Source: Rhabdobacter roseus (GTDB taxonomy: Bacteria > Bacteroidota > Bacteroidia > Cytophagales > Spirosomataceae). Taken from it: 64,000 nucleotides of DNA. The notes below the pieces were generated by a model. That model worked only from the letters and a program-made list of their open reading frames with translations, ran no database searches and was not told the origin of the DNA. The stretch is from positions 1 through 64,000 of the forward strand of contig NZ_JACHGF010000018.1 in the NCBI RefSeq assembly GCF_014202275.1, in the 5' to 3' direction. Shown piece after piece: positions 1-64,000 of this stretch. The translations under genes were made by a program, and so were the position numbers. Numbering within the stretch: position 1 is the first letter of the stretch; the number at the start of each line of letters is the position of its first letter.

Positions 1-78
1 TCTTCGACTGAAAATTTTCTCCTTGACATAATCCTACTAATTTAAGGGGTTTAATTAGTAGAATCCAGTTCCAGGTTT

Positions 79-1410
79 TTAGGGGGCTAGTACACCGTTA
101 TTATCTATGTATAAGTACCTCCCCAGGGAGGCCACATTGTGCAGCCCGTTCAGGCTCGTCAAGGAGCCATTGCTTTGAATGTATAGGTACCCAGGAATGG
201 ACGTCAAACCCGATAATGCTTCTACGCTCGTTAGGGCTCCGTTTCCCCCTATAAATAAGTAATCTCCGAGAGAGGTCAGGTTGTTCAGTCCGCTCAGGCT
301 CGTCAGGGAGCTATTGCTTTGAAGAAGTAGGTACCCCGGAATAGATGTCAACCCCGACAAACCATCCAGCGTGGTTAGAGCCCCATTACTTCCTATAGAT
401 AAATAGTCTCCCAGGGAGGTCAGGTTGGATAGCCCTACCAAGCTCGTTAGGGAAGTATTGCTTTGAAGAAGTAGGTATCCTCCAATAGACGTCAAGCTCG
501 ACAAACCATTCAGCGTGGTCAGAGCTCCGTTACTACCTATATATAAATAATCTCCCAGGGAGGTTACATTGTGCAGCCCGTTCAAGCTCGTCAGAGAGCT
601 ATTATTTTGAAGAAGTAGGTACCCCGGAATGGACGTCAAACCTGATAATGCCTCTACGCTCGTTAGGGCTCCGTTTCCTCCTATAAATAAATAATCTCCC
701 AGAGAGGTCAGGTTATTCAGTCCGCTCAGGCTCGTCAGGGAGTTATTGTTTTGAAGAAGTAGGTACCCCGGAATAGATGTCAGGCCCGACAAACCATCCA
801 GCGTAGTCAGGGCTCCGTTACTGCCTATCAATAAATTCTCCCCCAGGGAGGTCAGGTTGGCCAGCCCGGTCAGGCTCGTCAGGGAGCCATTGGAACTAAT
901 AGTAAGCTCCCCCCCAATGGACGTCAAGCCCGACAAACCATTCAACGTGGTCAGGGCTCCGTTACTACTTATGTATAAATAACCTCCCAGGGAGGTTACA
1001 TTGTGCAGGCCGTTCAAGCTCGTCAGGGCAGCATTGTTTTGAATAAGCAGGAATCCTGGAATGGACGTCAGGCCCGACAAGGCATTCAGGTTGGCCAAGG
1101 TACCGTTACTAGATATACTTAAATTGCCCCCCAGGGAGGTCAGGCTAGATAGTCCAGCCAAGCTCGTTAAGGAACTGCTTTGAATAGAAAGGTTTCCCGA
1201 GATGGACGTCAAGCCCGATAAGCCATCCAGATTGACAGTAGTAGCGCCACTGATAAAAAGGTTGCCCGAAATAGCGGTACAAGTAGGGTACGTGGTGGCA
1301 AAGGCATCGACCTGGGCCTGGGAAGTGAGCGTTACGTTGCCCACCGGGCACTGCGCCCGCGCTGTCAGCGTCAGTACCCACAGGGCCAATAGAAGTAGTT
1401 GTTTTTTCAT
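79..1410 (-). CDS. Secreted leucine-rich-repeat protein, apparently C-terminally truncated paralogue
   Basis: A 443-aa protein with a signal peptide (MKKQLL..LTARAQ) followed by a Cys-containing cap and about 15 LRR-like units of the type GLxxLTSIxGxLxIxxN. It is closely similar to the next upstream gene (1603-2928), mainly in the N-terminal 90 residues and in the repeats. Unlike that paralogue it stops in the middle of a repeat (..NNGVLAP) and has no C-terminal cap and no type IX sorting domain. It would therefore be exported to the periplasm but lacks a visible route to the surface. The gene is last in a four-unit tandem arrangement, 36 nt after a small peptide gene. It may be a decaying duplicate or a donor of repeats for recombination. 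Function is unknown. Confidence 0.8.
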   Translation of the reverse strand: MKKQLLLLALWVLTLTARAQCPVGNVTLTSQAQVDAFATTYPTCTAISGNLFISGATTVNLDGLSGLTSISGNLSIQSSSLTSLAGLSSLTSLGGNLSISSNGTLANLNALSGLTSIPGFLLIQNNAALTSLNGLHNVTSLGGYLYISSNGALTTLNGLSGLTSIGGELTISSNGSLTSLTGLANLTSLGENLLIGSNGALTTLDGLSGLTSIPGYLLLQNNNSLTSLSGLNNLTSLGDYLFIGGNGALTSVEALSGLTSIPGYLLLQNNSSLTSLNGLHNVTSLGDYLYIGSNGALTTLNGLSSLTSIGGYLLLQSNTSLTSLVGLSNLTSLGDYLSIGSNGALTTLDGLSGLTSIPGYLLLQSNSSLTSLSGLNNLTSLGDYLFIGGNGALTSVEALSGLTSIPGYLYIQSNGSLTSLNGLHNVASLGRYLYIDNNGVLAP

Positions 1411-1446
1411 GATAAGGTGTAATAGAATTTATAGTTTTTACTTTTT

Positions 1447-1584
1447 TTACTGGGAGTAAGGCGAAAAAGCGTCCGACTGGGAGCCCGACTTCAGCGTCAA
1501 CCGCGCCAGGGTACCTTGCTTGCGGAGTTGGGGACGGCGGTAGCGCTTACGCGCAGGTACTTGGGAGGTACTTGGTGTTTGCAT
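1447..1584 (-). CDS. Small peptide with lasso-RiPP-type leader motif
   Basis: A 45-aa ORF starting ATG at 1584 and ending TAA at 1447, between the two LRR genes (18 nt after one, 36 nt before the other). Residues 15-30 fit the lasso-peptide leader pattern YxxPxLxxxGxxxxLT exactly (Y15, P18, L20, G24, L29, T30). They are followed by a Ser/Gly/Asp-rich tail (LKSGSQSDAFSPYSQ). Many Bacteroidota encode orphan small proteins with this leader. No lasso protease, PqqD-like protein or cyclase is present in the window, and the residue after T-x is not the usual Gly, so a matured lasso product is not established. A decayed copy lies at about 3032-3163 in the equivalent position before the paralogous LRR gene. 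Confidence 0.6.
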   Translation of the reverse strand: MQTPSTSQVPARKRYRRPQLRKQGTLARLTLKSGSQSDAFSPYSQ

Positions 1585-1602
1585 AATCAGGTCAGTAAGA
1601 GT

Positions 1603-2928
1603 TTATTGTTTCACAATCCGGTAGGTGTACACGCTGCCGTTGGTGCGCGTGAGCTCCACCAGGTACATCCCCGCCGGTAGCGGCTTCATGTCTAGGCCCG
1701 AGGCCAAGCCCTGGCTACGCTCCTGGATAAGTTTCCCCGAAGGGCCGAACAGCCGCACCCGCTGCACCTGGCTCCAGTCATCGAGCCGTAGCCGCTCGGC
1801 CACCGGGTTAGGGTACAGCACCAGTTCCTGATTCCGCTCAAAGCGAAGGCTGCGCAGGCGCGAGTAGGCGTAGCTGCCGTCCACGTCCACGATCCTAAGG
1901 CGGTAGAGGTTCTCGCCCTGGGCGGGGTCAGCGTCGGTGAAGGTGTAGTGCTGCAGGGAGGTACTTTCGCCCTGGGCTTTGACCCGCCCCAGGCTGCGCC
2001 AGCTTTTGCCGTCCCGGCTGTGCTCCACCTGGAAGTAGTCGCTGTTACTTTCTTCGGCGGTCGTCCAGCTGAGCTGGGCCAGGGTACCTTCGGCGCTGGC
2101 CGTAAAATCCACCAGCGAGACGGGCAGCACGCTGCAAGCCGCCTCCACTTCGCTTTGGCTGGCACAGCCGGTGGCGTTGCCCGAAATGGTGACCGCCCCC
2201 GGCGGGTTATTGAGGTAGGCACAAATGGACAGGATGGTGCAGGTGCTCAGTTGGGTATTGTTTTGAATAAATAAATTTCCGGCAATAGATGTCAAACCCG
2301 ATAAGCCATCTAGATTGGTCAGAGCCCCGTTATTTTTTATAGTTAAATTGCCGCCCAGGGAGGCCACATTGTTCAGACCACTAAGGCTGACCAGGGAGCC
2401 ATTGCCCGCAATAAAAAGTTCTCCCGGAATGGATGTCAAGCCCGACAAAGCTTCCAGATTAAGAAGGGCTCCATTATTTTCAATATATGAACTGTTCCCC
2501 AGGGAGGTTACATTGTTCAGCCCACTGAGATTCGTCAAGGAGCCATTGCCTGAAATTTGAAGGCCTCCCGAAATAGACGTCAAGCCCGACAAAGCTTCTA
2601 GGCTCGCCAGGGCTCCGTTATTATTTATATATAACCCCCCCCCCAGGGAGGTCAGGTTGTGCAGCCCTGCCAGGCTCGTCAAGGAAGTACAGGCTAGAAC
2701 ACTAAGAAACCCCGAGATGGACGTCAAGCCCGATAAGCCATCCAGATTGACAGTAGTAGAGCCAATGATAAAAAGGTTGCCCGAAATAGTGGTACAAGTA
2801 GGGTACGTGGTGGCAAAGGCATCGACCTGGTCCTGGGTAATGAAGGTTACGTTGCCCGGAGGGCACTGCGCCCGCGCCGTCAGCGTCAGTACACACAACA
2901 GGCTAAACAGAAGTAGTTGTCTTTTCAT
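1603..2928 (-). CDS. Secreted leucine-rich-repeat protein with type IX secretion sorting domain
   Basis: A 441-aa protein with a signal peptide (residues 1-20), LRR-like repeats (about 45-245), a linker region (about 270-365) and a C-terminal Por/type IX sorting domain (about 370-441). The sorting domain carries the typical LYPNPVxxxLxL start and the PAGMYLVELT strand. Such proteins are exported by Sec and then moved across the outer membrane and anchored or released by the type IX system. It is the complete version of the protein encoded at 79-1410. The two share the N-terminus and repeat units, so they arose by tandem duplication. Ligand and role are unknown; binding of protein or glycan is a plausible inference for the fold. 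Confidence 0.88.
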   Translation of the reverse strand: MKRQLLLFSLLCVLTLTARAQCPPGNVTFITQDQVDAFATTYPTCTTISGNLFIIGSTTVNLDGLSGLTSISGFLSVLACTSLTSLAGLHNLTSLGGGLYINNNGALASLEALSGLTSISGGLQISGNGSLTNLSGLNNVTSLGNSSYIENNGALLNLEALSGLTSIPGELFIAGNGSLVSLSGLNNVASLGGNLTIKNNGALTNLDGLSGLTSIAGNLFIQNNTQLSTCTILSICAYLNNPPGAVTISGNATGCASQSEVEAACSVLPVSLVDFTASAEGTLAQLSWTTAEESNSDYFQVEHSRDGKSWRSLGRVKAQGESTSLQHYTFTDADPAQGENLYRLRIVDVDGSYAYSRLRSLRFERNQELVLYPNPVAERLRLDDWSQVQRVRLFGPSGKLIQERSQGLASGLDMKPLPAGMYLVELTRTNGSVYTYRIVKQ

Positions 2929-3031
2929 AAGGTAAGGAGTTAAAAGGTTTAGTTCTTGCTTTATTTGAAATGAAATGCTTTAAAAGTACCTACTGGCGGC
3001 TGGCTGGTAGTAGGTACCTGGCGATACTGAC

Positions 3032-3163
3032 TCTAGGCAGAATAAGGAGAAAAAGCATCGGACTGCGAACCGGACTACCAAGTCAGCCGCGCCAGGGTAT
3101 CTTGCTTACGGAGTTAGGGACGGCGGTAGTACTTGCGCGGGGGTACTTGGGGGGTAGCATGTA
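3032..3163 (-). pseudogene. Decayed copy of the lasso-leader small peptide gene
   Basis: On the minus strand this stretch aligns with the small peptide gene at 1447-1584. The motif is still readable as YRRP-stop-LRK..TLARLT-W-stop-SGSQSDAFSPYS in the corresponding frame. Two in-frame stops (at the residues equivalent to Q19 and K32) and loss of the aligned start make it non-functional. Its position before the LRR gene at 1603-2928 matches that of the intact copy before 79-1410. The duplicated unit was therefore peptide gene plus LRR gene. Confidence 0.65.
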
Positions 3164-3283
3164 GCTGAGGTTGGGTGAATATTGGAACGACTTAATTTCA
3201 GTTTTAATAAATCCAGGGGAAGACAGCGAAAGGTGACTCTTATAAGTAGTGACAAAGATCGAAAATGCCCCCTAGCGCCTTTT

Positions 3284-3318
3284 GCTCATTTTGAGCATTC
3301 CTTAGCTCATTTTGAGCA
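3284..3318. promoter_or_regulatory. Two tandem identical palindromes (operator-like)
   Basis: The 14-mer GCTCATTTTGAGCA occurs at 3284-3297 and again at 3305-3318. Each copy contains the dyad GCTCA/TGAGC, and the copies start 21 bp apart, which is two helical turns. This is typical of paired regulator sites. They lie between the end of the hybrid two-component gene and the LRR cluster, about 360 bp upstream of the first intact LRR start. Which protein binds is unknown; the adjacent HTCS is one candidate. Confidence 0.45.
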
Positions 3319-3385
3319 AACACTTGGTACTGTATAAAATACACGACAAAAACCCGCGCGAAAGGCAAAAAGAGCCGAAGGAAGG

Positions 3386-6300
3386 CTAGGCGTACTCGGA
3401 CGGAGGTACCCCGTACTCCTGCTGGAATTTGGTGGAGAAGTAAGACAGGCTCTCAAAGCCCGAAGCGAAGGCAATCTCCGATACGCTGCCCGCCTTTTGT
3501 TTGAGGAGATTGGCGGCGGATTGCAGGCGGAGCTTTCGGACAAATTCGACGGGGGTGAGCCCGGTGAGGGCCCGCAACTTACGCCGCAGTTGCGTCGAAC
3601 TCATAGCCAACTCATCGGCAAACTGCTCGATGTCGAAGGTACTTTCGCTCAGATGACTCCACACCACGGCCTTGGCTTTTTCCAGAAATAGCTCGTCCGC
3701 TGACAACTCCTTCAGTGGGCTCGTATCCTGCTCCACCAGGCTTTGTTGATAATGGCTGATGAGGGCCTGCCGTTGGCGGAGCAGGCTGCTCACCCGGGCT
3801 CTGATCTCGCGGGCTTCGAAGGGCTTGGTGAGGTAGTCGTCTGCCCCCTGCTCGAAGCCCACGATGCGGTCGTCGACGGTGGCTTTGGCCGTGAGCATGA
3901 TCAGGGGAATGTGGCTCGTGGTTTGGTTATTCCGCAGCTGCTGGCAGAGGGCCAATCCGTCGAGCCGGGGCATCATCCAGTCGGTAATAAGAATATCCGG
4001 CAGCCGTTCGGTGGCTTTTTCCAGGGCTTCTTGCCCATCCTGAGCCTCCAGGATCTGGTATTCCTCACGAAATATCCCCGCGATGTAGGTTCGTAGGTCG
4101 GCGTTATCTTCGGCGATCAGCATCAGTGGCCGGTCTGTTTCCGTTTCGGCCGCAAGAGGGAAAGAAACGGGTACTTCCCGCGCCATGTGGACTTGGTAGT
4201 CGGTTGGGTGGTGAGGCGATCCCGGAAGTAGCGTGGTGGCACCGAGAAAATCAATGGGTAGTTGTACGGCAAACGAAGTACCTTGGCCCGGCTGACTGGT
4301 TACGGAGATGCTTCCACCGAGTAGGTCCACGAGCTCCTTCACCAGCGCCAGTCCAATCCCGGCCCCTTCGTTGGTTCGGGTGGAGCCGCCCTCAACTTGA
4401 TAAAAGCGGTCAAAGATGCGGGCCGTTTTTTCCGGCGGAATCCCCACGCCCGTATCCTCGACGCAGATCTCGGCTTGTTGCTTCGGCAGGTCGTAGGTCA
4501 CCGACAGCCGGATCCGGTTCCCATCCTGCGTAAATTTGAAAGCATTGGCCAGCAGATTGGTCACGATCTTGTCTATCTTATCGGGATCGAAGCGGGCAGG
4601 TACCTCCGTTAGATTCTGTTTGACCTTAAAAGCTATAGACCGGCTTTCGGCCAGCGAGGCAAAAGAGAGACCCAGTATCTGTATATACCCGGCCAGATCC
4701 CCTTCGGTCAGTTGCACCTGCATTTGTTGGCTTTCCAGCTTGCCCAGGTCCAGCAACTGGTTGATCAGCGTCAGCAGGCGATCGGCATTGCGCCGCATGG
4801 GCTGTAAAATAGCCTCCTGCGGGTAACGGCTTTGCAGATCAGCAATCGGGCCGACCAGCAACGTCAAGGGCGTACGGAACTCATGCGATATGTTGGTAAA
4901 GAAGTGTGTTTTCAGTTGATCTAACTCCGAAAGGCGGGTAGCCTCCCGCTGCTCGTAGCCCAGCTGCTCCTGCAGCCGAACGCGCCGGATCTGAGCCCCG
5001 TAAAGGACGTAAACGACCCCAAAAAAAAGCCCGACGTACGCCAGATAGGCCCACGCACTCAGGTACCAGGGGGGATGAATGTGTATCTTCAGTTTCAGCG
5101 GGCGGGGGGTCCAGGTAGAGCCGTCAAAAGAAGCAACGACGCGTAGCGTGTAGTTCCCCGGCGACAAACGGGTATAATTGGCAAAGCGGGTGGTACCGGC
5201 GTCGATCCAGTCCGTATCGACGCCATCCAGCCGGTAGCGGTAACGGTTTTTGGAGCTGTTGTTGAGGTCCAGGGTGGAGAATTCAAAGGTGAGGATATTC
5301 TGGTCGTGCTCCAGGGATATAGCCTCCGTGTACTCGATGGCTTTTGACAGAATCCGAGTACTGTCGTGGGGTTCAACCGCCTGGTTATTTATTTTCAGAC
5401 CTACGATAGCCACCGAAGCGGGCTTTTCGGGCTTCCACGATTGGTCGGGCCGGAAAACGGTTAACCCGTTGATACCCCCAAAAATTAATTCTCCCTGGCT
5501 GTTTTTGAAGAAGCAGCTGCCATTGAATTCGTCGGACTGTAACCCATCCCGGGAAGAGTACGTACTAAAAACCAACGTGGACAGATTTAGACTAGAAAGC
5601 CCCCGAAAGGTACTCATCCAGAGGTTGCCCTGGGTGTCTGACAGAAGGCCTGCCACCACATTATTTCCCAACCCGTCTTTTTCGGTAAACGAGCGGATCT
5701 GCCGATTCGATTTGTCCAGGCGGATCAGACCGCCCCTGGTACCAATCCAGATAAACCGCTCGGGTTGTTTCGGATCGTCGAGCAGGGCGTACACGTAATT
5801 CTCCTGAAGGGACTTTTTAGTAGCGGTACTTAGGCTCACCTGCGAAAACGTCCGTACGCCACCTACCTCCACCGTCCGGAAGAGGCCTACGTTGGTCCCG
5901 ATCCAGAGGGCTTTTTCCTGATCCTGGTAGAGGGCATTCACGCCTACGCTCGTTTCGTTCAGCGAAAGCAGGTCCCCGTAGGGGTAGTAGTCGACGGCTC
6001 CGCTGGCGGGAGAAAATCGGATCAGCTCCACGTTGGCTCCGGCAATCCATAGGTACCCATCCTGGTCTTGCAGGAGACGCGCACGAACAAAATCACCGTT
6101 CCGATGCAGATCGTATTCCTTTACTTTCTTTAAATGCTCGTCCAACTGAACCAAGATCATGTCGAACTGCCCCGGAAACTTCTGAATGATGCACCAAAAC
6201 CCCCCGTTCCGGTCTTCAATCATATTTCCTTTTTGCCGACCCTCGTACTCGGTCAGCAGCGCCTGTTGACTCGCCTGCCCGGTCTTTTTATCAAGTAGGA

Positions 6301-7459
6301 AAATTCGGGTGTAGTCCCAGGAGAAAATGCGCCCCCGCCTGTCTTCGATGACGTGCCAGATGCTATACCCGTGCAAGTAGTTACGGAATCGTTTCCGAAC
6401 GGCTTGTTGCTTCTTGATGCCGTAGCCGTTGGTACCCAGCCACACATTCCCCTCCGAATCGGTGAGGTTTTTGGTCAGGTAACAATTATTCCCGACCGTA
6501 AAAACGGGTTCCTGCGCCAGGACATTTTTGGTGAGAGTGGTATAGTGGCTGTTGTATACCTTTCCCTCGGACCGAATCCAAACCGTTCCATCCGGGCTCA
6601 TGACCATCCCTCGTTTGGCTTCGGCGTTGGGGTCAAAAAAGAGAGTCTGTGCTTCCTTTTCGTTTTTTATTCTAACTACGCGGTCGGCCTTCGTCACCAG
6701 CAGAGAACCGTCGGCCTCTTCCAGCACACCGGTGACGGGAAATTCACTGTAAGTACCCAGGGACACCGACCGGAGTTGGTTTTTTCGGAAGTCGAGCTCA
6801 TAAAACCAGGGGCCAAAGGCGACCCACATTTTTCCACGCTGGGTGCGGTATATCCACTTTACGCTGATCAGATTGAGGGGCTGGAGGGCGGGGTTCAGCC
6901 TATCCATTTCCACCTGATGCGTAAAATCGGGCCCTTCGGGAAATCCTTTCTTTAGCCTTGAAGGCAAACGGAGCTTGAACAGCTTACCGGCAAAAGTACC
7001 TACCCAGATGTTGCCCTCGGGATCTTCCTGGATGGAAGAAATATGTTCATTGGGCGTTTTATCCGACGACTGCCCACTGGTGTTGTCTTTGAGCGAACAA
7101 TGGTAAAACCGCCTGGTTATGCGGTCGTAGAGGTTGAGCCCCTGGCTGGTAGTACCCACCCAAAGCCTCCCTTGCGAATCTTCAAAAAGGGCCGACGTTT
7201 GGCTATCGGAAATGGCGTAGGGATTAGTAGCGTCGGGAAAAAAAACCTTGTAGGTATAGCCATCGAAGCGATTCAGCCCGTTCTTAGTCGCAATCCAGAC
7301 ATAGTGCTCGTGGTCTTCGATCAGATCGAAAATCATTCCCTGCGACAGGCCGTCGGCCAGGGTAATATCCTGAAACACTGGGGCCTGTGCGAAAGACCGG
7401 TTACTTGGAAATAGGAGGAACGGGCCGCAAACGAATACGAGCGCGTAGAAAAATTTCAT
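3386..7459 (-). CDS. Hybrid two-component system sensor/regulator (HTCS)
   Basis: From the ATG at 7459 this is 1357 aa; an upstream ATG at 7522 would add 21 residues before the hydrophobic signal (MKFFYALVFV), so the shorter start is preferred. Order of domains: signal peptide, periplasmic two-component propeller repeats (GLNRFDGYTYK.., many IWIGT/LWVGT motifs), Y_Y_Y domain (YRYRLDGVDTDW), one membrane span (WYLSAWAYLAYVGLFF), HisKA (NISHEFRTPL), HATPase, receiver (DILITDWMMP, phospho-Asp) and AraC-type HTH at the C-terminus. HTCS proteins sense carbohydrate fragments in the periplasm and activate nearby polysaccharide-use loci. No SusC/SusD or glycosidase is visible beside it here, so its target may be the LRR cluster downstream or genes elsewhere. 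Confidence 0.93.
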   Translation of the reverse strand: MKFFYALVFVCGPFLLFPSNRSFAQAPVFQDITLADGLSQGMIFDLIEDHEHYVWIATKNGLNRFDGYTYKVFFPDATNPYAISDSQTSALFEDSQGRLWVGTTSQGLNLYDRITRRFYHCSLKDNTSGQSSDKTPNEHISSIQEDPEGNIWVGTFAGKLFKLRLPSRLKKGFPEGPDFTHQVEMDRLNPALQPLNLISVKWIYRTQRGKMWVAFGPWFYELDFRKNQLRSVSLGTYSEFPVTGVLEEADGSLLVTKADRVVRIKNEKEAQTLFFDPNAEAKRGMVMSPDGTVWIRSEGKVYNSHYTTLTKNVLAQEPVFTVGNNCYLTKNLTDSEGNVWLGTNGYGIKKQQAVRKRFRNYLHGYSIWHVIEDRRGRIFSWDYTRIFLLDKKTGQASQQALLTEYEGRQKGNMIEDRNGGFWCIIQKFPGQFDMILVQLDEHLKKVKEYDLHRNGDFVRARLLQDQDGYLWIAGANVELIRFSPASGAVDYYPYGDLLSLNETSVGVNALYQDQEKALWIGTNVGLFRTVEVGGVRTFSQVSLSTATKKSLQENYVYALLDDPKQPERFIWIGTRGGLIRLDKSNRQIRSFTEKDGLGNNVVAGLLSDTQGNLWMSTFRGLSSLNLSTLVFSTYSSRDGLQSDEFNGSCFFKNSQGELIFGGINGLTVFRPDQSWKPEKPASVAIVGLKINNQAVEPHDSTRILSKAIEYTEAISLEHDQNILTFEFSTLDLNNSSKNRYRYRLDGVDTDWIDAGTTRFANYTRLSPGNYTLRVVASFDGSTWTPRPLKLKIHIHPPWYLSAWAYLAYVGLFFGVVYVLYGAQIRRVRLQEQLGYEQREATRLSELDQLKTHFFTNISHEFRTPLTLLVGPIADLQSRYPQEAILQPMRRNADRLLTLINQLLDLGKLESQQMQVQLTEGDLAGYIQILGLSFASLAESRSIAFKVKQNLTEVPARFDPDKIDKIVTNLLANAFKFTQDGNRIRLSVTYDLPKQQAEICVEDTGVGIPPEKTARIFDRFYQVEGGSTRTNEGAGIGLALVKELVDLLGGSISVTSQPGQGTSFAVQLPIDFLGATTLLPGSPHHPTDYQVHMAREVPVSFPLAAETETDRPLMLIAEDNADLRTYIAGIFREEYQILEAQDGQEALEKATERLPDILITDWMMPRLDGLALCQQLRNNQTTSHIPLIMLTAKATVDDRIVGFEQGADDYLTKPFEAREIRARVSSLLRQRQALISHYQQSLVEQDTSPLKELSADELFLEKAKAVVWSHLSESTFDIEQFADELAMSSTQLRRKLRALTGLTPVEFVRKLRLQSAANLLKQKAGSVSEIAFASGFESLSYFSTKFQQEYGVPPSEYA

Positions 7460-7522
7460 AGACGAGGTGTGGATCGCAAATAGCATTTTCATTTTCCTGC
7501 ATAGCCCGGACTGGCTCTCCAT

Positions 7523-7863
7523 CTATTTTTTACGACCCCTCTACGGGTTCAGTTTTGTTTTATTCAGGTACTTGGTACCAATAAAACCCATATATACGTT
7601 GTTTTTAATGCCTGAGATCACGAAAAGATTTTTCTAAGGTAATAAATCTAACGCAACGCCATAGCCCTTTCCCTGCTTTGGTGAAGGCGGGATTTACTTT
7701 AAGCCTGGTTGATCTACGGCTTGACGCAAGCTGGCCGCCCAAAGGTACCTAGGTCTCCCAGTAAGGTAAGCATAGGCGCGTCAGAAGTACCCCTTCGTTA
7801 CGTTACATACTGATTACTTCGCGAAAAGTACCTTCGTTTGAGAAAAAACGGGTATGCCAAATG
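7523..7863. other. Intergenic region without recognised gene
   Basis: About 340 bp between the HTCS start and the tRNA terminator. It holds several GTACC-type words (for example near 7568, 7745, 7787 and 7829) and presumably the HTCS promoter. I could not identify an exact -7 box, a small ORF or a repeat. Confidence 0.4.
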
Positions 7864-7892
7864 AAAAAAGCCCCCTTATTAGGTGGCTTTTT
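7864..7892 (-). terminator. Rho-independent terminator of tRNA-Ala
   Basis: A hairpin with arms 7869-7876 and 7881-7888 (AGCCcCCT / AGGtGGCT, one mismatch, TTAT loop) is followed on the minus strand by a run of six T. It lies about 20 nt past the tRNA 3' end. Confidence 0.75.
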
Positions 7893-7912
7893 CGGCTAAA
7901 ATTTGAAGAAAG

Positions 7913-7986
<74 letters not shown>

Positions 7987-8353
7987 AAAGTAATGAACGT
8001 GTCCCTAGTGCTTGGCTTGCCAAATGGGAGTGCAAATATGTAGCCTCAAAATGAAATACGCAAGCAAGCTCCCTGTTTTTTTAGTCCAAAACCTATCATA
8101 CAGACTATCAAGCTAGTTGTAGCTGCCCTATTAAGTAGCTATTAGCAACCCTTTTGCATGCTTTATATACTTTTAAATCAGGCACATGCAATAAAATCAT
8201 TGGTTTGGGTGTTCTATATACTGTTGGCTTCTGTTATATTTGACGTTGGCTTCACAGATAGGTTGGGTTTTCATTTTCCGTAGTCTTTCCTTTTTGTCTA
8301 GTTACCCTGTATCCTCATGAACCTCTATCTATCTGTTGAATCACAATGTCTGT
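7987..8353. other. Divergent promoter region, tRNA-Ala / desaturase
   Basis: An AT-rich spacer of about 370 bp. On the plus strand an exact Bacteroidota -7 box TATATTTG lies at 8235-8242, about 110 nt before the desaturase start. On the minus strand a weaker match (CATATTTG, about 8033-8040) could serve the tRNA. No ORF of note is present. Confidence 0.4.
8235..8242 (+). promoter_or_regulatory. -7 box of fatty-acid desaturase promoter
   Basis: TATATTTG fits the Bacteroidota consensus TAnnTTTG exactly. Transcription would begin near 8250 and give a leader of about 100 nt. No clear TTTG at -33 is found with standard spacing, so the assignment is moderate. Confidence 0.45.
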
Positions 8354-9466
8354 ATGAAGCAAAAAGGAAAAGTAAAATTTATTACCAAGGACAAAAGCCT
8401 CTTCTTCCCCACCCTCAAAAAACGAGTTGATGGCTATTTTGCCGAAGCGGGTATTTCTAAACACGCCAACAGCACAATGATTCTCAAGACCGTCGTTCTC
8501 ATTGCTGCTTACGTCCTCCCGTTCGTGTTCATGTTGCTTTTTCAGCCCCCCTTCGCCCTGAGCATGCTCCTGTGGTTTGTGATGGGCCTGGGAATTGGTG
8601 GTATAGGCATGAGCGTCATGCACGACGCCAACCACGGTGCTTATTCCGCCAACCCCAAAGTAAACGACCTGCTGGGCTACTCCCTGAACCTGGCCGGGGG
8701 GATTGTACAAAACTGGAAGCTCCAGCATAATATCTTGCACCATACCTACACCAACGTAGTACCCATGGATGAAGACATCCAGGACCGGCTGGTGGTGCGC
8801 CTTTCGCCTCATACCACCGTGCGGGGCATTCACCGTTTTCAGTGGCTGTACGCTTTTTTCTTTTATGGCATTCTGACGCTCTACTGGGTGGTACTTAAAG
8901 ATTTTGTGCAGTACATCAGCTTCAAAAGATCGGGGGTGAATACGTATTCCAAAAAACAAAACATTAGTTTCCTGACCCGGATCATCCTACTCAAGGTCGT
9001 GTATTTTCTGGTCTTGTTGTACCTACCAATCGGGGTATTTGGCCTGCCTGCGGGGCAGGTACTTCTGGGTTTTATGCTCATGCACTTTACGGCGGGGCTT
9101 ATTCTGACGGTCATTTTCCAGCTGGCCCATACCGTGGAGGGTACCAGCCATCCGTTGGCCAACGAAAATGGGGTGATCGAAAACGACTGGGCCATCCACC
9201 AGCTCCAAACGACCGTCAACTTTTCGCGGCGTAACAAGTGGCTGTCCTGGTACGTAGGCGGACTTAACTTTCAGGTAGAGCACCACCTTTTCCCCCGGAT
9301 TTGCCACGTCCACTACCCTTCCATAGCCCCTATCGTGAAACAAACCGCGGAAGAATTTGGCCTGGACTACCTCGAGAACGAAACCTTTTCCGATGCTCTG
9401 CGCTCCCACATCAGTACCCTTCAGCGCTTTGGCAAGCTCCCTGATCTCAACGAGGCCATTGGCTAG
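8354..9466 (+). CDS. Membrane fatty-acid (acyl-lipid / acyl-CoA) desaturase
   Basis: 370 aa from the ATG at 8354; the frame is open from a TTG at 8336, but the ATG precedes the conserved MKQKGKVKF start. The protein has the three histidine boxes of the DesA/front-end desaturase family: HDANH (about 90-94), HNILHH (about 125-130) and QVEHHLFP near residue 304. Hydrophobic segments lie around residues 42-64, 68-90, 165-190 and 220-260. These di-iron membrane enzymes introduce a double bond into a fatty acyl chain using O2 and reduced ferredoxin or cytochrome b5, adjusting membrane fluidity. The gene stands alone, with its own promoter and a strong terminator. Confidence 0.93.
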   Translation: MKQKGKVKFITKDKSLFFPTLKKRVDGYFAEAGISKHANSTMILKTVVLIAAYVLPFVFMLLFQPPFALSMLLWFVMGLGIGGIGMSVMHDANHGAYSANPKVNDLLGYSLNLAGGIVQNWKLQHNILHHTYTNVVPMDEDIQDRLVVRLSPHTTVRGIHRFQWLYAFFFYGILTLYWVVLKDFVQYISFKRSGVNTYSKKQNISFLTRIILLKVVYFLVLLYLPIGVFGLPAGQVLLGFMLMHFTAGLILTVIFQLAHTVEGTSHPLANENGVIENDWAIHQLQTTVNFSRRNKWLSWYVGGLNFQVEHHLFPRICHVHYPSIAPIVKQTAEEFGLDYLENETFSDALRSHISTLQRFGKLPDLNEAIG

Positions 9467-9494
9467 AAAAGCTCCCGATAAAATACATACTACT

Positions 9495-9540
9495 AAAAAA
9501 GGTACCCGCTTCACAACGATAGGAAGCGGGTACCTTTTTT
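9495..9540. terminator. Bidirectional terminator built on GGTACC
   Basis: A perfect hairpin: GGTACCCGCTTC (9501-9512) pairs with GAAGCGGGTACC (9523-9534), flanked by A6 and T6 so that it can act in both directions. It separates the convergent desaturase and small lipoprotein genes. The stem contains the genome-wide GTACC word. Confidence 0.9.
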
Positions 9541-9568
9541 ATACAGCTCAGGTAAATTCCTCAGCACA

Positions 9569-9745
9569 TCATCTTCTTCGGCCTCCGAAGACCCGGGAAA
9601 ACAGCCAGATCACCCCGCCAATCACGAGGATTACCAGAATGGCTCCGGTCCACATGCCGCCTTTAAATATGTCCCCAATGATTTCGCAACTGGTCAGCGC
9701 TAGGGAAAGAAAGAAGATCGTAAGGTAGTTCAGGAATGATTTCAT
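9569..9745 (-). CDS. Small lipoprotein with one membrane segment
   Basis: A 58-aa ORF, ATG at 9745. The N-terminus is a lipoprotein signal (MKSFLNYLTIFFLSLALTSC) with Cys20 as the probable lipidated residue, followed by EIIGDIFKGGMW. A second hydrophobic helix (GAILVILVIGGVIWLF) and a basic tail (GGRRR) end it. Similar very short proteins are frequent in Bacteroidota and are sometimes mislabelled as phosphatidate cytidylyltransferase; there is no catalytic domain here. Function is unknown. It is transcribed towards the desaturase terminator. Confidence 0.75.
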   Translation of the reverse strand: MKSFLNYLTIFFLSLALTSCEIIGDIFKGGMWTGAILVILVIGGVIWLFSRVFGGRRR

Positions 9746-9830
9746 GCGAATAGGTAGTTAGTGAATTTTAAGTACCTATCCGTAAAAACCATTCCCTCCG
9801 TTAAGAGGTAGGCATTGGGCAATAAATTAC

Positions 9831-10349
9831 TCAGTCTACCGGAATGAGCCGCTGCTTGTCGTGATGCAGCAGCATCTCGAAGAGCCGAACCGTTGCCGCC
9901 GCGTCGCCACTGGCCCGGTGGCGGTCTTTGATGGAGATCTGCAGGCTCTGGCAGAGGTTGCCGAGGCTGTACGACTTAAAGCCCGGAAAAATCTTTCGGC
10001 TTAGCCGCACGGTACAAAGCAGGTCGCGCTTGAAGTACTCGTCCAGCCATTCGTATTCTTTTTTGATAAAATTATAGTCAAAGTGGACGTTGTGCGCCAC
10101 AAACCAGGCGTCCCGGGTCAGGTTCCGTACTGGGTCGGCAATCTCGGCGAAGGTGGGGGCATTTTGCACCATGCGGTTGTCGATGCCCGTTAGGCGGGTT
10201 ATAAAGGGCGGAATGAAGGTCTGTGGATTGACGAGCGAATGAAAGGAGTCTACTACCTGCCGCCCGTCGTACCTAAAGACGGCAATCTCGGTAATGCGGG
10301 TGGGGCCTTTCACCCCGCCGGTTGTTTCAATATCCACGATGGCATACAT
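9831..10349 (-). CDS. DEDDh 3'-5' exonuclease (DnaQ / Pol III epsilon-like)
   Basis: 172 aa, essentially only the exonuclease domain. Metal-binding motifs in order: Exo I DIETTG (D6, E8), Exo II in HNVHFDYNF (Asp near 95) and Exo III HRASGDAAAT (His and Asp near 148-153). It lacks the GIY-YIG nuclease domain that is often fused to this module in Bacteroidota. It likely trims 3' ends in DNA repair or RNA turnover; whether it acts as the replicative proofreading subunit cannot be told. It has no obvious operon partner. Confidence 0.85.
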   Translation of the reverse strand: MYAIVDIETTGGVKGPTRITEIAVFRYDGRQVVDSFHSLVNPQTFIPPFITRLTGIDNRMVQNAPTFAEIADPVRNLTRDAWFVAHNVHFDYNFIKKEYEWLDEYFKRDLLCTVRLSRKIFPGFKSYSLGNLCQSLQISIKDRHRASGDAAATVRLFEMLLHHDKQRLIPVD

Positions 10350-10422
10350 ACGCTCTGACGGTCAGGGCCAGGAAAGAATCAGGTACCTTACGCCCACGAA
10401 AGGGTACTTGCACCGGCCGTAC

Positions 10423-10460
10423 AAAAAAAAGAAAAAATCCCCGTTTTTAGGCGGGGATTT
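10423..10460 (-). terminator. Rho-independent terminator of padR-tonB operon
   Basis: The arms AAATCCCCG (10435-10443) and CGGGGATTT (10452-10460) form a perfect stem with an 8-nt loop. On the minus strand it is followed by a long T-rich run. It lies 40 nt beyond the TonB gene. Confidence 0.85.
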
Positions 10461-10498
10461 CTCAAAAAACTATTTCCATCAGAAGTAATAGGTACCTT

Positions 10499-11524
10499 TT
10501 ATTCGAGCTGAAAAGCGATGGGTAAGGTGAAGCGTACCCGTACGGGCTGGCCCGCTTGCTTGCCAGGAACCCAGTTGGGCATCATCTGCACCACGCGCAA
10601 GGCCTCTTCGTCGCAGCCAAAGCCAATGCCCTTAACGGCCCGGGCTTTTTCGATGGTCCCATCGGCCCCTACCGTAAACTCCACGTACACTTTTCCCTGC
10701 ACGCCCACGCGGGCCGCCTGATGCGGGTAGCGCAGGTGCTTGCGCAGAAAAGCTGCCATGGCTTCGCTGCCACCGCGGTAGGTAGGCTGCTGCTCTACGT
10801 ACAGGTGTACCTTTTCGGCTTCGGGTTTTACTTCCAGCACCGTCTCTGAGCTTCTGACTACCCGCTCGGCGGGCGGCACCACTATATCCACGTTCGCCAG
10901 CCCATCTACCGTGGCCTCTCCCGGCTGCGCTCCTTCGAGCTCGTCCAGCGTGGGAGGTGGACTATCTACGGGTACCTGGTTGTCGGGCAGCACCACCGGC
11001 GGCAGGGAACGTACCGTCTTGACGGCCGGTGGAGGCGGAGCGGGGGTAGCTGGTGGGGGCGTGACGGTGGGCTTAATTAGGACTACGTCCTCAAAGGTAA
11101 CCTCGAAGCCAAACTCTCGTTCGTCGGGGTCGGGTACCAGCCGGGCGTAGAGGTTTGGCAGCAGAAAAATGAGTAAGAACAGCGTGACCCCCAGCAACGT
11201 AGCGCGTTGCACCGTTCGCTTGTACTCCCGCCGCAGCACGTAGGCCCCATACTGTTGATTACGGCCTTCGAAAACGATGTCGTCTAGTGATTGTTCCATG
11301 GCTAACAGATGTTTATGTTCAATACCCAACAGGCGTAGGGTCTCGGGATCGGCCTCGCTGATGGCTGTGCGCAAGGCCTCTTCAAACGACAGTCCGGCCC
11401 AAAGCCGCTCTTCAACCTCACAGGCCAGGTGGTCCAATAGCTCAGGATAAAGCGCCGAAACCAGGCCGCAGCTTTCTAGATAGCGGCTTAGGTCGGCAAG
11501 GCGAATTTCGGGTAGGCGCTTCAT
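10499..11524 (-). CDS. TonB family energy-transducing protein with cytoplasmic prefix domain
   Basis: 341 aa. Residues 1-80 form an extra N-terminal cytosolic domain (YPELLDHLACEVEERLWAGLSFEEA) of a kind seen on Bacteroidota membrane proteins paired with PadR regulators. A usual TonB N-terminus follows (DDIVFEGRNQQYGAYVLRRE), then one membrane span (about 108-127), a Pro-rich periplasmic spacer (about 150-175) and the TonB C-terminal domain (about 255-341, YPHQAARVGVQGKVYVEFTV). TonB couples the proton-motive force to outer-membrane receptors through ExbBD, which is not encoded here. The gene lies 28 nt after padR, so the two are almost surely cotranscribed. Confidence 0.9.
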   Translation of the reverse strand: MKRLPEIRLADLSRYLESCGLVSALYPELLDHLACEVEERLWAGLSFEEALRTAISEADPETLRLLGIEHKHLLAMEQSLDDIVFEGRNQQYGAYVLRREYKRTVQRATLLGVTLFLLIFLLPNLYARLVPDPDEREFGFEVTFEDVVLIKPTVTPPPATPAPPPPAVKTVRSLPPVVLPDNQVPVDSPPPTLDELEGAQPGEATVDGLANVDIVVPPAERVVRSSETVLEVKPEAEKVHLYVEQQPTYRGGSEAMAAFLRKHLRYPHQAARVGVQGKVYVEFTVGADGTIEKARAVKGIGFGCDEEALRVVQMMPNWVPGKQAGQPVRVRFTLPIAFQLE

Positions 11525-11552
11525 GGGGTTATGGGGGGGAATAGGGTGATAG

Positions 11553-11903
11553 CTAATCCGTGGCCAGGCCGGGAGGGTTCAGCAGCAGCTTGACGGCTTC
11601 CACAAAACGCGCCAGATCGTGGGTTTTGGTGCGGGCGGTTTCGGAACCTTGCGTCGTGAGGGAGTAGTACTTGCGGAGGCGGCCATCCACGGCTTCCGAC
11701 TCGGTCTCAAGGTACCCCTCCTGCTCCAGCTTATGCAGCACCGGATACAGCGCCCCGAAGGTCAAGGTTATTTCGCCGTCCGTGCGGTCTTTTACTTCAT
11801 GCGTAATCTCGTAGCCGTACATTCGGCCCCGCTCGGCCAGCAAATTCAGCACGATGGTCTTGATCGTGCCCCGAACGTATTCGTTATTTCCGTTATTTTC
11901 CAT
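11553..11903 (-). CDS. PadR family transcriptional regulator
   Basis: 116 aa with the PadR winged helix: GTIKTIVLNLLAERGRMYGYEITHEV, then LTFGALYPVLHKLEQEGYLE and the wing GRLRKYYSLTTQG. Proteins of this class are dimeric repressors that usually control the gene beside them, here the TonB gene 28 nt downstream. A perfect AT-rich dyad overlaps the -7 box just upstream, which suggests autoregulation. Confidence 0.92.
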   Translation of the reverse strand: MENNGNNEYVRGTIKTIVLNLLAERGRMYGYEITHEVKDRTDGEITLTFGALYPVLHKLEQEGYLETESEAVDGRLRKYYSLTTQGSETARTKTHDLARFVEAVKLLLNPPGLATD

Positions 11904-11923
11904 GCGTCAATGTTGTTACTCGA

Positions 11924-11950
11924 CAAATATATATAAGTATTTTATATATA
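11924..11950 (-). promoter_or_regulatory. padR promoter and overlapping dyad operator
   Basis: On the minus strand TATATTTG (11931-11924) is an exact TAnnTTTG -7 box, 20 nt before the padR ATG. It overlaps a perfect 9-bp inverted repeat, TATATATAA (11928-11936) and TTATATATA (11942-11950), with a 5-bp spacer. PadR proteins bind such AT-rich dyads, so this is a good candidate operator. Confidence 0.6.
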
Positions 11951-11985
11951 CAATACCCCCATTAAAAAATTATTTTGCGTTTGCT

Positions 11986-12462
11986 TTATTCCCCTTGCTC
12001 TTCCAGCGGAATGGAGCGGTTGATCCGTTCCTCGAGCGAGATAAAGGTCTCCGTGCGCTGGATCCCCGCTACGTGCTGGATCTTATCGTGAAGTACCTCC
12101 CGAAGATGCTCGGTATCCCGGCAAACGATTTTGATAAAGATACTATAAATTCCGGTGGTGTAATGAATATTGACTACTTCGGGAATTTTTTCCAGCGCGG
12201 AGGCCACCTCGTCGTAGAGCGAGCTTTTATCGAGGTATACGCCCAGGAAAGCACTGATGTCCCAGCCGAGCTTGGCCGGGTCAATGAGCAGTTGGGAGCC
12301 TTTCACAATGCCCATCTGCTCCATCTTTTTCATGCGTACGTGTACGGTACCTCCCGATACAAACACGCGCTTGCCGATTTCCGTGTAGGGTAGGCTGGCG
12401 TTCTCCATCAGCAGCGACAAAATGCGCAGATCCGTGTTGTCAATTTCTAAATTTTTGTTCAT
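11986..12462 (-). CDS. Lrp/AsnC family transcriptional regulator
   Basis: 158 aa. The N-terminal HTH (IDNTDLRILSLLMENASLPYTEIGKRVFVSGGTVHVRMKKMEQMGIV) is followed by a RAM ligand-binding domain (about residues 70-145). These proteins sense amino acids or related metabolites and regulate transport or catabolism. In Bacteroidota this particular type is a common global-style regulator. It is transcribed alone. Its upstream region is shared with the tRNA-like RNA gene, which is transcribed the opposite way. Confidence 0.92.
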   Translation of the reverse strand: MNKNLEIDNTDLRILSLLMENASLPYTEIGKRVFVSGGTVHVRMKKMEQMGIVKGSQLLIDPAKLGWDISAFLGVYLDKSSLYDEVASALEKIPEVVNIHYTTGIYSIFIKIVCRDTEHLREVLHDKIQHVAGIQRTETFISLEERINRSIPLEEQGE

Positions 12463-12571
12463 TTTTGGGATATATTTTGAATAGTATCTAATAATTAGTC
12501 GTAAAAATTGACAATTATCTAAATTTTACGAAATATTTATGCAAATATTTTAATTTTAAATGTAAGCACCT

Positions 12572-12579
12572 TACCTTTG
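12572..12579 (+). promoter_or_regulatory. -7 box of tRNA-like RNA gene
   Basis: TACCTTTG fits TAnnTTTG exactly. It would start transcription near 12586, 64 nt before the cloverleaf. The leader contains CGCTCTTTGAC (12634-12644), which resembles the boxA antitermination element of rRNA and tRNA transcripts. No clear -33 TTTG is seen. Confidence 0.5.
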
Positions 12580-12649
12580 TAAAGTCGATTCGGGAAAGCA
12601 GCTCCTATAAGTACCCCGCTTCCTGATGGACGACGCTCTTTGACTATAC

Positions 12650-12808
12650 TGTAGGATGATGAAACTGGCAGCCATGCCCTCCTGTCTCGGGGGTGGTGAT
12701 TCCGGGACAAACGCGATATAATGTTGGCTTCGGCCGACTGGGGTTGACCACCAACTCTTTGTATCGTGGCTAACCGCACCGTGGGTGGTTCGACTCCCCC
12801 TCCTACAG
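12650..12808 (+). ncRNA. tRNA-like RNA with a 90-nt branched variable arm
   Basis: A full class-II-like cloverleaf can be drawn. Acceptor TGTAGGA/TCCTACA (12650-12656 / 12801-12807) pairs 7/7. The D arm is ATG..CAT (12659-12675) with GG in the loop. The anticodon stem CCCTC/GGGGG (12677-12681 / 12689-12693) has a 7-nt loop CTGTCTC, so the nominal anticodon is GTC. The T arm is GGTGG/CCCCC with one T-C mismatch and loop TTCGACT (12784-12800). Between anticodon and T stems lie 90 nt that fold as an extended arm: TGGTG/CACCG, then CGG/CCG, then CGCGATA/TATCGTG, capped by GTTGGC-TTCG-GCCGAC and GGGTTG-ACCAC-CAACTC. Discriminator is G and CCA is not encoded. The D arm resembles tRNA-Leu. No intron class of this size is known to me, and it is too short for tmRNA. 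Function is unknown. Confidence 0.7.
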
Positions 12809-12888
12809 CTTAATAAAAAAAACTTGACAAGCGAATAATTTCGCCGTAGTTTTATTTGGTTTTTAGTTTGTTGATGAAGTGTAATTTG

Positions 12889-12930
12889 ACACGCGGGTTC
12901 GTTTTGAAACCTGCGTGTTTTCTTTTTTAT
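12889..12930 (+). terminator. Terminator downstream of tRNA-like RNA
   Basis: ACACGCGGGTTC (12889-12900) pairs with GAAACCTGCGTGT (12906-12918; one bulge and one G-U pair) and is followed by TTTTCTTTTTT. It closes a transcription unit of about 340 nt that starts near 12586. This shows that the RNA is a separate gene and that the reading frame opened at GTG 12915 is not a real start. Confidence 0.75.
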
Positions 12931-13004
12931 TCCTCTCTGCTTCCCGCTATCCTGCGGGTTTCGCTATCTTGCGGCTGGTTTTAAAGTACCTTCTTCCCAA
13001 CGGC

Positions 13005-14243
13005 ATGATCCAAAACGACGCCACCGTACTGGGCATTTTGATGCTCGTGCTGGGCCTGATCTTTTATACCGCCGCGCTGCCCCAGCGCGGCTGGCAACGC
13101 TTCTACGGCGTCGTGCCGCCCCTGTTGCTGTGCTACTTTATTCCGGGGGTACTTAATTCCGTGGGCCTGATCAACGGAGCCACGTCGCAGCTCTACCCGG
13201 TAGTATCCAGGTACTTTTTACCCGCCTGCCTGGTGCTTTTTACGCTGGGGATGGACTGGCCGTCCCTCCGCAAGCTCGGTCCGCAGGCAATCATCATGAT
13301 GCTCATAGGTACCCTGGGCGTGGTTGTGGGAGGCCCCGTGGCGCTGTGGCTGGTGGGCATGGTTAGCCCCGAGACGGTAGCGGGCGAAGGCCCCGAAGCC
13401 GTATGGCGGGGGCTGGCCACCATTGCGGGCAGCTGGATCGGCGGCGGAGCCAACCAAACCGCGCTGCGGGAGGTATTTAGTCCCAGCGACCGGCTGTTTT
13501 CGCAGGTGGTGGCGGTGGACGTACTGGTGGCGGAGCTTTGGATGGCGGCGCTGATCTACGGGGCGGGCTACGCCGCGCGCCTGGACCGGCGGCTACGGGC
13601 TAATGCCAGCCACATTGCCGACGTGCAGCAGCGCCTGGAGAGCATTCAGCTCACCAACCAGCGCATCCCGGCCACCCGTGACCTGATGTACCTGGGAGCG
13701 GTGGCCTTTGGTGCTACCGGGCTGGCCCACTTCCTGGCCGAGCAACTCGTGCCGTTTCTGGCCACGCACTTCCCTGAGGCCGAGAAGTACAGCCTCACGT
13801 CCAGCTTTTTCTGGATTGTGGCGCTGGTAACCCTAATGGGTATCGGGCTATCCCTGACCCCGCTGCGCCAGCTCGAGCACGTAGGAGCTTCCCGGCTGGG
13901 CAGCGTGTTTTTGTACGTGTTGGTCGCTACCATCGGGATGCAGATGGACCTGGGGGCTGTGGCCGACAACCCCGGGCTGTTTGCCATTGGGCTCGTCTGG
14001 ATGGCGGTGCACGCCGGAGTTGTCATCGGCATGGCCCGGGTACTTAAGATCCCCTTCTTTTTTGCCGCTGTGGGTAGCCAGGCCAACGTGGGCGGCTCCG
14101 CTTCAGCCCCCGTAGTGGCGGCGGCTTTTCATCCTTCGCTGGCCCCGGTGGGCGTATTGCTGTCCATTATTGGCTATGCCGTAGGCACCTACGCGGGGTA
14201 CCTGACGGCCCTGCTCATGCAGTGGGTCAGCGAGGGGCTTTGA
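13005..14243 (+). CDS. DUF819 family multi-pass membrane protein
   Basis: 412 aa from the ATG at 13005 (MIQNDATVLGILML). The open frame reaches back to a GTG inside the preceding terminator, so that start is rejected. At least ten hydrophobic segments alternate with short loops. The conserved segment GSWIGGGANQTALREVF and the C-terminal GSQANVGGSASAPVVAAAF are typical of the DUF819 (YjcL-like) family. The repeated GGxxN signatures recall two-fold symmetric anion or peptide carriers, but the substrate is unknown. Confidence 0.88.
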   Translation: MIQNDATVLGILMLVLGLIFYTAALPQRGWQRFYGVVPPLLLCYFIPGVLNSVGLINGATSQLYPVVSRYFLPACLVLFTLGMDWPSLRKLGPQAIIMMLIGTLGVVVGGPVALWLVGMVSPETVAGEGPEAVWRGLATIAGSWIGGGANQTALREVFSPSDRLFSQVVAVDVLVAELWMAALIYGAGYAARLDRRLRANASHIADVQQRLESIQLTNQRIPATRDLMYLGAVAFGATGLAHFLAEQLVPFLATHFPEAEKYSLTSSFFWIVALVTLMGIGLSLTPLRQLEHVGASRLGSVFLYVLVATIGMQMDLGAVADNPGLFAIGLVWMAVHAGVVIGMARVLKIPFFFAAVGSQANVGGSASAPVVAAAFHPSLAPVGVLLSIIGYAVGTYAGYLTALLMQWVSEGL

Positions 14244-14284
14244 ATTTCTCATAGACCTTCCTATTAAATTAGGCGTCAGCCTCG

Positions 14285-14292
14285 TACTTTTG
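14285..14292 (+). promoter_or_regulatory. -7 box of lepA promoter
   Basis: TACTTTTG fits TAnnTTTG exactly and lies 56 nt before the lepA ATG. It shows how the GTAC-containing words of this genome can double as promoter boxes. Confidence 0.5.
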
Positions 14293-14347
14293 CAATTGTT
14301 TTGCCCAAACCAAAGGACAAAACACTACCGATTTTGTTACTACCTAC

Positions 14348-16135
14348 ATGAAGAACATTCGCAATTTTTGCATCATTGCTCACATCGATCACGGGAAAAG
14401 TACGCTGGCTGACCGCCTGCTGGAATTCACAAAAACCGTTACGCACCGTGAAATGCAGGCCCAGCTTCTCGACGATATGGATCTGGAACGCGAGCGGGGA
14501 ATCACCATCAAAAGCCACGCGATCCAGATGGATTACCTGCTCGATGGCGAGCAATATACCCTGAACCTGATCGACACGCCCGGCCACGTAGATTTTTCGT
14601 ACGAAGTATCCCGTTCCATTGCCGCTTGTGAGGGAGCCCTGCTGCTGGTAGATGCCGCCCAGGGCATTGAAGCCCAAACGATTTCAAACCTGTACCTGGC
14701 CATCAACCACGACCTGGTGATCATCCCGGTGCTCAATAAAATAGACCTTCCCGGTGCCATGCCCGAGGAGGTCAAGGACCAGATCGTGGACCTCATCGGC
14801 TGCGACCGCGAGGAGATCATTCACGCCAGCGGAAAGGAAGGCATCGGGATCGAAGAAATCCTGTACGCCATTGTGCACCGCGTTCCGGCCCCGAAGGGTG
14901 ATCCGGACGCCCCGCTGCAGGCGCTCATTTTCGACTCGGTCTTTAATTCCTACCGGGGTATCGAGGTTATTTTCCGGATCAAAAACGGCAGCGTTCGCAA
15001 GGGTGACCGCGTGAAGTTTATGGCTACCGGCAAGGAATACTTTGCCGACGAAATAGGTACCCTTCGGCTGCAAAAACAACCCAAGGAGGTGGTAGAATGC
15101 GGCGACGTAGGGTACCTGATCTCGGGCATCAAGGTAGCACGCGAAGTAAAGGTGGGCGATACGTTCACGCACATTCACCGCCCTTCGCCCACCATGATCA
15201 GGGGGTTTGAAGAAGTAAAACCGATGGTATTTGCGGGGATCTACCCCGTGGAGACGAGCGAATACGAAGACCTGCGCGACGCCATGGAAAAGCTCCAGCT
15301 CAACGACGCCGCCCTGGTGTGGGAGCCCGAAACCTCCGCCGCCCTGGGCTTTGGCTTCCGCTGCGGCTTCCTGGGTATGCTGCACATGGAGATCGTGCAG
15401 GAGCGCCTGGAGCGGGAATTCGACATGACGGTGATCACCACGGTACCTTCCGTGCAGTTCAACGTGATCAATTCCAAGGGGGAACTCATGCGCGTGAGTG
15501 CCCCTTCCGAAATGCCCGATCCCAACTTCATTGGCTCCATCGAGGAGCCCTTCATTAATGCCCAGATCATTTCCAAGTCGGAGTACGTGGGGGCCATCAT
15601 GACCCTCTGCATGGATAAACGCGGCATGCTCAAAAATCAGATCTACCTCACCGCCGACCGCGTGGAGCTGCAATTCTCGATGCCGCTGGCGGAGGTCGTT
15701 TTTGACTTTTTTGATCGCCTCAAAACCATTTCGCGCGGCTATGCTTCCCTCGACTACGAGCTCAGTGGCTACCAGGAATCCGACATGGTAAAGCTGGACA
15801 TCATGCTCAACGGCGACCGCGTGGATGCCCTCTCGGCCATTGTGCACCGGACCAAAGCCTACGAGTGGGGCAAGAAACTCTGCGAAAAATTACGCGAGCT
15901 GATCCCCCGGCAGATGTTCGAAATCGCCATCCAGGCGGCCATTGGTCAGAAGGTCATTGCCCGCGAAACGGTAAAGGCCATGCGCAAGGACGTACTCGCC
16001 AAATGCTACGGGGGGGACATTTCGCGTAAGCGCAAACTCCTTGATAAGCAGAAAAAAGGGAAGAAGCGCATGCGCCAGGTCGGCAACGTGGAGATCCCGC
16101 AGGAAGCCTTCATGGCCGTTCTGAAGATTAACTAA
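14348..16135 (+). CDS. lepA: Elongation factor 4 (LepA)
   Basis: 595 aa, the normal length for the family. The N-terminal GTPase domain has [15 protein letters not shown] (G1), RERGITIKS (G2), [12 protein letters not shown] (G3) and NKIDLPGA (G4). Domains II, III and V follow, and the LepA-specific C-terminal domain ends with [22 protein letters not shown]-4 binds ribosomes and promotes back-translocation or remobilisation of stalled complexes, and aids 30S assembly. It is a single gene with its own promoter and terminator. Confidence 0.98.
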
Positions 16136-16163
16136 GGTACCTGGTCACCGACTTTTTTAAACG

Positions 16164-16192
16164 CAAAAGGACGGCTTATCGGCCTTTTGTTG
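16164..16192 (+). terminator. Terminator-like hairpin after lepA
   Basis: CAAAAGG (16164-16170) pairs with CCTTTTG (16183-16189) around GGcttatCG, and is followed by T-rich sequence. It lies immediately upstream of the -7 box of the next gene. Confidence 0.55.
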
Positions 16193-16200
16193 TAATTTTG
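16193..16200 (+). promoter_or_regulatory. -7 box of pdhC promoter
   Basis: TAATTTTG fits TAnnTTTG exactly, 49 nt before the ATG at 16249. The start would be near 16207. Confidence 0.5.
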
Positions 16201-16248
16201 GCTGACTAGTATAAAACGATCCCTGAATCAAATTCTTACCCAATTGAT

Positions 16249-17928
16249 ATGGCAGAAGCAATTCGTATGCCCAAGATGAGCGACACCATGGAAGAAGGTG
16301 TTATTGCTGAGTGGCACAAAAAAGTAGGCGACGAGATTAAATCCGGTGATATTCTGGCCGAGGTCGAAACCGACAAAGCTACAATGGATCTCGAGTCGTA
16401 CTACGACGGAACTATTCTTTACATAGGGGTGCAGAAAGGAGATGCCGTTCCGATCGACGGAATCATGGCCATCGTGGGCGAAAAAGGCGAAGACTACCAG
16501 TCGCTACTCGAAGGAGGAGAATCCAATGGACAAACGGCCGCTAAGAAGGAAGAACCCAAGAAAGAAGAAGCCGCTCCGCAACCAGAAAGCAAGGAAAGTA
16601 CCCCCAAAAAAGCGGATAAACCCGCTAAGTCGACCGAAAAGATCAACGCTACCGTGGTGCGTATGCCCAAGATGAGCGATACCATGGAAGAAGGTACCCT
16701 GGTGTCGTGGCAGAAAAAGGTGGGTGATCAGGTGAAGTCCGGCGATATTCTGGCCGAGGTAGAAACCGACAAAGCCACCATGGAGCTGGAAGCCTACGAG
16801 GATGGTACCCTGCTGCATGTGGGCGTAGAAGAAGGCTCGGCCGTGCCCGTCAACGGCATCATTGCCGTCATTGGCGAAGAAGGTGCCAACGTGGAAGCCC
16901 TCCTGGCCCGTGAAAACGGTGAGGCCATAGACGAAGAAGCCGCCGAAGTAGAAGATATTACCGACGAAGACAGCCAAAAAACAACCGTACCCGTCGAGAC
17001 CCCCGCGGGTGTAAGTGCCAATGATGCCTCCTCGGATCGGATCAAGGCGTCGCCGCTGGCCCGCCGCCTGGCCGAAGACAAGGGCATTGACCTGAGCCAA
17101 CTGGAAGGCTCCGGCGATAATGGGCGCATCGTGAAGCGTGACGTGGATGAGTACAAGCCCGCCGCCAAGCCGGAAGCCGCTCCCGCCAAAGCCGCCGCTC
17201 CCAAAGCCGCCGAGGCTGCTCCCGCCCCCACCGCCGCTCCCGTGGGCGACTACGAGGATCTACCCGTGTCGCAGATGCGCAAGACCATCGCGCGCCGCCT
17301 CAGCGACAGCCTCTTTACGGCGCCGCATTTCTACCTGACCATGGAAATCAACATGGACAAGGCCATGCAGCTGCGCCCCACGCTGAACGCCGTGAGCCCC
17401 GCCAAAATTTCTTTCAACGACATGGTGATCAAGGCCTGTGCGCTGGCTCTCAAGCAGCATCCGGCCGTTAACTCGGCCTGGCTGGGTGACAAGATCCGTC
17501 GCTACAAGTACGTCAACATTGGCGTGGCCGTAGCCGTAGACGAAGGACTGCTGGTACCCGTGGTGCGCGACGCCGACAAGAAAACGCTTTCGGCCATCTC
17601 GGGCGAAGTGAAAGAATACGCCGGTAAAGCCAAGGACAAAAAACTCCAACCCAAAGATTGGGAAGGGAATACCTTCTCGGTGTCCAACCTGGGCATGTTT
17701 GGCATCGACGAATTCACGGCCATCATCAACCCGCCCGACGCCTGTATTCTGGCCATTGGTGCCATTAAACAAACGGCCGCTTTCAAGGAAGACGGTACCC
17801 CCTATCCGGTCAATATCATGAAGGTAACGCTCTCCTGCGACCACCGCGTGGTCGACGGCGCTACGGGCGCTTCCTTCCTCCAAACGGTGAAAAAGCTGCT
17901 CGAAGAACCCATGAGCATGTTGGTATAA
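16249..17928 (+). CDS. pdhC: Pyruvate dehydrogenase complex E2 (dihydrolipoamide acetyltransferase)
   Basis: 559 aa. Two lipoyl domains are present, each with the lipoylation motif VETDKATM (Lys43 and Lys175). They are separated by a Lys/Glu/Pro-rich linker, followed by an E3/E1-binding domain (KASPLARRLAEDKGIDLSQL, about 262-300), an Ala/Pro-rich swinging linker, and the catalytic acyltransferase domain ending with the active-site DHRVVDGATGASFL. It moves acetyl groups from E1 to CoA within the PDH core. E1 and E3 are not adjacent in this window. The length and two-lipoyl layout fit Bacteroidota E2 of the PDH type. Confidence 0.95.
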   Translation: MAEAIRMPKMSDTMEEGVIAEWHKKVGDEIKSGDILAEVETDKATMDLESYYDGTILYIGVQKGDAVPIDGIMAIVGEKGEDYQSLLEGGESNGQTAAKKEEPKKEEAAPQPESKESTPKKADKPAKSTEKINATVVRMPKMSDTMEEGTLVSWQKKVGDQVKSGDILAEVETDKATMELEAYEDGTLLHVGVEEGSAVPVNGIIAVIGEEGANVEALLARENGEAIDEEAAEVEDITDEDSQKTTVPVETPAGVSANDASSDRIKASPLARRLAEDKGIDLSQLEGSGDNGRIVKRDVDEYKPAAKPEAAPAKAAAPKAAEAAPAPTAAPVGDYEDLPVSQMRKTIARRLSDSLFTAPHFYLTMEINMDKAMQLRPTLNAVSPAKISFNDMVIKACALALKQHPAVNSAWLGDKIRRYKYVNIGVAVAVDEGLLVPVVRDADKKTLSAISGEVKEYAGKAKDKKLQPKDWEGNTFSVSNLGMFGIDEFTAIINPPDACILAIGAIKQTAAFKEDGTPYPVNIMKVTLSCDHRVVDGATGASFLQTVKKLLEEPMSMLV

Positions 17929-17955
17929 AGTCAAAGTACCTTATTGAATACAAAA

Positions 17956-17989
17956 AAGAGGGCCTGGCGCAACCGGCTCTCTTTTTTTT
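17956..17989 (+). terminator. Terminator after pdhC
   Basis: AAGAGGGCC (17957-17965) pairs with GGCTCTCTT (17975-17983; one G-U) and runs into T8. It lies 28 nt past the pdhC stop. Confidence 0.85.
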
Positions 17990-18338
17990 GGCAAAGTACC
18001 CCCTAGAATTTATGGGTAAACCGTGAATGAGTTGGTAAGTTATAGATACCAGGCAACGTTGCCTTTTTCTTGCGGCTAACCAGGAATTTTTTAACTATTC
18101 ATCCATCCATAAAGCGAAAAAATGACCGCAGCGTGGTCACAGATTTATAGCATTAAGACTTTAGATTACCGACCGACCGCAGGGCGGTCGCACCTCGCCC
18201 AGGAAGGGCTAGCGTTCGATTCCGCTGGAATCATGTTTTGTTATGGGTTAGCTTTCTATAAACATGGGATTTCTCTGAAATCCGTAGGTACCTATGGCTA
18301 ACTTTATAAACTAAAGCATCAATAAATGCTAAACCTGT
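17990..18338. other. Structured intergenic region, three short hairpins, no gene
   Basis: About 350 bp without a credible ORF. Three compact hairpins are visible: TGACC/GGTCA near 18122-18139, CGACCGC-agg-GCGGTCG near 18174-18190, and GATTCC-gct-GGAATC near 18219-18233. The first two share the ACCGCAG word, which suggests related elements. There is no T-run, so they are not simple terminators. Confidence 0.4.
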
Positions 18339-18373
18339 TGACATAGGGTTGTCACGTAGGTACCTGATCTTTG
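18338..18373 (+). promoter_or_regulatory. Promoter of DinB gene
   Basis: TTGACA (18338-18343) and GATCTTTG (18366-18373, one mismatch from TAnnTTTG) are spaced like a -33/-7 pair. Transcription would start close to 18380, about 20 nt before the ATG at 18399. Confidence 0.4.
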
Positions 18374-18398
18374 TCTTGCTCATCAAAAACCAATCCGT

Positions 18399-18893
18399 AT
18401 GATCTCTTTTATCGAAGCTTTTCAAAAAGAACTGGCGCAGGAAGCCGCCCAAACCCGGCGCATGTTGGCCCTCGTCCCCGCCGACCGGATGGATTGGCAG
18501 CCCCATCCTAAAAGCATGACGATCAAAGCCCTGGCTACGCACCTGGCCGAAATCCCGATCATGCTCACCATGGGAATTCGGCAAGATAAGTGGGATTTTG
18601 CGGACAGCCCCTACGCCCCCGCCAACTACCCCGACCCCGACGCACTGGTGGCTCGTTTCGACGAATGCGTGCAGGAAGCTCAGGCGGCACTCGCTGGCGC
18701 TACCGACGCTATTTTGCAGCAAAAGTGGGTGATGTGCGAAGGAGATACCATCTACGTCGAAATGGAAAAATGGGAAACCGTACGCCACGCCATGGGCCAA
18801 AATGCCCACCACCGCGCGCAGCTCGGGGTTTTTCTGCGCCTGCTCGACATCCCCATTCCGGGTCCTTACGGCCCCAGCGCCGACGAAATGTGA
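18399..18893 (+). CDS. DinB family protein
   Basis: 164 aa, the size of a single DinB/YfiT four-helix bundle. The C-terminal metal-binding motif NAHHRAQLGVFLRL is clear; the other His ligand is probably in KALATHLAEIP (about residue 48). Family members include metal-dependent thiol transferases (bacillithiol, mycothiol) and stress-induced proteins; the substrate cannot be named from sequence. It is a single gene. Confidence 0.85.
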   Translation: MISFIEAFQKELAQEAAQTRRMLALVPADRMDWQPHPKSMTIKALATHLAEIPIMLTMGIRQDKWDFADSPYAPANYPDPDALVARFDECVQEAQAALAGATDAILQQKWVMCEGDTIYVEMEKWETVRHAMGQNAHHRAQLGVFLRLLDIPIPGPYGPSADEM

Positions 18894-18960
18894 TTTTATA
18901 ACGACTCCCCAGGTACCTATCGTTCTGAATCTAACCCGCTAACCTCCTCGCCAAGCCACC

Positions 18961-19007
18961 ACGGGCCTGGCGGGTACCTAAGGTACCTGAACGTTCCCCG
19001 TTTTTTT
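18961..19007 (+). terminator. Probable terminator of DinB gene
   Basis: ACGGG (18961-18965) pairs with CCCGT (18997-19001) and encloses two GGTACC palindromes that pair with each other. Seven T follow. This is another terminator built on the GTACC word. Confidence 0.45.
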
Positions 19008-19014
19008 CCAGTTA

Positions 19015-19068
19015 TACTAACTGATTCGGCTCCTGATCGTGCGCGGTTGGGAGCCGAATCAGTTAGTA
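19015..19068. repeat. Perfect 19-bp inverted repeat just upstream of hslV
   Basis: TACTAACTGATTCGGCTCC (19015-19033) is perfectly complementary to 19050-19068, with a 16-nt loop. The right arm ends 28 nt before the hslV ATG at 19097. No T-run follows, so it is not a standard terminator. It could be an operator, an mRNA stabiliser or a leader attenuator for hslV. Confidence 0.75.
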
Positions 19069-19096
19069 CATTATGCTTGTTATTAAACCTCAATTC

Positions 19097-19636
19097 ATGG
19101 AAAAAATACACGCTACTACCGTTCTGGGGGTACTTCACAACGGAACCGTGGCCCTGGGAGCCGACGGACAGGCTACGATGGGAAATACCGTGGCCAAAAG
19201 CAACGTCAAGAAAGTACGTACCCTCATGGGGGGCAAGGTACTTGTGGGCTTTGCGGGCTCCACGGCGGATGCCTTTACGCTGCTGGAAAAATTTGAAGAA
19301 AAACTCAACGCCTACGGGGGCAACATGAAGCGCGCGGCCATTGAGCTGGCCAAGGACTGGCGCACCGACCGCTACCTGCGCAAGCTGGAGGCCATGATGA
19401 TTACCGCCAGCAAAGACGAAATCCTGGTGATTTCGGGTACGGGTGATGTCCTGGAGCCCGAAAATGGCGTCGCGGCCATTGGCTCGGGCGGCAACTACGC
19501 GCTGTCGGCGGCGCTGGCGCTCAAAAAACACGCCCCGCAGTTATCGGCCGAAGATATGGTGCGCGAGGGCCTGCACATTGCCGGTGATTTGTGCATTTAT
19601 ACCAACCACAACCTGGTGGTCGAGCAAATTCAATAG
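19097..19636 (+). CDS. hslV: HslV, proteasome-like ATP-dependent protease subunit
   Basis: 179 aa from the ATG at 19097 ([12 protein letters not shown]). An earlier ATG at 19073 lies 5 nt after a strong hairpin and adds residues the family lacks. Maturation exposes a Thr (TTV motif, residues 7-8) as the N-terminal nucleophile. The conserved segments [38 protein letters not shown] and [14 protein letters not shown] are present. HslV forms a double hexamer activated by the AAA+ unfoldase HslU. No hslU is next to it here, unlike the hslVU operon of proteobacteria. Confidence 0.95.
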
Positions 19637-19652
19637 CCCCAAGTACCCTTTC

Positions 19653-19707
19653 AAAGTACCTCCGCAAGTACCTTGTTGTACAGGTACTTGCGGAGGTACT
19701 TTTTTTG
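19653..19707. terminator. Strong GTACC-based terminator between hslV and porin
   Basis: AAAGTACCTCCGCAAGTACC (19653-19672, plus one T) pairs perfectly with 19682-19702, a 21-bp stem with an 8-nt loop, followed by T7. It serves the hslV transcript and perhaps the convergent porin. The arms contain two copies of AAGTACC. Confidence 0.88.
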
Positions 19708-19708
19708 G

Positions 19709-21019
19709 TTAAAAGATAAAACCCATCCCAAACTCCAGAATATGCGGCTCCCGCAGCGCCCGGTTGCGGTTGGTACGAAACTGGTAGTTGGCTTTAAAAA
19801 CGATATTCTCGCGCGTATTAAAATTAGCGCCCACGGTTAGGATGTCGAGGTCGTTCTGCACGCGGGGGAGCGTAGTTAGTCGTTCGTCTACCTTCCGGTG
19901 GGTATTCAGTCGCTCGTAGCGCACAAACAAAGGTACTTTCATTTCGGAGCGGTCGAACAGCCAGTTTTTTTGGTGCGATTCGTGCGGGGTACTTTTCCGG
20001 AAATAGGGTAATATATCCACCCCGAGCTCAAACAAGTACCCGAATGTTTCCTGCCCAAGTACCTGTCCCTGGCCAGCTTGCTGTAGCCCTAGCTGGTAGA
20101 TGGGGTAGGTGTCACCCAGGGTGCCGTAGGTACCTACGCTCACGAAGCGCAGGTTCATCCAGTCGTACTTGACGTAGCCCGTCCCCAGCCGAATGGGTGC
20201 CTTGATCTGCCTTTCGCCGGCGTCGTCCTCCACGCGCGCGCCCTGGCCCGAGTTGCCCACGTAGCCCGAGGCACTCACCGTGAGGCCCGGCACGCCCGTG
20301 TAGTTAAGCTGCGGCACCAGCGACAGCGAGCGGGGTACTCCAAACCGGATGTCGCGCCCCTGCCGGATCCAGGTGCCGCTCACGTACTGCGCGGCGTCCA
20401 GCCCCTGCGACACCCCCAGCGCGTAGGAGAACGTAGGTGTGATGTTGCCGTAAAACATGGCCCCGAGCTCAATCCAGGTCGTGGGCGTAATGAGCCGCTC
20501 CACCTCCGAGCGGTTCACCGAATAGAACATCACGGGCTCGTCGTTGTTGTTGACGTAGCCAATCGGCAGCGGATAAAATCCCACCCGCGCCTTGAAGTAG
20601 TCCGACACCAGAAAATCCACGAAGGCTTCTACCACAATCTCGTGTCGGCCTTCGCGGGTACCATCGTGCAGGTACTCAATCTGAAACTCCGAGTTCCAAA
20701 TGATTTTGTCGGTAATGCGGTACCCAAAAAAAGTAGCGTAACGGTACAGATTCGTGTAGTAAAGCTCAATGTCGCCGCTGTTGGTATTTTTAGTACCCTG
20801 GTAGTTCACGAAATTGAACTCCCCGAAGCCACTGATGGAGTACCTTTTGTCGGAGAAGAAAATCTTGGACGCTGCCAACGCCAGGCCCGGCTGCTGCTGG
20901 TATTTGAGCCGCTCCACCGCCGGGCTGGGCTTGGTGAGGGTGTCGGCGGGCTCGGGGGTTTGGGCATGGGCGGTGGATAGCAGAAAAAGTAGAAAAATAA
21001 GTCGGAAGAATACTTTCAT
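19709..21019 (-). CDS. Outer-membrane porin of phosphate-selective O/P type
   Basis: 436 aa from the ATG at 21019 (MKVFFRLIFLLFLL, signal peptide ending at AHA-Q); the frame is open 14 codons further upstream but the signal favours this start. The mature part has alternating beta strands rich in aromatic residues (FGEFNFVNYQ, YRYATFFGYRI, WNSEFQIEYLHDG, VDFLVSDYFKARVGFYPLPIGYVNN) typical of the OprO/OprP-like family, and ends in Phe (FGMGFIF), the usual outer-membrane beta-barrel signature. It probably allows anion or small-solute diffusion; substrate is unknown. Confidence 0.85.
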   Translation of the reverse strand: MKVFFRLIFLLFLLSTAHAQTPEPADTLTKPSPAVERLKYQQQPGLALAASKIFFSDKRYSISGFGEFNFVNYQGTKNTNSGDIELYYTNLYRYATFFGYRITDKIIWNSEFQIEYLHDGTREGRHEIVVEAFVDFLVSDYFKARVGFYPLPIGYVNNNDEPVMFYSVNRSEVERLITPTTWIELGAMFYGNITPTFSYALGVSQGLDAAQYVSGTWIRQGRDIRFGVPRSLSLVPQLNYTGVPGLTVSASGYVGNSGQGARVEDDAGERQIKAPIRLGTGYVKYDWMNLRFVSVGTYGTLGDTYPIYQLGLQQAGQGQVLGQETFGYLFELGVDILPYFRKSTPHESHQKNWLFDRSEMKVPLFVRYERLNTHRKVDERLTTLPRVQNDLDILTVGANFNTRENIVFKANYQFRTNRNRALREPHILEFGMGFIF

Positions 21020-21220
21020 GAGCTCAATGGTTAGCGGCAAGCGGGGGCAAAAATAGGCCAAGCCTCCTTTTCAGCCATTTTTATTGGATTAGGATACCCT
21101 TAGAAAAGTATACCAAACCCGCGCTATCTATTTACTTAAAAGTACCTTCCGTAAAAAAAGAGGTACCTCAAGTACCCCCTTCTTCGTTGTGAAAGCGTTC
21201 GTGATGAGGTGCCCAGGCAA

Positions 21221-22720
21221 CTACAAATCGGCCATAAGTACCATCAAACGTACCAGCTCCTGCCCCACCAGACGGCTGCTTTTAGGATCGTACTTGTGGG
21301 CGGTCATCGAGAAGCTCAGCCGCTCACCTGAGCGGGTGGTTACGTAGCCCGCGTAGGCCCGGGTGCCGCCAATGGAGCCGCTTTTGGCGCGGACATTCCC
21401 CGCCGCGCGGGTACCTTTCCCCAGGTTTCGCACCGTCCCGGTTTCGCCCAGCACGGCTATGCTTTCGTAAAAATCGGGAAAGGCGTTGTTTTTGGTAGCG
21501 GCGTTCAGGATCTCGACGAGGTTCTGGGCCGTCAGCGAGCCCGAGGGCGACAGGCCACTCCCGTCTTTGATAAAAAAGCCCCGCACATCGGCTCCCTTGC
21601 CCCGCCAGTAGGCCGTCAGGGTTTCGACGGCGTCGTCAAACTCCGATTTGCCGGACAGTTTTTTCGCGGCCGTTTTCAGGAAGGCGTCGGCGTAGAGATT
21701 GATACTCCACCAGTTGGTCTGCTGCGCCAGTTCGCGCAGCGTGGGCGAAGCGTATTCGTCCAGCACCGTACGGGTGCTTTTGCGGGTACTTACGGCTTCC
21801 AGCACCATCGGCCCGCCACCTACCCCGATAGCCGCCGAGATCAGGCTTTCGCGCAGGGCGTAAGCGGCGTACTGCGCCGCATCGGGCAGGGCACCTTTGA
21901 CCGAAAACGTCGGCACCCCGCGCGGCACAGTACCCGTGAGCAGGGCTTCGTTACTCCGCGGACTCCCATAGATAATGACCTGGTCGCCCGAGCCGGTGGG
22001 GCCCGTCGTGACGCGGTTGGTCAGGTTCAGGTAAGGCAGCGTGGGCTCGGTTCGGATCACCTCCGCCGGATCACCCACGTTACGGCCAGGCCGAAAAAAC
22101 ACCCGGTAGAGGTTTTCGTTGAAGTTGAGCCCCTGTACCCCCGCTCCGTAGTAGTTGCCGATGTCGCCCCAGATCCAGCTGTCGGCCAAGGCCTTATCAT
22201 CCAGGAAGGAGGCATCGGCCACGACCCTCCCCTGCACGTAGCGGATGTTGGCCTTGCGGAGCACGTTGACCCAGCGGTTGAGCAGCGCGGTGGCGTTGGG
22301 GTACTCTTTGAAGCGGTCGCTGCCCAGGGAGGGATCGCCCGTGCCGCGCAGGTACAGGTTGCCCCGCAGGGTATCGTTCACAATTTGTCCGTCGTACTCC
22401 AGGTACGTTTTGTAGGTATAATCACCGCCCAGCACGGCCAGCGCGCTGGCCGTCGAGACGAGTTTCAGCGTTGAGGCCGACGGCAGCGACAGTTGGTGGT
22501 TCAGTGCCACCAACGGCCGGGTGCCCGCCACGGGAGTGCCCGCCACGGGAATGCCCGCCACGGGTTTGAGGCAGAAAGCCAAGGTACCGTGCCGCATCAG
22601 CTCGCTGTTCTGTAATTCCACGACGGCATCTGTGAGTCGGGCCAGGGCGGAGGAATCAACGGTTTGGGCATTTAAGACGTGAAAAAAGCCCGTAAATAAA
22701 CCAATCAGGAAGTATTTCAT
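21221..22720 (-). CDS. dacB: D-alanyl-D-alanine carboxypeptidase/endopeptidase (PBP4 family)
   Basis: 499 aa with a signal peptide (MKYFLIGLFTGFFHVLNAQ). The three penicillin-binding motifs are present: SxxK in LPSASTLKLVS (Ser/Lys near 80), SGLSPSG as SxN-type motif, and RAKSGSIGGTRAYAGYV (KSG in place of KTG). It trims or cross-links D-Ala-D-Ala stems of peptidoglycan in the periplasm. Between signal and catalytic domain is a short repeat PVAGIPVAGTPVAGT, encoded by three tandem 15-bp units near 22527-22568. It is a single gene. Confidence 0.92.
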   Translation of the reverse strand: MKYFLIGLFTGFFHVLNAQTVDSSALARLTDAVVELQNSELMRHGTLAFCLKPVAGIPVAGTPVAGTRPLVALNHQLSLPSASTLKLVSTASALAVLGGDYTYKTYLEYDGQIVNDTLRGNLYLRGTGDPSLGSDRFKEYPNATALLNRWVNVLRKANIRYVQGRVVADASFLDDKALADSWIWGDIGNYYGAGVQGLNFNENLYRVFFRPGRNVGDPAEVIRTEPTLPYLNLTNRVTTGPTGSGDQVIIYGSPRSNEALLTGTVPRGVPTFSVKGALPDAAQYAAYALRESLISAAIGVGGGPMVLEAVSTRKSTRTVLDEYASPTLRELAQQTNWWSINLYADAFLKTAAKKLSGKSEFDDAVETLTAYWRGKGADVRGFFIKDGSGLSPSGSLTAQNLVEILNAATKNNAFPDFYESIAVLGETGTVRNLGKGTRAAGNVRAKSGSIGGTRAYAGYVTTRSGERLSFSMTAHKYDPKSSRLVGQELVRLMVLMADL

Positions 22721-23111
22721 GTGATCGAATCAATAATAGAACCCTTTTAAGTACCCCCCTTAACGCATTTCTTGCCGAATCCAGCTGGCCCCGGCGTAAT
22801 CTGCACCGTTTTTTTGGTACTTTTGCACACTTTATGCCCAAAAGCATGTCAGGGCGAAAGAATACCAGGGCTGCCGGATCAGGGCATAAGAGCCAGCGGG
22901 ACCGCTCCGACTGCTCACAAAGTACCTTAGTAGCAGGCAGGATAGGCATCTGGGTTGGAAGGCAAGTTGTGAGTAGTGAATGTAATAAACGTTTTTTACC
23001 AAACCCTCTCTTCGTAACGTATTAGATCCATTTATCCTTTCGACACGGCAAGGAGGGGTTGATTTTTGACAAAAAAACGAAAAAAGACACGTATCGTCTA
23101 GTATATAGAAT
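22721..23111. other. Divergent intergenic region dacB / MBL nuclease
   Basis: About 390 bp. A plus-strand TACTTTTG (22818-22825) fits the -7 consensus and is followed 9 nt later by an ATG opening a 63-codon frame of unrecognised sequence. This may be a shadow or a tiny leader gene. The AT-rich end (23060-23111) should hold the promoter for the nuclease gene. No repeats or hairpins stand out. Confidence 0.3.
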
Positions 23112-24539
23112 ATGAAATTGACATTTTGGGGAGCCACCCGGCAAGTGACTGGTAGCATGTACTTACTGGAAGTGGATGATTACCGTATATTAATTGATTG
23201 TGGCTCCAACTTTGACCTGAACGAAAAGGAGAAGAAAGCACTCTTCGACGAGCAAAAAAGTGTTTTCCCTTTTGACCCCACCCTGGTGAACACGGTGCTG
23301 CTCACGCACGCCCACATCGATCATAGCGGCAACATCCCCAACCTCTACAAGGAAGGTTTTGAGGGGCAGGTGGTGTGTACCGAGCCCACCTTTGCGCTCA
23401 CCGGGCTGCTGCTGAAAGACGCGGCCCTCCTGCACCAAAAACGCCTGAACGCCCAGCAGCAGGGAGGCGGTAAGAAAAAGCGGGGCAAGAAGCCCAAAGA
23501 CGTACCCCGCGATTTTTTTCTGGAAAAACAGGTCAATGACGCCCTGGAAAACTTTGTGCCGGTGGCTTATGGGCAGCGCTACCGCATCGCCGACCACGTG
23601 TCGGTGACGTACTTTGCGGCGGGGCATTTGCTGGGAGCGGCTCACATCCTGGTCGAAGCCTGGGAAAACGGCGAAAAGAAAACCATTTGTTTCTCGGGTG
23701 ATATTGGCCGACGAAACTACCCCTTGCTCATTGACCCGCAACCCGTGCCGCAGGCCGACTACCTGGTGTGCGAAAGTACCTACGGCAACCGCCTGCACCT
23801 CGACCAACGCTCGCCCGAGGAAGCCCTGATCGACGTCATTCACCGCACGTGTGTGGAGATACCGGGTAGGCTCATCATCCCTACTTTTAGCGTAGGGCGT
23901 ACGCAGGCCTTGCTGTACACCCTCAACCGCCTGTACGTCGAGCACAACCTGCCGCCCCTAAAAGTTTTTTCGGACAGCCCGCTGGGCTTTGCCAGTACCC
24001 GTGTGTACCAGAAATACAGCCGCCTGCTCAACCAGGAGGCCCGGGCTTTTCAGAATTCCAACGACATGCTCTTTGACTTCGAGAACCTGATCTACCTCGA
24101 GAGTAGCGACGCCAGCCGGGCGGTTTCGAACTACAACGAGCCCTGCATCATTATTTCGTCCTCGGGCATGGTACAGGGCGGGCGCGTGGAGCACCACGTG
24201 GCGGCCAATATTGGTAACCCCTACGCGACCATTCTGCTCATTGGCTACGCCTCGGAAGGTACCCTGGGCTGGCGGCTCATGAACGGCCAGGATAACATCA
24301 TTATCCAGGGTCAGAAACATCCCGTCTTGGCTAATATTGAAAAAATTGACGTATTTAGCGGTCACGGAGACCGGGACGATCTGGTGAATTTTGTAAAAAT
24401 GCAGGATACGGAGCGTCTAAAAAAGATTTTCCTGATCCACGGTGAACACCAGAGCATGCTGGATTTCAAAGAAACACTGCAAACCATCGGCTACGGGCAA
24501 GTGGAAATTCCGGACCGGGGCCAGTCGTACGACTTATGA
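23112..24539 (+). CDS. MBL-fold beta-CASP ribonuclease / mRNA-processing family
   Basis: 475 aa. Metallo-beta-lactamase motif [15 protein letters not shown] (about 66-80), downstream His in [16 protein letters not shown], and Asp in [13 protein letters not shown]. The beta-CASP part has motif A-C features ([31 protein letters not shown]). Members cleave RNA endo- or exonucleolytically with two Zn ions (CPSF73/KH-CPSF-like group). A Lys-rich insert ([13 protein letters not shown], about 117-130) is unusual and may bind RNA. accA follows closely. Confidence 0.9.
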
Positions 24540-24570
24540 CCCCAACCCCACTACCCTCAACCCAGACAAA

Positions 24571-25524
24571 ATGAGAACATACCTCGACTTTGAAAAACCA
24601 ATCGCCGAGTTAGAATCCAAACTCGCCGAAATGAAAAGGCTGGCGGAAGATAATAAAGTGGATGTGTCAGCAGCCACCTCTTCCCTCGAAAGCAGCATTG
24701 AGAGACTTCGCAAAGAAATATTCGAGAACCTCACCCGCTGGCAGCGGGTGCAGCTATCGCGCCATCCCGACCGCCCCTACACGCTCGACTACATTCAGCT
24801 GATGTGCGACGAGTTCATTGAGCTGCACGGCGACCGGCAGGTCCGGGATGACCCGGCGATGATCGGCGGCTTTGCGCGCATCGGCGATCAGAGCATGATG
24901 ATCATCGGGCAGCAAAAGGGCCGCAATACGAAGCAGCGTCAGCACCGCAACTTCGGTATGCCCAACCCCGAAGGCTACCGCAAGGCGCTACGCCTGATGA
25001 AAATCGCCGAGAAATTCAATAAACCCATCGTCACGCTCATCGACACGCCGGGGGCTTTTCCGGGCCTGGAAGCCGAAGAACGCGGCCAGGGCGAGGCCAT
25101 TGCCCGCAACCTGAAGGAAATGTTCATGCTCAAAGTACCCGTCATCTGCATCGTCATTGGCGAAGGAGCTTCGGGTGGAGCCCTGGGCATCGCCATCGGC
25201 GACCGCGTGCTGATGCTGGAAAATACCTGGTACTCGGTGATTTCGCCCGAGTCGTGCTCGTCTATTTTGTGGCGTAGCTGGGACTACAAGGAAGAAGCCG
25301 CCGAAGCCCTGAAACTCACGGCAACGGACATGAAAGAAAACCGCCTCGTCGACGGCATCATACCCGAGCCGCTGGGCGGTGCCCACCTCGACCACGAGGC
25401 CATGTCCATCATCATCAAACGGGTCATTACGGAAACCCTCCGCGATCTTTCGACCCTCAGCCCCGAGCAGCGCATCGACCAGCGCATCGAGAAATTCTGT
25501 GCCATGGGGGTGGTGATTGAATAA
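24571..25524 (+). CDS. accA: Acetyl-CoA carboxylase carboxyltransferase subunit alpha
   Basis: 317 aa from the ATG at 24571 ([18 protein letters not shown]), the standard AccA start; the frame is open earlier but inside the upstream gene. Conserved segments [66 protein letters not shown] and [20 protein letters not shown] build the CoA-binding crotonase-like fold. It transfers carboxyl from biotin-BCCP to acetyl-CoA with AccD, giving malonyl-CoA for fatty-acid synthesis. AccD is not in the window. Confidence 0.97.
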
Positions 25525-25578
25525 CCGGTACTTGATAAAACGGGCCCGGCCCATCAGGGGCAGACCTAACTTAGCAGC

Positions 25579-26214
25579 ATGAAAAACGACGCAATTAAGA
25601 ATATCATCTTCGACATGGGCGATGTCATCATCAACATCGATGTACCCCGCACCGCCCGGGCTTTTGCCGAGCTGAGCCAACAGCAAGAAGATGAACTCAT
25701 TGAGCTTTTTCAGGAAAAAGAGCTATTCCGGCAGTTTGAGACGGGCCATCTCGACGACGCGGGCTTCCGTAGCTACGTGCGGGAGCTGCTTCGGCAGGAA
25801 CACTGGGACGAAGCCACCATCGATAAGGCCTGGAACGCCCTGCTGCTGGACCTGCCGCCCGAGCGCGTGGAGCTGATCCAGCGGTTGGGCCAGTCTTACC
25901 GGCTTTTTCTGCTCAGCAATACCAGCTCCATCCACGTTGCTGAGGTCAACCGGATCTTGCAGCAGGTCGCGGGGGTACCTAGTCTGACGGAGCTTTTCGA
26001 AACCGTTTTTCTTTCCTACGAAATGGGCCTCATGAAGCCCGACCTCGCCATCTACCAGCGGGTACTTGAGCAAGCCGGGCTGGTAGCCGAAGAAACCCTC
26101 TTCCTCGACGACAACCTGGACAATATTCGGGCGGCGGCTTCCCTGGGCATCCAAACCATTCACGTTCAGAAACCGTTCACGATCCTGGACTACCTCCAAG
26201 ACTATGTCGCCTAA
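25579..26214 (+). CDS. HAD-superfamily hydrolase, subfamily IA
   Basis: 211 aa. Motif I is IIFDMGDVIINID, with Asp nucleophile and Gly in place of the second Asp, as in the YihX-type glucose-1-phosphate phosphatases. Motif II is LLSNTSSIH, motif III Lys is in YEMGLMKPDLAIYQ, and motif IV is LFLDDNLDNIRAA. The helical cap lies at about residues 15-85. It is likely a phosphatase for a small phosphorylated metabolite. The end overlaps the next gene by 11 nt, suggesting translational coupling. Confidence 0.88.
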   Translation: MKNDAIKNIIFDMGDVIINIDVPRTARAFAELSQQQEDELIELFQEKELFRQFETGHLDDAGFRSYVRELLRQEHWDEATIDKAWNALLLDLPPERVELIQRLGQSYRLFLLSNTSSIHVAEVNRILQQVAGVPSLTELFETVFLSYEMGLMKPDLAIYQRVLEQAGLVAEETLFLDDNLDNIRAAASLGIQTIHVQKPFTILDYLQDYVA

Positions 26215-27367
26215 CACCCGCACCTACCTGATTCAGGGCCTTCTTTTCGTACTTACGCTCATTACTACTACCCTGGCCGGTGCCGAGTGGATGTTTGGCA
26301 ATGTATTTCCGCTGGTTGGTACCCTTTTTAACATAAACCTGAGCAAGTCACTGGGCTGGGCCGAGTTTTGGCAGGGGTTACAGTTTTCGTTACCGTTTCT
26401 GGGTATACTTACGGTACATGAGTTTGGGCATTACTTCACGGCCAAGTACCATCAGGTGCGCGTCACTCTCCCCTACTACATCCCGCTTTGGTTTGGCTTT
26501 ACGCAGAGCATCGGTACCATGGGGGCCTTTATCCGCATTACGTCCCCGGTGCGCTCGCGCCTCAAATTCTTCGACATCGGCATTGCCGGTCCGCTGGCGG
26601 GTTTCGTGGCCGCGCTGGGGGTACTTTGGTACGGCTTCACGCACCTACCCCCGCCCGAACATATCTTCACGATCCACCCCGAATACGAGACCTACGGCCT
26701 CAACTACCCCCAGTTTGTTTATGAAAACCAGCAAGGGGCCCTGGCCCTGGGTGACAACATCCTGTTTTGGCTGTTCAAGACCTACGTAGCAGACCCTACG
26801 CGGCTCCCTCATGCCTACGAGATGATCCACTACCCCTACATCTTTGCGGGGTACTTGGCGCTCTTTTTCACTTCGCTCAACCTCATCCCCATTGGTCAGC
26901 TGGACGGCGGTCATATTCTCTACGGGCTCATTGGCAAAAGACGCTTCGACCTGGTGGCCCCCATTCTGTTTGTCTTTTTTGCGTTCTACGCGGGCTTTGG
27001 CCTGTTCCGGGCCGAGGAGTTTGCCGTCGGTACCGACGAAGCCTTTTATACCCTACTGGGGTACCTGGTGTTCTACATCTTCTTCCTTTTCATTTGTTTC
27101 CGGCAACTGAGCGACAACGCCGCCACGGGCATGATGCTGAGCCTGGTGGTGGTGGTGGGGCAATTTGCTCTGGCCTACCTGCGCCCCGACTGGGACGGCT
27201 ACTCCGGTTTTCTCCCGTTCGTGTTCATTCTGGGCCGTTTTCTGGGGATCTACCATCCCGAAACGCCCGAAAACGAGCCGTTGGGTACTTCGCGGATGTT
27301 GCTGGGCTGGCTGGCGCTGATCGTCTTCGTGCTTTGCTTCAGTCCCCGGCCTTTTATTATTCTCTGA
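26204..27367 (+). CDS. Site-2-type membrane metalloprotease (M50 family)
   Basis: 387 aa with about eight membrane segments. The zinc site is VHEFGHYFTAKYH (HExxH at 72-76) and the second motif is IPIGQLDGGHILY (about 228-240, Asp ligand). Intramembrane proteases of this class cut signalling proteins or signal peptides within the membrane. No PDZ domain is evident, which places it in a minimal Bacteroidota subgroup. It is coupled to the HAD phosphatase upstream. Confidence 0.9.
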   Translation: MSPNTRTYLIQGLLFVLTLITTTLAGAEWMFGNVFPLVGTLFNINLSKSLGWAEFWQGLQFSLPFLGILTVHEFGHYFTAKYHQVRVTLPYYIPLWFGFTQSIGTMGAFIRITSPVRSRLKFFDIGIAGPLAGFVAALGVLWYGFTHLPPPEHIFTIHPEYETYGLNYPQFVYENQQGALALGDNILFWLFKTYVADPTRLPHAYEMIHYPYIFAGYLALFFTSLNLIPIGQLDGGHILYGLIGKRRFDLVAPILFVFFAFYAGFGLFRAEEFAVGTDEAFYTLLGYLVFYIFFLFICFRQLSDNAATGMMLSLVVVVGQFALAYLRPDWDGYSGFLPFVFILGRFLGIYHPETPENEPLGTSRMLLGWLALIVFVLCFSPRPFIIL

Positions 27368-27603
27368 CCCTTCGCTTTTCTAAAGTACCCTGGCTGAGCG
27401 CGGCTTACTACCACTGGCGTTCAAAAGGGGGAGTATTCATTCTGATAGGGCCACTCTAGTCATTTGATTGTCTTTCTCACGGTCAGTTACCAAAGCATCA
27501 AAACCGCGCTCCTGAATCCGGTAAAGCACTTGCGCAGTGAATAATGATTCCCTAAAAAAAGGGTACTTTTAGCTGATAATAGGCTATTGAAACAAAAACC
27601 TTC

Positions 27604-28155
27604 ATGTATACACAACTGGCTCAGGAGCTTATCCAACTAGCTGAGTATGATCTGGCCGTGCGGGAAAAGCTGCTGGCGGAAGGTAGGTTATCGGAGGGGT
27701 ACAACCCCGAAATGGAAGCCGTACACCGGGCCAATGCCGCACGGCTCCAAGAGATCATAGCGGAAATCGGCTGGCCCACTCGCTCGAAGGTGGGTGATGA
27801 AGCCAGCGAAGCGGCCTGGCTCATCGTGCAGCACTCGATCGGGGAACCCGCTTTCATGAAAGCTTGCTACGAACTCATGCTCGGCATGCAAGACGACCTC
27901 AACCCCCAAAACCTGGCCTACCTCCACGACCGCATCTGCTATTTTGAAGGCCGCCCCCAGCGGTACGGTACCCAATACGATACGGAAACCCAACGGTACC
28001 CCGTGGAAAACAAAGCGGCCGTGAACCAGCTTCGAGCGGAACTTAAACTACCTCCCCTCGCCGAGGCCAGTCTGGTGGAAGCGAGCGGCAATACCGTCGA
28101 GCTACCACAGGATGAAGAAGCAATGGCCTGGCGAAAAAAAGTGGGCTGGGTTTAA
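27604..28155 (+). CDS. DUF6624 family protein
   Basis: 183 aa, no signal peptide or membrane segment. It shows the features of this widespread uncharacterised family: a helical N-terminus (MYTQLAQELIQLAEYDLAVREKLL), the central GWPTRSKVGDEASEAAWLIVQHS, and CYFEGRPQRYGTQYD. The strictly kept Gly-Trp-Pro and Gln-His residues suggest an enzyme or binding pocket, but no reaction is known to me. It is a single gene in a gene-poor stretch. Confidence 0.72.
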   Translation: MYTQLAQELIQLAEYDLAVREKLLAEGRLSEGYNPEMEAVHRANAARLQEIIAEIGWPTRSKVGDEASEAAWLIVQHSIGEPAFMKACYELMLGMQDDLNPQNLAYLHDRICYFEGRPQRYGTQYDTETQRYPVENKAAVNQLRAELKLPPLAEASLVEASGNTVELPQDEEAMAWRKKVGWV

Positions 28156-28358
28156 AACAGGTGAGCCGCATCCCACGGGATTTTACCCGATAGCTGTCTG
28201 TTTAGTCGTCAAGAAAAAGTACCCTTGGAAGCCATCAAGCGCCTAGTGTGTTACCCTATCAATTCTTACCAAGAAGAGCTCTCACCTATACATTGGACCA
28301 AACATAATTGTCAAAAAAAGGCACTGAGCTTGATCGCGCTATTCCAATTTATCGTTAG

Positions 28359-28366
28359 TATCTTTG
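28359..28366 (+). promoter_or_regulatory. -7 box upstream of small antitoxin-like gene
   Basis: TATCTTTG fits TAnnTTTG exactly; a TTG at 28330-28332 sits near the -33 position. The predicted start is about 22 nt before the ATG at 28396. Confidence 0.5.
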
Positions 28367-28395
28367 TATTAGGTTTTATAACGTAATCAGTCGGC

Positions 28396-28605
28396 ATGAA
28401 TACCTTAAAATATCCATTAAGTAATGCTCAAATGGAGCTTCTGAAACTTTTTGGAACTGATTTGTCTGATGGCGAACTCAGGGAGCTAAAATTAGTACTT
28501 TCCCGTTTTTACGCCGAAAAGGCTATGAAAGCAGCAGATGCTATCTGGGAAAACCGGGGAATGAGTGATGACGATATGGATCAATTGCTGAATGAGCCAT
28601 CGTAA
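28396..28605 (+). CDS. Small antitoxin-like protein
   Basis: 69 aa. The C-terminal half, FYAEKAMKAADAIWENRGMSDDDMDQLLNE, matches the layout of Bacteroidota antitoxins that precede PIN-domain toxins (AEKA..AD..W..kG.s.e.m...L). It is AT-rich compared with neighbours and has its own promoter. The next frame begins inside it, as is common for antitoxin-toxin pairs, but that frame is broken. Confidence 0.6.
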   Translation: MNTLKYPLSNAQMELLKLFGTDLSDGELRELKLVLSRFYAEKAMKAADAIWENRGMSDDDMDQLLNEPS

Positions 28606-28744
28606 GCAATTGCTGGTGCTCATTGATACCAAAATATCCCTTTTCCAAAAATACCTATCGCAGATATACCTACTTTCAAAGCTATTCTTGCCTCAAGGAA
28701 ACAGGCTATCTAATAAATTACCAATCCATTTTACGTATCATTTC
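28592..28744 (+). pseudogene. Remnant of a PIN-type toxin
   Basis: An ATG at 28592 overlaps the antitoxin end by 14 nt and opens MSHRKQLLVLIDTK, which resembles a PIN-domain start (LVLIDTN with the catalytic Asp). After about 20 codons similarity is lost. A +1 frame continues with SKNTYRRYTYFQSY, so a frameshift is likely. The remaining sequence runs into the end of the convergent TonB receptor gene. A non-functional toxin is inferred. Confidence 0.35.
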
Positions 28745-31123
28745 CTACTCCGGGTTCTCCACCTGCCGCACCCGCGGGCTTTTGATTTCTTTCTTGCCGA
28801 GCTTGTACGAAAAACTCAGCCGGAGGTGCTGGTTTTGGTAACGGTGGCTTTGTAACTGCCGAAACGAATCGCTGACGGTCTCTTCCCGGATGAAGGTGTG
28901 GGGCGTCAGGAGGGTATCCATACGGAGGCTTACGTTGGCTCGCTCGTTTTTTGATTTTTTGCTGACGGTCAGGCTGTAGTATTTCCAGCCACTTCGGTAT
29001 CCCTGCAGCCGTACCTGGTTGGCATCAAAGTACCCGTAAAAATCAATGCTGAAGCTCTGGGGTAGTTTGTAGGTACCATTCAGGACGGCGATCCGCATCA
29101 GGCCCGCGTTGGAGGTACCCAGCGCCGGGCTTTCCAGCCGTACGTACTGGGCCGTCAGGGTACCTCCTAGGCTGAGCGCTGCGGTGGGCTTCCAGCTCAG
29201 ATTGAGCGACAGGCCCAGTCGCCGATTCCGCCCCAGGTTTTGCCAGGTACTTTCAAAAACGCCGTCGGGTCGGGCCAGCCGGACGTTTTCGAAGCTATTG
29301 TGGTTTTGGTTGAAAAACAGGGCCGCATCCGTAAAGAGTTTGGGGGCATTGCGGGTAAAGCTCAGTTGGTATCGCCGGGTACTTTCCGGCCGCAGGTAGG
29401 GGTTGCCGTACTGGATCGTGAGCGAATCGGCGTTGTTGACCGTGGGGTTGAGCAGCGAAAAATAGGGCCGGACCAACCGCACCGTATAGCTCAGCTTGAG
29501 GGTACTTTGCGCCCCCAGCTTCCGGCTGAGCAGGAGGTTGGGCACCAGGTTCTGAAAAGAAGGTACCTGAAGGGACGTATCCTGAAACACCGCCCGCAGC
29601 GATGTGTGCTCGTATCGGGCTCCGGCCAGGAGCGTCCAGTGGGCCCTATTCAGGCTGAGCTGGGTATACAATGCATAAATGGCACTTTGATACGAAAAAG
29701 CGTTGGAGCGGATCGCATCGTAGCTATAGTACTGTTTTTCAAAATCATAAATTCTGAATTCGCTGTCGCTCGCCAGCTTTTTTTGCATCAGCTTGCCGCC
29801 CGTCTCCCATTTTAGTTGCTTGCCGAACGCCTGCGCATAGTCGGCCTGGAGCGTGAGATCCCGGTTGTGGGTCTGGCTACGAAAATTCTCCCGGTAATCG
29901 ATCATCTCCTCCCCGCTCAACTGCTCCAGCGCGTAGCGGCTCGTTCCTCCAAACAGAAAATACATACCCAGCAGCGAAAATTCCTTCCGCTTGTCGCGCG
30001 AGGTACCCGTATACCCCAGGTTGAACGTATGGCCGTTGTTGCCCACGGGGCTGTCGATGTACCGCCGAAAGGTAGGTACCTTGGGTTCGTTTTCGGCGTA
30101 AAAGTAATCCGAAACGGTGTGCGTGCGGTACGGCGACCAGCGCAGCCGGTACCCGGCGTTGAGGGTATGAAGCGAATCGAGGCTGTAGAGTACGTTCAGG
30201 CCCCCAAAGAAGTAGTCGCCCCGTTGCCGGGATTCGTTGTTTTGCCGCATGGCCCAGGTACCTGTCTCTCGCTCCAGCACCGAGCCGTTGCGGTTCCAGT
30301 ATTTTTGGTAAAAACCATCCGCCTTCAGCAGCCATTTTTGGTACTTGGTATGTACATCGGCCATGATTTGTTCGCTGCGGTTGCCCAGTACGCCACTCAG
30401 GTTGCCGTTGGTAGCGTTGTCGCGACTTTTGCGGGTGGTGATGTGTACCACGCCGTCGGTACCTTCGGCATCGTAGCGGGCCGAGGGATGCGTTATGACT
30501 TCCACCTTCACGATGCTCTCTCCCGGAATGGCCTTCAGGGCATCGGCCACCGAGGAGGCATAAACCTCCGACGGCTTCCCGTCGATAAAAACCCGAAGCT
30601 GCGAACTACCCCGCAGCGAGAGCCCACCGTTGGCATCTACCGTGAGCAGGGGTACTTTGCGCAGTAGGTCGGTGGCATCGCTCCCGGCGCCGGTCGGCAG
30701 GCTCTCGGCGTTGAAAACCAGGCCGTCGGCCCGTTGCTCGATCAGGGGCTTTTGTCCGCGCACGGTCACGGTTTGTAGGTTTTGTGCCTCCAGAGCCAGC
30801 CTCACGACCCCTACTTGCCAGGTAGGTTGACTGGCATCCAACGTTTGGGGTGCGGTTTGAAAACGACGGTACCCCACGGCACTCACCGCCAGGTAGTAAG
30901 TATCCAACGGCAACGTCTGAAACGCAAAGTACCCCAGGCTGTCGGTGAGGGTCCCTTCGACGAGCCGCTCTTGCTGAAACACCGCGACCGTCGCGAACGG
31001 TACGGGCTTGCCACTGAGCGAATCCAGCACACGCCCCAGCACGGCAACCTGACTACCAGGAACTTGTGCGATTATTTCCGACGCAAAACACGCGCCTAGC
31101 AACAATACAAAAAGGTACTTCAT
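28745..31123 (-). CDS. Outer-membrane beta-barrel protein, TonB-dependent receptor-like (CarboxypepD_reg N-terminus)
   Basis: 792 aa from the ATG at 31123 (MKYLFVLLLGACFASEIIAQ signal). A carboxypeptidase-regulatory-like domain (about 22-105, VLGRVLDSLSGKPVPFATVAV) is followed by a plug-like domain (about 110-215, TGAGSDATDLLRKVPLLTVDANGGLSLRGSSQLRVFIDGKP) and an outer-membrane beta-barrel of the OMP_b-brl_3 type. No SusD partner is present, so this belongs to the solitary group that is less tied to glycan uptake. Substrate is unknown. It converges with the toxin remnant. Confidence 0.9.
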   Translation of the reverse strand: MKYLFVLLLGACFASEIIAQVPGSQVAVLGRVLDSLSGKPVPFATVAVFQQERLVEGTLTDSLGYFAFQTLPLDTYYLAVSAVGYRRFQTAPQTLDASQPTWQVGVVRLALEAQNLQTVTVRGQKPLIEQRADGLVFNAESLPTGAGSDATDLLRKVPLLTVDANGGLSLRGSSQLRVFIDGKPSEVYASSVADALKAIPGESIVKVEVITHPSARYDAEGTDGVVHITTRKSRDNATNGNLSGVLGNRSEQIMADVHTKYQKWLLKADGFYQKYWNRNGSVLERETGTWAMRQNNESRQRGDYFFGGLNVLYSLDSLHTLNAGYRLRWSPYRTHTVSDYFYAENEPKVPTFRRYIDSPVGNNGHTFNLGYTGTSRDKRKEFSLLGMYFLFGGTSRYALEQLSGEEMIDYRENFRSQTHNRDLTLQADYAQAFGKQLKWETGGKLMQKKLASDSEFRIYDFEKQYYSYDAIRSNAFSYQSAIYALYTQLSLNRAHWTLLAGARYEHTSLRAVFQDTSLQVPSFQNLVPNLLLSRKLGAQSTLKLSYTVRLVRPYFSLLNPTVNNADSLTIQYGNPYLRPESTRRYQLSFTRNAPKLFTDAALFFNQNHNSFENVRLARPDGVFESTWQNLGRNRRLGLSLNLSWKPTAALSLGGTLTAQYVRLESPALGTSNAGLMRIAVLNGTYKLPQSFSIDFYGYFDANQVRLQGYRSGWKYYSLTVSKKSKNERANVSLRMDTLLTPHTFIREETVSDSFRQLQSHRYQNQHLRLSFSYKLGKKEIKSPRVRQVENPE

Positions 31124-31217
31124 GGCTAGTAGATGCTTAGGGATCTTGGTTTGTAGGCACAGTCTTCGCCCAGCCCTGCTCACCGGGAGGGTACTTGGCG
31201 TAAAAAAATACTACAGG

Positions 31218-31850
31218 CTACGGCTTAGCGGGGTAGTTGGGGATGTTGCGACCCAGGTAGATGTTGCGCTCGGCCTTGTACATATTGCCTACGTCTTGGA
31301 GCACCAGAATACCACTCCCGCCGCGGTTGGGTAGTTTCCGGCGCTTTTCGGGCGTGAGCAGGGGGTCGTCGTCAAAGAGGAAGTCGTCGAGGTAGTACTC
31401 GTCCAGGCCCGGCTCCTTCACCACGAGGTGGATATGGGCGGGTTCGGAGCCGTCGGGATAGGGGGCCGGGCGCAGCGTGCCAAATTTGTAGAAGCCCTGC
31501 TCGTCGGTGCGCATCCAGCCGCGCAGGTACCCGTGCCGCCTGGCCCAGCCTTTTTCGTCGCCTTTCTTGGGGTAGTAGCCCTGCTCGTTGGTATGGTAAA
31601 TGTACAGAATCACGCCCGCCGCGGGCGTTTTACCGTCGGCCTGGTACACGGTGCCGTTAATTCCCAGCGGCTTTTTGCCCTCCCAGGTTAAGTCGGGTAG
31701 CAGTACCGTACTTTTCAGCTTCTCGAAGGGTACTTTGTTTTCGTAAATAGCCTCGCAGCCCTCGCAGGGGCCACCTACTTTTTTGTTTTGGCCAAAAACC
31801 AGTGGCACACTCAGCAGCGCCAGCAACCCGATAAGAGGTACTTTCTTCAT
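31218..31850 (-). CDS. Secreted intradiol ring-cleavage dioxygenase-like protein
   Basis: 210 aa with a signal peptide (MKKVPLIGLLALLSVPLVFG). The core follows protocatechuate 3,4-dioxygenase: INGTVYQADGKTPAAGVILYIYHTNEQGYY, GWMRTDEQGFYKFGTLRPAPYP and EPAHIHLVV. Candidate Fe(III) ligands are Tyr residues in YIYHTNEQGYY and the two His in PAHIH. Secreted family members cleave catechols outside the cytoplasm; the physiological substrate here is unknown. It ends with GGSGILVLQDVGNMYKAERNIYLG, usual for the Bacteroidota subgroup. Confidence 0.82.
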   Translation of the reverse strand: MKKVPLIGLLALLSVPLVFGQNKKVGGPCEGCEAIYENKVPFEKLKSTVLLPDLTWEGKKPLGINGTVYQADGKTPAAGVILYIYHTNEQGYYPKKGDEKGWARRHGYLRGWMRTDEQGFYKFGTLRPAPYPDGSEPAHIHLVVKEPGLDEYYLDDFLFDDDPLLTPEKRRKLPNRGGSGILVLQDVGNMYKAERNIYLGRNIPNYPAKP

Positions 31851-31942
31851 GACAAAAAGGGGTTATATTTAGGGGGTACTTTATGAAAAACCTTCTTTCC
31901 CAAGACCTTCACAAAGCAAGCGCAAGCGGGGAGCTTCTACAA

Positions 31943-32008
31943 AAAAAGTAGAGCAACGGCCCGAAAAATAGACGAGCGCACAAGTACCTTTCCGTTGCTC
32001 TACTTTTT
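31943..32008. repeat. 17-bp perfect inverted repeat in divergent spacer
   Basis: AAAAAGTAGAGCAACGG (31943-31959) is perfectly complementary to CCGTTGCTCTACTTTTT (31992-32008), with a 32-nt loop. Both ends carry A or T runs, so it could end transcription in either direction. It lies between two divergently transcribed genes, where no transcript is expected to end. Confidence 0.7.
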
Positions 32009-32104
32009 GGGTCGTTGGTCGATATAATTTCGCATAGTCCTGTCTTTTATAGTCATTTACAAGCCAATAGCACACAGGTACCTTCACGCATTTTCTTTGA
32101 TCGC

Positions 32105-33169
32105 ATGGACTTTCTGGACCGCCCCCTCCAACTTCCGCTTTCCCACCGCCGCGTCACGGCCAAGTACGCGCTGGTCCATACGGCCTACTGGGTACTGGTC
32201 ACGGGCTTTTTTCTGTACGAAAAAAGGTACCTGATCTACAAAGCCAGCCTGTCATACTTTGCCCTATGCGTGACGGGCCGCATCCTGCTGCTCATCGGCA
32301 TTGCCTATCTGAACCTCCACTATTTTTTACCCAAGTACCTCATGACCAAGCGCTACGGGCGGTACTTTGCGTGGGTGTTGCTGTCTATCTTGGGGTACCT
32401 GCTGGTGCAGTGCCTCTTCGACTACTACCTCTACGGCTACGTCATCGGGCCCATGCGCAACAGCAACTGGCTCGAGTCGGTCTCCTACAATTTTTTCAGT
32501 ACGCTCTGGTACCTGGCGCTCATGGTGGCCCTGAAGCTGAGTATCGACTGGTACGAGCAGCAGCGGGTGTTGCAGCAAATCACGGTCGAGAAATTGCAGG
32601 CTGAAGTCAATTTCCTGCGCTCGCAGATCAATCCGCATTTTTTGTTCAATATCCTTAACAACCTCTACGCGCTCACGCTTCGTAAGTCGGACCTGGCCCC
32701 GGAGGTGGTTTTAAAGCTCTCCGACATGATGGAATACATGCTCTACGACAGCGACGACAGCCGCGTGCCGCTGGAAAAGGAGCTCAGGTACCTGCAAAAC
32801 TACCTGGAGCTGGAAAAGCTCCGCTACGGCGACCAGCCCGATATTTCGCTCCGCATCAACGGCAGTCCCAACGGCCAGGAAATAGCCCCACTGCTGCTGC
32901 TGCCGCTGATCGAGAATGCCTTCAAGCACGGCATCAGCCAGCAGGCCCGGCAGGCCTGGCTGCACGGCCAGATCGACCTGGAGCCCGACGCCGTGAAGGT
33001 GACCGTAGAAAACAACAAACCCACCACCAGTCCCCCCAGTGCCAAGGGGGGCATCGGTCTGGCGAATCTCCGTAAGCGGCTCGAACTGCTGTACCCCGGC
33101 CGGCATACGCTCCACACGGAGGAGCAGCCGGGCGTCTATAAAGTGGCCCTGAATATTTCGCTGAACTAA
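32105..33169 (+). CDS. Sensor histidine kinase, LytS/YehU type
   Basis: 354 aa from the ATG at 32105 (MDFLDRPLQLPLSHRRV); the open frame back to a TTG at 32015 is not needed. Four membrane segments lie in the first about 150 residues, then a coiled coil, the phospho-acceptor region LRSQINPHFLFNILNNLYALTL (His in NPHFLFN) and a HATPase with GGIGLANLRKRLELLYPG. It should phosphorylate a LytTR regulator; the one at 35482-36186 is the probable partner, four genes downstream on the same strand. Confidence 0.9.
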   Translation: MDFLDRPLQLPLSHRRVTAKYALVHTAYWVLVTGFFLYEKRYLIYKASLSYFALCVTGRILLLIGIAYLNLHYFLPKYLMTKRYGRYFAWVLLSILGYLLVQCLFDYYLYGYVIGPMRNSNWLESVSYNFFSTLWYLALMVALKLSIDWYEQQRVLQQITVEKLQAEVNFLRSQINPHFLFNILNNLYALTLRKSDLAPEVVLKLSDMMEYMLYDSDDSRVPLEKELRYLQNYLELEKLRYGDQPDISLRINGSPNGQEIAPLLLLPLIENAFKHGISQQARQAWLHGQIDLEPDAVKVTVENNKPTTSPPSAKGGIGLANLRKRLELLYPGRHTLHTEEQPGVYKVALNISLN

Positions 33170-33183
33170 AACGACTCTTTTGC

Positions 33184-33660
33184 ATGAAAAAACCAGTTGT
33201 CTTAACGCTATTGCTGGCGCTCAGCCTGGTCCAGGCCCGCCGCCCCTCGCCCGAGCCCACCCGGTTTGTGGCCACCAGCCCCTGCGACGGACTGCCGCGC
33301 ACCATGCTGGGTATCCCAGCCGCGACCGACTGCGAAATGATCCGGTGGGAACTGGCGCTCCACCGCGACCCGCGTCATCAACAACCTACTTTTTACCAGC
33401 TCCAGTACACCTATGGCCTGTCGCAGCCTTCCACCACGGGTTTTACGAGTACCCAGGCCAAAGGCCAGAAAGAGGGAAAATGGGTAACACAGAAAGACGC
33501 CAAAAATCGGGAGATCTATCGCCTGGCAGAAAGTACCCCCACGGAAGCACGCCTCGCCTTTGTAAAGCTGAACGACCAGCTGCTGCACCTCCTCGACCCG
33601 CAGGGAAAGCTCATGATTGGCCACGGGGGCTGGAGCTACACGCTCAACCGAAAAAAGTGA
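33184..33660 (+). CDS. Secreted protein with NlpE-like features (paralogue A)
   Basis: 158 aa, signal peptide MKKPVVLTLLLALSLVQA. The pattern SPCDG..ATDCEMIRWELALHRD with two Cys before a beta-rich body resembles the N-terminal domain of copper-stress lipoprotein NlpE (PCxDCxGI..L.L). There is no lipobox Cys. It has a paralogue directly downstream. The gene begins 14 nt after the LytS kinase, so it is in the same operon. It could be a sensed or controlled envelope-stress protein; this is inference. Confidence 0.6.
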   Translation: MKKPVVLTLLLALSLVQARRPSPEPTRFVATSPCDGLPRTMLGIPAATDCEMIRWELALHRDPRHQQPTFYQLQYTYGLSQPSTTGFTSTQAKGQKEGKWVTQKDAKNREIYRLAESTPTEARLAFVKLNDQLLHLLDPQGKLMIGHGGWSYTLNRKK

Positions 33661-33684
33661 TTTACCAAAAAAAAATACAAAGCC

Positions 33685-34194
33685 ATGAAAACGAATCACT
33701 TACTCCTACTGCCCATTCTTTGGCTTCTAGGTACCTTACCCGCCGCGGCTCAGGAAGCCCGGCTTACCGAAGCCCGACTTACCAATGTACCTACCCAAAC
33801 TACCTCCCGTACCCCCGTGGCCGAAGGACCAGCGGTGTTTGGGGTTTTTGACGGGCGGTTTCCTTGCGCCGAAATTCATAAAGACTGGAAGCAGCCCGCA
33901 CGGCCGGACTGCGTCAAGATGAAGTGGCGCCTGACCCTGTACCACGATCCGGCGACCCAGCAGCCAACGATCTACCGGCTGAACCGCTCCGTTCGGGAAG
34001 GTACCTGGGCGCTGGTACGGGGTATCCCCACCGACCCGGAGGCCGTGGTAATTCAGCTAGACTCCGACCGGCCGGACGTTTCGGTCTACTTGCTAAAAGG
34101 CGACGACAACGTGCTGTTTGTGTTGGATCAGCAGCGAAACTTTCGGGTCGGCGACTACTACCTAAGCTATACACTGAACCGGGTTACGAACTAA
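33685..34194 (+). CDS. Secreted protein with NlpE-like features (paralogue B)
   Basis: 169 aa, signal peptide MKTNHLLLLPILWLLGTLPAAAQ. The mature part FDGRFPCAEIHKDWKQPARPDCVKMKWRLTLYHD matches paralogue A in Cys spacing and in the final SYTLNR motif. It follows paralogue A by 24 nt. The pair looks like a tandem duplication with fast divergence (about one third identical by eye). Function is unknown. Confidence 0.6.
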   Translation: MKTNHLLLLPILWLLGTLPAAAQEARLTEARLTNVPTQTTSRTPVAEGPAVFGVFDGRFPCAEIHKDWKQPARPDCVKMKWRLTLYHDPATQQPTIYRLNRSVREGTWALVRGIPTDPEAVVIQLDSDRPDVSVYLLKGDDNVLFVLDQQRNFRVGDYYLSYTLNRVTN

Positions 34195-34207
34195 ACCAAA
34201 ACGACCT

Positions 34208-34639
34208 ATGACAATCAACTTTCATTCGGCTACGCCCATTCTGTACGCCCAGGACCTCGCGGCCAGTCTCGATTACTACCAAAAAGTACTTGGCTTCCAG
34301 CTCGACTGGCATGACCCTGGCGTGATGGCTTCCGTCTCGCGCGGGGACTGCCATCTCATGCTCACTTCCTCCGACCAGGGGCATCCGGGTAGTTGGGTCT
34401 GGATTGGCGTGGGTGACGCAGACGCCCTTCACGACGAATACCGGGCGCACGGAGCCAAAATCAGGCACCCACCCACCAACTACGCCTGGGCCTACGAACT
34501 ACAGATAGAAGATCTGGATTGCAATGTGCTTCGCTTCGGAGCCGAGCCCAAACCGGATCAGCCCTACGGCCCCTGGCTCGACAGCCGCGGCCAGACCTGG
34601 CTACCGCAGCCTCAGGGTGGCTGGGTCAAAGTACCTTAG
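34208..34639 (+). CDS. Glyoxalase / bleomycin-resistance superfamily protein
   Basis: 143 aa, vicinal-oxygen-chelate fold. It has ATPILYAQDLAASLDYYQKVLGFQLDW, GDCHLMLTSSDQGHPGSWVWIGV and a C-terminal LDCNVLRFGAEP strand, typical of BRP/Glo-EDI single-domain proteins. Metal ligands are not clearly kept. It may bind or modify a small toxic compound. It sits 13 nt after NlpE-like paralogue B, inside the LytS/LytTR operon. Confidence 0.82.
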   Translation: MTINFHSATPILYAQDLAASLDYYQKVLGFQLDWHDPGVMASVSRGDCHLMLTSSDQGHPGSWVWIGVGDADALHDEYRAHGAKIRHPPTNYAWAYELQIEDLDCNVLRFGAEPKPDQPYGPWLDSRGQTWLPQPQGGWVKVP

Positions 34640-34705
34640 CCACCTGCCAATCGGTGTTTTTCGTACCTTTTACTTTTTTTTAAATTCAAAACGACATTCT
34701 ACCCC

Positions 34706-35458
34706 ATGGACATCCAGGCCATCCGGTCCAGCTTGGAAGCTATCCTGCCTTTTCGGGCTTTGTTTTTGCAGGAAACCAACGTACAGATACGCTACAACGC
34801 CTGCCACGAACGCGGCTGGACCGACTCTTATACGCTGCTCCTGGCTCAGGAAGTGGTCGGTTACGGGTCGGTCAAGGGCAAAGAGCAGCTCACCGACCGG
34901 GATACCGTCTTTGAATTTTACCTCATGCCCGCCTACCGCCACCTGGCTACGGCTGGTTTTGCGGCCTTGGTGCAGGCTTCGGGCGCTACCTTCATCGAGT
35001 GCCAAAGCAACGACCCTTTGCTCTCGCCTCTTCTTTACGAGTTTGCGCAAAACGTCAACGCCGAGGTTATTTTGTTTGAAGACCACCTGGCTACTCACTA
35101 CTCTCCTCCCGGCGTGAGGTTTCGGCCTCGCCGGGAAGGCGAGAGGCTTTTTGCCCACCAGACCGAGCCCATCGGGGATTACGTCCTGGAATGGAACCGG
35201 CAGGTGGTGGCTACGGGTGGCTTTCTACGGCACTACAATTTTCCGTTTGCCGATTTATTCATGGAAGTCGTCGAAGAGCACCGTCAAAAAGGCTGGGGCA
35301 CGTACCTCTTGCAGGAAGTGAAAAAAGAGTGCTACCGGGCGGGGCGGGTACCGGCTGCGCGCTGTGCCATGCATAATAAAGCCTCCCGTGCTGCTCTACT
35401 CAAAGCGGGCCTGAAAGTAGCTGGGTACTTGCTGGCAGGTTCCGTTAAAACCGTATAA
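34706..35458 (+). CDS. GNAT family N-acetyltransferase
   Basis: 250 aa. A long N-terminal part of about 130 residues (with VVGYGSVKGKEQL) precedes a second GNAT-like region with motif A EEHRQKGWGTYLLQEVKKECYRAG and motif B ARCAMHNKASRAALLKAGLKVAGYLL. It probably uses acetyl-CoA to modify a small amine or protein; no substrate can be given. The gene is in the same direction as its neighbours but after a 66-nt gap with a T-run, so it may have its own promoter. Confidence 0.78.
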   Translation: MDIQAIRSSLEAILPFRALFLQETNVQIRYNACHERGWTDSYTLLLAQEVVGYGSVKGKEQLTDRDTVFEFYLMPAYRHLATAGFAALVQASGATFIECQSNDPLLSPLLYEFAQNVNAEVILFEDHLATHYSPPGVRFRPRREGERLFAHQTEPIGDYVLEWNRQVVATGGFLRHYNFPFADLFMEVVEEHRQKGWGTYLLQEVKKECYRAGRVPAARCAMHNKASRAALLKAGLKVAGYLLAGSVKTV

Positions 35459-35481
35459 ATTAGCCTTTTCAATCCAAAAAT

Positions 35482-36186
35482 ATGCTCCGCTGCGTAGTGA
35501 TCGACGACGAACCCCTGGCCCGGGAGGTACTTCAAAACTACCTCCAGCGGCTCGACTGCGTGCGCTCGGTCCGGCTCTTTGGCCACGCCCAAGACGCCCT
35601 GGAGTACCTCCGCCACCACGAGGCCGACGTGCTGTTTCTGGACATCGAAATGCCCGAGTTGAACGGTCTCGATTTCCTGCGCGCCCTCCCGCAGCCGCCC
35701 CTCACGGTATTCACCACGGCCTACCGCCACTACGCCTACGAGGGCTTCGAGCTGGGCGTCATCGACTTCCTGCTCAAGCCCATTGCCTACGCCCGTTTCC
35801 GGCAAGCCATCGAAAAAATCCGGGAGTTTCTGGCGCTAAAAGAGCAAAACACCCAGCTCGAAACCGGCGCCTCCCTGGGGACGGTTTTTGTCAAAAGCGG
35901 TACCCAACGAATCAAACTCAACCTGGCTGACGTAACCTACCTCCAGGGCCTGAAAGACTACGCCATCATCTATACTGACGCGGGCCAGATCGTGCTGAAA
36001 GGTACCCTCAAAGCCATGCACGCCATCTTTCCGCCCAGCCAGTTTGTGCGGGTTCACAAATCCTTCATCGTAGCCGTCTCGCGCATCACCCGCCTCGAGC
36101 GCAACCGGCTCATCATCAACGGGAATCCCGTCCCCATTGGCCGAAATTACAAGGAAGAAATAGAGGCGTTGGTGGGGCGGGGGTAG
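35482..36186 (+). CDS. LytTR family response regulator
   Basis: 234 aa. Receiver domain 1-120 with VIDDEPLAREVLQNYL, phospho-Asp in VLFLDIEMPELNGLDF (about 53) and KPIAYARF. LytTR DNA-binding domain about 130-232 (FVKSGTQRIKLNLADVTYLQGLKDYAIIYT.., FVRVHKSFIV, GRNYKEEI). It binds direct repeats through beta strands rather than an HTH. Its probable kinase is the LytS protein at 32105-33169; here the pair is separated by four genes instead of being adjacent. Confidence 0.92.
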   Translation: MLRCVVIDDEPLAREVLQNYLQRLDCVRSVRLFGHAQDALEYLRHHEADVLFLDIEMPELNGLDFLRALPQPPLTVFTTAYRHYAYEGFELGVIDFLLKPIAYARFRQAIEKIREFLALKEQNTQLETGASLGTVFVKSGTQRIKLNLADVTYLQGLKDYAIIYTDAGQIVLKGTLKAMHAIFPPSQFVRVHKSFIVAVSRITRLERNRLIINGNPVPIGRNYKEEIEALVGRG

Positions 36187-36395
36187 TTTGGGCCTTGTCA
36201 TCAGAACAGCGCCCTCTCCGCCTAGGCCCCCCGTTGCCAAGCTACCTGAGCTAGACAAAAACCCCTGTCGTGGCGCTCAGGTACCTATATAGACTTTTAA
36301 TTTTTCTTACTTTAATTCAACAAAAAGGATTGAGGCAAATAAATTGCCCCACTATTATTGTAGTTTACCCGCTCACTCTCCCCTATCCATAACCG

Positions 36396-37073
36396 TTGAA
36401 AAAGATACGTTTCCTCCGTATACAATTCGACGCCGAAATTGAGGCCTACGAAATTCCGGCGTTTCGGGGTGCCGTGGCTTCCAAAGCCGGCCTTGAAAAC
36501 ATTTTATTTCACAACCACCTCAATGACCGGGAGCTCCTCTACGGCTACTCGGTTATCCAGTACAAGCGCATCGGTCGAAATCCCGGCATCGTGTGCATAG
36601 ACTACGGCGTGGACGACATTCATCACTTATTTAACAACCGTAGTCTCGATATCAAGCTCGGCGAACGCCCCCTGAGCCTGACGGTCAAAAACCTACAAAT
36701 GCATCAGTACACGCTTCAGGTTTGGGAGAAGACCTTTCAATACCGGCTGTACAACTGGCTGGCTCTAAGCCAGGAAAATTACCAGGCCTACCAGCTCATC
36801 CAGAACGATCTTGAACGCATCACCTTTTTGGAAAAGATTCTGATTGGCAATATTTTGTCGTTTGCTAAAGGGGTCAACTGGCAAGTAGATAAAACTATCT
36901 CACTCCGAATCGACGACATCCTGAAAACCAAGCTCGTACCCTACAAGCAACAAAAACTCATGGCCTTCGACCTCCGCTTTCGGAGCAACGTTTTCCTGCC
37001 CGACTACCTGGGTCTGGGCAAAGGCGTAAGCCTGGGGTTCGGAACGGTGAGTCAAATTAAAGATCGTAAATAA
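36396..37073 (+). CDS. cas6: CRISPR endoribonuclease Cas6
   Basis: 225 aa, TTG start (no ATG fits upstream). Two ferredoxin-like RAMP folds are suggested, with the Gly-rich loop of Cas6 near the end (YLGLGKGVSLGFGTV). Cas6 cuts the long CRISPR transcript within each repeat to make crRNA with an 8-nt 5' handle. It is first in the cas operon, 10 nt before cas10. Base composition is close to the chromosome average, unlike the csm genes that follow. The general acid residue is not evident by eye. Confidence 0.85.
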   Translation: MKKIRFLRIQFDAEIEAYEIPAFRGAVASKAGLENILFHNHLNDRELLYGYSVIQYKRIGRNPGIVCIDYGVDDIHHLFNNRSLDIKLGERPLSLTVKNLQMHQYTLQVWEKTFQYRLYNWLALSQENYQAYQLIQNDLERITFLEKILIGNILSFAKGVNWQVDKTISLRIDDILKTKLVPYKQQKLMAFDLRFRSNVFLPDYLGLGKGVSLGFGTVSQIKDRK

Positions 37074-37083
37074 ACCTAATCGA

Positions 37084-39654
37084 ATGGCAAACACACGCGA
37101 CATCATCTACCTGGCGGCTCTACTCCACGACATTGGCAAGTTCTGGCAGCGCGCGGATGACGGCTATCAACAGTCAAAGGGCATAGCTCTCTATCCAAGC
37201 GTTATGGGAAACATTGGGAATATCTGCCCTACCACACAAGACGGTTATCCTAAGTATCAACATGTCATTTGGACGCAGCTATTCTTTGAGACCCATGAGA
37301 ATATTTTCAAAAAGCTCGGGATTTATGAAAATCCAAGCAGCGCTTTGGATAACCTCACAAATGTATCAATACATCATCATAAGCCAACGAGTCGTATACA
37401 GGCATTTATTCAATTAGCAGACTGGTGGGCGAGCGGTATTGATCGGTCCCAAGCGAATGATTATCACAATGAAATAAAAAGAGGAAAGCTTAAATTCAAA
37501 GAGGAGCCACTCATTAATATTTTCGGAAACTTAAATGTAGTGAATAGCTCAATGCCTAAACAAGCAACTGCTTTTGGTTTAAGTGCTTTGTCGCTGACAG
37601 ATAACATTTTACCCTCCTTTGAGAAATACGAGGCTGGTGTGTCTCAACATCACTATCAAATGCTTTGGGAACAATTTCAACAAGAATTTAAACAACTACC
37701 TACAGACAACCGCGAAGTCTTTTGCGAAACCCTCTATTATTTATTAAAAAAATATACTTGGTGTATTCCAGCATCTACCATTGATTTTGCTGATAATAGT
37801 CTTTTTCATCATCTAAAAACTACAGCAGCCATTGCTCAATGTCTATATGACTATAATGTAGAGCAACCCGATGCAATTAAATATGAGCGGCGTCTTTCTC
37901 TTGTTAAAGGGCATTTCCCACTTCTCCTCGTTTGCGTAGACTTATCAGGCATCCAAAAATTTATCTATAATATCTCGTCTAAATATGCAGCCAAAAGTCT
38001 AAAAGGACGTTCCTTTTCTCTACAGTTGATGCTCGATAGTATTGCCAGTGAGTTGGTTCGACTTACGCATACAACTCTGAGTCATATTGTTTATAGTAGC
38101 GGCGGAAAATTTTACATGCTTTTACCTAATACCCAAAATGTAAGAAACACTCTTAGTAGCTACGAACAATCTCTCAAAAAAGCTATATGGGATAAATACA
38201 AAGGGAGTTTATATATATGTTTAGGTTATGAAGCTTTTGCTTATGATCTAGGAAAACGTGAAATACTGACCCAAAACGGCTCGGATCAATTAGGAGATTT
38301 ATGGAAAAACGTATCTGAAAAAACCTCCGAAAAAAAATTTCAAAAATTCAGAGATCTTTTATTGAATGACTTCAATAGTTTCTTTGAACCACTAGATCAT
38401 GGTGGCAATTTTGATATTTGTGCTATCTCGGGAAACGAGATCGAACAAGGCAAAAAGCGAATTGACGATGATGTAACGGTTTCGCCTCAAATCTACGAGC
38501 AGAAAAAAATTGGTGAGGCGTTGGTCAATCACCATTTTATAGTTCAAAGTCATCAATATCAAGCTAATCTTTCTGAAGAACCAAACTTTATATCGTTAGA
38601 CAATGGTCGTTTTTGGATTTTAGATGAACTTTTACAAACCGAGAATACCAATGTCTGCCTTAGTGTAAAAAAAGAAATTGACTTTATTAAACCCGTTTCA
38701 GCACGACTGGCTTCCTATTCCTTTCGTTTCTATGGTGGCAGCGAGGTTGCAATGAAATCGTCCAATCTTCCGAAAACATTTGAAGATTTGGCACAAGCCC
38801 CTGATAAAAATTACCATCGCTTGGCTGTTTTACGTATGGACGTAGATAATTTAGGCCAGTTATTTATCAAGGGATTTAATAAAGATAAAGCAAGCTTTTC
38901 AGCTTATGCTACCTTATCTGGGCAACTAGATTGGTTTTTCAGCGGATATATAAACATTTTACGGCAAAGAGAAGCTTATCGAGATTGGGTAAACATCATT
39001 TACTCTGGTGGTGACGATTTATTTGCTGTAGGACGCTGGGACGCTATAATATTATTCGCTGATGAGGTTCAGCGTGAATTCAAACGCTTTACAGGTCGCT
39101 CAGACATCACGCTTTCCGCAGGCATAACTATTATAACTCCCAAATTTCCCCTTGCCAAAGCTGCCGAGCTTGCAGGCGAAGCGGAAGAAGCAGCAAAAAA
39201 TCATCGATTCAATGGTCAAGCAAAAAATGCTCTTTACTTATTTGGTATCACTATTAACTGGGATGATGAGTTTCCAAATGTAGTAAGATGGAAAAATATT
39301 TTAGTTGACTGGTTAGAAGCTGGCTATATTTCAAAAGGATTGCTTCAACAGCTTTTTAGTTATTATGAAATATACAAGTTCAATCTTAAAGCTGAATTAG
39401 AAGCAAAAAGATTAAATATACCATTTACACCAGACTCGTCATGGAAATGGCAATGTACGTATAACCTAGCAAAAAGATTAAAGAATGCTAAAGGCGAAAA
39501 AAGAGATGCCTTAGCGCGAATTCAACTATTATTATTTACAGAACTACATCCTAACAGATTTCGCTTTGAGGTCTTTGCAACAGCAATGCGTTGGGCAGAA
39601 TTAGAAATACGTGATACTAAAAAATCAACTAAAACTTATGAAGAATATGCCTGA
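37084..39654 (+). CDS. csm1: Type III-A effector large subunit Cas10/Csm1
   Basis: 856 aa. The N-terminal HD nuclease domain starts with LAALLHDIGKFWQRADD (His-Asp at 17-18). Two Palm domains follow; the second carries YSGGDDLFAVGRWD (GGDD near 640-645), the cyclic oligoadenylate synthase site. Both catalytic sites are intact, so target RNA binding should trigger DNA cleavage and cOA signalling to the CARF protein Csm6. After the first about 150 bp the gene turns AT-rich, with many AAA/ATA codons, and loses the GTACC words common elsewhere. It overlaps csm2. Confidence 0.96.
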   Translation: MANTRDIIYLAALLHDIGKFWQRADDGYQQSKGIALYPSVMGNIGNICPTTQDGYPKYQHVIWTQLFFETHENIFKKLGIYENPSSALDNLTNVSIHHHKPTSRIQAFIQLADWWASGIDRSQANDYHNEIKRGKLKFKEEPLINIFGNLNVVNSSMPKQATAFGLSALSLTDNILPSFEKYEAGVSQHHYQMLWEQFQQEFKQLPTDNREVFCETLYYLLKKYTWCIPASTIDFADNSLFHHLKTTAAIAQCLYDYNVEQPDAIKYERRLSLVKGHFPLLLVCVDLSGIQKFIYNISSKYAAKSLKGRSFSLQLMLDSIASELVRLTHTTLSHIVYSSGGKFYMLLPNTQNVRNTLSSYEQSLKKAIWDKYKGSLYICLGYEAFAYDLGKREILTQNGSDQLGDLWKNVSEKTSEKKFQKFRDLLLNDFNSFFEPLDHGGNFDICAISGNEIEQGKKRIDDDVTVSPQIYEQKKIGEALVNHHFIVQSHQYQANLSEEPNFISLDNGRFWILDELLQTENTNVCLSVKKEIDFIKPVSARLASYSFRFYGGSEVAMKSSNLPKTFEDLAQAPDKNYHRLAVLRMDVDNLGQLFIKGFNKDKASFSAYATLSGQLDWFFSGYINILRQREAYRDWVNIIYSGGDDLFAVGRWDAIILFADEVQREFKRFTGRSDITLSAGITIITPKFPLAKAAELAGEAEEAAKNHRFNGQAKNALYLFGITINWDDEFPNVVRWKNILVDWLEAGYISKGLLQQLFSYYEIYKFNLKAELEAKRLNIPFTPDSSWKWQCTYNLAKRLKNAKGEKRDALARIQLLLFTELHPNRFRFEVFATAMRWAELEIRDTKKSTKTYEEYA

Positions 39655-40054
39655 TAAAATTTCTATAACAATTTTAACTGAAGGAATAAAAGACCTTCGT
39701 CTACTCAAAGAATGGGGCGACTATCTAGCCAAGCCCGATAAAGAGGAGAATAATCGATCTGGCAAAGATAGAATAACAAAAGACAAGGTTTCCACATCCC
39801 AACTTCGGCGTTTTTTTGGTGCAATTAAAAGGATACAAGCTGATTTTGACGGCTTATCTGGCGAAGTGCTTCTCCTCGAGCCTAAACTTGCTTATGCGGT
39901 TGGGCGCGACAAGAATAAAACAAAACTTAAAGACCTTTACGATCTTCTAAGCCCTTTAATTCGAGGGATAAGTGAGGATCGTGCTCGTTTTCAAAACTTT
40001 GTTAATGTATTAGAAGCGATTGTTGCTTACCATAAAGCAGCAGGTGGTGAATAA
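39638..40054 (+). CDS. csm2: Type III-A small subunit Csm2
   Basis: 138 aa from the ATG at 39638 (MKNMPDKIS); a second ATG at 39647 is equally possible, and both overlap the cas10 end. It is a small helical protein with Lys-rich segments and KVSTSQLRRFFGAIKRIQADF, LLEPKLAYAVGR and FVNVLEAIVAYHKAAGG, which are Csm2 hallmarks. Several copies form the inner filament of the Csm complex along the crRNA-target duplex. AT-rich like the rest of the csm block. Confidence 0.88.
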   Translation: MKNMPDKISITILTEGIKDLRLLKEWGDYLAKPDKEENNRSGKDRITKDKVSTSQLRRFFGAIKRIQADFDGLSGEVLLLEPKLAYAVGRDKNKTKLKDLYDLLSPLIRGISEDRARFQNFVNVLEAIVAYHKAAGGE

Positions 40055-40076
40055 AACTTTAAAATAAATCTATTAA

Positions 40077-40772
40077 ATGTCTCTCTATATGAAACTTTAT
40101 AAAAAAATAATCTTAAAAGGTACTCTTAAACTTCTAACGGGACTCCATATTGGCGACAGCAAAGAAAATGTTGAAATTGGTGGAGTGGATAGCCCGGTAG
40201 TACGTCGTAAAGACAACAATGAGCCCTATATTCCAGGCTCGTCACTAAAAGGAAAAATTCGTAGCCTTTTAGAATTGACATTGGGTGAAAATGCTGATAC
40301 TAAGTTTAAAACTTATAGAAGCGTTAATGGCATGTGTCTCGCAGACTTATTTGGCTCCGCCGATAACCCCGCCCGTATTTTGGTACGCGACGCTTCACTA
40401 ACTAGTACTTCTTCCCAAATGCTCAAAGCATCGGAATTTACGGATATGCCCTATACCGAAATTAAGTTTGAAAATGTAATCAATCGGTTAAACGGAACAG
40501 CTGAACACCCTCGCCAAATTGAACGTGTACCCGCTGGTGCTGAATTTAACATTGAATTTATTATCAATGTAATACAAGAGCAAGAAGAAACGCAGCAGCA
40601 GTTAGACTCAAAAGCCAATGCCTATCTACAATTATTGAGCTCCGGCATCGAGCTGCTTCATCATGACTACCTCGGCGGAAGCGGAACCCGAGGTTATGGC
40701 CAAGTACTTATTACCTTAACTGAACCCCTCCATAAAACTGCTGAGGAATATCTTAACTCCGCTGTATCATGA
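40077..40772 (+). CDS. csm3: Type III-A backbone and RNase subunit Csm3
   Basis: 231 aa (M5, MKLYKKIILKG, is another possible start). RAMP features include GLHIGDSKENVEIGGVDSPVVRR, PYIPGSSLKGKIRSLLE and the Gly-rich GGSGTRGYGQV near the end. The Asp in GGVDSP (38, or 34 from M5) is in the place of the catalytic residue that cuts target RNA every 6 nt. It is followed by csm4 with a 4-nt ATGA overlap. Confidence 0.95.
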   Translation: MSLYMKLYKKIILKGTLKLLTGLHIGDSKENVEIGGVDSPVVRRKDNNEPYIPGSSLKGKIRSLLELTLGENADTKFKTYRSVNGMCLADLFGSADNPARILVRDASLTSTSSQMLKASEFTDMPYTEIKFENVINRLNGTAEHPRQIERVPAGAEFNIEFIINVIQEQEETQQQLDSKANAYLQLLSSGIELLHHDYLGGSGTRGYGQVLITLTEPLHKTAEEYLNSAVS

Positions 40773-41752
40773 CGTTCGATACCATTTACTTTGAATTCAA
40801 AACTCCGTTTCACATTAGCAATGCTCGGTCAGATTATGGGCAAAGTGAGCGGATATTCCATTCCGACGCACTCTATGCTGCTATTATGCAGGCATGGGCC
40901 ATGCTGGGAAAAAGTGATTGGATTACACCCCGACCCGCTTTTACACTCTCTAGCCTTTTCCCTTTCACATGTAGTAATGTAGGAAAACGTATTCACTTTT
41001 TTCCGAAACCGTTTTTACAACCGAATGTTAGTAAAAACGCCATTCGCCCAGAAGATGCTAAGATTTTTAAAAAGGTAAAATATATAGACGCATGGCATTT
41101 AGAGCAGTATCTAAATAAAACTCCCCTTCAAACATCCATTAATGAAGTGAAAGGGAGTTACCAAACCTATGAAAACATTGATAAAGGCTTTTTACAAGCA
41201 GATGTCATCCCTCGTATTAGAAAGCCCCGCCTTGATAAAGAAGATGCTGAACCCTTTTATACAGAAAGGCTTTACTACAAAACAGGATCCGGGATGTTTT
41301 GTCTGATCCAATTTGAGGATTTCACAGCCAAAGCTAAGGTACAAGCCGCTTTGAATCTACTAGCTGATAATGGTTTGGGGACCGATAGAAACGTGGGTAA
41401 TGGGCTTTTTAATTGGGAAATGGGCCAACTATCCATTTCCTTACCTCCTGTTTCTGATTGGAGTTTGAATCTCTCGCTTTTCTGCCCAGAGAATAAAGAA
41501 CAGCTAGCTGGAATGCTTGCCAGCGAAGCTCGCTATGAAATCGTTAAGCGCGGCGGGTGGTTATCGGATCCATACAATTCATATCGCAAACGCTCAGTAT
41601 ATATGTTTTTGGAGGGCTCTTTGTTGAAAACATCGGCTTCGCCAAAAGGAAATACTATTGACCTCAAGCCCGACAACTCCCTACTTCCTACCCAAATCTC
41701 ACATCCTATTTGGCGTATCGGCAAAGCACTCTTTTTACCTGTACAAATATGA
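40769..41752 (+). CDS. csm4: Type III-A subunit Csm4
   Basis: 327 aa. RAMP protein with an N-terminal domain (FEFKTPFHISNARSDYGQSERIFHSDALYAAI) and the loop DNGLGTDRNVGNGLF, typical of Csm4, which caps the complex and binds the 5' crRNA handle together with Cas10. AT-rich. ATGA overlaps join it to csm3 and csm5. Confidence 0.92.
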   Translation: MTFDTIYFEFKTPFHISNARSDYGQSERIFHSDALYAAIMQAWAMLGKSDWITPRPAFTLSSLFPFTCSNVGKRIHFFPKPFLQPNVSKNAIRPEDAKIFKKVKYIDAWHLEQYLNKTPLQTSINEVKGSYQTYENIDKGFLQADVIPRIRKPRLDKEDAEPFYTERLYYKTGSGMFCLIQFEDFTAKAKVQAALNLLADNGLGTDRNVGNGLFNWEMGQLSISLPPVSDWSLNLSLFCPENKEQLAGMLASEARYEIVKRGGWLSDPYNSYRKRSVYMFLEGSLLKTSASPKGNTIDLKPDNSLLPTQISHPIWRIGKALFLPVQI

Positions 41753-42870
41753 CTTACGTTAATACTGATCTAAAAGTAGAAATACTGACTCCTACTCACA
41801 TAGGTATGGGGCAAGAAAAAAATTATCAGCGTGGACTTGATTTCATAATTAAGAATAATATTAATGATGACGGAAGATCGCTTTATATTCTTCATCCTGA
41901 AAAAATCATAGAATATATATCTCGAAACCCTAAAGATCTACAAGATTTAACGCTAAAATTAAGTAAAGGAAATTACCGAGAGATTGAAAGTTACTTAAAT
42001 AGGACAAATATACTTTTAGCCCGTAATGTAGTGAGGGTTGAATTAGCCTATGACGATTCAATAACAGAAATTAAGCGTCAATTTTCAAATGGTCTTGGCA
42101 GTTATCTGGTCCCCGGCTCTTCATTAAAAGGCGCAATACGGTCGGTGTTATACAAGACTTTAAAACAAGGCAATCCAAATTCTAGAAGGGATGACGAATT
42201 ATTCGGTAAAATTGGAAACAATCTTATGAATTTGCTTACTGTGGGGGATATTACTTTTAGTAGCACCAGCGTGAAAATATATCGTACTAAAATATTCTCG
42301 GCCGATGGGAGACCAAAAAATGGATATGGGAGCTGGAAGCATGAAAAAAGAGGATGCCATAGGGACGATTTTACTTCAAACGAGTTTGTAAGCTACTACG
42401 AGGCCATTAAACCTAAAACAGAAAGTAGTGTAAGGTTAGGCTTATCTATAAACATGAATTCTGCTAAACTAGCTTCTATCCCCAATGCTCGTCTTCTTTT
42501 CCAGAAAGGACCATCGGATTTAATTCAACTTATTAAAAATCATTCCCGAACCTATCTTGAGCGAGAATTACACTACTACCAACAATATCCAAACGACGAT
42601 TTAGAAAATATTGCTCAAAAGAAGTTAGAGTCTCTGTTGAGCCACAATGAAGCAACTAGTTCTTGCGTGCTGCGTGTTGGAGCTAATGTAGGTTTTCATA
42701 GTATCACCGGAGATTGGCAATTGAACTCGCATACAAACGGTTGGCATTTTAATCAACAAAGTCGTAGTGAACAAATCAAAGCAAAGACCCGAAAATTTGC
42801 GTTTACAAAAAAGGCGGCTGGTGGATTTGATTTTCACCCTATGGGGTTTATCAAATTGACTCTTCCTTAA
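41749..42870 (+). CDS. csm5: Type III-A subunit Csm5
   Basis: 373 aa from the ATG at 41749, overlapping the csm4 stop by 4 nt. It starts with the RAMP strand KVEILTPTHIGMGQEKNYQRGLDF and has YLVPGSSLKGAIRSVLYKTL (Gly-rich, RNA-binding). The central part has LMNLLTVGDITFSSTSVKIY. Csm5 caps the 3' end of the crRNA and helps recruit trimming nucleases. It is strongly AT-rich, the last of the csm genes proper. Confidence 0.93.
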   Translation: MTYVNTDLKVEILTPTHIGMGQEKNYQRGLDFIIKNNINDDGRSLYILHPEKIIEYISRNPKDLQDLTLKLSKGNYREIESYLNRTNILLARNVVRVELAYDDSITEIKRQFSNGLGSYLVPGSSLKGAIRSVLYKTLKQGNPNSRRDDELFGKIGNNLMNLLTVGDITFSSTSVKIYRTKIFSADGRPKNGYGSWKHEKRGCHRDDFTSNEFVSYYEAIKPKTESSVRLGLSINMNSAKLASIPNARLLFQKGPSDLIQLIKNHSRTYLERELHYYQQYPNDDLENIAQKKLESLLSHNEATSSCVLRVGANVGFHSITGDWQLNSHTNGWHFNQQSRSEQIKAKTRKFAFTKKAAGGFDFHPMGFIKLTLP

Positions 42871-42916
42871 TACCGTTTTACTAAATAAAAATATCAAAGC
42901 CTTGTAAAACTAACCA

Positions 42917-42959
42917 ATTCTATGTAGATTGTAAATTGAATTTCAAATCTGCATAGAAT
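42917..42959 (+). promoter_or_regulatory. Inverted repeat covering the ATPase start codon
   Basis: ATTCTATGTAGATTG (42917-42931) and CAAATCTGCATAGAAT (42944-42959) form a 13-of-14 dyad with a short AT loop. The right arm runs into the ATG at 42958. As DNA it could be an operator, and as RNA a hairpin would bury the start codon. It separates the csm block from the ATPase gene. Confidence 0.65.
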
Positions 42960-44100
42960 GATTTCCCGAGCGTTAGAAGCCAAGGCGCAAGAGCTCCTTA
43001 CCAAGTTCCCAATTGTATCTATATCCGGCCCGAGGCAATCGGGCAAAACGACTTTTTCAAAGCTTTTTGCGCCTGACTACCAGTACCTGAATCTCGAACT
43101 GCCGGACAGTCGGCTCTTTGCGCAGAGCGACCCGAGGGGGTTTCTGGATATGTACCAAAACCGCGTGATCCTGGATGAGGCCCAACAAGTACCCGACCTC
43201 TTCTCGTACCTACAGGTATATACCGACGAGCGGAACCGACCGGGCGAATACATCCTGACCGGCTCCCAGAATTTTTTGCTGATGGAGAAAATCACGCAGT
43301 CGCTGGCGGGGCGGGTAGCCCTCCTGACGCTGCTGCCTTTGTCGTACGCCGAGCTACCCCAAAAGCCCCCGCCCGAAGCCTTTATTTTCTCGGGGGGGTA
43401 CCCGCGCCTCTTCAGCCGGGAGATTTCGCCGACTGACTTCTTCCCGACCTACGTCCAAACGTACATCGAAAGGGATGTGCGCCAACTCATCCAGATCCAG
43501 AATCTCACCCTGTTTCAGAACTTTCTGAAGCTCATGGCCGGGCGGGCGGGGCAGGTTTTCAATGCGTCGAGCCTGGCCAGCGAAGTAGGCGTGAGTAGCC
43601 AGACCATCGAAGCCTGGACCTCGGTGCTGGAGGCTTCCTACATTGTGTTTCGGCTGCCGCCTTACTACAAAAACTTTAACAAACGGATCACCAAAGCCCC
43701 CAAGCTTTACTTTTATGATACGGGCTTGCTGTGCTATTTGCTGGGGCTGCGGTCGCCGGATGAGCTGCAGATCCATTTTGCCAAAGGGGCCATTTATGAG
43801 AATTTCGTACTGCTCGAAATCATGAAGCAACAGTACAACCAAGGCCACCGACCGCGCCTCTACTACTGGCGCGATAGCAACCAAAACGAGGTCGATCTCC
43901 TCATCGAGGATGGTACCCGGCTATTGGCCGTCGAAATCAAGGCGGGCAAAACCATCCAGAGCGCGTTTTTTAAGGGGCTGCTTTATTTTCGTAAAATGGT
44001 GCCCGAGGCCGACCTGCATCTGGCCTACGGGGGCCAGGAATTCCAAAAACGCAGTGACGTGACCGTACATCCTCTTCACCTTATACACCAAATTTTATGA
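42958..44100 (+). CDS. AAA ATPase of the DUF4143 family, inserted in the cas operon
   Basis: 380 aa. Walker A SGPRQSGKTTFSKLF (about 20-34), Walker B NRVILDEAQQVPDLF, sensor-like TGSQNFLLM, a winged-helix region (FNASSLASEVGVSSQTIEAW) and the C-terminal DUF4143/PD-(D/E)xK-like domain with YYWRDSNQNEVDLLIED..LLAVEIKAG. The E-VDLL-..VEIKAG arrangement is that of a possible nuclease core. Such ATPases are widespread and often mobile; their role is unclear. The gene is GC-rich with GTACC words, unlike csm5 before it, and its stop overlaps csm6 by 4 nt, so it is coupled to that gene. Confidence 0.88.
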   Translation: MISRALEAKAQELLTKFPIVSISGPRQSGKTTFSKLFAPDYQYLNLELPDSRLFAQSDPRGFLDMYQNRVILDEAQQVPDLFSYLQVYTDERNRPGEYILTGSQNFLLMEKITQSLAGRVALLTLLPLSYAELPQKPPPEAFIFSGGYPRLFSREISPTDFFPTYVQTYIERDVRQLIQIQNLTLFQNFLKLMAGRAGQVFNASSLASEVGVSSQTIEAWTSVLEASYIVFRLPPYYKNFNKRITKAPKLYFYDTGLLCYLLGLRSPDELQIHFAKGAIYENFVLLEIMKQQYNQGHRPRLYYWRDSNQNEVDLLIEDGTRLLAVEIKAGKTIQSAFFKGLLYFRKMVPEADLHLAYGGQEFQKRSDVTVHPLHLIHQIL

Positions 44101-45626
44101 AAAATTATTTGATCATCACGCTAGGTACCCGCGATGTGCAGCTCCGAAAAGACCTTATCGAGCAGTCGGGCGTATGGCGCACGGTAGCGATTGAGGGAAA
44201 AAGGGAGCTGATGATTACCAATGGCGAAGCGGAGCTAGTCGTTACTCCCAACCCCAATGAGGCCTTCCCGGACTACTACATCCTATTGCCCCGGAAGATG
44301 GGGCTTTCGTTGTACCGCCAGCTACCCCAGTATAGGACCGTGGTCGAACTACCCCTCATCATGCCGCTGGTTAACAAACTACAGGAAGAAAACAAATCGA
44401 TTGATCAGGTCCTCCTTATTTACACCGACCAGGAATCGGAACATGCGCGTGGGGTTATCGATGGCTTTCACTATAACAACGACACCCGCTACTTCAAAGA
44501 CATTGCCAAGGCGCTACTCCAAGAGAAATTCGCGGAAGCCCAGATCAGCGAGTACGGCATTACCGAAAAAGTAACCAACATCGACTTTCAGTACCAGCAC
44601 TTTACCAGAACAAAACACGACCTGCTGTCGCTTCCACCCGAGCAAATTGGCGAGATTTTCCTGCTACCCCAGGGTGGTATCGACCAGATCAACCAGGCCA
44701 TAACCCTTCAGCTCATTCAGGCCTTCAAACATAAAGTAAGGCTGTACCAACAGGCCGAAAAAACGGACGTAACGGAGCTACGGTTTACCCATTATTTCCT
44801 GAATGATCTCAACAAACAAAAGATCATCAAGCACCTGGAGGATTATGACTTTGATAAGGCTCTTGATCTGTATCTAAATAATACCTGGGAGAGAAAATTA
44901 TGTCATTATGCGCATTTAAGACTGTCGCTTCTGTTAGACGATGCTATAAAACTAGGAAATGAATTCAGCAAAAAAGAAAAACAAATAATTGGCTATGAAT
45001 TAGTTGGTCAAATAAGCAAAATTCCTTTCAAACTAAGTAGAATTGAAAAATTACAAATTAAGCTTCAAGACACAATTATATTATTTAAAGTTCTTTGCAT
45101 TCAAAAAAAATACAATGAAGCGCTAATCAAACTCTTTACTATATTTGAAAACTTATTTAAAACCTCTATCGAAACTCAACTATCTTTAAACAAAGAACTA
45201 GGGGACTACTATAACCCAGAGAAAAATGTATCTGGTCAAAATGAAAAGTGGGAAAATTTATTAAACTCTCTTGATAAAAGTATACTACCCTATCTAAAGC
45301 AAGAGGATATTTGGATAGATAATCCAAACAGAAAGGCCTATTTTAAAATATTTTTTCAACTGTGCAGAATAGGGAAAGTAACCTCGATACTTAGCGAAAA
45401 GGAGTTGAATAATTTCAATACCCTTATTGAAGAACTGGCTGGAAAAAGAAACGGCATAGCACATCGTCTATCCTCCGTTTCAAAAACAGAATTTGATACT
45501 ATTATCCAAAAACTTGGTTACACTACCGATTCTTTATTCGACACGCTTGATAAAATAGCTAGCACCAAAGAATTAGGTCTATTTAAAGTAATAAAAATAA
45601 AACTACTCGAAGCACAAGGAGGATAA
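44097..45626 (+). CDS. csm6: CARF-HEPN ribonuclease, Csm6 family
   Basis: 509 aa. The N-terminal CARF domain (1 to about 240: LIITLGTRDVQLRKD, LLIYTDQESEHARG, LLPQGGIDQINQAI) should bind cyclic oligoadenylate made by Cas10. The C-terminal helical part carries the HEPN RNase motif RNGIAH (R451, H456; Rx4H) in AGKRNGIAHRLS. On activation it would degrade RNA non-specifically. The gene is a compositional chimera: GC-rich up to about 44850, then strongly AT-rich to the end. It is translationally coupled to the ATPase upstream. Confidence 0.85.
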   Translation: MKNYLIITLGTRDVQLRKDLIEQSGVWRTVAIEGKRELMITNGEAELVVTPNPNEAFPDYYILLPRKMGLSLYRQLPQYRTVVELPLIMPLVNKLQEENKSIDQVLLIYTDQESEHARGVIDGFHYNNDTRYFKDIAKALLQEKFAEAQISEYGITEKVTNIDFQYQHFTRTKHDLLSLPPEQIGEIFLLPQGGIDQINQAITLQLIQAFKHKVRLYQQAEKTDVTELRFTHYFLNDLNKQKIIKHLEDYDFDKALDLYLNNTWERKLCHYAHLRLSLLLDDAIKLGNEFSKKEKQIIGYELVGQISKIPFKLSRIEKLQIKLQDTIILFKVLCIQKKYNEALIKLFTIFENLFKTSIETQLSLNKELGDYYNPEKNVSGQNEKWENLLNSLDKSILPYLKQEDIWIDNPNRKAYFKIFFQLCRIGKVTSILSEKELNNFNTLIEELAGKRNGIAHRLSSVSKTEFDTIIQKLGYTTDSLFDTLDKIASTKELGLFKVIKIKLLEAQGG

Positions 45627-45704
45627 CCCCCTTCCCAGCAGGGCAAATCTTTTGCCTACTTGCTGTCCTACTTTGCTGGCTGACCGACCCAATCCCATGA
45701 TCCC

Positions 45705-46691
45705 ATGCAACTGATCATCAGCCAGGTAGGGGCCGCCCTAAGCGTGCGCGGCGGCCGCTATTTCATCCGAACCCGCGAGCAGGAGCAGTATGTACCCGTA
45801 CACGAAGTACGGAGCATCTGCCTGCACCCGGCCACCCAGCTCACGCACGAGGTAATCATGACGGCCCTCGACCAAAACACCGACTTGCTCTTCTTTGACC
45901 GCACGGGGTTTCCGGCGGCCCGGGTGTGGGGGCACCAGTTTGGGAGCATTGCAACCATTCGCAAAAACCAGCTTAGCTTTGCCCTCAGCCCCGACGGCAC
46001 GGATTGGGTGCGGACGCTGCTGCACCGCAAAGCCGACAACCAGCAGGCCCTCCTGAGCTTACTGGCCCTACGCCGCCAGGTACCCGTACCCGAAGCGGCC
46101 CTTCAGACCCTCCGGCACTATAAAAACAAGATTCGCTACCACCAGGCCCCCGACCGCGCCGAGCTGTTCGGGAGTTTCCGGGGCTTTGAAGGGATCATGA
46201 GCAAGCACTACTTTCGGGCCCTGAGTGAGCTCCTGCCGGAGGCTTACCGCTTCGAGCGGCGCAGCCGACAGCCCGCCGCCGACGCCTTCAACGCCCTGCT
46301 CAACTACGCCTACGGGATGCTCTACGCCCACATTGAAACGGCCCTCATCAAGGCCGGGCTCGACCCCTTCGTGGGGGTGATGCACCGCGACGAGTACAAC
46401 CGCCCGGTGCTGGTCTATGACCTCATCGAGCCCTACCGCCTCTGGGCCGACTTCGTGGTGTGCCACCTTTGCCAGCAGGAAGTCGTGACGGCCGACTTCT
46501 TCGAGGTACAAAACGGCACCCACTACTGGCTCGACCAGCCCGGCAAGCGTATCCTGATCCAGTCCATGAACGACTACCTCCATGAGCTCGTGGTGCTCGA
46601 CGGCCTCAGCCGCAGCAGGCTCGTGCACCTGGAGCGCGAAGCGCAGCAGCTTGCCGCCCGTCTCAAAAAATACGAATACAGCCCCGCCTGA
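45705..46691 (+). CDS. cas1: CRISPR integrase Cas1
   Basis: 328 aa. The N-terminal beta domain (ALSVRGGRYFIRTREQEQYVPVHEVRSICLHPAT) precedes the catalytic helical domain with the three metal ligands in GFEGIMSKHYF (Glu), VGVMHRDEYNRP (His) and VYDLIEPYRLW (Asp/Glu). It integrates new spacers together with Cas2. The composition is GC-rich, like the chromosome and unlike csm1-5. The next gene begins 1 nt after the stop. Confidence 0.95.
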   Translation: MQLIISQVGAALSVRGGRYFIRTREQEQYVPVHEVRSICLHPATQLTHEVIMTALDQNTDLLFFDRTGFPAARVWGHQFGSIATIRKNQLSFALSPDGTDWVRTLLHRKADNQQALLSLLALRRQVPVPEAALQTLRHYKNKIRYHQAPDRAELFGSFRGFEGIMSKHYFRALSELLPEAYRFERRSRQPAADAFNALLNYAYGMLYAHIETALIKAGLDPFVGVMHRDEYNRPVLVYDLIEPYRLWADFVVCHLCQQEVVTADFFEVQNGTHYWLDQPGKRILIQSMNDYLHELVVLDGLSRSRLVHLEREAQQLAARLKKYEYSPA

Positions 46692-46692
46692 T

Positions 46693-47694
46693 ATGTGCCC
46701 ACTTCCGCCGCTTTCGTACGGTACCCAGCTGGCGGCCAGCCCGCCCGAACCCCTACAAACCTGGCCCCTACCCAAGCTGGTAGGGTGCATCCGCCACGAC
46801 GCCGACCTGGCCCGGCGTATCGGGGAGCTCCGCCGCCTGCGCACGCTCGACCCCGCCAGCTACCGCCCGCTCAAAACCACCCTGCCTTACGTGGCAGGTG
46901 GGGTGTTTGAGGACGGGCTTCGGCGTAAGGAGGCGTTTCGGGAGGCCCCTTACTGGATCCTGGACCTTGACGACTGCCTCACCACCCCCGCCGCCTCAGC
47001 CGCGCTTCGCCAAAAGCTCTGCGACCTCCCCGGTGTGGTGTTGCTGTATACCTCGCCCGGTGGGTTAGGTCTGAAGGCTTTTTTCCGGCTTGAGCCCGCC
47101 TGCCCTAACGCCCTGGCATTTTCAGAAGCCTACCGGCAGTTTGCGTCCAGCCTGGCCGACCGCCTGGCGCTGGTAGGTAGTGTGGACCTCCGTACCCACG
47201 ACGTAGCCCGCGCCTGTTTCCTTTCTCATGATCCCGACGCCTACTTCAACCCCGACGCCGAGCCTTTGCCCTGGCAGGCCTATTTGCTTCCTTCGGAGCC
47301 TGCCCAGCCCCAGGCCCTCCCCCCAAAAGCCAAGGAACCCGACGCTGACACGTACCTGGCTATACGCCAGCTCGTAAACCCCCACGCCACGGTGCGTCCC
47401 CGCGAGCGCCAGGTACACATACCGGCGCTGCTACTGGCCGCCGAAGCCAGCCTGCGGGCGGCCATTGAGGCGCAGCCCCTGGAGCTAACGCGCGTACTTC
47501 CGCTCAACTACGGGCTAAAGTTTGTGGTGAAGCGCGGCTTTGCGCAGGCCGAGGTGAACGTATTTTACGGCAAGCGGGGGTTTTCGGTGGTGCCCTCGCC
47601 CAAGTCAGGGACGTCGGCAGTGCTCATGGCTGAGCTGCTGGCGCTCGTCAGTGAGGTACTCTTAACGCCCCCCACGCCCGATGCCCCGCTCTAA
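46693..47694 (+). CDS. CRISPR-associated primase-polymerase (CAPP)-like protein
   Basis: 333 aa from the ATG at 46693. The N-terminal region (about 25-190) follows the BT4734/VirE_N branch of archaeo-eukaryotic primases: YWILDLDDC (acidic catalytic pair near 88-92), YTSPGGLGLKAFFRL (nucleotide-binding loop) and DVARACFLSHDPDAYFNP (third motif). The C-terminal domain (about 250-325) has GFAQAEVNVFYGKRGFSVVPSPKSGTSA, a TBP-like module of the kind also found in RNase HIII N-termini. Known CAPP proteins can copy short RNA or DNA and are linked to spacer acquisition. Here it lies exactly between cas1 and cas2, coupled to both (1-nt gap and 14-nt overlap). Confidence 0.78.
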   Translation: MCPLPPLSYGTQLAASPPEPLQTWPLPKLVGCIRHDADLARRIGELRRLRTLDPASYRPLKTTLPYVAGGVFEDGLRRKEAFREAPYWILDLDDCLTTPAASAALRQKLCDLPGVVLLYTSPGGLGLKAFFRLEPACPNALAFSEAYRQFASSLADRLALVGSVDLRTHDVARACFLSHDPDAYFNPDAEPLPWQAYLLPSEPAQPQALPPKAKEPDADTYLAIRQLVNPHATVRPRERQVHIPALLLAAEASLRAAIEAQPLELTRVLPLNYGLKFVVKRGFAQAEVNVFYGKRGFSVVPSPKSGTSAVLMAELLALVSEVLLTPPTPDAPL

Positions 47695-48154
47695 AAAAAG
47701 CTCCGCCCTCACGCCTAGTGAGCTCAATCAGCTCTGGGAGCAAGCTACCCTGCCTTACCAGCTGGAAACGCCCGCCGCCGAGCCCACGCTGGCTATGCCC
47801 GAAGGGATTCGCCTGCTGTATAAAACCCTACACACTACCTCCAAACGCCCCGAAGAAATGTACTGCTTCATTATGTACGACATCGAAAGCAACAAGGTAC
47901 GCCGCCTGGTAGCGAAGTACCTCGAAAAAAAAGGCTGCCAGCGCGTGCAGAAATCGGTGTTTTTTGCCCGGCTCCACCGACACCTGCACCGCGACATCGC
48001 CGACACGCTCCGGCAGATCCAGGAAGCCTACCAAAACCACGACTCCATCCTGATCTTGCCCGTGGGCGAAGACATGCTCAACAAGCTCAACTGCATCGGG
48101 AAGGACTTTGAGTGGGAAGTATTGACGGCCTCAAGACACACCCTGTTTTTTTAA
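47681..48154 (+). CDS. cas2: CRISPR adaptation protein Cas2 with N-terminal extension
   Basis: 157 aa, whereas typical Cas2 is about 90-100. The ferredoxin-like Cas2 fold begins near residue 60 (EEMYCFIMYDIESNKVRRLVAKYLEKKGCQRVQKSVFFARL). The first about 58 residues (KKSSALTPSELNQLWEQATLPYQLETPAAEP) are an added, partly helical tail that may contact the neighbouring CAPP-like protein; this is inference. It overlaps that gene by 14 nt. Confidence 0.9.
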   Translation: MPRSKKSSALTPSELNQLWEQATLPYQLETPAAEPTLAMPEGIRLLYKTLHTTSKRPEEMYCFIMYDIESNKVRRLVAKYLEKKGCQRVQKSVFFARLHRHLHRDIADTLRQIQEAYQNHDSILILPVGEDMLNKLNCIGKDFEWEVLTASRHTLFF

Positions 48155-48293
48155 TTCACACCCCATGCGTATTTTTGAAGCCATGGAGTGCTATGCCCAT
48201 TTTTTTAATCGGTACATTTCCTATACTTGATATGACTTTACCCATATTAAACCTTTTAACCACCTCATTATTAAACCCATGCCCTTACCGGCT
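48155..48293 (+). promoter_or_regulatory. CRISPR leader
   Basis: 139 bp of AT-rich sequence between cas2 and the first repeat. It contains TATACTTG (48222-48229, one mismatch from TAnnTTTG), a candidate -7 box for the precursor crRNA. Its position opposite the degenerate end of the array agrees with a leader at this side. Confidence 0.55.
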
Positions 48294-49192
48294 CCAGCAA
48301 AGTACCTTCCAACAGAATAAGGATTAAGACCCGTTCGGCTGGTTTGGTTGGTTAGTAATTAAGCCAGCAAAGTACCTTCCAACAGAATAAGGATTAAGAC
48401 TCTATTGTTTCTGCCGTTACCTCAGGCTCGCTTTCTACCAGCAAAGTACCTTCCAACAGAATAAGGATTAAGACCTTGCTACATCCCCACGTAAACCGCC
48501 ATTATCCGGCTTCCAGCAAAGTACCTTCCAACAGAATAAGGATTAAGACACTGGTCCTGTAGCTGCACAGAGACCTCTTTGCGCCACCAGCAAAGTACCT
48601 TCCAACAGAATAAGGATTAAGACGCTGTTGCGGCGGCGAATGCTTCAACGGGACGATTCCAGCAAAGTACCTTCCAACAGAATAAGGATTAAGACTTGAT
48701 TTGTCCTATCCAATAGTCGTCTTTTCGCACCAGCAAAGTACCTTCCAACAGAATAAGGATTAAGACCCTGCATCGCTTCGCCATCTTCCAGGTACATCCC
48801 TCCAGCAAAGTACCTTCCAACAGAATAAGGATTAAGACAAGCGCCGGGAGCGCGCCGAGCAGTACATCCAGGAAACCAGCAAAGTACCTTCCAACAGAAT
48901 AAGGATTAAGACTGATATTGTAGATCTCAGCCCATTTTTTCGGGTTCTGCCAGCAAAGTACCTTCCAACAGAATAAGGATTAAGACAATCGTGTTGGCCT
49001 ACGTACTGGTAACAAGTAACCTCCCAGCAAAGTACCTTCCAACAGAATAAGGATTAAGACTATTCGGTATAGCGACCGCTAAGAACATCGGCGGTGTAGC
49101 CCAGCAAAGTACCTTCCAACAGAATAAGGATTAAGACATTTACTGGGATCGGACTTACTGAACACCTTTTCGGGCCAGCAAAGTACCTTCCA
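48294..49192 (+). CRISPR. CRISPR array, 12 full 37-bp repeats plus a degenerate terminal repeat
   Basis: The repeat starts CCAGCAAAGTACCTTCC and ends GGATTAAGAC (37 bp). Full copies start at 48294, 48364, 48438, 48513, 48587, 48659, 48730, 48802, 48876, 48950, 49024 and 49101, all identical by eye. A 13th copy at 49175 keeps only the first 18 bp. The twelve spacers are 33, 37, 38, 37, 35, 34, 35, 37, 37, 37, 40 and 37 bp and are all different. The 8-nt handle would be ATTAAGAC. Degeneration at the far end places the leader next to cas2. None of the spacers obviously matches the rest of the window. Confidence 0.98.
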
Positions 49193-49296
49193 GGCTACGC
49201 GCCCCGAACTACGCGCCCCGGACTGCGCGCCCCGGACTACGCGCCCCGGCGAATAGGGAGTAAGGCAGGACTTGAGATAGAAGGTACTTTGCTGGC
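49174..49296. repeat. Inverted repeat ending the CRISPR array, enclosing four 14-bp tandem repeats
   Basis: GCCAGCAAAGTACCTTC (49174-49190, start of the degenerate repeat) is perfectly complementary to GAAGGTACTTTGCTGGC (49280-49296). Between them lie four head-to-tail copies of a 14-mer of type ACTACGCGCCCCGG (about 49194-49249). RNA from either side would form a 17-bp stem. It ends 4 nt before the WYL gene stop. Confidence 0.85.
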
Positions 49297-49300
49297 TCAC

Positions 49301-50290
49301 CTACTCACACAGCGGAGAGGGCCCCTCGTAGCGCTCCACCAGCTGGCGGGCCAGCGCGGCCAGCTCGGCCCGCAGGCTAAGGGGCAGCAACACCTCGGCG
49401 TCGGGCCCTAGCTCCAGGATACAGGCCGTGAGCTCTGGGTTCGGGATGAGCCAATACTCCAGGTCCACGTAGTCGTCGGTTTCGTCCAGGAGCTGCTGGT
49501 GGGCGTGAATGGGCTTGGTGAGCACGTAGTTGGCCCGCTCGCCGTACACCCGCAGCACGATCCGCTCTGGCTCCCGAAGGGCCGGGCGCGTTACACCCAC
49601 AATGGTGGAAAAGAGGGCGTCGAAGTCCCAGCGGCTATTGGGCCGGTAGGTACCCGCCTGCTGGGGCTCGAACGACCGGATGCGGTCAAGGGCCAGGTTA
49701 TAAAGCTCGCCGGAGGCCTCGTCCAGCCCGAAGAGGTACCAGCGGTTGTTGTACTCCTTGAGCAGGTAGGGATGAAACCGAAACTGGAAGCGCTGGTTGG
49801 TAAAGTCTTGGTAGGTGATGGTCAGGGGCGTTTTGCTGGCAATGCATCGGCGGAGCGGGCCAAGGTGCTCACGGCCTTCGTAGTGCGCGTTCTCCTCAAA
49901 ATGCACGATGCAGGCCGTTGCCTGCTCGCCGGTAGGGTAGTCTTTCCGCGGCATGGCCAGCTGCTCCAGCTCGGCAAAGGCCGAGATCCCCTTGATCTGT
50001 CGTAACAGGCCCAGGGTTTCGTGCAGGAGTAAAGCCTCCTGCGGATTGAGCACGTCAAACAGCGGAAAGGACCGCTCGTAGAAGTAGTGGCTTTGGCTTT
50101 CGGGTATGGGAGCTCCTACTTCGCGTAGGTACCGTACGTCGTCGAGGATGGTCCGACGGCTGGGGAGCCGTTCCAGGGCCAGGGCCAACTGGCATTCGTA
50201 GGCCAACTGCTGCCAGCTGTAGCGCCGGGAGCTGCTGAGGCGTTGGTGAATCACCTTCAAGCGGCCAAGCTTATTGAGGCTAATGGGCAT
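49301..50290 (-). CDS. WYL-domain transcriptional regulator
   Basis: 329 aa from the ATG at 50290 (MPISLNKLGRLKVIHQRLSSSRRYSWQQLAYEC); the longer frame adds 14 residues. N-terminal winged helix (about 1-65), WYL domain around residues 140-215 (FHPYLLKEYNNRWYLFGLDEASGELYNLALDRI) and a WCX C-terminal domain. WYL proteins sense nucleic-acid or nucleotide ligands and often control phage-defence genes, including CRISPR-cas. The gene converges on the distal end of the array. Confidence 0.9.
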   Translation of the reverse strand: MPISLNKLGRLKVIHQRLSSSRRYSWQQLAYECQLALALERLPSRRTILDDVRYLREVGAPIPESQSHYFYERSFPLFDVLNPQEALLLHETLGLLRQIKGISAFAELEQLAMPRKDYPTGEQATACIVHFEENAHYEGREHLGPLRRCIASKTPLTITYQDFTNQRFQFRFHPYLLKEYNNRWYLFGLDEASGELYNLALDRIRSFEPQQAGTYRPNSRWDFDALFSTIVGVTRPALREPERIVLRVYGERANYVLTKPIHAHQQLLDETDDYVDLEYWLIPNPELTACILELGPDAEVLLPLSLRAELAALARQLVERYEGPSPLCE

Positions 50291-50638
50291 GGAATAAGGT
50301 AAAGAAGTGATAGAGGGTGTGCGCAAGCCCAATATACGGTTTTTAGTATAATTTCAGCCAAAATACCCGGCAGGCAATGGATTAAATTTCGGCAGGTCCG
50401 AAAAAAAAGCCTGTATGCGTAGTTCTGGCGAGTAAGGGTACCTTTCCAAGTAAAAAGTCTACTTAAAACCTGCCACTACCGTAAAGCATCTTGTAGCCCC
50501 GATGGGGTCGGAGTATATTCTAAAAAAGGTATTGAAGAATCCTCCAAAAATAGCTCGGCCCGAAGCGCGCGTAGGAATATAGGAATATCCGGCTACGTTT
50601 ATTTATTGAAGGTATTAGATACAAAAAACGCCAGGCTT
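50291..50638. other. Divergent intergenic region, WYL regulator / oxidoreductase
   Basis: About 350 bp. It includes a short palindromic word AGCCCCGATGGGGT near 50496, common in Bacteroidota spacers, and TACGTTTA near 50593, close to a -7 box for the oxidoreductase. No ORF or long repeat was found. Confidence 0.35.
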
Positions 50639-51994
50639 ATGCTCAAACGCAGAGATTTCCTCAAGGCCGGTGCAGCCACCGCCCTGGCTCCCCTACCCTC
50701 ACTGGCCGCCGATTCGCCGGGGCAGGCCGGTACCGTACCGGAGCCCAAGCGCGAACTACCCTTGGTGCAGCAAACCGACGTGATCGTGTGCGGTGGTGGC
50801 CCGGCGGGCTTTGCGGCGGCGCTGAGTGCCGCCCGGAGCGGTGCCAAAACGACCCTCATCGAGCTGCACGGCTGCCTGGGGGGTGTCTGGACGGCCAGCC
50901 TGCTGAGCAATATTATCGACGCAGATGGTAAAACGGGCCTCATGCAGGAGCTCATGGACCGCCTCAGCGCCAGCGACGCCCAGTACACCCCCACCCAGTA
51001 CGACGCCGAGCTTATGAAATGGACCCTGGAGCAAATGTGCAAGGAAGCGGGCGTAGAAGTGCGGCTGCACACCCGCGTCACGGCCGCCTACCGTACCAAG
51101 CGCAACGCCATCGACTACCTCGTTACGGAGAGTTTTTCGGGCCGGGAAGCCTGGAAAGCCAAAGTCTACATCGACGCCACTGGCAACGGCGACCTGGCCG
51201 CCCAGGCGGGTTGCGGCTTCGACGAAGGGGAACCCGGCACCCGGCGGGTACAACCCATGTCGCTGATGGTGATGCTGAGCGGCCTGCGCGAGGAAGACCT
51301 GGTAGCCGAGGGCTACATCAAAGGCCCCGGCCGGGACGGCTCTCCCTCCGAAACCGGCAAGCGAAAACTCCACGCCGACATCCTGAAAGCGGGCGTGGAT
51401 GCCAGCTACTCCATGCCATCTTTCTTCGTGATCCGGCCCGACCTGGTGGCGCTCATGACCAACCACCAGTACGGCGTTTCGGCCCTGGACGCCAACGCCA
51501 TATCCAGGGCGACGGTCGAAGCCCGCCACGAGGTGAACCGCATCGTAGAGGCGCTGCGCGGCCGCGGCGGCCTGTGGGCCAACCTGCGCATCGTCACCAC
51601 GGCCGCCCAGATCGGCATCCGGGAGGGTCGACGCATCCACGGCCTGTATACACTCACCAAGGAAGACCTCGTGCGGGGAGCGCAGTTCGACGACGGCGTG
51701 TGTACCGTCCGCTTTACGGTCGATATTCATTCGCTGGTGCGGGGCGAAGGCGGCGGCTACGGCAGCGGGGGCGTCAGGATGAAGCCCTACCAGATCCCCC
51801 TGCGCGCGCTCATCGCGCGGGATGTGACCAACCTGATGCTGGCTGGTCGCTGCATCAGCGGCGATTTTTACGCCCACGCCAGCTACCGCGTCACGGGCAA
51901 CGCCGTACCCATGGGCGAAGCCGCCGGTAAAGTAGCCGCCAAGGCCGCCCTGACCCACCGTTTGCCCAAAGAGGTAGGTTGGGGCGAGGTGTGA
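50639..51994 (+). CDS. Tat-exported FAD-dependent oxidoreductase
   Basis: 451 aa from the ATG at 50639 (MLKRRDFLKAGAATALAPLPSLAA), a twin-arginine signal; an upstream ATG at 50606 adds 11 residues. The Rossmann motif VIVCGGGPAGFAAALSAARSGAKTTLIE and the C-terminal AGRCISGDFYAHASYRVTGNAVPMGEAAGKVAA are those of the FAD_oxidored (PF12831) family. Tat export implies that FAD is bound before translocation. Members are found in carbohydrate and polyol oxidation; substrate is unknown here. Confidence 0.9.
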   Translation: MLKRRDFLKAGAATALAPLPSLAADSPGQAGTVPEPKRELPLVQQTDVIVCGGGPAGFAAALSAARSGAKTTLIELHGCLGGVWTASLLSNIIDADGKTGLMQELMDRLSASDAQYTPTQYDAELMKWTLEQMCKEAGVEVRLHTRVTAAYRTKRNAIDYLVTESFSGREAWKAKVYIDATGNGDLAAQAGCGFDEGEPGTRRVQPMSLMVMLSGLREEDLVAEGYIKGPGRDGSPSETGKRKLHADILKAGVDASYSMPSFFVIRPDLVALMTNHQYGVSALDANAISRATVEARHEVNRIVEALRGRGGLWANLRIVTTAAQIGIREGRRIHGLYTLTKEDLVRGAQFDDGVCTVRFTVDIHSLVRGEGGGYGSGGVRMKPYQIPLRALIARDVTNLMLAGRCISGDFYAHASYRVTGNAVPMGEAAGKVAAKAALTHRLPKEVGWGEV

Positions 51995-52010
51995 GCGGTA
52001 CCCTACCTTC

Positions 52011-53306
52011 CTACCCCACCACGCGGATCTCGAACGTCGTCCAGCCGTCGGGTTGGGTGCGGAGCGAGAAGGGGAAGCCGTGGTTGAGCAGGATGTCGCG
52101 CGTGAGGGTGAGGCCCACGCCCTGGCCGTCGGGCTTGGTACTGAAGAACGGATTGAAAAGCTGCGCCTCTACCTCCGCCGGGATCGGCTGGCCGTTGTTG
52201 CGTACCTGGATGCTCCCCGCGCGGGCGCACAGCCACACCTCCTGGCCCGGCACGCAGGCCTCGACAGCATTCTTGATGACGTTGACCAGTACCTGCTCCA
52301 GCTGACCTTCGTCTACCGCCACCACCCAGGTACCTTCCGGCAGTGCGGTGTGCAGCGCCACACCCCGCTGCCCCGCCAGCGCCTGCATGAAGAGCGCTAC
52401 TTCGCGCAGGAGCTGGTGCAGGTCCAGGGGTACCTGGCGCGGCGCGGGCAGCCGCACCACGTCGGCAAAGTTACGCATGAAGCGGCTGAGGCGCTGGTTG
52501 CGCTCGCTGGCTACCAGCAGCGCCTCGCGCAGGTCGGCGAAGTCGGGGTCGGTGAGCATGGTGGAGGCCGTTTGCAGGATCGAGTCCGTAGCGCCGAGGG
52601 TGTTGTTCACCTCGTGGGCCATCATCCGGATTACCTTCCCGTAGGCGTTTTTTTCGGTTTCGAGCAGTTCCTGCGTCAGCTCTTCGATCATCAGGAAGGA
52701 GCGCCGGAAGCCGCGGTCCATGAAGTGCGAGCGACGTACCTTGTAGGTTTCGATGCCGTTGTGCTTGATGCTCCGCGCCGCGCCGTCGGGCAGGTCTTCC
52801 AGCTGGCTGAGCATCTTCAGCTCAAGCTCCGGTACCGTTTTTCCTTCAAAGTACCCCCGCGGGCGCTGAAATAACGCGCAGGTACGCTCGTTAACGGTGG
52901 TGATGCGTTCGTCGAAGTCCAGCACCAGGATGGCGATGGGCGAAGCTTCGAGGAGTTTTTCCAGAAAAAAATGCTGCTCCATCTGCTGCGTCCGTTCCTG
53001 CCGCAGCTGGTCGATCATGAGGTTGTAGACCTCGATGAGCACGTCGATCTCGGGCTTGCCCGTCGGGACGAACTTGACCGTAAAATCCTGGTTTTTGATG
53101 GTTTCGATGCCCGCCTGCACAAAAGCGATGGGTTTCTGGAAGTCGCGGTAGATCTGGACCGAAAATGCCACCGACAGTAGCAAAAGTACCTCCGAGGCAA
53201 TGAAAAGTACCTTTTCTTCCCGCAGCCACTGGTAGGTCAGGAAAGCCAGCACGGCGTGCAGCACGACAATAAACACCAGGTACCTGACCCGCAGCGAAAT
53301 CTTCAT
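52011..53306 (-). CDS. Sensor histidine kinase of the efflux operon (NtrY-like)
   Basis: 431 aa. Two N-terminal membrane segments with almost no periplasmic loop, a HAMP-like linker, a PAS domain (about 105-210, VLDFDERITTVNERTCALF), HisKA in IRMMAHEVNNTLGATDSIL (His in AHEVNN) and HATPase ending NPFFSTKPDGQGVGLTLTRDILLNHG. The layout suggests membrane-state or cytosolic sensing. It lies 23 nt after the sigma-54 regulator gene and is last in the efflux operon. Confidence 0.92.
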   Translation of the reverse strand: MKISLRVRYLVFIVVLHAVLAFLTYQWLREEKVLFIASEVLLLLSVAFSVQIYRDFQKPIAFVQAGIETIKNQDFTVKFVPTGKPEIDVLIEVYNLMIDQLRQERTQQMEQHFFLEKLLEASPIAILVLDFDERITTVNERTCALFQRPRGYFEGKTVPELELKMLSQLEDLPDGAARSIKHNGIETYKVRRSHFMDRGFRRSFLMIEELTQELLETEKNAYGKVIRMMAHEVNNTLGATDSILQTASTMLTDPDFADLREALLVASERNQRLSRFMRNFADVVRLPAPRQVPLDLHQLLREVALFMQALAGQRGVALHTALPEGTWVVAVDEGQLEQVLVNVIKNAVEACVPGQEVWLCARAGSIQVRNNGQPIPAEVEAQLFNPFFSTKPDGQGVGLTLTRDILLNHGFPFSLRTQPDGWTTFEIRVVG

Positions 53307-53329
53307 ATTACAAAGGGGTACTTTGAAAA

Positions 53330-54700
53330 TTAACTTTCGGCGTCATACGAGATCCCGTACTTTTCCAGCCGCCGGTACAGCGCGAAGCGCGTAATACCCA
53401 GCGAGCGGGCCACTTTGGATACTTTGTTGCGATGAAACTCCATGGCCCGTCGGATCATCTGGTACTCCATTTCGTCGAGCGTGAGGGTACCTACTTCCGG
53501 CAAAGTACCCTGCGCCGACGGCGTGGGCGTGGCGGGTAGGTTTTTCTGGAAATCGTCCACCTCAAGTACCTCCCCGCCCGAGAGCAGCACCGTGCGCTCC
53601 ACCAGGTTTTTGAGCTGGCGGATGTTGCCCGGTAGCCGGAGGGTACTTAGCCACTGCCGGGCCGCCGCGCTGAGCCGCAGCGCCGGGCGCTCGTAGATGG
53701 TCTTAAGGTTATTCACGAAAGCCTCGGCCAGCAGCGGAATATCGCCGGGGCGCTCGCGCAGGGCGGGGAGCTTCACGGTGATAAGGTTGATGCGGTAAAA
53801 TAAATCTTCCCGAAAAGTACCCTGCGCCACCATTTCCTCCAGGTTGCGGTTGGTAGCACAGACCACGCGGACGTCTACCGTGCGGCTCTTGCTGCTACCG
53901 AGGGGCTCGAAGGTACGTTCCTGAAGTACCCGCAGCAGCTTCACCTGGCTCGAAAGGTCCAGCTCCCCGATTTCGTCCAAAAAAATAGAGCCCCGGTGCG
54001 CCAGCTCAAACCGCCCCGTGCGGTCGGACTTGGCGTCGGTGAAGGCCCCGCGCACGTGCCCAAAGAGTTCACTTTCAAAGAGCGTAGACGAAATCCCGCC
54101 CAGGTTGACCTTCACGAACGGACGTACCCGGCGCTTGCTGTTGCGGTGGATGGCCTCCGCGATGAGCTCCTTGCCGGTACCGCTCTCGCCCGTGATCAGC
54201 ACCGGGGCGTCGGTGGGGGCTATGCGGCCTACGGTTTCCAGGATTTCGAGCAGCTTCGGGTCTTGCCCCACAATGTGCTCGAACTGGTACTTTTGGTCGA
54301 GCCGCTGGCGGTTGGCCGACTGCGGTACCTGCTGCGCCAGGTTCAGGATGGTGCGCACCGACTGCAGCAGGTAGTCGTTTTGCCAGGGCTTGGTGATGAA
54401 GTCGCGCGCCCCGGCTTTCATGCCTTCCACGGCCAGGTCTATGGTACCCCAGCCCGTAATGAGTACCACCGGCACGGCCGGGTACTTGGCGCGGATCTGC
54501 CGCAGGAGCCGCATGCCTTCTTCGCCCGAGGTTTCGATGGAAAAATTCAGGTCCAGCAGGATCAGCTCCGGCCGCTCGGCCCGAAGTACCTCCAGGGCCT
54601 CCGTAGGGGTACCTACGGCCTTCACTTCAAAGCCTTCTTTCTTGAACAAAAAAGCCAGGGAAGCGCGGATGGCACTGTCGTCGTCGATAATCAGGAGCAT
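53330..54700 (-). CDS. Sigma-54-dependent response regulator (NtrC/AtoC family)
   Basis: 456 aa from the ATG at 54700 (MLLIIDDDSAIRASL); an earlier ATG at 54727 adds 9 residues. Receiver (1 to about 120, LILLDLNF phospho-Asp), AAA+ domain with Walker A GESGTGKELIAEAIH, the sigma-54 contact loop as GAFTDA instead of GAFTGA (a variant usual in Bacteroidota), Walker B SIFLDEIGEL, and a Fis-type HTH (NKVSKVARSLGITRFALYRRLEKYGI). It should activate its own operon from the two palindromes at 61621-61653. Confidence 0.94.
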   Translation of the reverse strand: MLLIIDDDSAIRASLAFLFKKEGFEVKAVGTPTEALEVLRAERPELILLDLNFSIETSGEEGMRLLRQIRAKYPAVPVVLITGWGTIDLAVEGMKAGARDFITKPWQNDYLLQSVRTILNLAQQVPQSANRQRLDQKYQFEHIVGQDPKLLEILETVGRIAPTDAPVLITGESGTGKELIAEAIHRNSKRRVRPFVKVNLGGISSTLFESELFGHVRGAFTDAKSDRTGRFELAHRGSIFLDEIGELDLSSQVKLLRVLQERTFEPLGSSKSRTVDVRVVCATNRNLEEMVAQGTFREDLFYRINLITVKLPALRERPGDIPLLAEAFVNNLKTIYERPALRLSAAARQWLSTLRLPGNIRQLKNLVERTVLLSGGEVLEVDDFQKNLPATPTPSAQGTLPEVGTLTLDEMEYQMIRRAMEFHRNKVSKVARSLGITRFALYRRLEKYGISYDAES

Positions 54701-54775
54701 CGGAAACGGGTTCGGTTGGAGGGACAAAAGCCTTGCCCAAAGCTAGCAAAAAAACGGCCCGGATGGTTAATACCG

Positions 54776-55942
54776 CTACTCTTCGTGCAGTGCTACCGCG
54801 GGCTGGATGCGCGCCGCCTGCCGACTAGGGTACCAGGCGCAGAGCGTCACGAGGAGGTAGATGATCACCACCGACGCCACCATGGCCAGCAGGTACACGC
54901 CGCTGGCCACGTCGAAGACATGCAGCAGCGGAAACTGCACCGTGAAGAGTAGCCCCAGCAGCATACTGAGCGTAGCCAGTACCCAGATCTCCCCCAGAAA
55001 CTGCTGCTTCACGGCCCGCTCGGTAGCGCCCATGGCCCGGCGCAGGCCGATCTCGTCCTTGCGTTTGGCAATATTCAAATTCAAAATCCCGAACAGCCCC
55101 AGCGCCACGTTGACGAGCAGAAAGCTACAAATAATGAGGAAAATCAGGACGGGTATGAGCGTGAGGTTGTGCTGGTTGGTGCGCGACTCGGTGAGGTGAT
55201 CTACCTCCACGCTCCAGCCTTTGAGCTGGGCCGTGACGTCCTTGACCAGCCGGGCCTCAAAGAGGGCGTCGGTACCGGGCTTGGTCTTGATCAGCAGGGT
55301 ACTGTTCCAGCGGTCGTCCGCGTAGAGCAGCTCAAACATCGCGGGCTTGTTTTCCATAAATTCCGCTTTGTCTTTGTAGTTGCCAATCACCCCCACCACT
55401 TTCCAGGTATTTTCGCCGTCGTTATTGAGGATTTTCCCCAGGGGGTTTTCTTCGCCAAATAGCTTCTCGCGCGCTTTCTGATTGATCACCGCCGGGCGGT
55501 GCTTGCCCACGCTGTCGGCGCTCTGGTACCACCTCCCGGCCAGGGGGGTGATGTCGAGCGTACGGGCGAAGTTTTCGTCCACGGTATAAAAATTCATCAT
55601 CGAGTGGGTTCCGTTGTACTTGACGCCGTTGCTCATCTGGCTGGCCGCAAACGGGAAGTTACTACCCATGCGCGTGACCGACTCCACTTCGGCGTAGGTA
55701 CCCAGGTGCCGCACTACCTGCTGGATTTTCTCGGCTACGTCGGTGGTATCCTGGTTGTTTTGCAGGTTGATGGCCCACACCCGCTCGTAGGCAAAGCCCA
55801 GCGGCTCCAGGTAGTTGCGGGCATTAAAAATGATCAGGGAGGCCAGTCCGAAGAGAACCAGAAACGAAGCCCAGATCTCGACGATCAGCAGTGCGTGCGT
55901 CTTCTTTTTGTTCCAGGTGAGCTTGAATAAATGCCGTAACAT
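54776..55942 (-). CDS. ABC transporter permease, MacB/FtsX type (second)
   Basis: 388 aa with one N-terminal membrane span, a large periplasmic MacB_PCD-like domain (about 45-265) and three C-terminal spans with the FtsX motif NIAKRKDEIGLRRAMGATERAV. It is paralogous in layout to the permease at 56145-57389; the two probably form a heterodimer with the ATPase at 58049-58711. It would pump substrates from periplasm or inner membrane to the TolC channel. Confidence 0.9.
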   Translation of the reverse strand: MLRHLFKLTWNKKKTHALLIVEIWASFLVLFGLASLIIFNARNYLEPLGFAYERVWAINLQNNQDTTDVAEKIQQVVRHLGTYAEVESVTRMGSNFPFAASQMSNGVKYNGTHSMMNFYTVDENFARTLDITPLAGRWYQSADSVGKHRPAVINQKAREKLFGEENPLGKILNNDGENTWKVVGVIGNYKDKAEFMENKPAMFELLYADDRWNSTLLIKTKPGTDALFEARLVKDVTAQLKGWSVEVDHLTESRTNQHNLTLIPVLIFLIICSFLLVNVALGLFGILNLNIAKRKDEIGLRRAMGATERAVKQQFLGEIWVLATLSMLLGLLFTVQFPLLHVFDVASGVYLLAMVASVVIIYLLVTLCAWYPSRQAARIQPAVALHEE

Positions 55943-55984
55943 AGCGTAGCTACTTGATGGTGAATGAATGTTTTAAATGGCAGA

Positions 55985-56100
55985 GGGCGTGGGGCGGAGG
56001 GCATGGGGCGGAGGGTTCGGGGCAGAGGGTACTTTAAAAAGTACCTACAAAGCTCCCTTTCTCCGCCGGAGAAAGGGCTGGGGATAGAGGCAAAGAGCAG
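55985..56100 (-). repeat. Intergenic palindromic repeat, copy A
   Basis: A G-rich run of GGGCATGGGGCGGAGGG words is followed by GGTACTTT-aaa-AAGTACC and by the palindrome CCCTTTCTCCGCCGGAGAAAGGG, written here as CCCTTTCTCCG / CGGAGAAAGGG, then CTGGGGATAGAGG. It matches copy B at 57405-57500 in order and sequence. It lies about 45 nt upstream of the permease start at 55942. Confidence 0.7.
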
Positions 56101-56144
56101 TTCAAAGTACCCCCCGCGCCCCATGCCCAACACCCTATGCCCCC

Positions 56145-57389
56145 CTACCCTTTCAGCGCGTCCACGATTTTCAGCTTCGACATGCGCAGGGCCGGAAGTA
56201 CCCCCGACAAGATCCCAAACACGAAGCAAACGCCCACGCTCACCAGAAACACCGTGAGGTTGATCGTGAGGTCGGCGTAGGCGATCCAGCCGCTGTGGTT
56301 GATGAGCTGAATAATCACGACCGTCAGCACCAGCGCGATGCCCCCGCCGATGAAGGTAATGAACAGATTCTCGATGATAAACTGCCAGAGCAACGTCCGC
56401 ACCGGAGCCCCGAAGGCCTTCCGCACGCCGATTTCGGAGGCGCGCTCCAGGATTCGGCTCACGTTGACGTTCACCAGGTTGATGGCCGGTAGCCCCAGCA
56501 GCATGAACACGATGAACCCCACGATACTCAGGAAGACCGCCCGCAGGCCCGGCCCCTCCATGATCGTGCCCAGGAAGTTGTCGGCGTAGGTTTCGTTCAT
56601 GACCTTCAGGACGTCATACTTGGTACCGCCTTCGTACTGCGGCACGGGTATCCGGCTCACGCGGTCGTAGAATTCATCCTGAATGGCCTTGAAGTCGGAC
56701 TGGTCTTTGGCCAACACAATGGCGATGTAGTTGCCCCGAAAGCCCGTATTCTGGTAGTTGCTTTTGGGGGCCGTGTAGGGAAAGTACACCTTGGCGTGGG
56801 TAAAAAACCGCGTCACCGGACTCCCCCGCACTACCCCCATCACCTTGTAATGCACGTTCTCAATCTCGATGGTTTTGCCCACCACGGGCTCGGAGGCACT
56901 TCCAAAGTACTCCTTCTTGAAGTCGTCGCTGATCACGGCCACCTGGTCTCCGGCGGCGATGTTCTGCTCGTTGTAGGGTTTGCCTTCCAGGAAATCGAAG
57001 GCCATCACCCGCCAGAAGTCGGCATCGGTAAACTTGGTGTTGAGCTTGATTTTCTGCGAACCCACGTAGGCATTGGAGCTATTCATGACCGAACTGATCG
57101 ACACCCGCTCCGGCGTTTGGAGGCTTTTGACGTAGTCGGTCAGGAAACGAAAGCTCATTGGCCCCTTCATCTGGGTGGTCCCGGCCGTATCGGTCTGGGT
57201 CATCATCTGGATGTACAGCGAGCGGTCGCGGTTGGTTTCGGGGTAGTGCGGCCCGAGCAAATGGTCCAGAAAGGACGTCAGGACCATCAGCACCGTAAGC
57301 GTGAGGCTGATGCCGAAGAGCGTAATGAAGGTATAAAACGGGTGCCGAAGCAGTACCTTCCAGGCGAGTTTGAGGTAGTTTGTTAGCAT
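56145..57389 (-). CDS. ABC transporter permease, MacB/FtsX type (first)
   Basis: 414 aa. N-terminal span (TFITLFGISLTLTVLMVLTSF), periplasmic domain about 45-280, and three C-terminal spans with LVNVNVSRILERASEIGVRKAFGAPVRTLLWQFIIENLF. It pairs with the second permease and the ATPase. Palindromic repeats lie on both sides of the gene. It is not fused to an ATPase domain, unlike E. coli MacB. Confidence 0.9.
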   Translation of the reverse strand: MLTNYLKLAWKVLLRHPFYTFITLFGISLTLTVLMVLTSFLDHLLGPHYPETNRDRSLYIQMMTQTDTAGTTQMKGPMSFRFLTDYVKSLQTPERVSISSVMNSSNAYVGSQKIKLNTKFTDADFWRVMAFDFLEGKPYNEQNIAAGDQVAVISDDFKKEYFGSASEPVVGKTIEIENVHYKVMGVVRGSPVTRFFTHAKVYFPYTAPKSNYQNTGFRGNYIAIVLAKDQSDFKAIQDEFYDRVSRIPVPQYEGGTKYDVLKVMNETYADNFLGTIMEGPGLRAVFLSIVGFIVFMLLGLPAINLVNVNVSRILERASEIGVRKAFGAPVRTLLWQFIIENLFITFIGGGIALVLTVVIIQLINHSGWIAYADLTINLTVFLVSVGVCFVFGILSGVLPALRMSKLKIVDALKG

Positions 57390-57404
57390 GGTTTAGCAAA
57401 GGGC

Positions 57405-57500
57405 ATGGGGGTAAGGGCAGAGGGTTTGGGGTACTTTTTGAAAAAGTACCTACCAAGCTCCCTTTCTCCGCGGGGGAAAGGGCCGGGGATAGATGCTTTG
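57405..57500 (-). repeat. Intergenic palindromic repeat, copy B
   Basis: Same order as copy A: G-rich words, GGTACTTTTT-gaa-AAAGTACC, then CAAGCTCCCTTTCTCCGCG.. pairing with CGGGGGAAAGGG, then CCGGGGATAGATG. Sequence identity with copy A across about 70 bp is high. It precedes the permease start at 57389. Confidence 0.7.
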
Positions 57501-57527
57501 GGGTAATGGGTAGTTTGCTGCATGGGG

Positions 57528-57896
57528 TTAGAGGTTGAGGGCTTTCTGGAAGTTGGTTAGCTTGCGACTTAACTCTTCCAAGCGATTAAAAATAGATTGC
57601 TTCGTATCTTCATTTATTTGGCTGCGTCTTTGAAGAATTATCAAAATATTAGCACACTCATAACAGGAGCGTTTAGCATAGTTTAAAAACTGGTAAAATT
57701 CCTTTTTTGAGGCCGAACCGGAACCTTCAGCTATATTATTTGAAATACTCATGGCCGCCCCTCTAAGCTGTTCGGCAAAACGATACAGTTTTCGTGCTTC
57801 CATCGCATCAGCTATATCAAGCAGACTATCTCCGATTTCGATACTTAATTGCCAAATCTCTAAATCTTCGAAACGAAACTTGCGTAACATAGGCAT
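57528..57896 (-). CDS. Four-helix-bundle protein (23S rRNA IVP family), inserted in the efflux operon
   Basis: 122 aa from the ATG at 57896 (MPMLRKFRFEDLEIWQLSIEIGDSLLDIAD). It has the diagnostic AEQLRGAAMSISNNIAEGSGSASKKEFYQFLNYAKRSCYECANILIIL. These proteins were first found in intervening sequences of 23S rRNA but also occur as free genes; they form pentamers and their role is unresolved. The gene is AT-rich and separates the ABC ATPase from its permeases, flanked by G-rich repeats. It looks like a late insertion. Confidence 0.88.
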   Translation of the reverse strand: MPMLRKFRFEDLEIWQLSIEIGDSLLDIADAMEARKLYRFAEQLRGAAMSISNNIAEGSGSASKKEFYQFLNYAKRSCYECANILIILQRRSQINEDTKQSIFNRLEELSRKLTNFQKALNL

Positions 57897-58004
57897 GTGG
57901 CTTGGGATTAAGGGGGCGATCAGAGCCCCTGGATAAGACAAGCATACTTTGCAAACCAAGCCCAAAAATCCATTCCTTAGGCCAAGCTACGTCCAGCAGA
58001 AAAA

Positions 58005-58048
58005 CCCTATGCCCTTTGCCCCATGCCCCAAACCCTCTGCCCTCTGCC
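58005..58048. repeat. G/C-strand-biased intergenic repeat, partial copy C
   Basis: CCCTATGCCCTTTGCCCC and following ATGCCCCAAACCCTCTGCCC words, on the strand complementary to the G-rich runs of copies A and B, begin directly at the end of the ABC ATPase gene. The GTACC part is only partly present (AAAGTACC overlaps the gene end). Confidence 0.5.
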
Positions 58049-58711
58049 CTAAAGTACCTGCGTGCCGTCGAAGAGGCGGATGAGTCGGTGGGTCTTTTTG
58101 GCCATGGCGTCGTCGTGCGTTACCATCACGATCGTCGCACCGTCCTTGTTTAGGTTTTGCAGGATGCTCAGGATCTCGTTGCCCATGGCGCTGTCCAGGT
58201 TACCGGTGGGTTCGTCGGCCAGGATGATTTCCGGCTTGCCCACGATGGCCCGCGCAATGGCCACCCGCTGCTTTTGACCGCCCGAGAGCTGCTTGGGGAA
58301 GTGCTTCATGCGGTTGCTGAGGCCTACTTTTTCGAGGGCTTCCTGCGCCAAGGCGCGGCGTTGGCGGGCCGAGCTGGAGCGGTACAGCAGCGGAATCTCC
58401 ACGTTGTCGAGCACCGAGAGGTCGTTGATGAGGTGGAAGCTCTGGAAAATAAAGCCCAGCTTCTCGTTGCGGAGGTGCGCCAGCTCGCGGTCGCGGTACT
58501 TCTCGACCCGGCGACCGCCAATCTCCACCACGCCGCGCGAGGGCTCGTCGAGTAGGCCAATGATGTTGAGCAGGGTACTTTTGCCGCAGCCCGACGGCCC
58601 CATGATCGACACAAACTCGCCCTTCTGTACGTCGAGGTTGATGTTGTTGAGGGCCAGCGTCTCAATCGCGCTGGTGCGGTAGACTTTTTCCACGTGTTGT
58701 AGTTTGATCAT
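58049..58711 (-). CDS. ABC transporter ATP-binding protein, MacB/LolD type
   Basis: 220 aa. Walker A GPSGCGKSTLLNIIG, Q-loop FIFQSFHLI, signature LSGGQKQRVAIARAIV, Walker B ILADEPTGNLD, and H-loop VTHDDAMA. It powers the two FtsX-like permeases. Together with HlyD and TolC it makes a tripartite efflux pump of the MacAB-TolC kind. Confidence 0.95.
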   Translation of the reverse strand: MIKLQHVEKVYRTSAIETLALNNINLDVQKGEFVSIMGPSGCGKSTLLNIIGLLDEPSRGVVEIGGRRVEKYRDRELAHLRNEKLGFIFQSFHLINDLSVLDNVEIPLLYRSSSARQRRALAQEALEKVGLSNRMKHFPKQLSGGQKQRVAIARAIVGKPEIILADEPTGNLDSAMGNEILSILQNLNKDGATIVMVTHDDAMAKKTHRLIRLFDGTQVL

Positions 58712-58761
58712 CTTCGTGCTTGATTTAGGTAGTTTGGCGGGCGAGGGTACCTTGGGGTACT

Positions 58762-60225
58762 TTACGCGTCGCCTGCGGTTATTTTTTGGTTCTTTTCAAA
58801 ATCGTATAGCGTCAGCAGGCGCAGCGCGTAGTAGGCCTGCCAATAGTCGCGCAGGGCCAGGATGTAGTCGCGGCGGGCGCGGTCTTTTTCCTGCATCGCA
58901 ATGCCCAGGTCCGTCACGCTCAAATTACTCAGAATAAACCGATCCTGCGCGATCTGGTAGCGGTTGGCGGCAATCTGGTCGGCCAGGCCGGTGAGCTTCA
59001 CCTGCTGCTGGAGCATCTGCAGCAGCGTCACTTGCGTAAAAATCTCCTGCTCGAAGGTGAGCCTCCCCTGCTCTACTACCTGCTCGGTGAGCTCCAGCTC
59101 GGCCCGGGCCACTTCGGTGCGGGCGCGGTTGCGCCCCCAGGTCAGGATGGGCAGCGCAAACCGCACCTCCACAAACTCCCGGTCCTGGGGGCGGTGGTAC
59201 ACGTCGCTGGGCCGCGCGCCCCGGTTCGACAGCCCGAAGGTCGCGTTCAGCGAGGCGTTCAGGCCGTTTTCCTTGCGGGCCCGCTCCATCTCCCGGGTAC
59301 CTTCCAGCAGCCGACGCTCAAACGCGATCGCCTCCGAGCGGTTGGCAAAGGCCTCGGCCAGCGCGCGCTGCGGGTCCACGTCGAAATCGGGCAGCTCGCG
59401 GGGTACTTCCAGCACTAGCTCTTTTTCCTCCCGCAGGCTGAGGTACATTTTGAGCTTCAGCGTAGCCACCGCCGCCGCCTGCTGGGCCGAGGCGTAGTCT
59501 TTCCGGGCCGTAAGTACCCCCATCTGGAGCTGCAACAGGTCGTTCTGGGATACTTTGCCCAGCTCCAGTTTCTGCCGCGCTATCTGGTAGAGCGTATCGT
59601 TGTTGCTGAGGTTCTTTTGGGCAATCTGTAAATTAACCTGCGCCACCAGAAGCTCAAAGTACCGCTCCGAGGCCGTCACGGCCACCTGCTCCATCGTTTC
59701 CAAAAACTCCTGGTTGCCCTCCTGGTACCGCAGCGGCTCGATCTTCCGACTCCACCGCAGCGGATTGAACCGAAACAGCGGCTGCTCCAGCCCGATCGCG
59801 AACGGAATGCCGTTGTAGAGCGTGTTGTTGCGGGCGAAGTCGTCGAAGCGCTGCAACTGGTGCTGCACGAACACCGTCCCGCCCGTGAGCGACACCTGCT
59901 GGCTCAGCGAGAGGTTCAGCAGGGAGTTGTTGTTGGACACCGGCTGAAAGGCCACCGTGCCGTCGGGCTGAAGTACCTCGATGAACGAGCGCGTAAACCC
60001 CGGCAAGGTACCTTCCAGCGCGAGCTGGGGCCGAAAGTTGGCCTGAAACGAGCGGTACTGCCAGTAGTTGGTTTTCTTTTGGGTGGCCGCCTGCTTGGCC
60101 GCCAGCGACTGCGCCCTAGCCAGCTGCACCACCTCGCCGAGCGAGAGCGGCTGGCCCGGTACCTGGCCGTAGCTGAGCAAGGTACTTATCCAAAGCATCC
60201 CAAGTACCTGTAAAATGGTCTTCAT
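58762..60225 (-). CDS. TolC family outer-membrane efflux protein
   Basis: 487 aa with a signal peptide (MKTILQVLGMLWISTLLSYG). Two OEP repeats with long coiled-coil helices (EQVAVTASERYFELLVAQVNLQIAQKNL, ARTEVARAELELTEQVVEQGRLTFEQEIFTQVTLLQML). It forms the outer-membrane exit duct. It starts 24 nt after the adaptor gene ends. Confidence 0.92.
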   Translation of the reverse strand: MKTILQVLGMLWISTLLSYGQVPGQPLSLGEVVQLARAQSLAAKQAATQKKTNYWQYRSFQANFRPQLALEGTLPGFTRSFIEVLQPDGTVAFQPVSNNNSLLNLSLSQQVSLTGGTVFVQHQLQRFDDFARNNTLYNGIPFAIGLEQPLFRFNPLRWSRKIEPLRYQEGNQEFLETMEQVAVTASERYFELLVAQVNLQIAQKNLSNNDTLYQIARQKLELGKVSQNDLLQLQMGVLTARKDYASAQQAAAVATLKLKMYLSLREEKELVLEVPRELPDFDVDPQRALAEAFANRSEAIAFERRLLEGTREMERARKENGLNASLNATFGLSNRGARPSDVYHRPQDREFVEVRFALPILTWGRNRARTEVARAELELTEQVVEQGRLTFEQEIFTQVTLLQMLQQQVKLTGLADQIAANRYQIAQDRFILSNLSVTDLGIAMQEKDRARRDYILALRDYWQAYYALRLLTLYDFEKNQKITAGDA

Positions 60226-60248
60226 GGAGAGGGGGTAGTTTAGGGGGC

Positions 60249-61496
60249 TTAGGGTACGATCTTCAGCGTTTCCAGGTGTTCGTATTCGCTCAGGTCGGTC
60301 AGGATCACCTGCTCGCCCGCCCGCACGCCGCTTTTGATTTCTACGTAGTCGAAGTTCGACAAACCTACCTCCACCTCGCGCCGCCGGGCGGTGCCGTCCT
60401 GGAGTACGTATAGGTACTGCCGGCGCTTGCCCTTGAAGGCCGGTCCGTTGGCTACCCGCAGGGTACGTACGCTCCGGTTGGTCACCACGTACACCTCCAC
60501 CTTCAGGTTGGGCCGCAGCGACGCGTGGGTGGCGTCGTCGAGCTGCACCACAAACTCCACCACGCCGTTTTTTACGGCGGGCTTCACCTGCGCGATCGTC
60601 CCGCGCAGGGTACTTTCGTTCACCCGCACAATCACCGGCAGGGCGGCCTTGAGCTGGTCGGCGTACACGTCCGAGCAGGTACCTTCGATCCGGAAACTAC
60701 CCAGATCCGCCACCTTGGCCAGCATTTCGCCCTCACTCACCGACGAGCCAATGTTCTCGTTCACCCAGGTAAGTACCCCTTTGCGGTCGGCCACGATGTC
60801 GGCCTTTTTGAGCTTGTGCAGGAGTTCTTTGGAGTTTTTACCTTCAATCTGCGCGCCCAGCTCCATTTCCCGCAGGCTGGCTCCCATCGACCGCCGGTTG
60901 TAGGCCAGGTCGTTCTCGAGCTGCTTCTTTTCCAGCTCCGCGATGCGGAGCGCGTTTTCAGCGCGGGTCACGTCCTCGGCCGTGCCGCCCCCTACCTTCT
61001 GCAGCCGGATGGCATCCTCGTGGTCTGCGCGCAGGCGGTTGATGTTCAGGAGCTTGATCTTGTCGTTGATCTCGGCGTCAAAGAGGTTCTTGTCCAGCTT
61101 CATGCGCATTTGTTCAATGCTGTTCTGTTTTAGGGCCAGCTGATCCTGCAACTTTTCGTACTCAATTTCGGTCAGCGATTTGTCCAGCTCCACAATGGCC
61201 TGGCCGGGAAGTACCTGCGTACCGGGCGTCAGCAAGATCCGCTGGATACTGGCCCGGATCGGGCTCGCGATCATTTGCTCGTAGGCCGGTATCACCACGC
61301 CCGCCGCCGTGAGGGTGTTGTCCACCTCGCCCACCGCCACCGAGGCCGTCCGGACGCGGGAGGCATCGAGGGTACCTTGCAGCGAATTCCAAAGCAAGTA
61401 CACCCCCGCGCCCAGCAGCAGTACCACTCCCAGGCTGAAGCCCCAGCGGCGGTTGCGTTGGCGTTGGAGGTACTCCGGGGCTAGTTCTCGATCCAT
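60249..61496 (-). CDS. HlyD/MacA family periplasmic adaptor
   Basis: 415 aa. One N-terminal membrane anchor (WGFSLGVVLLLGAGVYLLW), a lipoyl half-motif (IRASIQRILLTPGTQVLPGQAIVELD), a long alpha hairpin (about 100-210, coiled coil), the second lipoyl half (KADIVADRKGVLTWVNENIGSSVSEGEML) and beta-barrel and membrane-proximal domains. It is the first gene of the efflux operon and bridges the inner-membrane permeases and TolC. Confidence 0.93.
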   Translation of the reverse strand: MDRELAPEYLQRQRNRRWGFSLGVVLLLGAGVYLLWNSLQGTLDASRVRTASVAVGEVDNTLTAAGVVIPAYEQMIASPIRASIQRILLTPGTQVLPGQAIVELDKSLTEIEYEKLQDQLALKQNSIEQMRMKLDKNLFDAEINDKIKLLNINRLRADHEDAIRLQKVGGGTAEDVTRAENALRIAELEKKQLENDLAYNRRSMGASLREMELGAQIEGKNSKELLHKLKKADIVADRKGVLTWVNENIGSSVSEGEMLAKVADLGSFRIEGTCSDVYADQLKAALPVIVRVNESTLRGTIAQVKPAVKNGVVEFVVQLDDATHASLRPNLKVEVYVVTNRSVRTLRVANGPAFKGKRRQYLYVLQDGTARRREVEVGLSNFDYVEIKSGVRAGEQVILTDLSEYEHLETLKIVP

Positions 61497-61550
61497 AAGG
61501 AGGGGTTGGGGTAGTTTAACGTTTTCATGGCTAAAAGTACCTTGCTTACT

Positions 61551-61567
61551 ACCAAGGCCGTGCCAAG
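61551..61567 (-). promoter_or_regulatory. Sigma-54-type promoter of efflux operon
   Basis: On the minus strand CTTGGCACGGCCTTGGT resembles the sigma-54 consensus TGGCACG-N4-TTGCW. The -24 part is perfect; the -12 part is a weaker match (GG-N10-GT). It lies about 55 nt before the HlyD ATG and fits control by the operon's own sigma-54 activator. Confidence 0.45.
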
Positions 61568-61620
61568 GGTTAACCTCTTGTCTTTTAACTTATTAACCTA
61601 AACCCGTATACATGAAAAGC

Positions 61621-61653
61621 GTGCGATTTCGCACGGAGAGTGTGGTTTCGCAC
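61621..61653. promoter_or_regulatory. Twin palindromic upstream activating sites
   Basis: GTGCGATTTCGCAC (61621-61634) is a perfect dyad. GTGTGGTTTCGCAC (61640-61653) is the same site with two changes. They are spaced 19 bp start to start and lie 54 bp upstream of the sigma-54-like element. Such paired sites are what an NtrC-family dimer pair would bind. Confidence 0.55.
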
Positions 61654-62019
61654 TAGGTAGCTGGGAGGTACTTTGCGGCGTTTGTGGATTCTGAAGTAGC
61701 CGAGGCGGAAGAGTTCAGCTAAACGGTGATAAATTTTATGTACCGCTTGATAAAATTTTAGCAGTATAGAAATTGGGATTGATGGCTTTTCGATTACATT
61801 GGATAAAAATGATTCTTGAGTTTTGTCCTTGCTGTTTTCACCGGCAAGTGTATGGAGTCCTATAGCATCGCGGGAAACTCTTTCGGATATTTCCTATTTT
61901 TTTAACTAGACCAAGTACCCGACTCATACACGCGGCATTAATTATATTGGTGAGAAGATCAACCAGAGACTCAAACCGGCGCTTTAGGTACCTTTTTCCC
62001 TGACAACTAAACTTTACGT
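61654..62019. other. Intergenic region between efflux operon and OsmC
   Basis: About 365 bp, AT-rich in the middle, without a credible ORF, repeat or terminator. It presumably holds the OsmC promoter; no exact TAnnTTTG was found. Confidence 0.35.
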
Positions 62020-62430
62020 ATGAACATTTCCGCCACCATCAAAAACGAATTTCAGCTGAATAGCATTTCCGTGGCCACCGAAGGACGCCAAAAGACATTG
62101 GTTGTGCCCGCGAAGGACAACGGTTTCGGCTCATCGGTGAACGGCGGGGAACTCTTATTCCTCTCCCTTGCCATCTGCTTTTGCAACGACGTGTACCGAG
62201 AAGCCAACAAAAGTAAACTGAACATCACTTCCGTGGAAGTAACTGTATCGGGTGAATTCGGGAAAGAAGGAGAGCCCGCTTCCCATATAGTTTACACCGT
62301 TCGGGTTCAGTCACCTACGCTTTCCGACCAAGAAATCACGGACCTCATTGCGCATGTCGATACGATAGCCGAGGTGCACAATACGTTGAGAAAAGGCGTT
62401 GCTGTTACATTACGGACGGAAAGTGCATAG
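62020..62430 (+). CDS. OsmC family protein
   Basis: 136 aa. Start VKV-like strands then GSSVNGGELLFLSLAICFCNDVYREA, the helix that carries the peroxidatic Cys in OsmC/Ohr proteins (two Cys, in CFC). The second, resolving Cys near the C-terminus is absent (VHNTLRKGVAVTLR). It may therefore be a divergent peroxidase or bind other ligands. Single gene. Confidence 0.82.
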   Translation: MNISATIKNEFQLNSISVATEGRQKTLVVPAKDNGFGSSVNGGELLFLSLAICFCNDVYREANKSKLNITSVEVTVSGEFGKEGEPASHIVYTVRVQSPTLSDQEITDLIAHVDTIAEVHNTLRKGVAVTLRTESA

Positions 62431-62703
62431 ATTTTAAGCCCTTGTGGGTGTTTGATTGGCAAGTTTATGAAGCCCGTTAGCATAGGTATAAAACGTCACG
62501 GATCATAACCCTGGGCTTTGCTGATGGTGAGAATACGAATAACGGTAAACGTAGCCATTGATTTGTGCTGTAAAAGCGCACGATTGCAGCCAGAGACGGT
62601 GGTTCAGCAAGGGGGTATAAGAAAAAAATACAGGCAACTAAAAATAGCTACTTACTTTTTAATAAATTGAAAGGAATTTTAACGCCACCCTACCCTTCAG
62701 CTC

Positions 62704-63045
62704 ATGCGCGGCCTCAATAAAGTAACGTTGATTGGGAATCTTGGAGGTGATCCTGACATCCAGAGGGTACAGGAAGGCGTGACCGTGGCTAAGTTTTCAC
62801 TGGCTACTTCGGAAAGTTATAAAGATGCAAAGGGGCAGGTACATACTACCACGGATTGGCATTCCATCGTACTTTGGCGTGGCCTTGCCGAGTTGGCTGA
62901 AAAGTACCTGCATAAGGGGAGTTTGATCTATGTAGAGGGAAAACTCAAAACCCGAAACTTTGAGGATAAGGAAGGTGCCAAACGATATGTGACCGAAATA
63001 ATCGGAGATCAGATCATTATGCTTGACAAACGAGATGAATCCTAA
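62704..63045 (+). CDS. ssb: Single-stranded DNA-binding protein without acidic tip
   Basis: 113 aa, an OB fold: MRGLNKVTLIGNLGGDPDIQRVQEGVTVAKFSLATSESYKDAKGQVHTTTDW.., KYLHKGSLIYVEGKLKTRNFEDKEGAKRYVTEIIGDQIIML. It ends KRDES and has neither the flexible tail nor the DDDIPF-like tip that housekeeping SSB uses to recruit partners. Its stop overlaps the integrase start by 11 nt. This favours an accessory SSB tied to a mobile element. Confidence 0.9.
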   Translation: MRGLNKVTLIGNLGGDPDIQRVQEGVTVAKFSLATSESYKDAKGQVHTTTDWHSIVLWRGLAELAEKYLHKGSLIYVEGKLKTRNFEDKEGAKRYVTEIIGDQIIMLDKRDES

Positions 63046-64000
63046 TACAACCCGCTCCGCCCCTACTTTTGAAGTACCGGTTGAATGGACTTTTGATACC
63101 ATCGAGCACGGTGGAAAGTCCGTTATACTCATTAGATTTGAGTACTGCGCTGACCTCAATCGGCGCGTGCGGAGCCTGCCGGGAGCGCGCTGGAGCCGCA
63201 CGTTAACATCCTGGTATGTGAGTGATACTCCCGCCAATCGTCGGATACTTGGCTTAACGCTATCTTTGGTTGGAAAGGAAGTGCTCAGCCATATTCATCC
63301 GGTTAATCAAAGGGCTCTGCTGCTGCTCATTGAAACGTTACAGCTAAAAGCCTACGCCGAGAGTACCCTTAGTACCTACCGAAATGAGTTTGCGCAACTT
63401 CTGTACATGCTGAAAGCAACCCCGGTTGACTCCCTGGATGCGGATCGCCTACGCAGCTATTTTTTGTATTGCACCAATACCTTGAAGCTATCCGAAAATA
63501 CGCTGCACAGCCGGATTAATGCCATAAAGTTTTATTTTGAACAGGTGCTTCATCGGGAGCGGTTTTTCTTTGAGATTCCCAGGCCCAAAAAACGGATCGT
63601 TCTTCCTAATGTATTAGCCATAAGCCAGGTTGAGAGGTTATTTGCACAGCTTGAGAACCTCAAACATAAAGCAATGCTATATTTGGCTTATTCAGCCGGC
63701 CTCAGGGTAAGTGAAGTAGTGAACATGAAAGTGAGTGATATTCATTCCGAGCGCATGGTGATTAATATCAAAGGGGCCAAAGGAAAGAAGGACCGTACCG
63801 TAGCTTTATCGGAAGGTATTTTGGCATTACTGCGGCGTTATTATGTAAATTATAAACCGAAAATTTGGTTATTTGAGGGACAGTTTGAAAGTGAGCCTTA
63901 TAGTGCACGAAGCCTACAGTCAGTGTTCCAGCGCGCAAAAGCTGCTGCCAGAATTTACCAGCCTGTAACATTCCATAGTCTACGGCATAGCTATGCAACG
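63035..64000 (+). CDS. Tyrosine recombinase/integrase, truncated by window end
   Basis: The frame is open from the ATG at 63035 for 322 codons to the window edge. N-terminal residues 1-75 include an extra module (SLPGARWSRTLTSWYVSD) resembling the GAKW..WYV segments of HARP-like domains. A SAM-like core-binding domain follows (about 88-185, LKAYAESTLSTYRNEFAQLL). The catalytic domain starts near 190, with Arg in AYSAGLRVSEVVNM (about 224), Lys in AKGKKDR, and HSLRHSYAT near the edge. The last His/Trp and the nucleophilic Tyr lie beyond 64000. It overlaps ssb. Confidence 0.9.
   Translation, partial: MNPNTTRSAPTFEVPVEWTFDTIEHGGKSVILIRFEYCADLNRRVRSLPGARWSRTLTSWYVSDTPANRRILGLTLSLVGKEVLSHIHPVNQRALLLLIETLQLKAYAESTLSTYRNEFAQLLYMLKATPVDSLDADRLRSYFLYCTNTLKLSENTLHSRINAIKFYFEQVLHRERFFFEIPRPKKRIVLPNVLAISQVERLFAQLENLKHKAMLYLAYSAGLRVSEVVNMKVSDIHSERMVINIKGAKGKKDRTVALSEGILALLRRYYVNYKPKIWLFEGQFESEPYSARSLQSVFQRAKAAARIYQPVTFHSLRHSYAT

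Follow-up and report, generated by a model that had tools for sequence, protein, structure and literature searches.

The staphylococcal non-proteinogenic tRNA-Gly is kept for cell-wall bridges and stands outside decoding, and tRNA mimicry by noncoding RNAs is known from tmRNA and from the bacterial Y RNAs (YrlA) with their tRNA-like domain. In Bdellovibrio, Deinococcus and Thermus, asparagine is made in a tRNA-dependent way, by a non-discriminating AspRS and GatCAB acting on tRNA-Asn, according to the account in a survey (PMC4206432).

The RNA gene described here lies at positions 12650-12809 of a stretch of 64,000 nucleotides from Rhabdobacter roseus, called the window. As in the staphylococcal tRNA-Gly, its job would be a non-decoding one, but the staphylococcal case concerns another amino acid and has neither a giant variable (V) arm nor an amidotransferase step. 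Unlike YrlA and tmRNA, it has complete D, anticodon and T arms, and a scan of 12480-12980 against Rfam up to E 10 matched neither of the two. With tRNA-dependent asparagine synthesis, as outlined in the survey, it has in common the enzymes, the requirement for U1-A72 and, in the window genome, the genotype (AsnRS, GlnRS and GatB, with no AsnA and no AsnB over the cut-off). However, the systems described there use a decoding tRNA-Asn and a relaxed AspRS, whereas this is a separate RNA without the usual decoding bases, and its Asp anticodon determinants would suit a discriminating AspRS. G34, U35, C36, C38, G73 and G2-C71 are common to the RNA and tRNA-Asp, but the RNA has U1-A72 in place of G1-C72, no fixed G10, no conservation of U33 and purine 37, and a class II body with a long V arm and a Leu-like D arm. 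By eye the D arm and the base of the V arm are like those of tRNA-Leu, whereas G73 stands where the LeuRS determinant would be A73 (on the account given in PMC9976931), the anticodon loop is a different one and the V arm is several-fold longer.

The RNA gene, its relatives and its neighbourhood

An earlier note on this DNA had proposed a complete tRNA cloverleaf with a variable region of about 90 nt, and this was borne out. The parts lie at the coordinates given in Table 1, RNAalifold recovered the acceptor, anticodon, V-base and T stems unprompted from 56 relatives, and in the refined structure of these 56 sequences 95.7% of cells are paired, against 84.1% after shuffling and at most 58.2% after sliding. 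The case for the gene is comparative. Folding of the single window sequence is not decisive, with a z of -1.94, 7 of 200 shuffles equally good and a minimum-energy fold that differs from the cloverleaf.

Table 1. Features of the RNA locus in the window
Feature	Position	Strand	Evidence
Divergent Lrp/AsnC-family regulator, 158 aa	11986..12462	-	PF01037 E 1.1e-19 and AsnC-type HTH
Inverted repeat TCGTAAAAATT-n11-AAATTTTACGA, candidate regulator operator	12499..12531	.	11-nt arms, 91% complementary
Bacteroidota -7 promoter box TACCTTTG (TAnnTTTG)	12572..12579	+	kept in 91/105 distinct upstream stretches
Whole tRNA-like RNA, T1 to C74	12650..12809	+	covariance model R1 155.6 bits; window copy among those the model was built from
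Acceptor stem, 5' strand	12650..12656	+	100% of cells paired; U1-A72, G2-C71 invariant, 91/91
Leu-like D arm, 3-bp stem, G18G19, A20a G20b	12659..12675	+	D stem 95.2% of cells paired, 2/3 pairs changed on both sides; 20a = A 91/91
Anticodon arm CCCTC-CTGTCTC-GGGGG	12677..12693	+	stem 12677-12681/12689-12693; G34 U35 C36 = 12684-12686, C38 = 12688
Giant V arm (~90-nt region)	12695..12780	+	P1, P2, internal loop, P3, distal hairpins; MI scan and covariation
V-arm P1	12695-12698/12777-12780	+	100% of cells paired; has pairs changed on both sides
V-arm P2	12703-12705/12774-12776	+	83.2% of cells paired; has pairs changed on both sides
V-arm internal loop GAYAAA/CUAA, conserved	12706-12711/12770-12773	+	
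V-arm P3	12712-12719/12761-12769	+	87.7% of cells paired; has pairs changed on both sides
T arm with one bulged base (12786), T loop TTCGACT 12789-12795	12783..12800	+	100% of cells paired, 56 sequences
Acceptor stem, 3' strand (12801-12807), with G73 (12808) and C74 (12809)	12801..12809	+	G73, C74 in 91/91
Promoter-like TTGACA and TAGTTTTA, before the TTTGGTTTTTAGTTTGTTGATGAAGTGTAAT element	12824-12829, 12847-12854	+	
Downstream conserved element TTTGGTTTTTAGTTTGTTGATGAAGTGTAAT	12855-12885	+	≤900 nt downstream of 96/329 copies, ≤5 substitutions
Terminator hairpin after the TTTGGTTTTTAGTTTGTTGATGAAGTGTAAT element	about 12886-12927	+	

At E ≤ 10, BLAST with the window RNA matched 98 of 99 related genomes, though often by chance. 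Strong full-length or 5'-half matches were numerous and some were in tandem, one genome having six copies. From 81 matches, 78 full copies were extracted (three had no full 3' end or were outside the search pattern). These included 73 distinct copies of 116-176 nt, 56 of which form the alignment A1. The cloverleaf with D, anticodon and T arms is present in A1, where the elbow bases G18, G19, T54, T55 and C56 are invariant. Homologues with covarying stems, by which the earlier note would in part have its proposal judged, do exist. The covariance model R1 reached at least 90 bits in 40 of the 395 Bacteroidota genomes sampled, and 21 of the 34 pairs in the refined cloverleaf and V-arm structure changed on both sides among the 56 sequences, the V-arm helices having been picked after inspection of the same alignment. 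Below 90 bits the scores fall to 69.6 (one relative without V arm) and then to about 60 (85-nt genes); two of these 85-nt genes, from genomes without the RNA, were checked and both were tRNA-Leu. The automatic tally of 381 for the model takes in the V-armless relative and the 85-nt genes. Matches at E ≤ 1e-18 were present in 35 of 198 genomes of the class, and the exact anticodon-arm pattern was found, among the matches listed, in Dyadobacter, Spirosoma, Runella, Cyclobacterium, Algoriphagus, Flammeovirga and Portibacter. A search of plasmids gave no match. The V-armless relative (77 nt, minus strand, positions 1838-1914 of L262, genome G071) has the loop CTATCTC and the same TGT...ACAGC ends, is followed on its 3' side by a terminator-like hairpin, and is called tRNA-Asp(atc) by ARAGORN.

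Details of the earlier description had to be revised. The supposed mismatch in the T stem is better taken for a single bulged base (T12786) of a 5-bp stem; in relatives the number of bulged bases is 0, 1 or 2. The layout of the V arm is now given as a 4-bp base (P1), a 3-bp second helix (P2), the GAYAAA/CUAA loop, P3 and a distal part that varies by lineage from a mini-hairpin to two hairpins. Complementarity in the window, L049 and L066 had prompted the idea of a pseudoknot between the anticodon loop and the V arm, which was rejected. Although 85.2% of its cells are paired in A1, none of its pairs changed on both sides or ranks among the first 45 of the MI scan; L257, L245 and the copies of family f23 contradict it, and its strand in the V arm overlaps P2. 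Mimicry of the anti-Shine-Dalgarno sequence (CCTCCT) was discarded, as the anticodon stem departs from this motif in L047 and L048 while its pairing persists.

Neither ARAGORN nor Rfam at gathering thresholds called the RNA, the sole call in the window being a tRNA-Ala at 7912-7986, and neither gave a tmRNA call at 12650-12809. A permissive Rfam scan of 12480-12980 returned only four weak unrelated matches, and ten further loci matched no known Rfam RNA or tmRNA. The RNA at 12650-12809 is real, and its family is absent from the ARAGORN calls and the Rfam listing.

The earlier note had also described a stand-alone tRNA mimic with its own -7 box, boxA-like leader and terminator, and the flanks agree with this for the most part. 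Of 105 distinct upstream stretches, 91 have TAnnTTTG within 120 nt of the RNA (49 of 49 in family f1), compared with about nine in mononucleotide shuffles. Conservation of the boxA-like leader was not found, its pattern being present in 5 of the 105 stretches. The terminator is there, but it follows a second conserved element that has a promoter-like sequence of its own. This 31-nt element has one full match in the window genome, and together with the terminator it is found downstream of the RNA in families f1, f5 and f17. In G092 and G095, where the RNA is elsewhere, a short element of similar appearance by eye is still present, with a terminator, beside the Lrp gene. The downstream short element was also noted at L304, L305 and L309, and is a candidate small RNA.

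The divergent Lrp/AsnC gene adjoins the RNA in 89 of the 102 genomes with copies matching the core pattern (85 by ORF calls, and 89 after a coordinate check of G000, G006, G016 and G074), and this arrangement is seen in 14 of 18 families, including one outside the class. Six genomes with the RNA (G092, G093, G095, G161, G186 and G272) have an Lrp orthologue of 57-68% identity at another site; in G065, which has the RNA and no adjacent regulator, an orthologue was not found at E ≤ 1e-20. The best Lrp matches in RNA-less genomes of families f25, f26, f30 and f31 are 39-49% identical, and the T-loop motif was not found on the divergent side of the Lrp matches in eight such genomes. The inverted repeat between the regulator gene and the promoter box may be the operator of the regulator. 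This regulator gene of an amino-acid type, taken together with the identity bases described below, suggests that the RNA may assist in the making of an amino acid and not be a tRNA for protein synthesis.

Identity bases and the amidotransferase

Base frequencies were taken from 91 distinct copies, out of 108 matches of the covariance model from 77 loci. These copies were found through likeness to the window or the model, and their loops are therefore not a blind sample; however, finding copies by likeness would not by itself free positions 33 and 37 while fixing 35, 36 and 38. Position 33 is variable (T74, A9, G5, C3) and position 37 is mostly T (T81, C6, G4), so that U33 and a purine at 37, as required for decoding, occur together in only 4 of the 91 copies. 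The RNA appears unable to read codons. In contrast to these two positions, G34 is kept in 86 copies, and U35, C36, C38, G73 and C74, the pairs U1-A72 and G2-C71, and A at 20a (U20a is thus absent) are found in all 91. Position 10 has no fixed G (A62, T15, G14).

As set out in PMC9976931, the bacterial Asp determinants are G73, G10, G34, U35, C36 and C38, of which G34, U35, C36, C38 and G73 are the strong five; G1-C72 and G2-C71 are strictly conserved in bacterial tRNA-Asp, and the pair 1-72 helps the E. coli AspRS to position the 3' end. Against the AspRS set given there, the RNA has the five strong determinants and G2-C71, and has neither G10 nor G1-C72. The same source states that amidation of Asp-tRNA-Asn is conferred by U1-A72 and prevented by G1-C72 and U20a. 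The RNA has the bases of a GatCAB substrate in these terms, with U1-A72 present and U20a absent, and the tRNA-Asn of the window genome itself carries U1-A72. For LeuRS the determinant is A73 (PMC9976931), where G73 is found in 91 of 91 copies. Regarding tRNA-Ser, G73 and a large V region are present, but C72, R4-Y69 and C11-G24 are not: position 72 is A in 91/91, pair 4-69 is UA in 5/91 and pair 11-24 is C-G in 10/56. The window genome has five tRNA-Leu genes, three tRNA-Ser genes and one ordinary tRNA-Asp(GTC) gene, and the anticodon loop of the RNA differs from the tRNA-Asp loop by one base. The earlier note's remark on a GTC anticodon in a Leu-like setting is supported. Whatever its function, this is a strongly conserved tRNA-derived RNA family, unlisted in Rfam 15 and uncalled here by ARAGORN, without the usual decoding bases and with Asp-type determinants and the GatCAB pair.

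This mosaic of bases can be read as an instruction to charge with aspartate and then amidate, which predicts GatCAB in the genomes that carry the RNA. GatB and the synthetases were scored in 60 related genomes of our own choosing, 34 with and 26 without the RNA (G009, G014, G019 and G058, RNA-less members of the window's family, are outside this panel), the amidotransferase being represented panel-wide by GatB alone. GatB was present in all 34 genomes with the RNA; among the 26 without it, 11 have an ordinary GatB, three a fused GatB and 12 none. In 40 genomes of the panel both GlnRS and AsnRS are present, so that GatCAB is not needed there for charging decoding tRNAs. In these, ordinary GatB was found in 24 of 24 genomes with the RNA, compared with 2 of 16 without it (G038 and G112), the other RNA-less genomes having a fusion (three) or no GatB (11). 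Fisher's test of GatB against the RNA, which ignores descent, gave 5e-9 with ordinary GatB only, 1.9e-6 with fusions counted and 0.002 by family. The remaining 20 genomes, without GlnRS or AsnRS, are uninformative either way (GatB in 10/10 with and 9/10 without the RNA), as expected if GatB serves tRNA-Gln there. In family f23, the RNA-less G100 has AsnA and no GatB, whereas its three relatives with the RNA in the panel have GatB. The RNA family thus goes with GatB as well as with the Lrp/AsnC gene.

The window genome has GlnRS, AsnRS and an ordinary GatB of 497 aa, whereas AsnA had no match in it and AsnB did not exceed the curated cut-off. Such a genotype is taken as a sign of tRNA-dependent asparagine synthesis in the survey cited above, where Bacteroidetes are listed among such genera (PMC4206432). 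Loss of AsnA and AsnB as a rule for genomes with the RNA was rejected, because AsnB is over the cut-off in 26 of 28 of those outside the window's family; the RNA route would therefore rarely be the only one to asparagine. Neither enzyme is over the cut-off in 7 of 34 genomes with the RNA (the window genome included) and in 5 of 26 without it (the three fusion genomes included), and all 12 genomes without GatB carry AsnA or AsnB over the cut-off. The fusions belong to three RNA-less genomes of the window's family (G044, G021 and G033; loci L341, L342 and L343), in which one ORF has GatB, OB-fold, class II synthetase and GAD domains. It is read as a GatB-AspRS fusion, and the gene that precedes it in G044 and G021 encodes an amidase and is probably gatA. 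Such ORFs would tie GatB to aspartate in the window's family, where the fusion occurs in genomes from which the RNA is missing. Among the titles and beginnings of abstracts listed, with preprints and most subscription papers outside the search, there was no account of the RNA or of a GatB-AspRS fusion.

Proposed role and rival explanations

We give slightly better than even credence to the reading that the RNA is a stand-alone, non-decoding tRNA for asparagine synthesis via AspRS and GatCAB. It would be transcribed from its own Bacteroidota promoter, the box of which is supported by conservation, and would probably be controlled by the divergent Lrp/AsnC regulator, as its position suggests. 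Processing and addition of CCA as in tRNAs would follow, to which G73-C74 and the place of phage copies a few nucleotides from tRNA genes point. Ordinary AspRS would then charge the RNA with aspartate, because G34, U35, C36, C38 and G73 are kept, and GatCAB would amidate Asp-RNA to Asn-RNA, because U1-A72 is present and the antideterminant U20a is absent. The asparagine would be released or handed on; with a giant V arm and with neither U33 nor purine 37 conserved, the charged RNA would be expected to stay out of decoding. The wider proposal, in our estimate evenly poised between right and wrong, is a class of non-decoding tRNAs with amino-acid biosynthesis as their sole job: a mosaic of AspRS and GatCAB determinants would allow asparagine synthesis to begin with an ordinary AspRS and at no risk to the genetic code, the RNA being paired with Lrp/AsnC, replaced in some relatives by the GatB-AspRS fusion and carried by large phages among tRNAs. 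If this is true, an RNA cofactor that serves amino-acid synthesis alone is present in about one in ten sampled Bacteroidota genomes (the 40 of 395), and in phages too. Organisms with GlnRS and AsnRS would then have a way of making asparagine that requires no relaxed AspRS, and the keeping of GatCAB where it seems superfluous would be explained. The earlier note had thought of a regulator of aminoacylation, sequestration of a modification enzyme or a role in translation stress; none of these gained specific support, and the conserved bases, the co-occurrence with GatB and the GatB-AspRS fusions point instead to AspRS and GatCAB and to Asp-to-Asn conversion on the RNA.

Several facts speak against the asparagine-synthesis reading. 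G1-C72 and G10, features of bacterial tRNA-Asp, are missing from the RNA; G34 is lost in 5 of 91 copies; and G038 and G112 keep an ordinary GatB without the RNA despite having GlnRS and AsnRS. A V arm of this size might also get in the way of a class II synthetase. Moreover, as the genome's own tRNA-Asn has U1-A72, a relaxed AspRS acting on tRNA-Asn could do the same job. This last point also favours the main rival, in which the RNA is a scaffold that holds AspRS and GatCAB together (an RNA-built transamidosome) with tRNA-Asn as the substrate, while in RNA-less relatives the GatB-AspRS fusion does the same job. The scaffold would account for the same identity bases and GatB co-occurrence, and for the fusions in the three relatives, but it has no need of U1-A72 and G73-C74 at the acceptor end, which are nevertheless kept in 91 of 91 copies, and we consider it unlikely.

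It is distinctly improbable that the RNA is a sensor or regulator that competes for AspRS or reports Asp/Asn charging in a circuit with Lrp/AsnC, GatCAB being unused on it. The divergent gene in 89 of 102 genomes and the kept AspRS determinants suit such a circuit, but U1-A72 would be left unexplained, as would the keeping of GatB with the RNA despite GlnRS and AsnRS, and in 22 viral loci examined of 28 no Lrp gene is among the two nearest upstream ORFs. A decoy for anticodon nucleases, in which a surplus GUC-type loop draws off the defence or toxin enzymes that cut tRNAs and which phages have in their tRNA arrays, would fit the viral contigs described below and a loop one base away from that of tRNA-Asp. 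However, position 33 varies, and U1-A72, the co-occurrence with GatB and the chromosomal Lrp partner have no explanation in a decoy, so that we think it very improbable. An odd but decoding tRNA-Asp is hardly credible: most copies have the GUC anticodon and G73, and ARAGORN labels the V-armless relative in this way, but an ordinary tRNA-Asp(GTC) is already in the genome, U33 and purine 37 rarely occur together and the V arm is giant.

Phage copies and other tRNA-like genes

The anticodon-arm pattern picked out 28 IMG/VR contigs, and the RNA is present in every one of them (81-136 bits). At 24 of these 28 loci ARAGORN also calls tRNA genes, as many as 25. U1-A72, G2-C71 and G73 are present in 28/28 viral copies (22 distinct); the viral anticodon loops cannot be judged, because the search pattern fixed them. 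Among the INPHARED phages there was no match to the window sequence. Six phage copies (L074, L080, L084, L086, L092 and L097) have an extra D-loop insert that looks hairpin-like by eye.

Phage tRNA arrays also hold further tRNA-like genes, uncalled by ARAGORN, with constant ends and a hypervariable middle (L075, L076, L077, L091 and L093); in L075 they lie at 5129-5276, 6142-6262, 6477-6616, 7682-7830 and 8136-8251. Their constant parts are an AGTCAGG...CCTGACT acceptor, a Leu-like D arm and an ACAGG T stem, and they may be tRNA-scaffolded small RNAs. Finally, tRNA-Lys-like copies were seen beside tRNA-Lys(TTT) at about 400-800 of L276 (G000:C2:355300-355700). Two of them are low-scoring in Rfam, and several have a GC-rich insert, GGGCGGCCGCCGCTGC, near the T arm.
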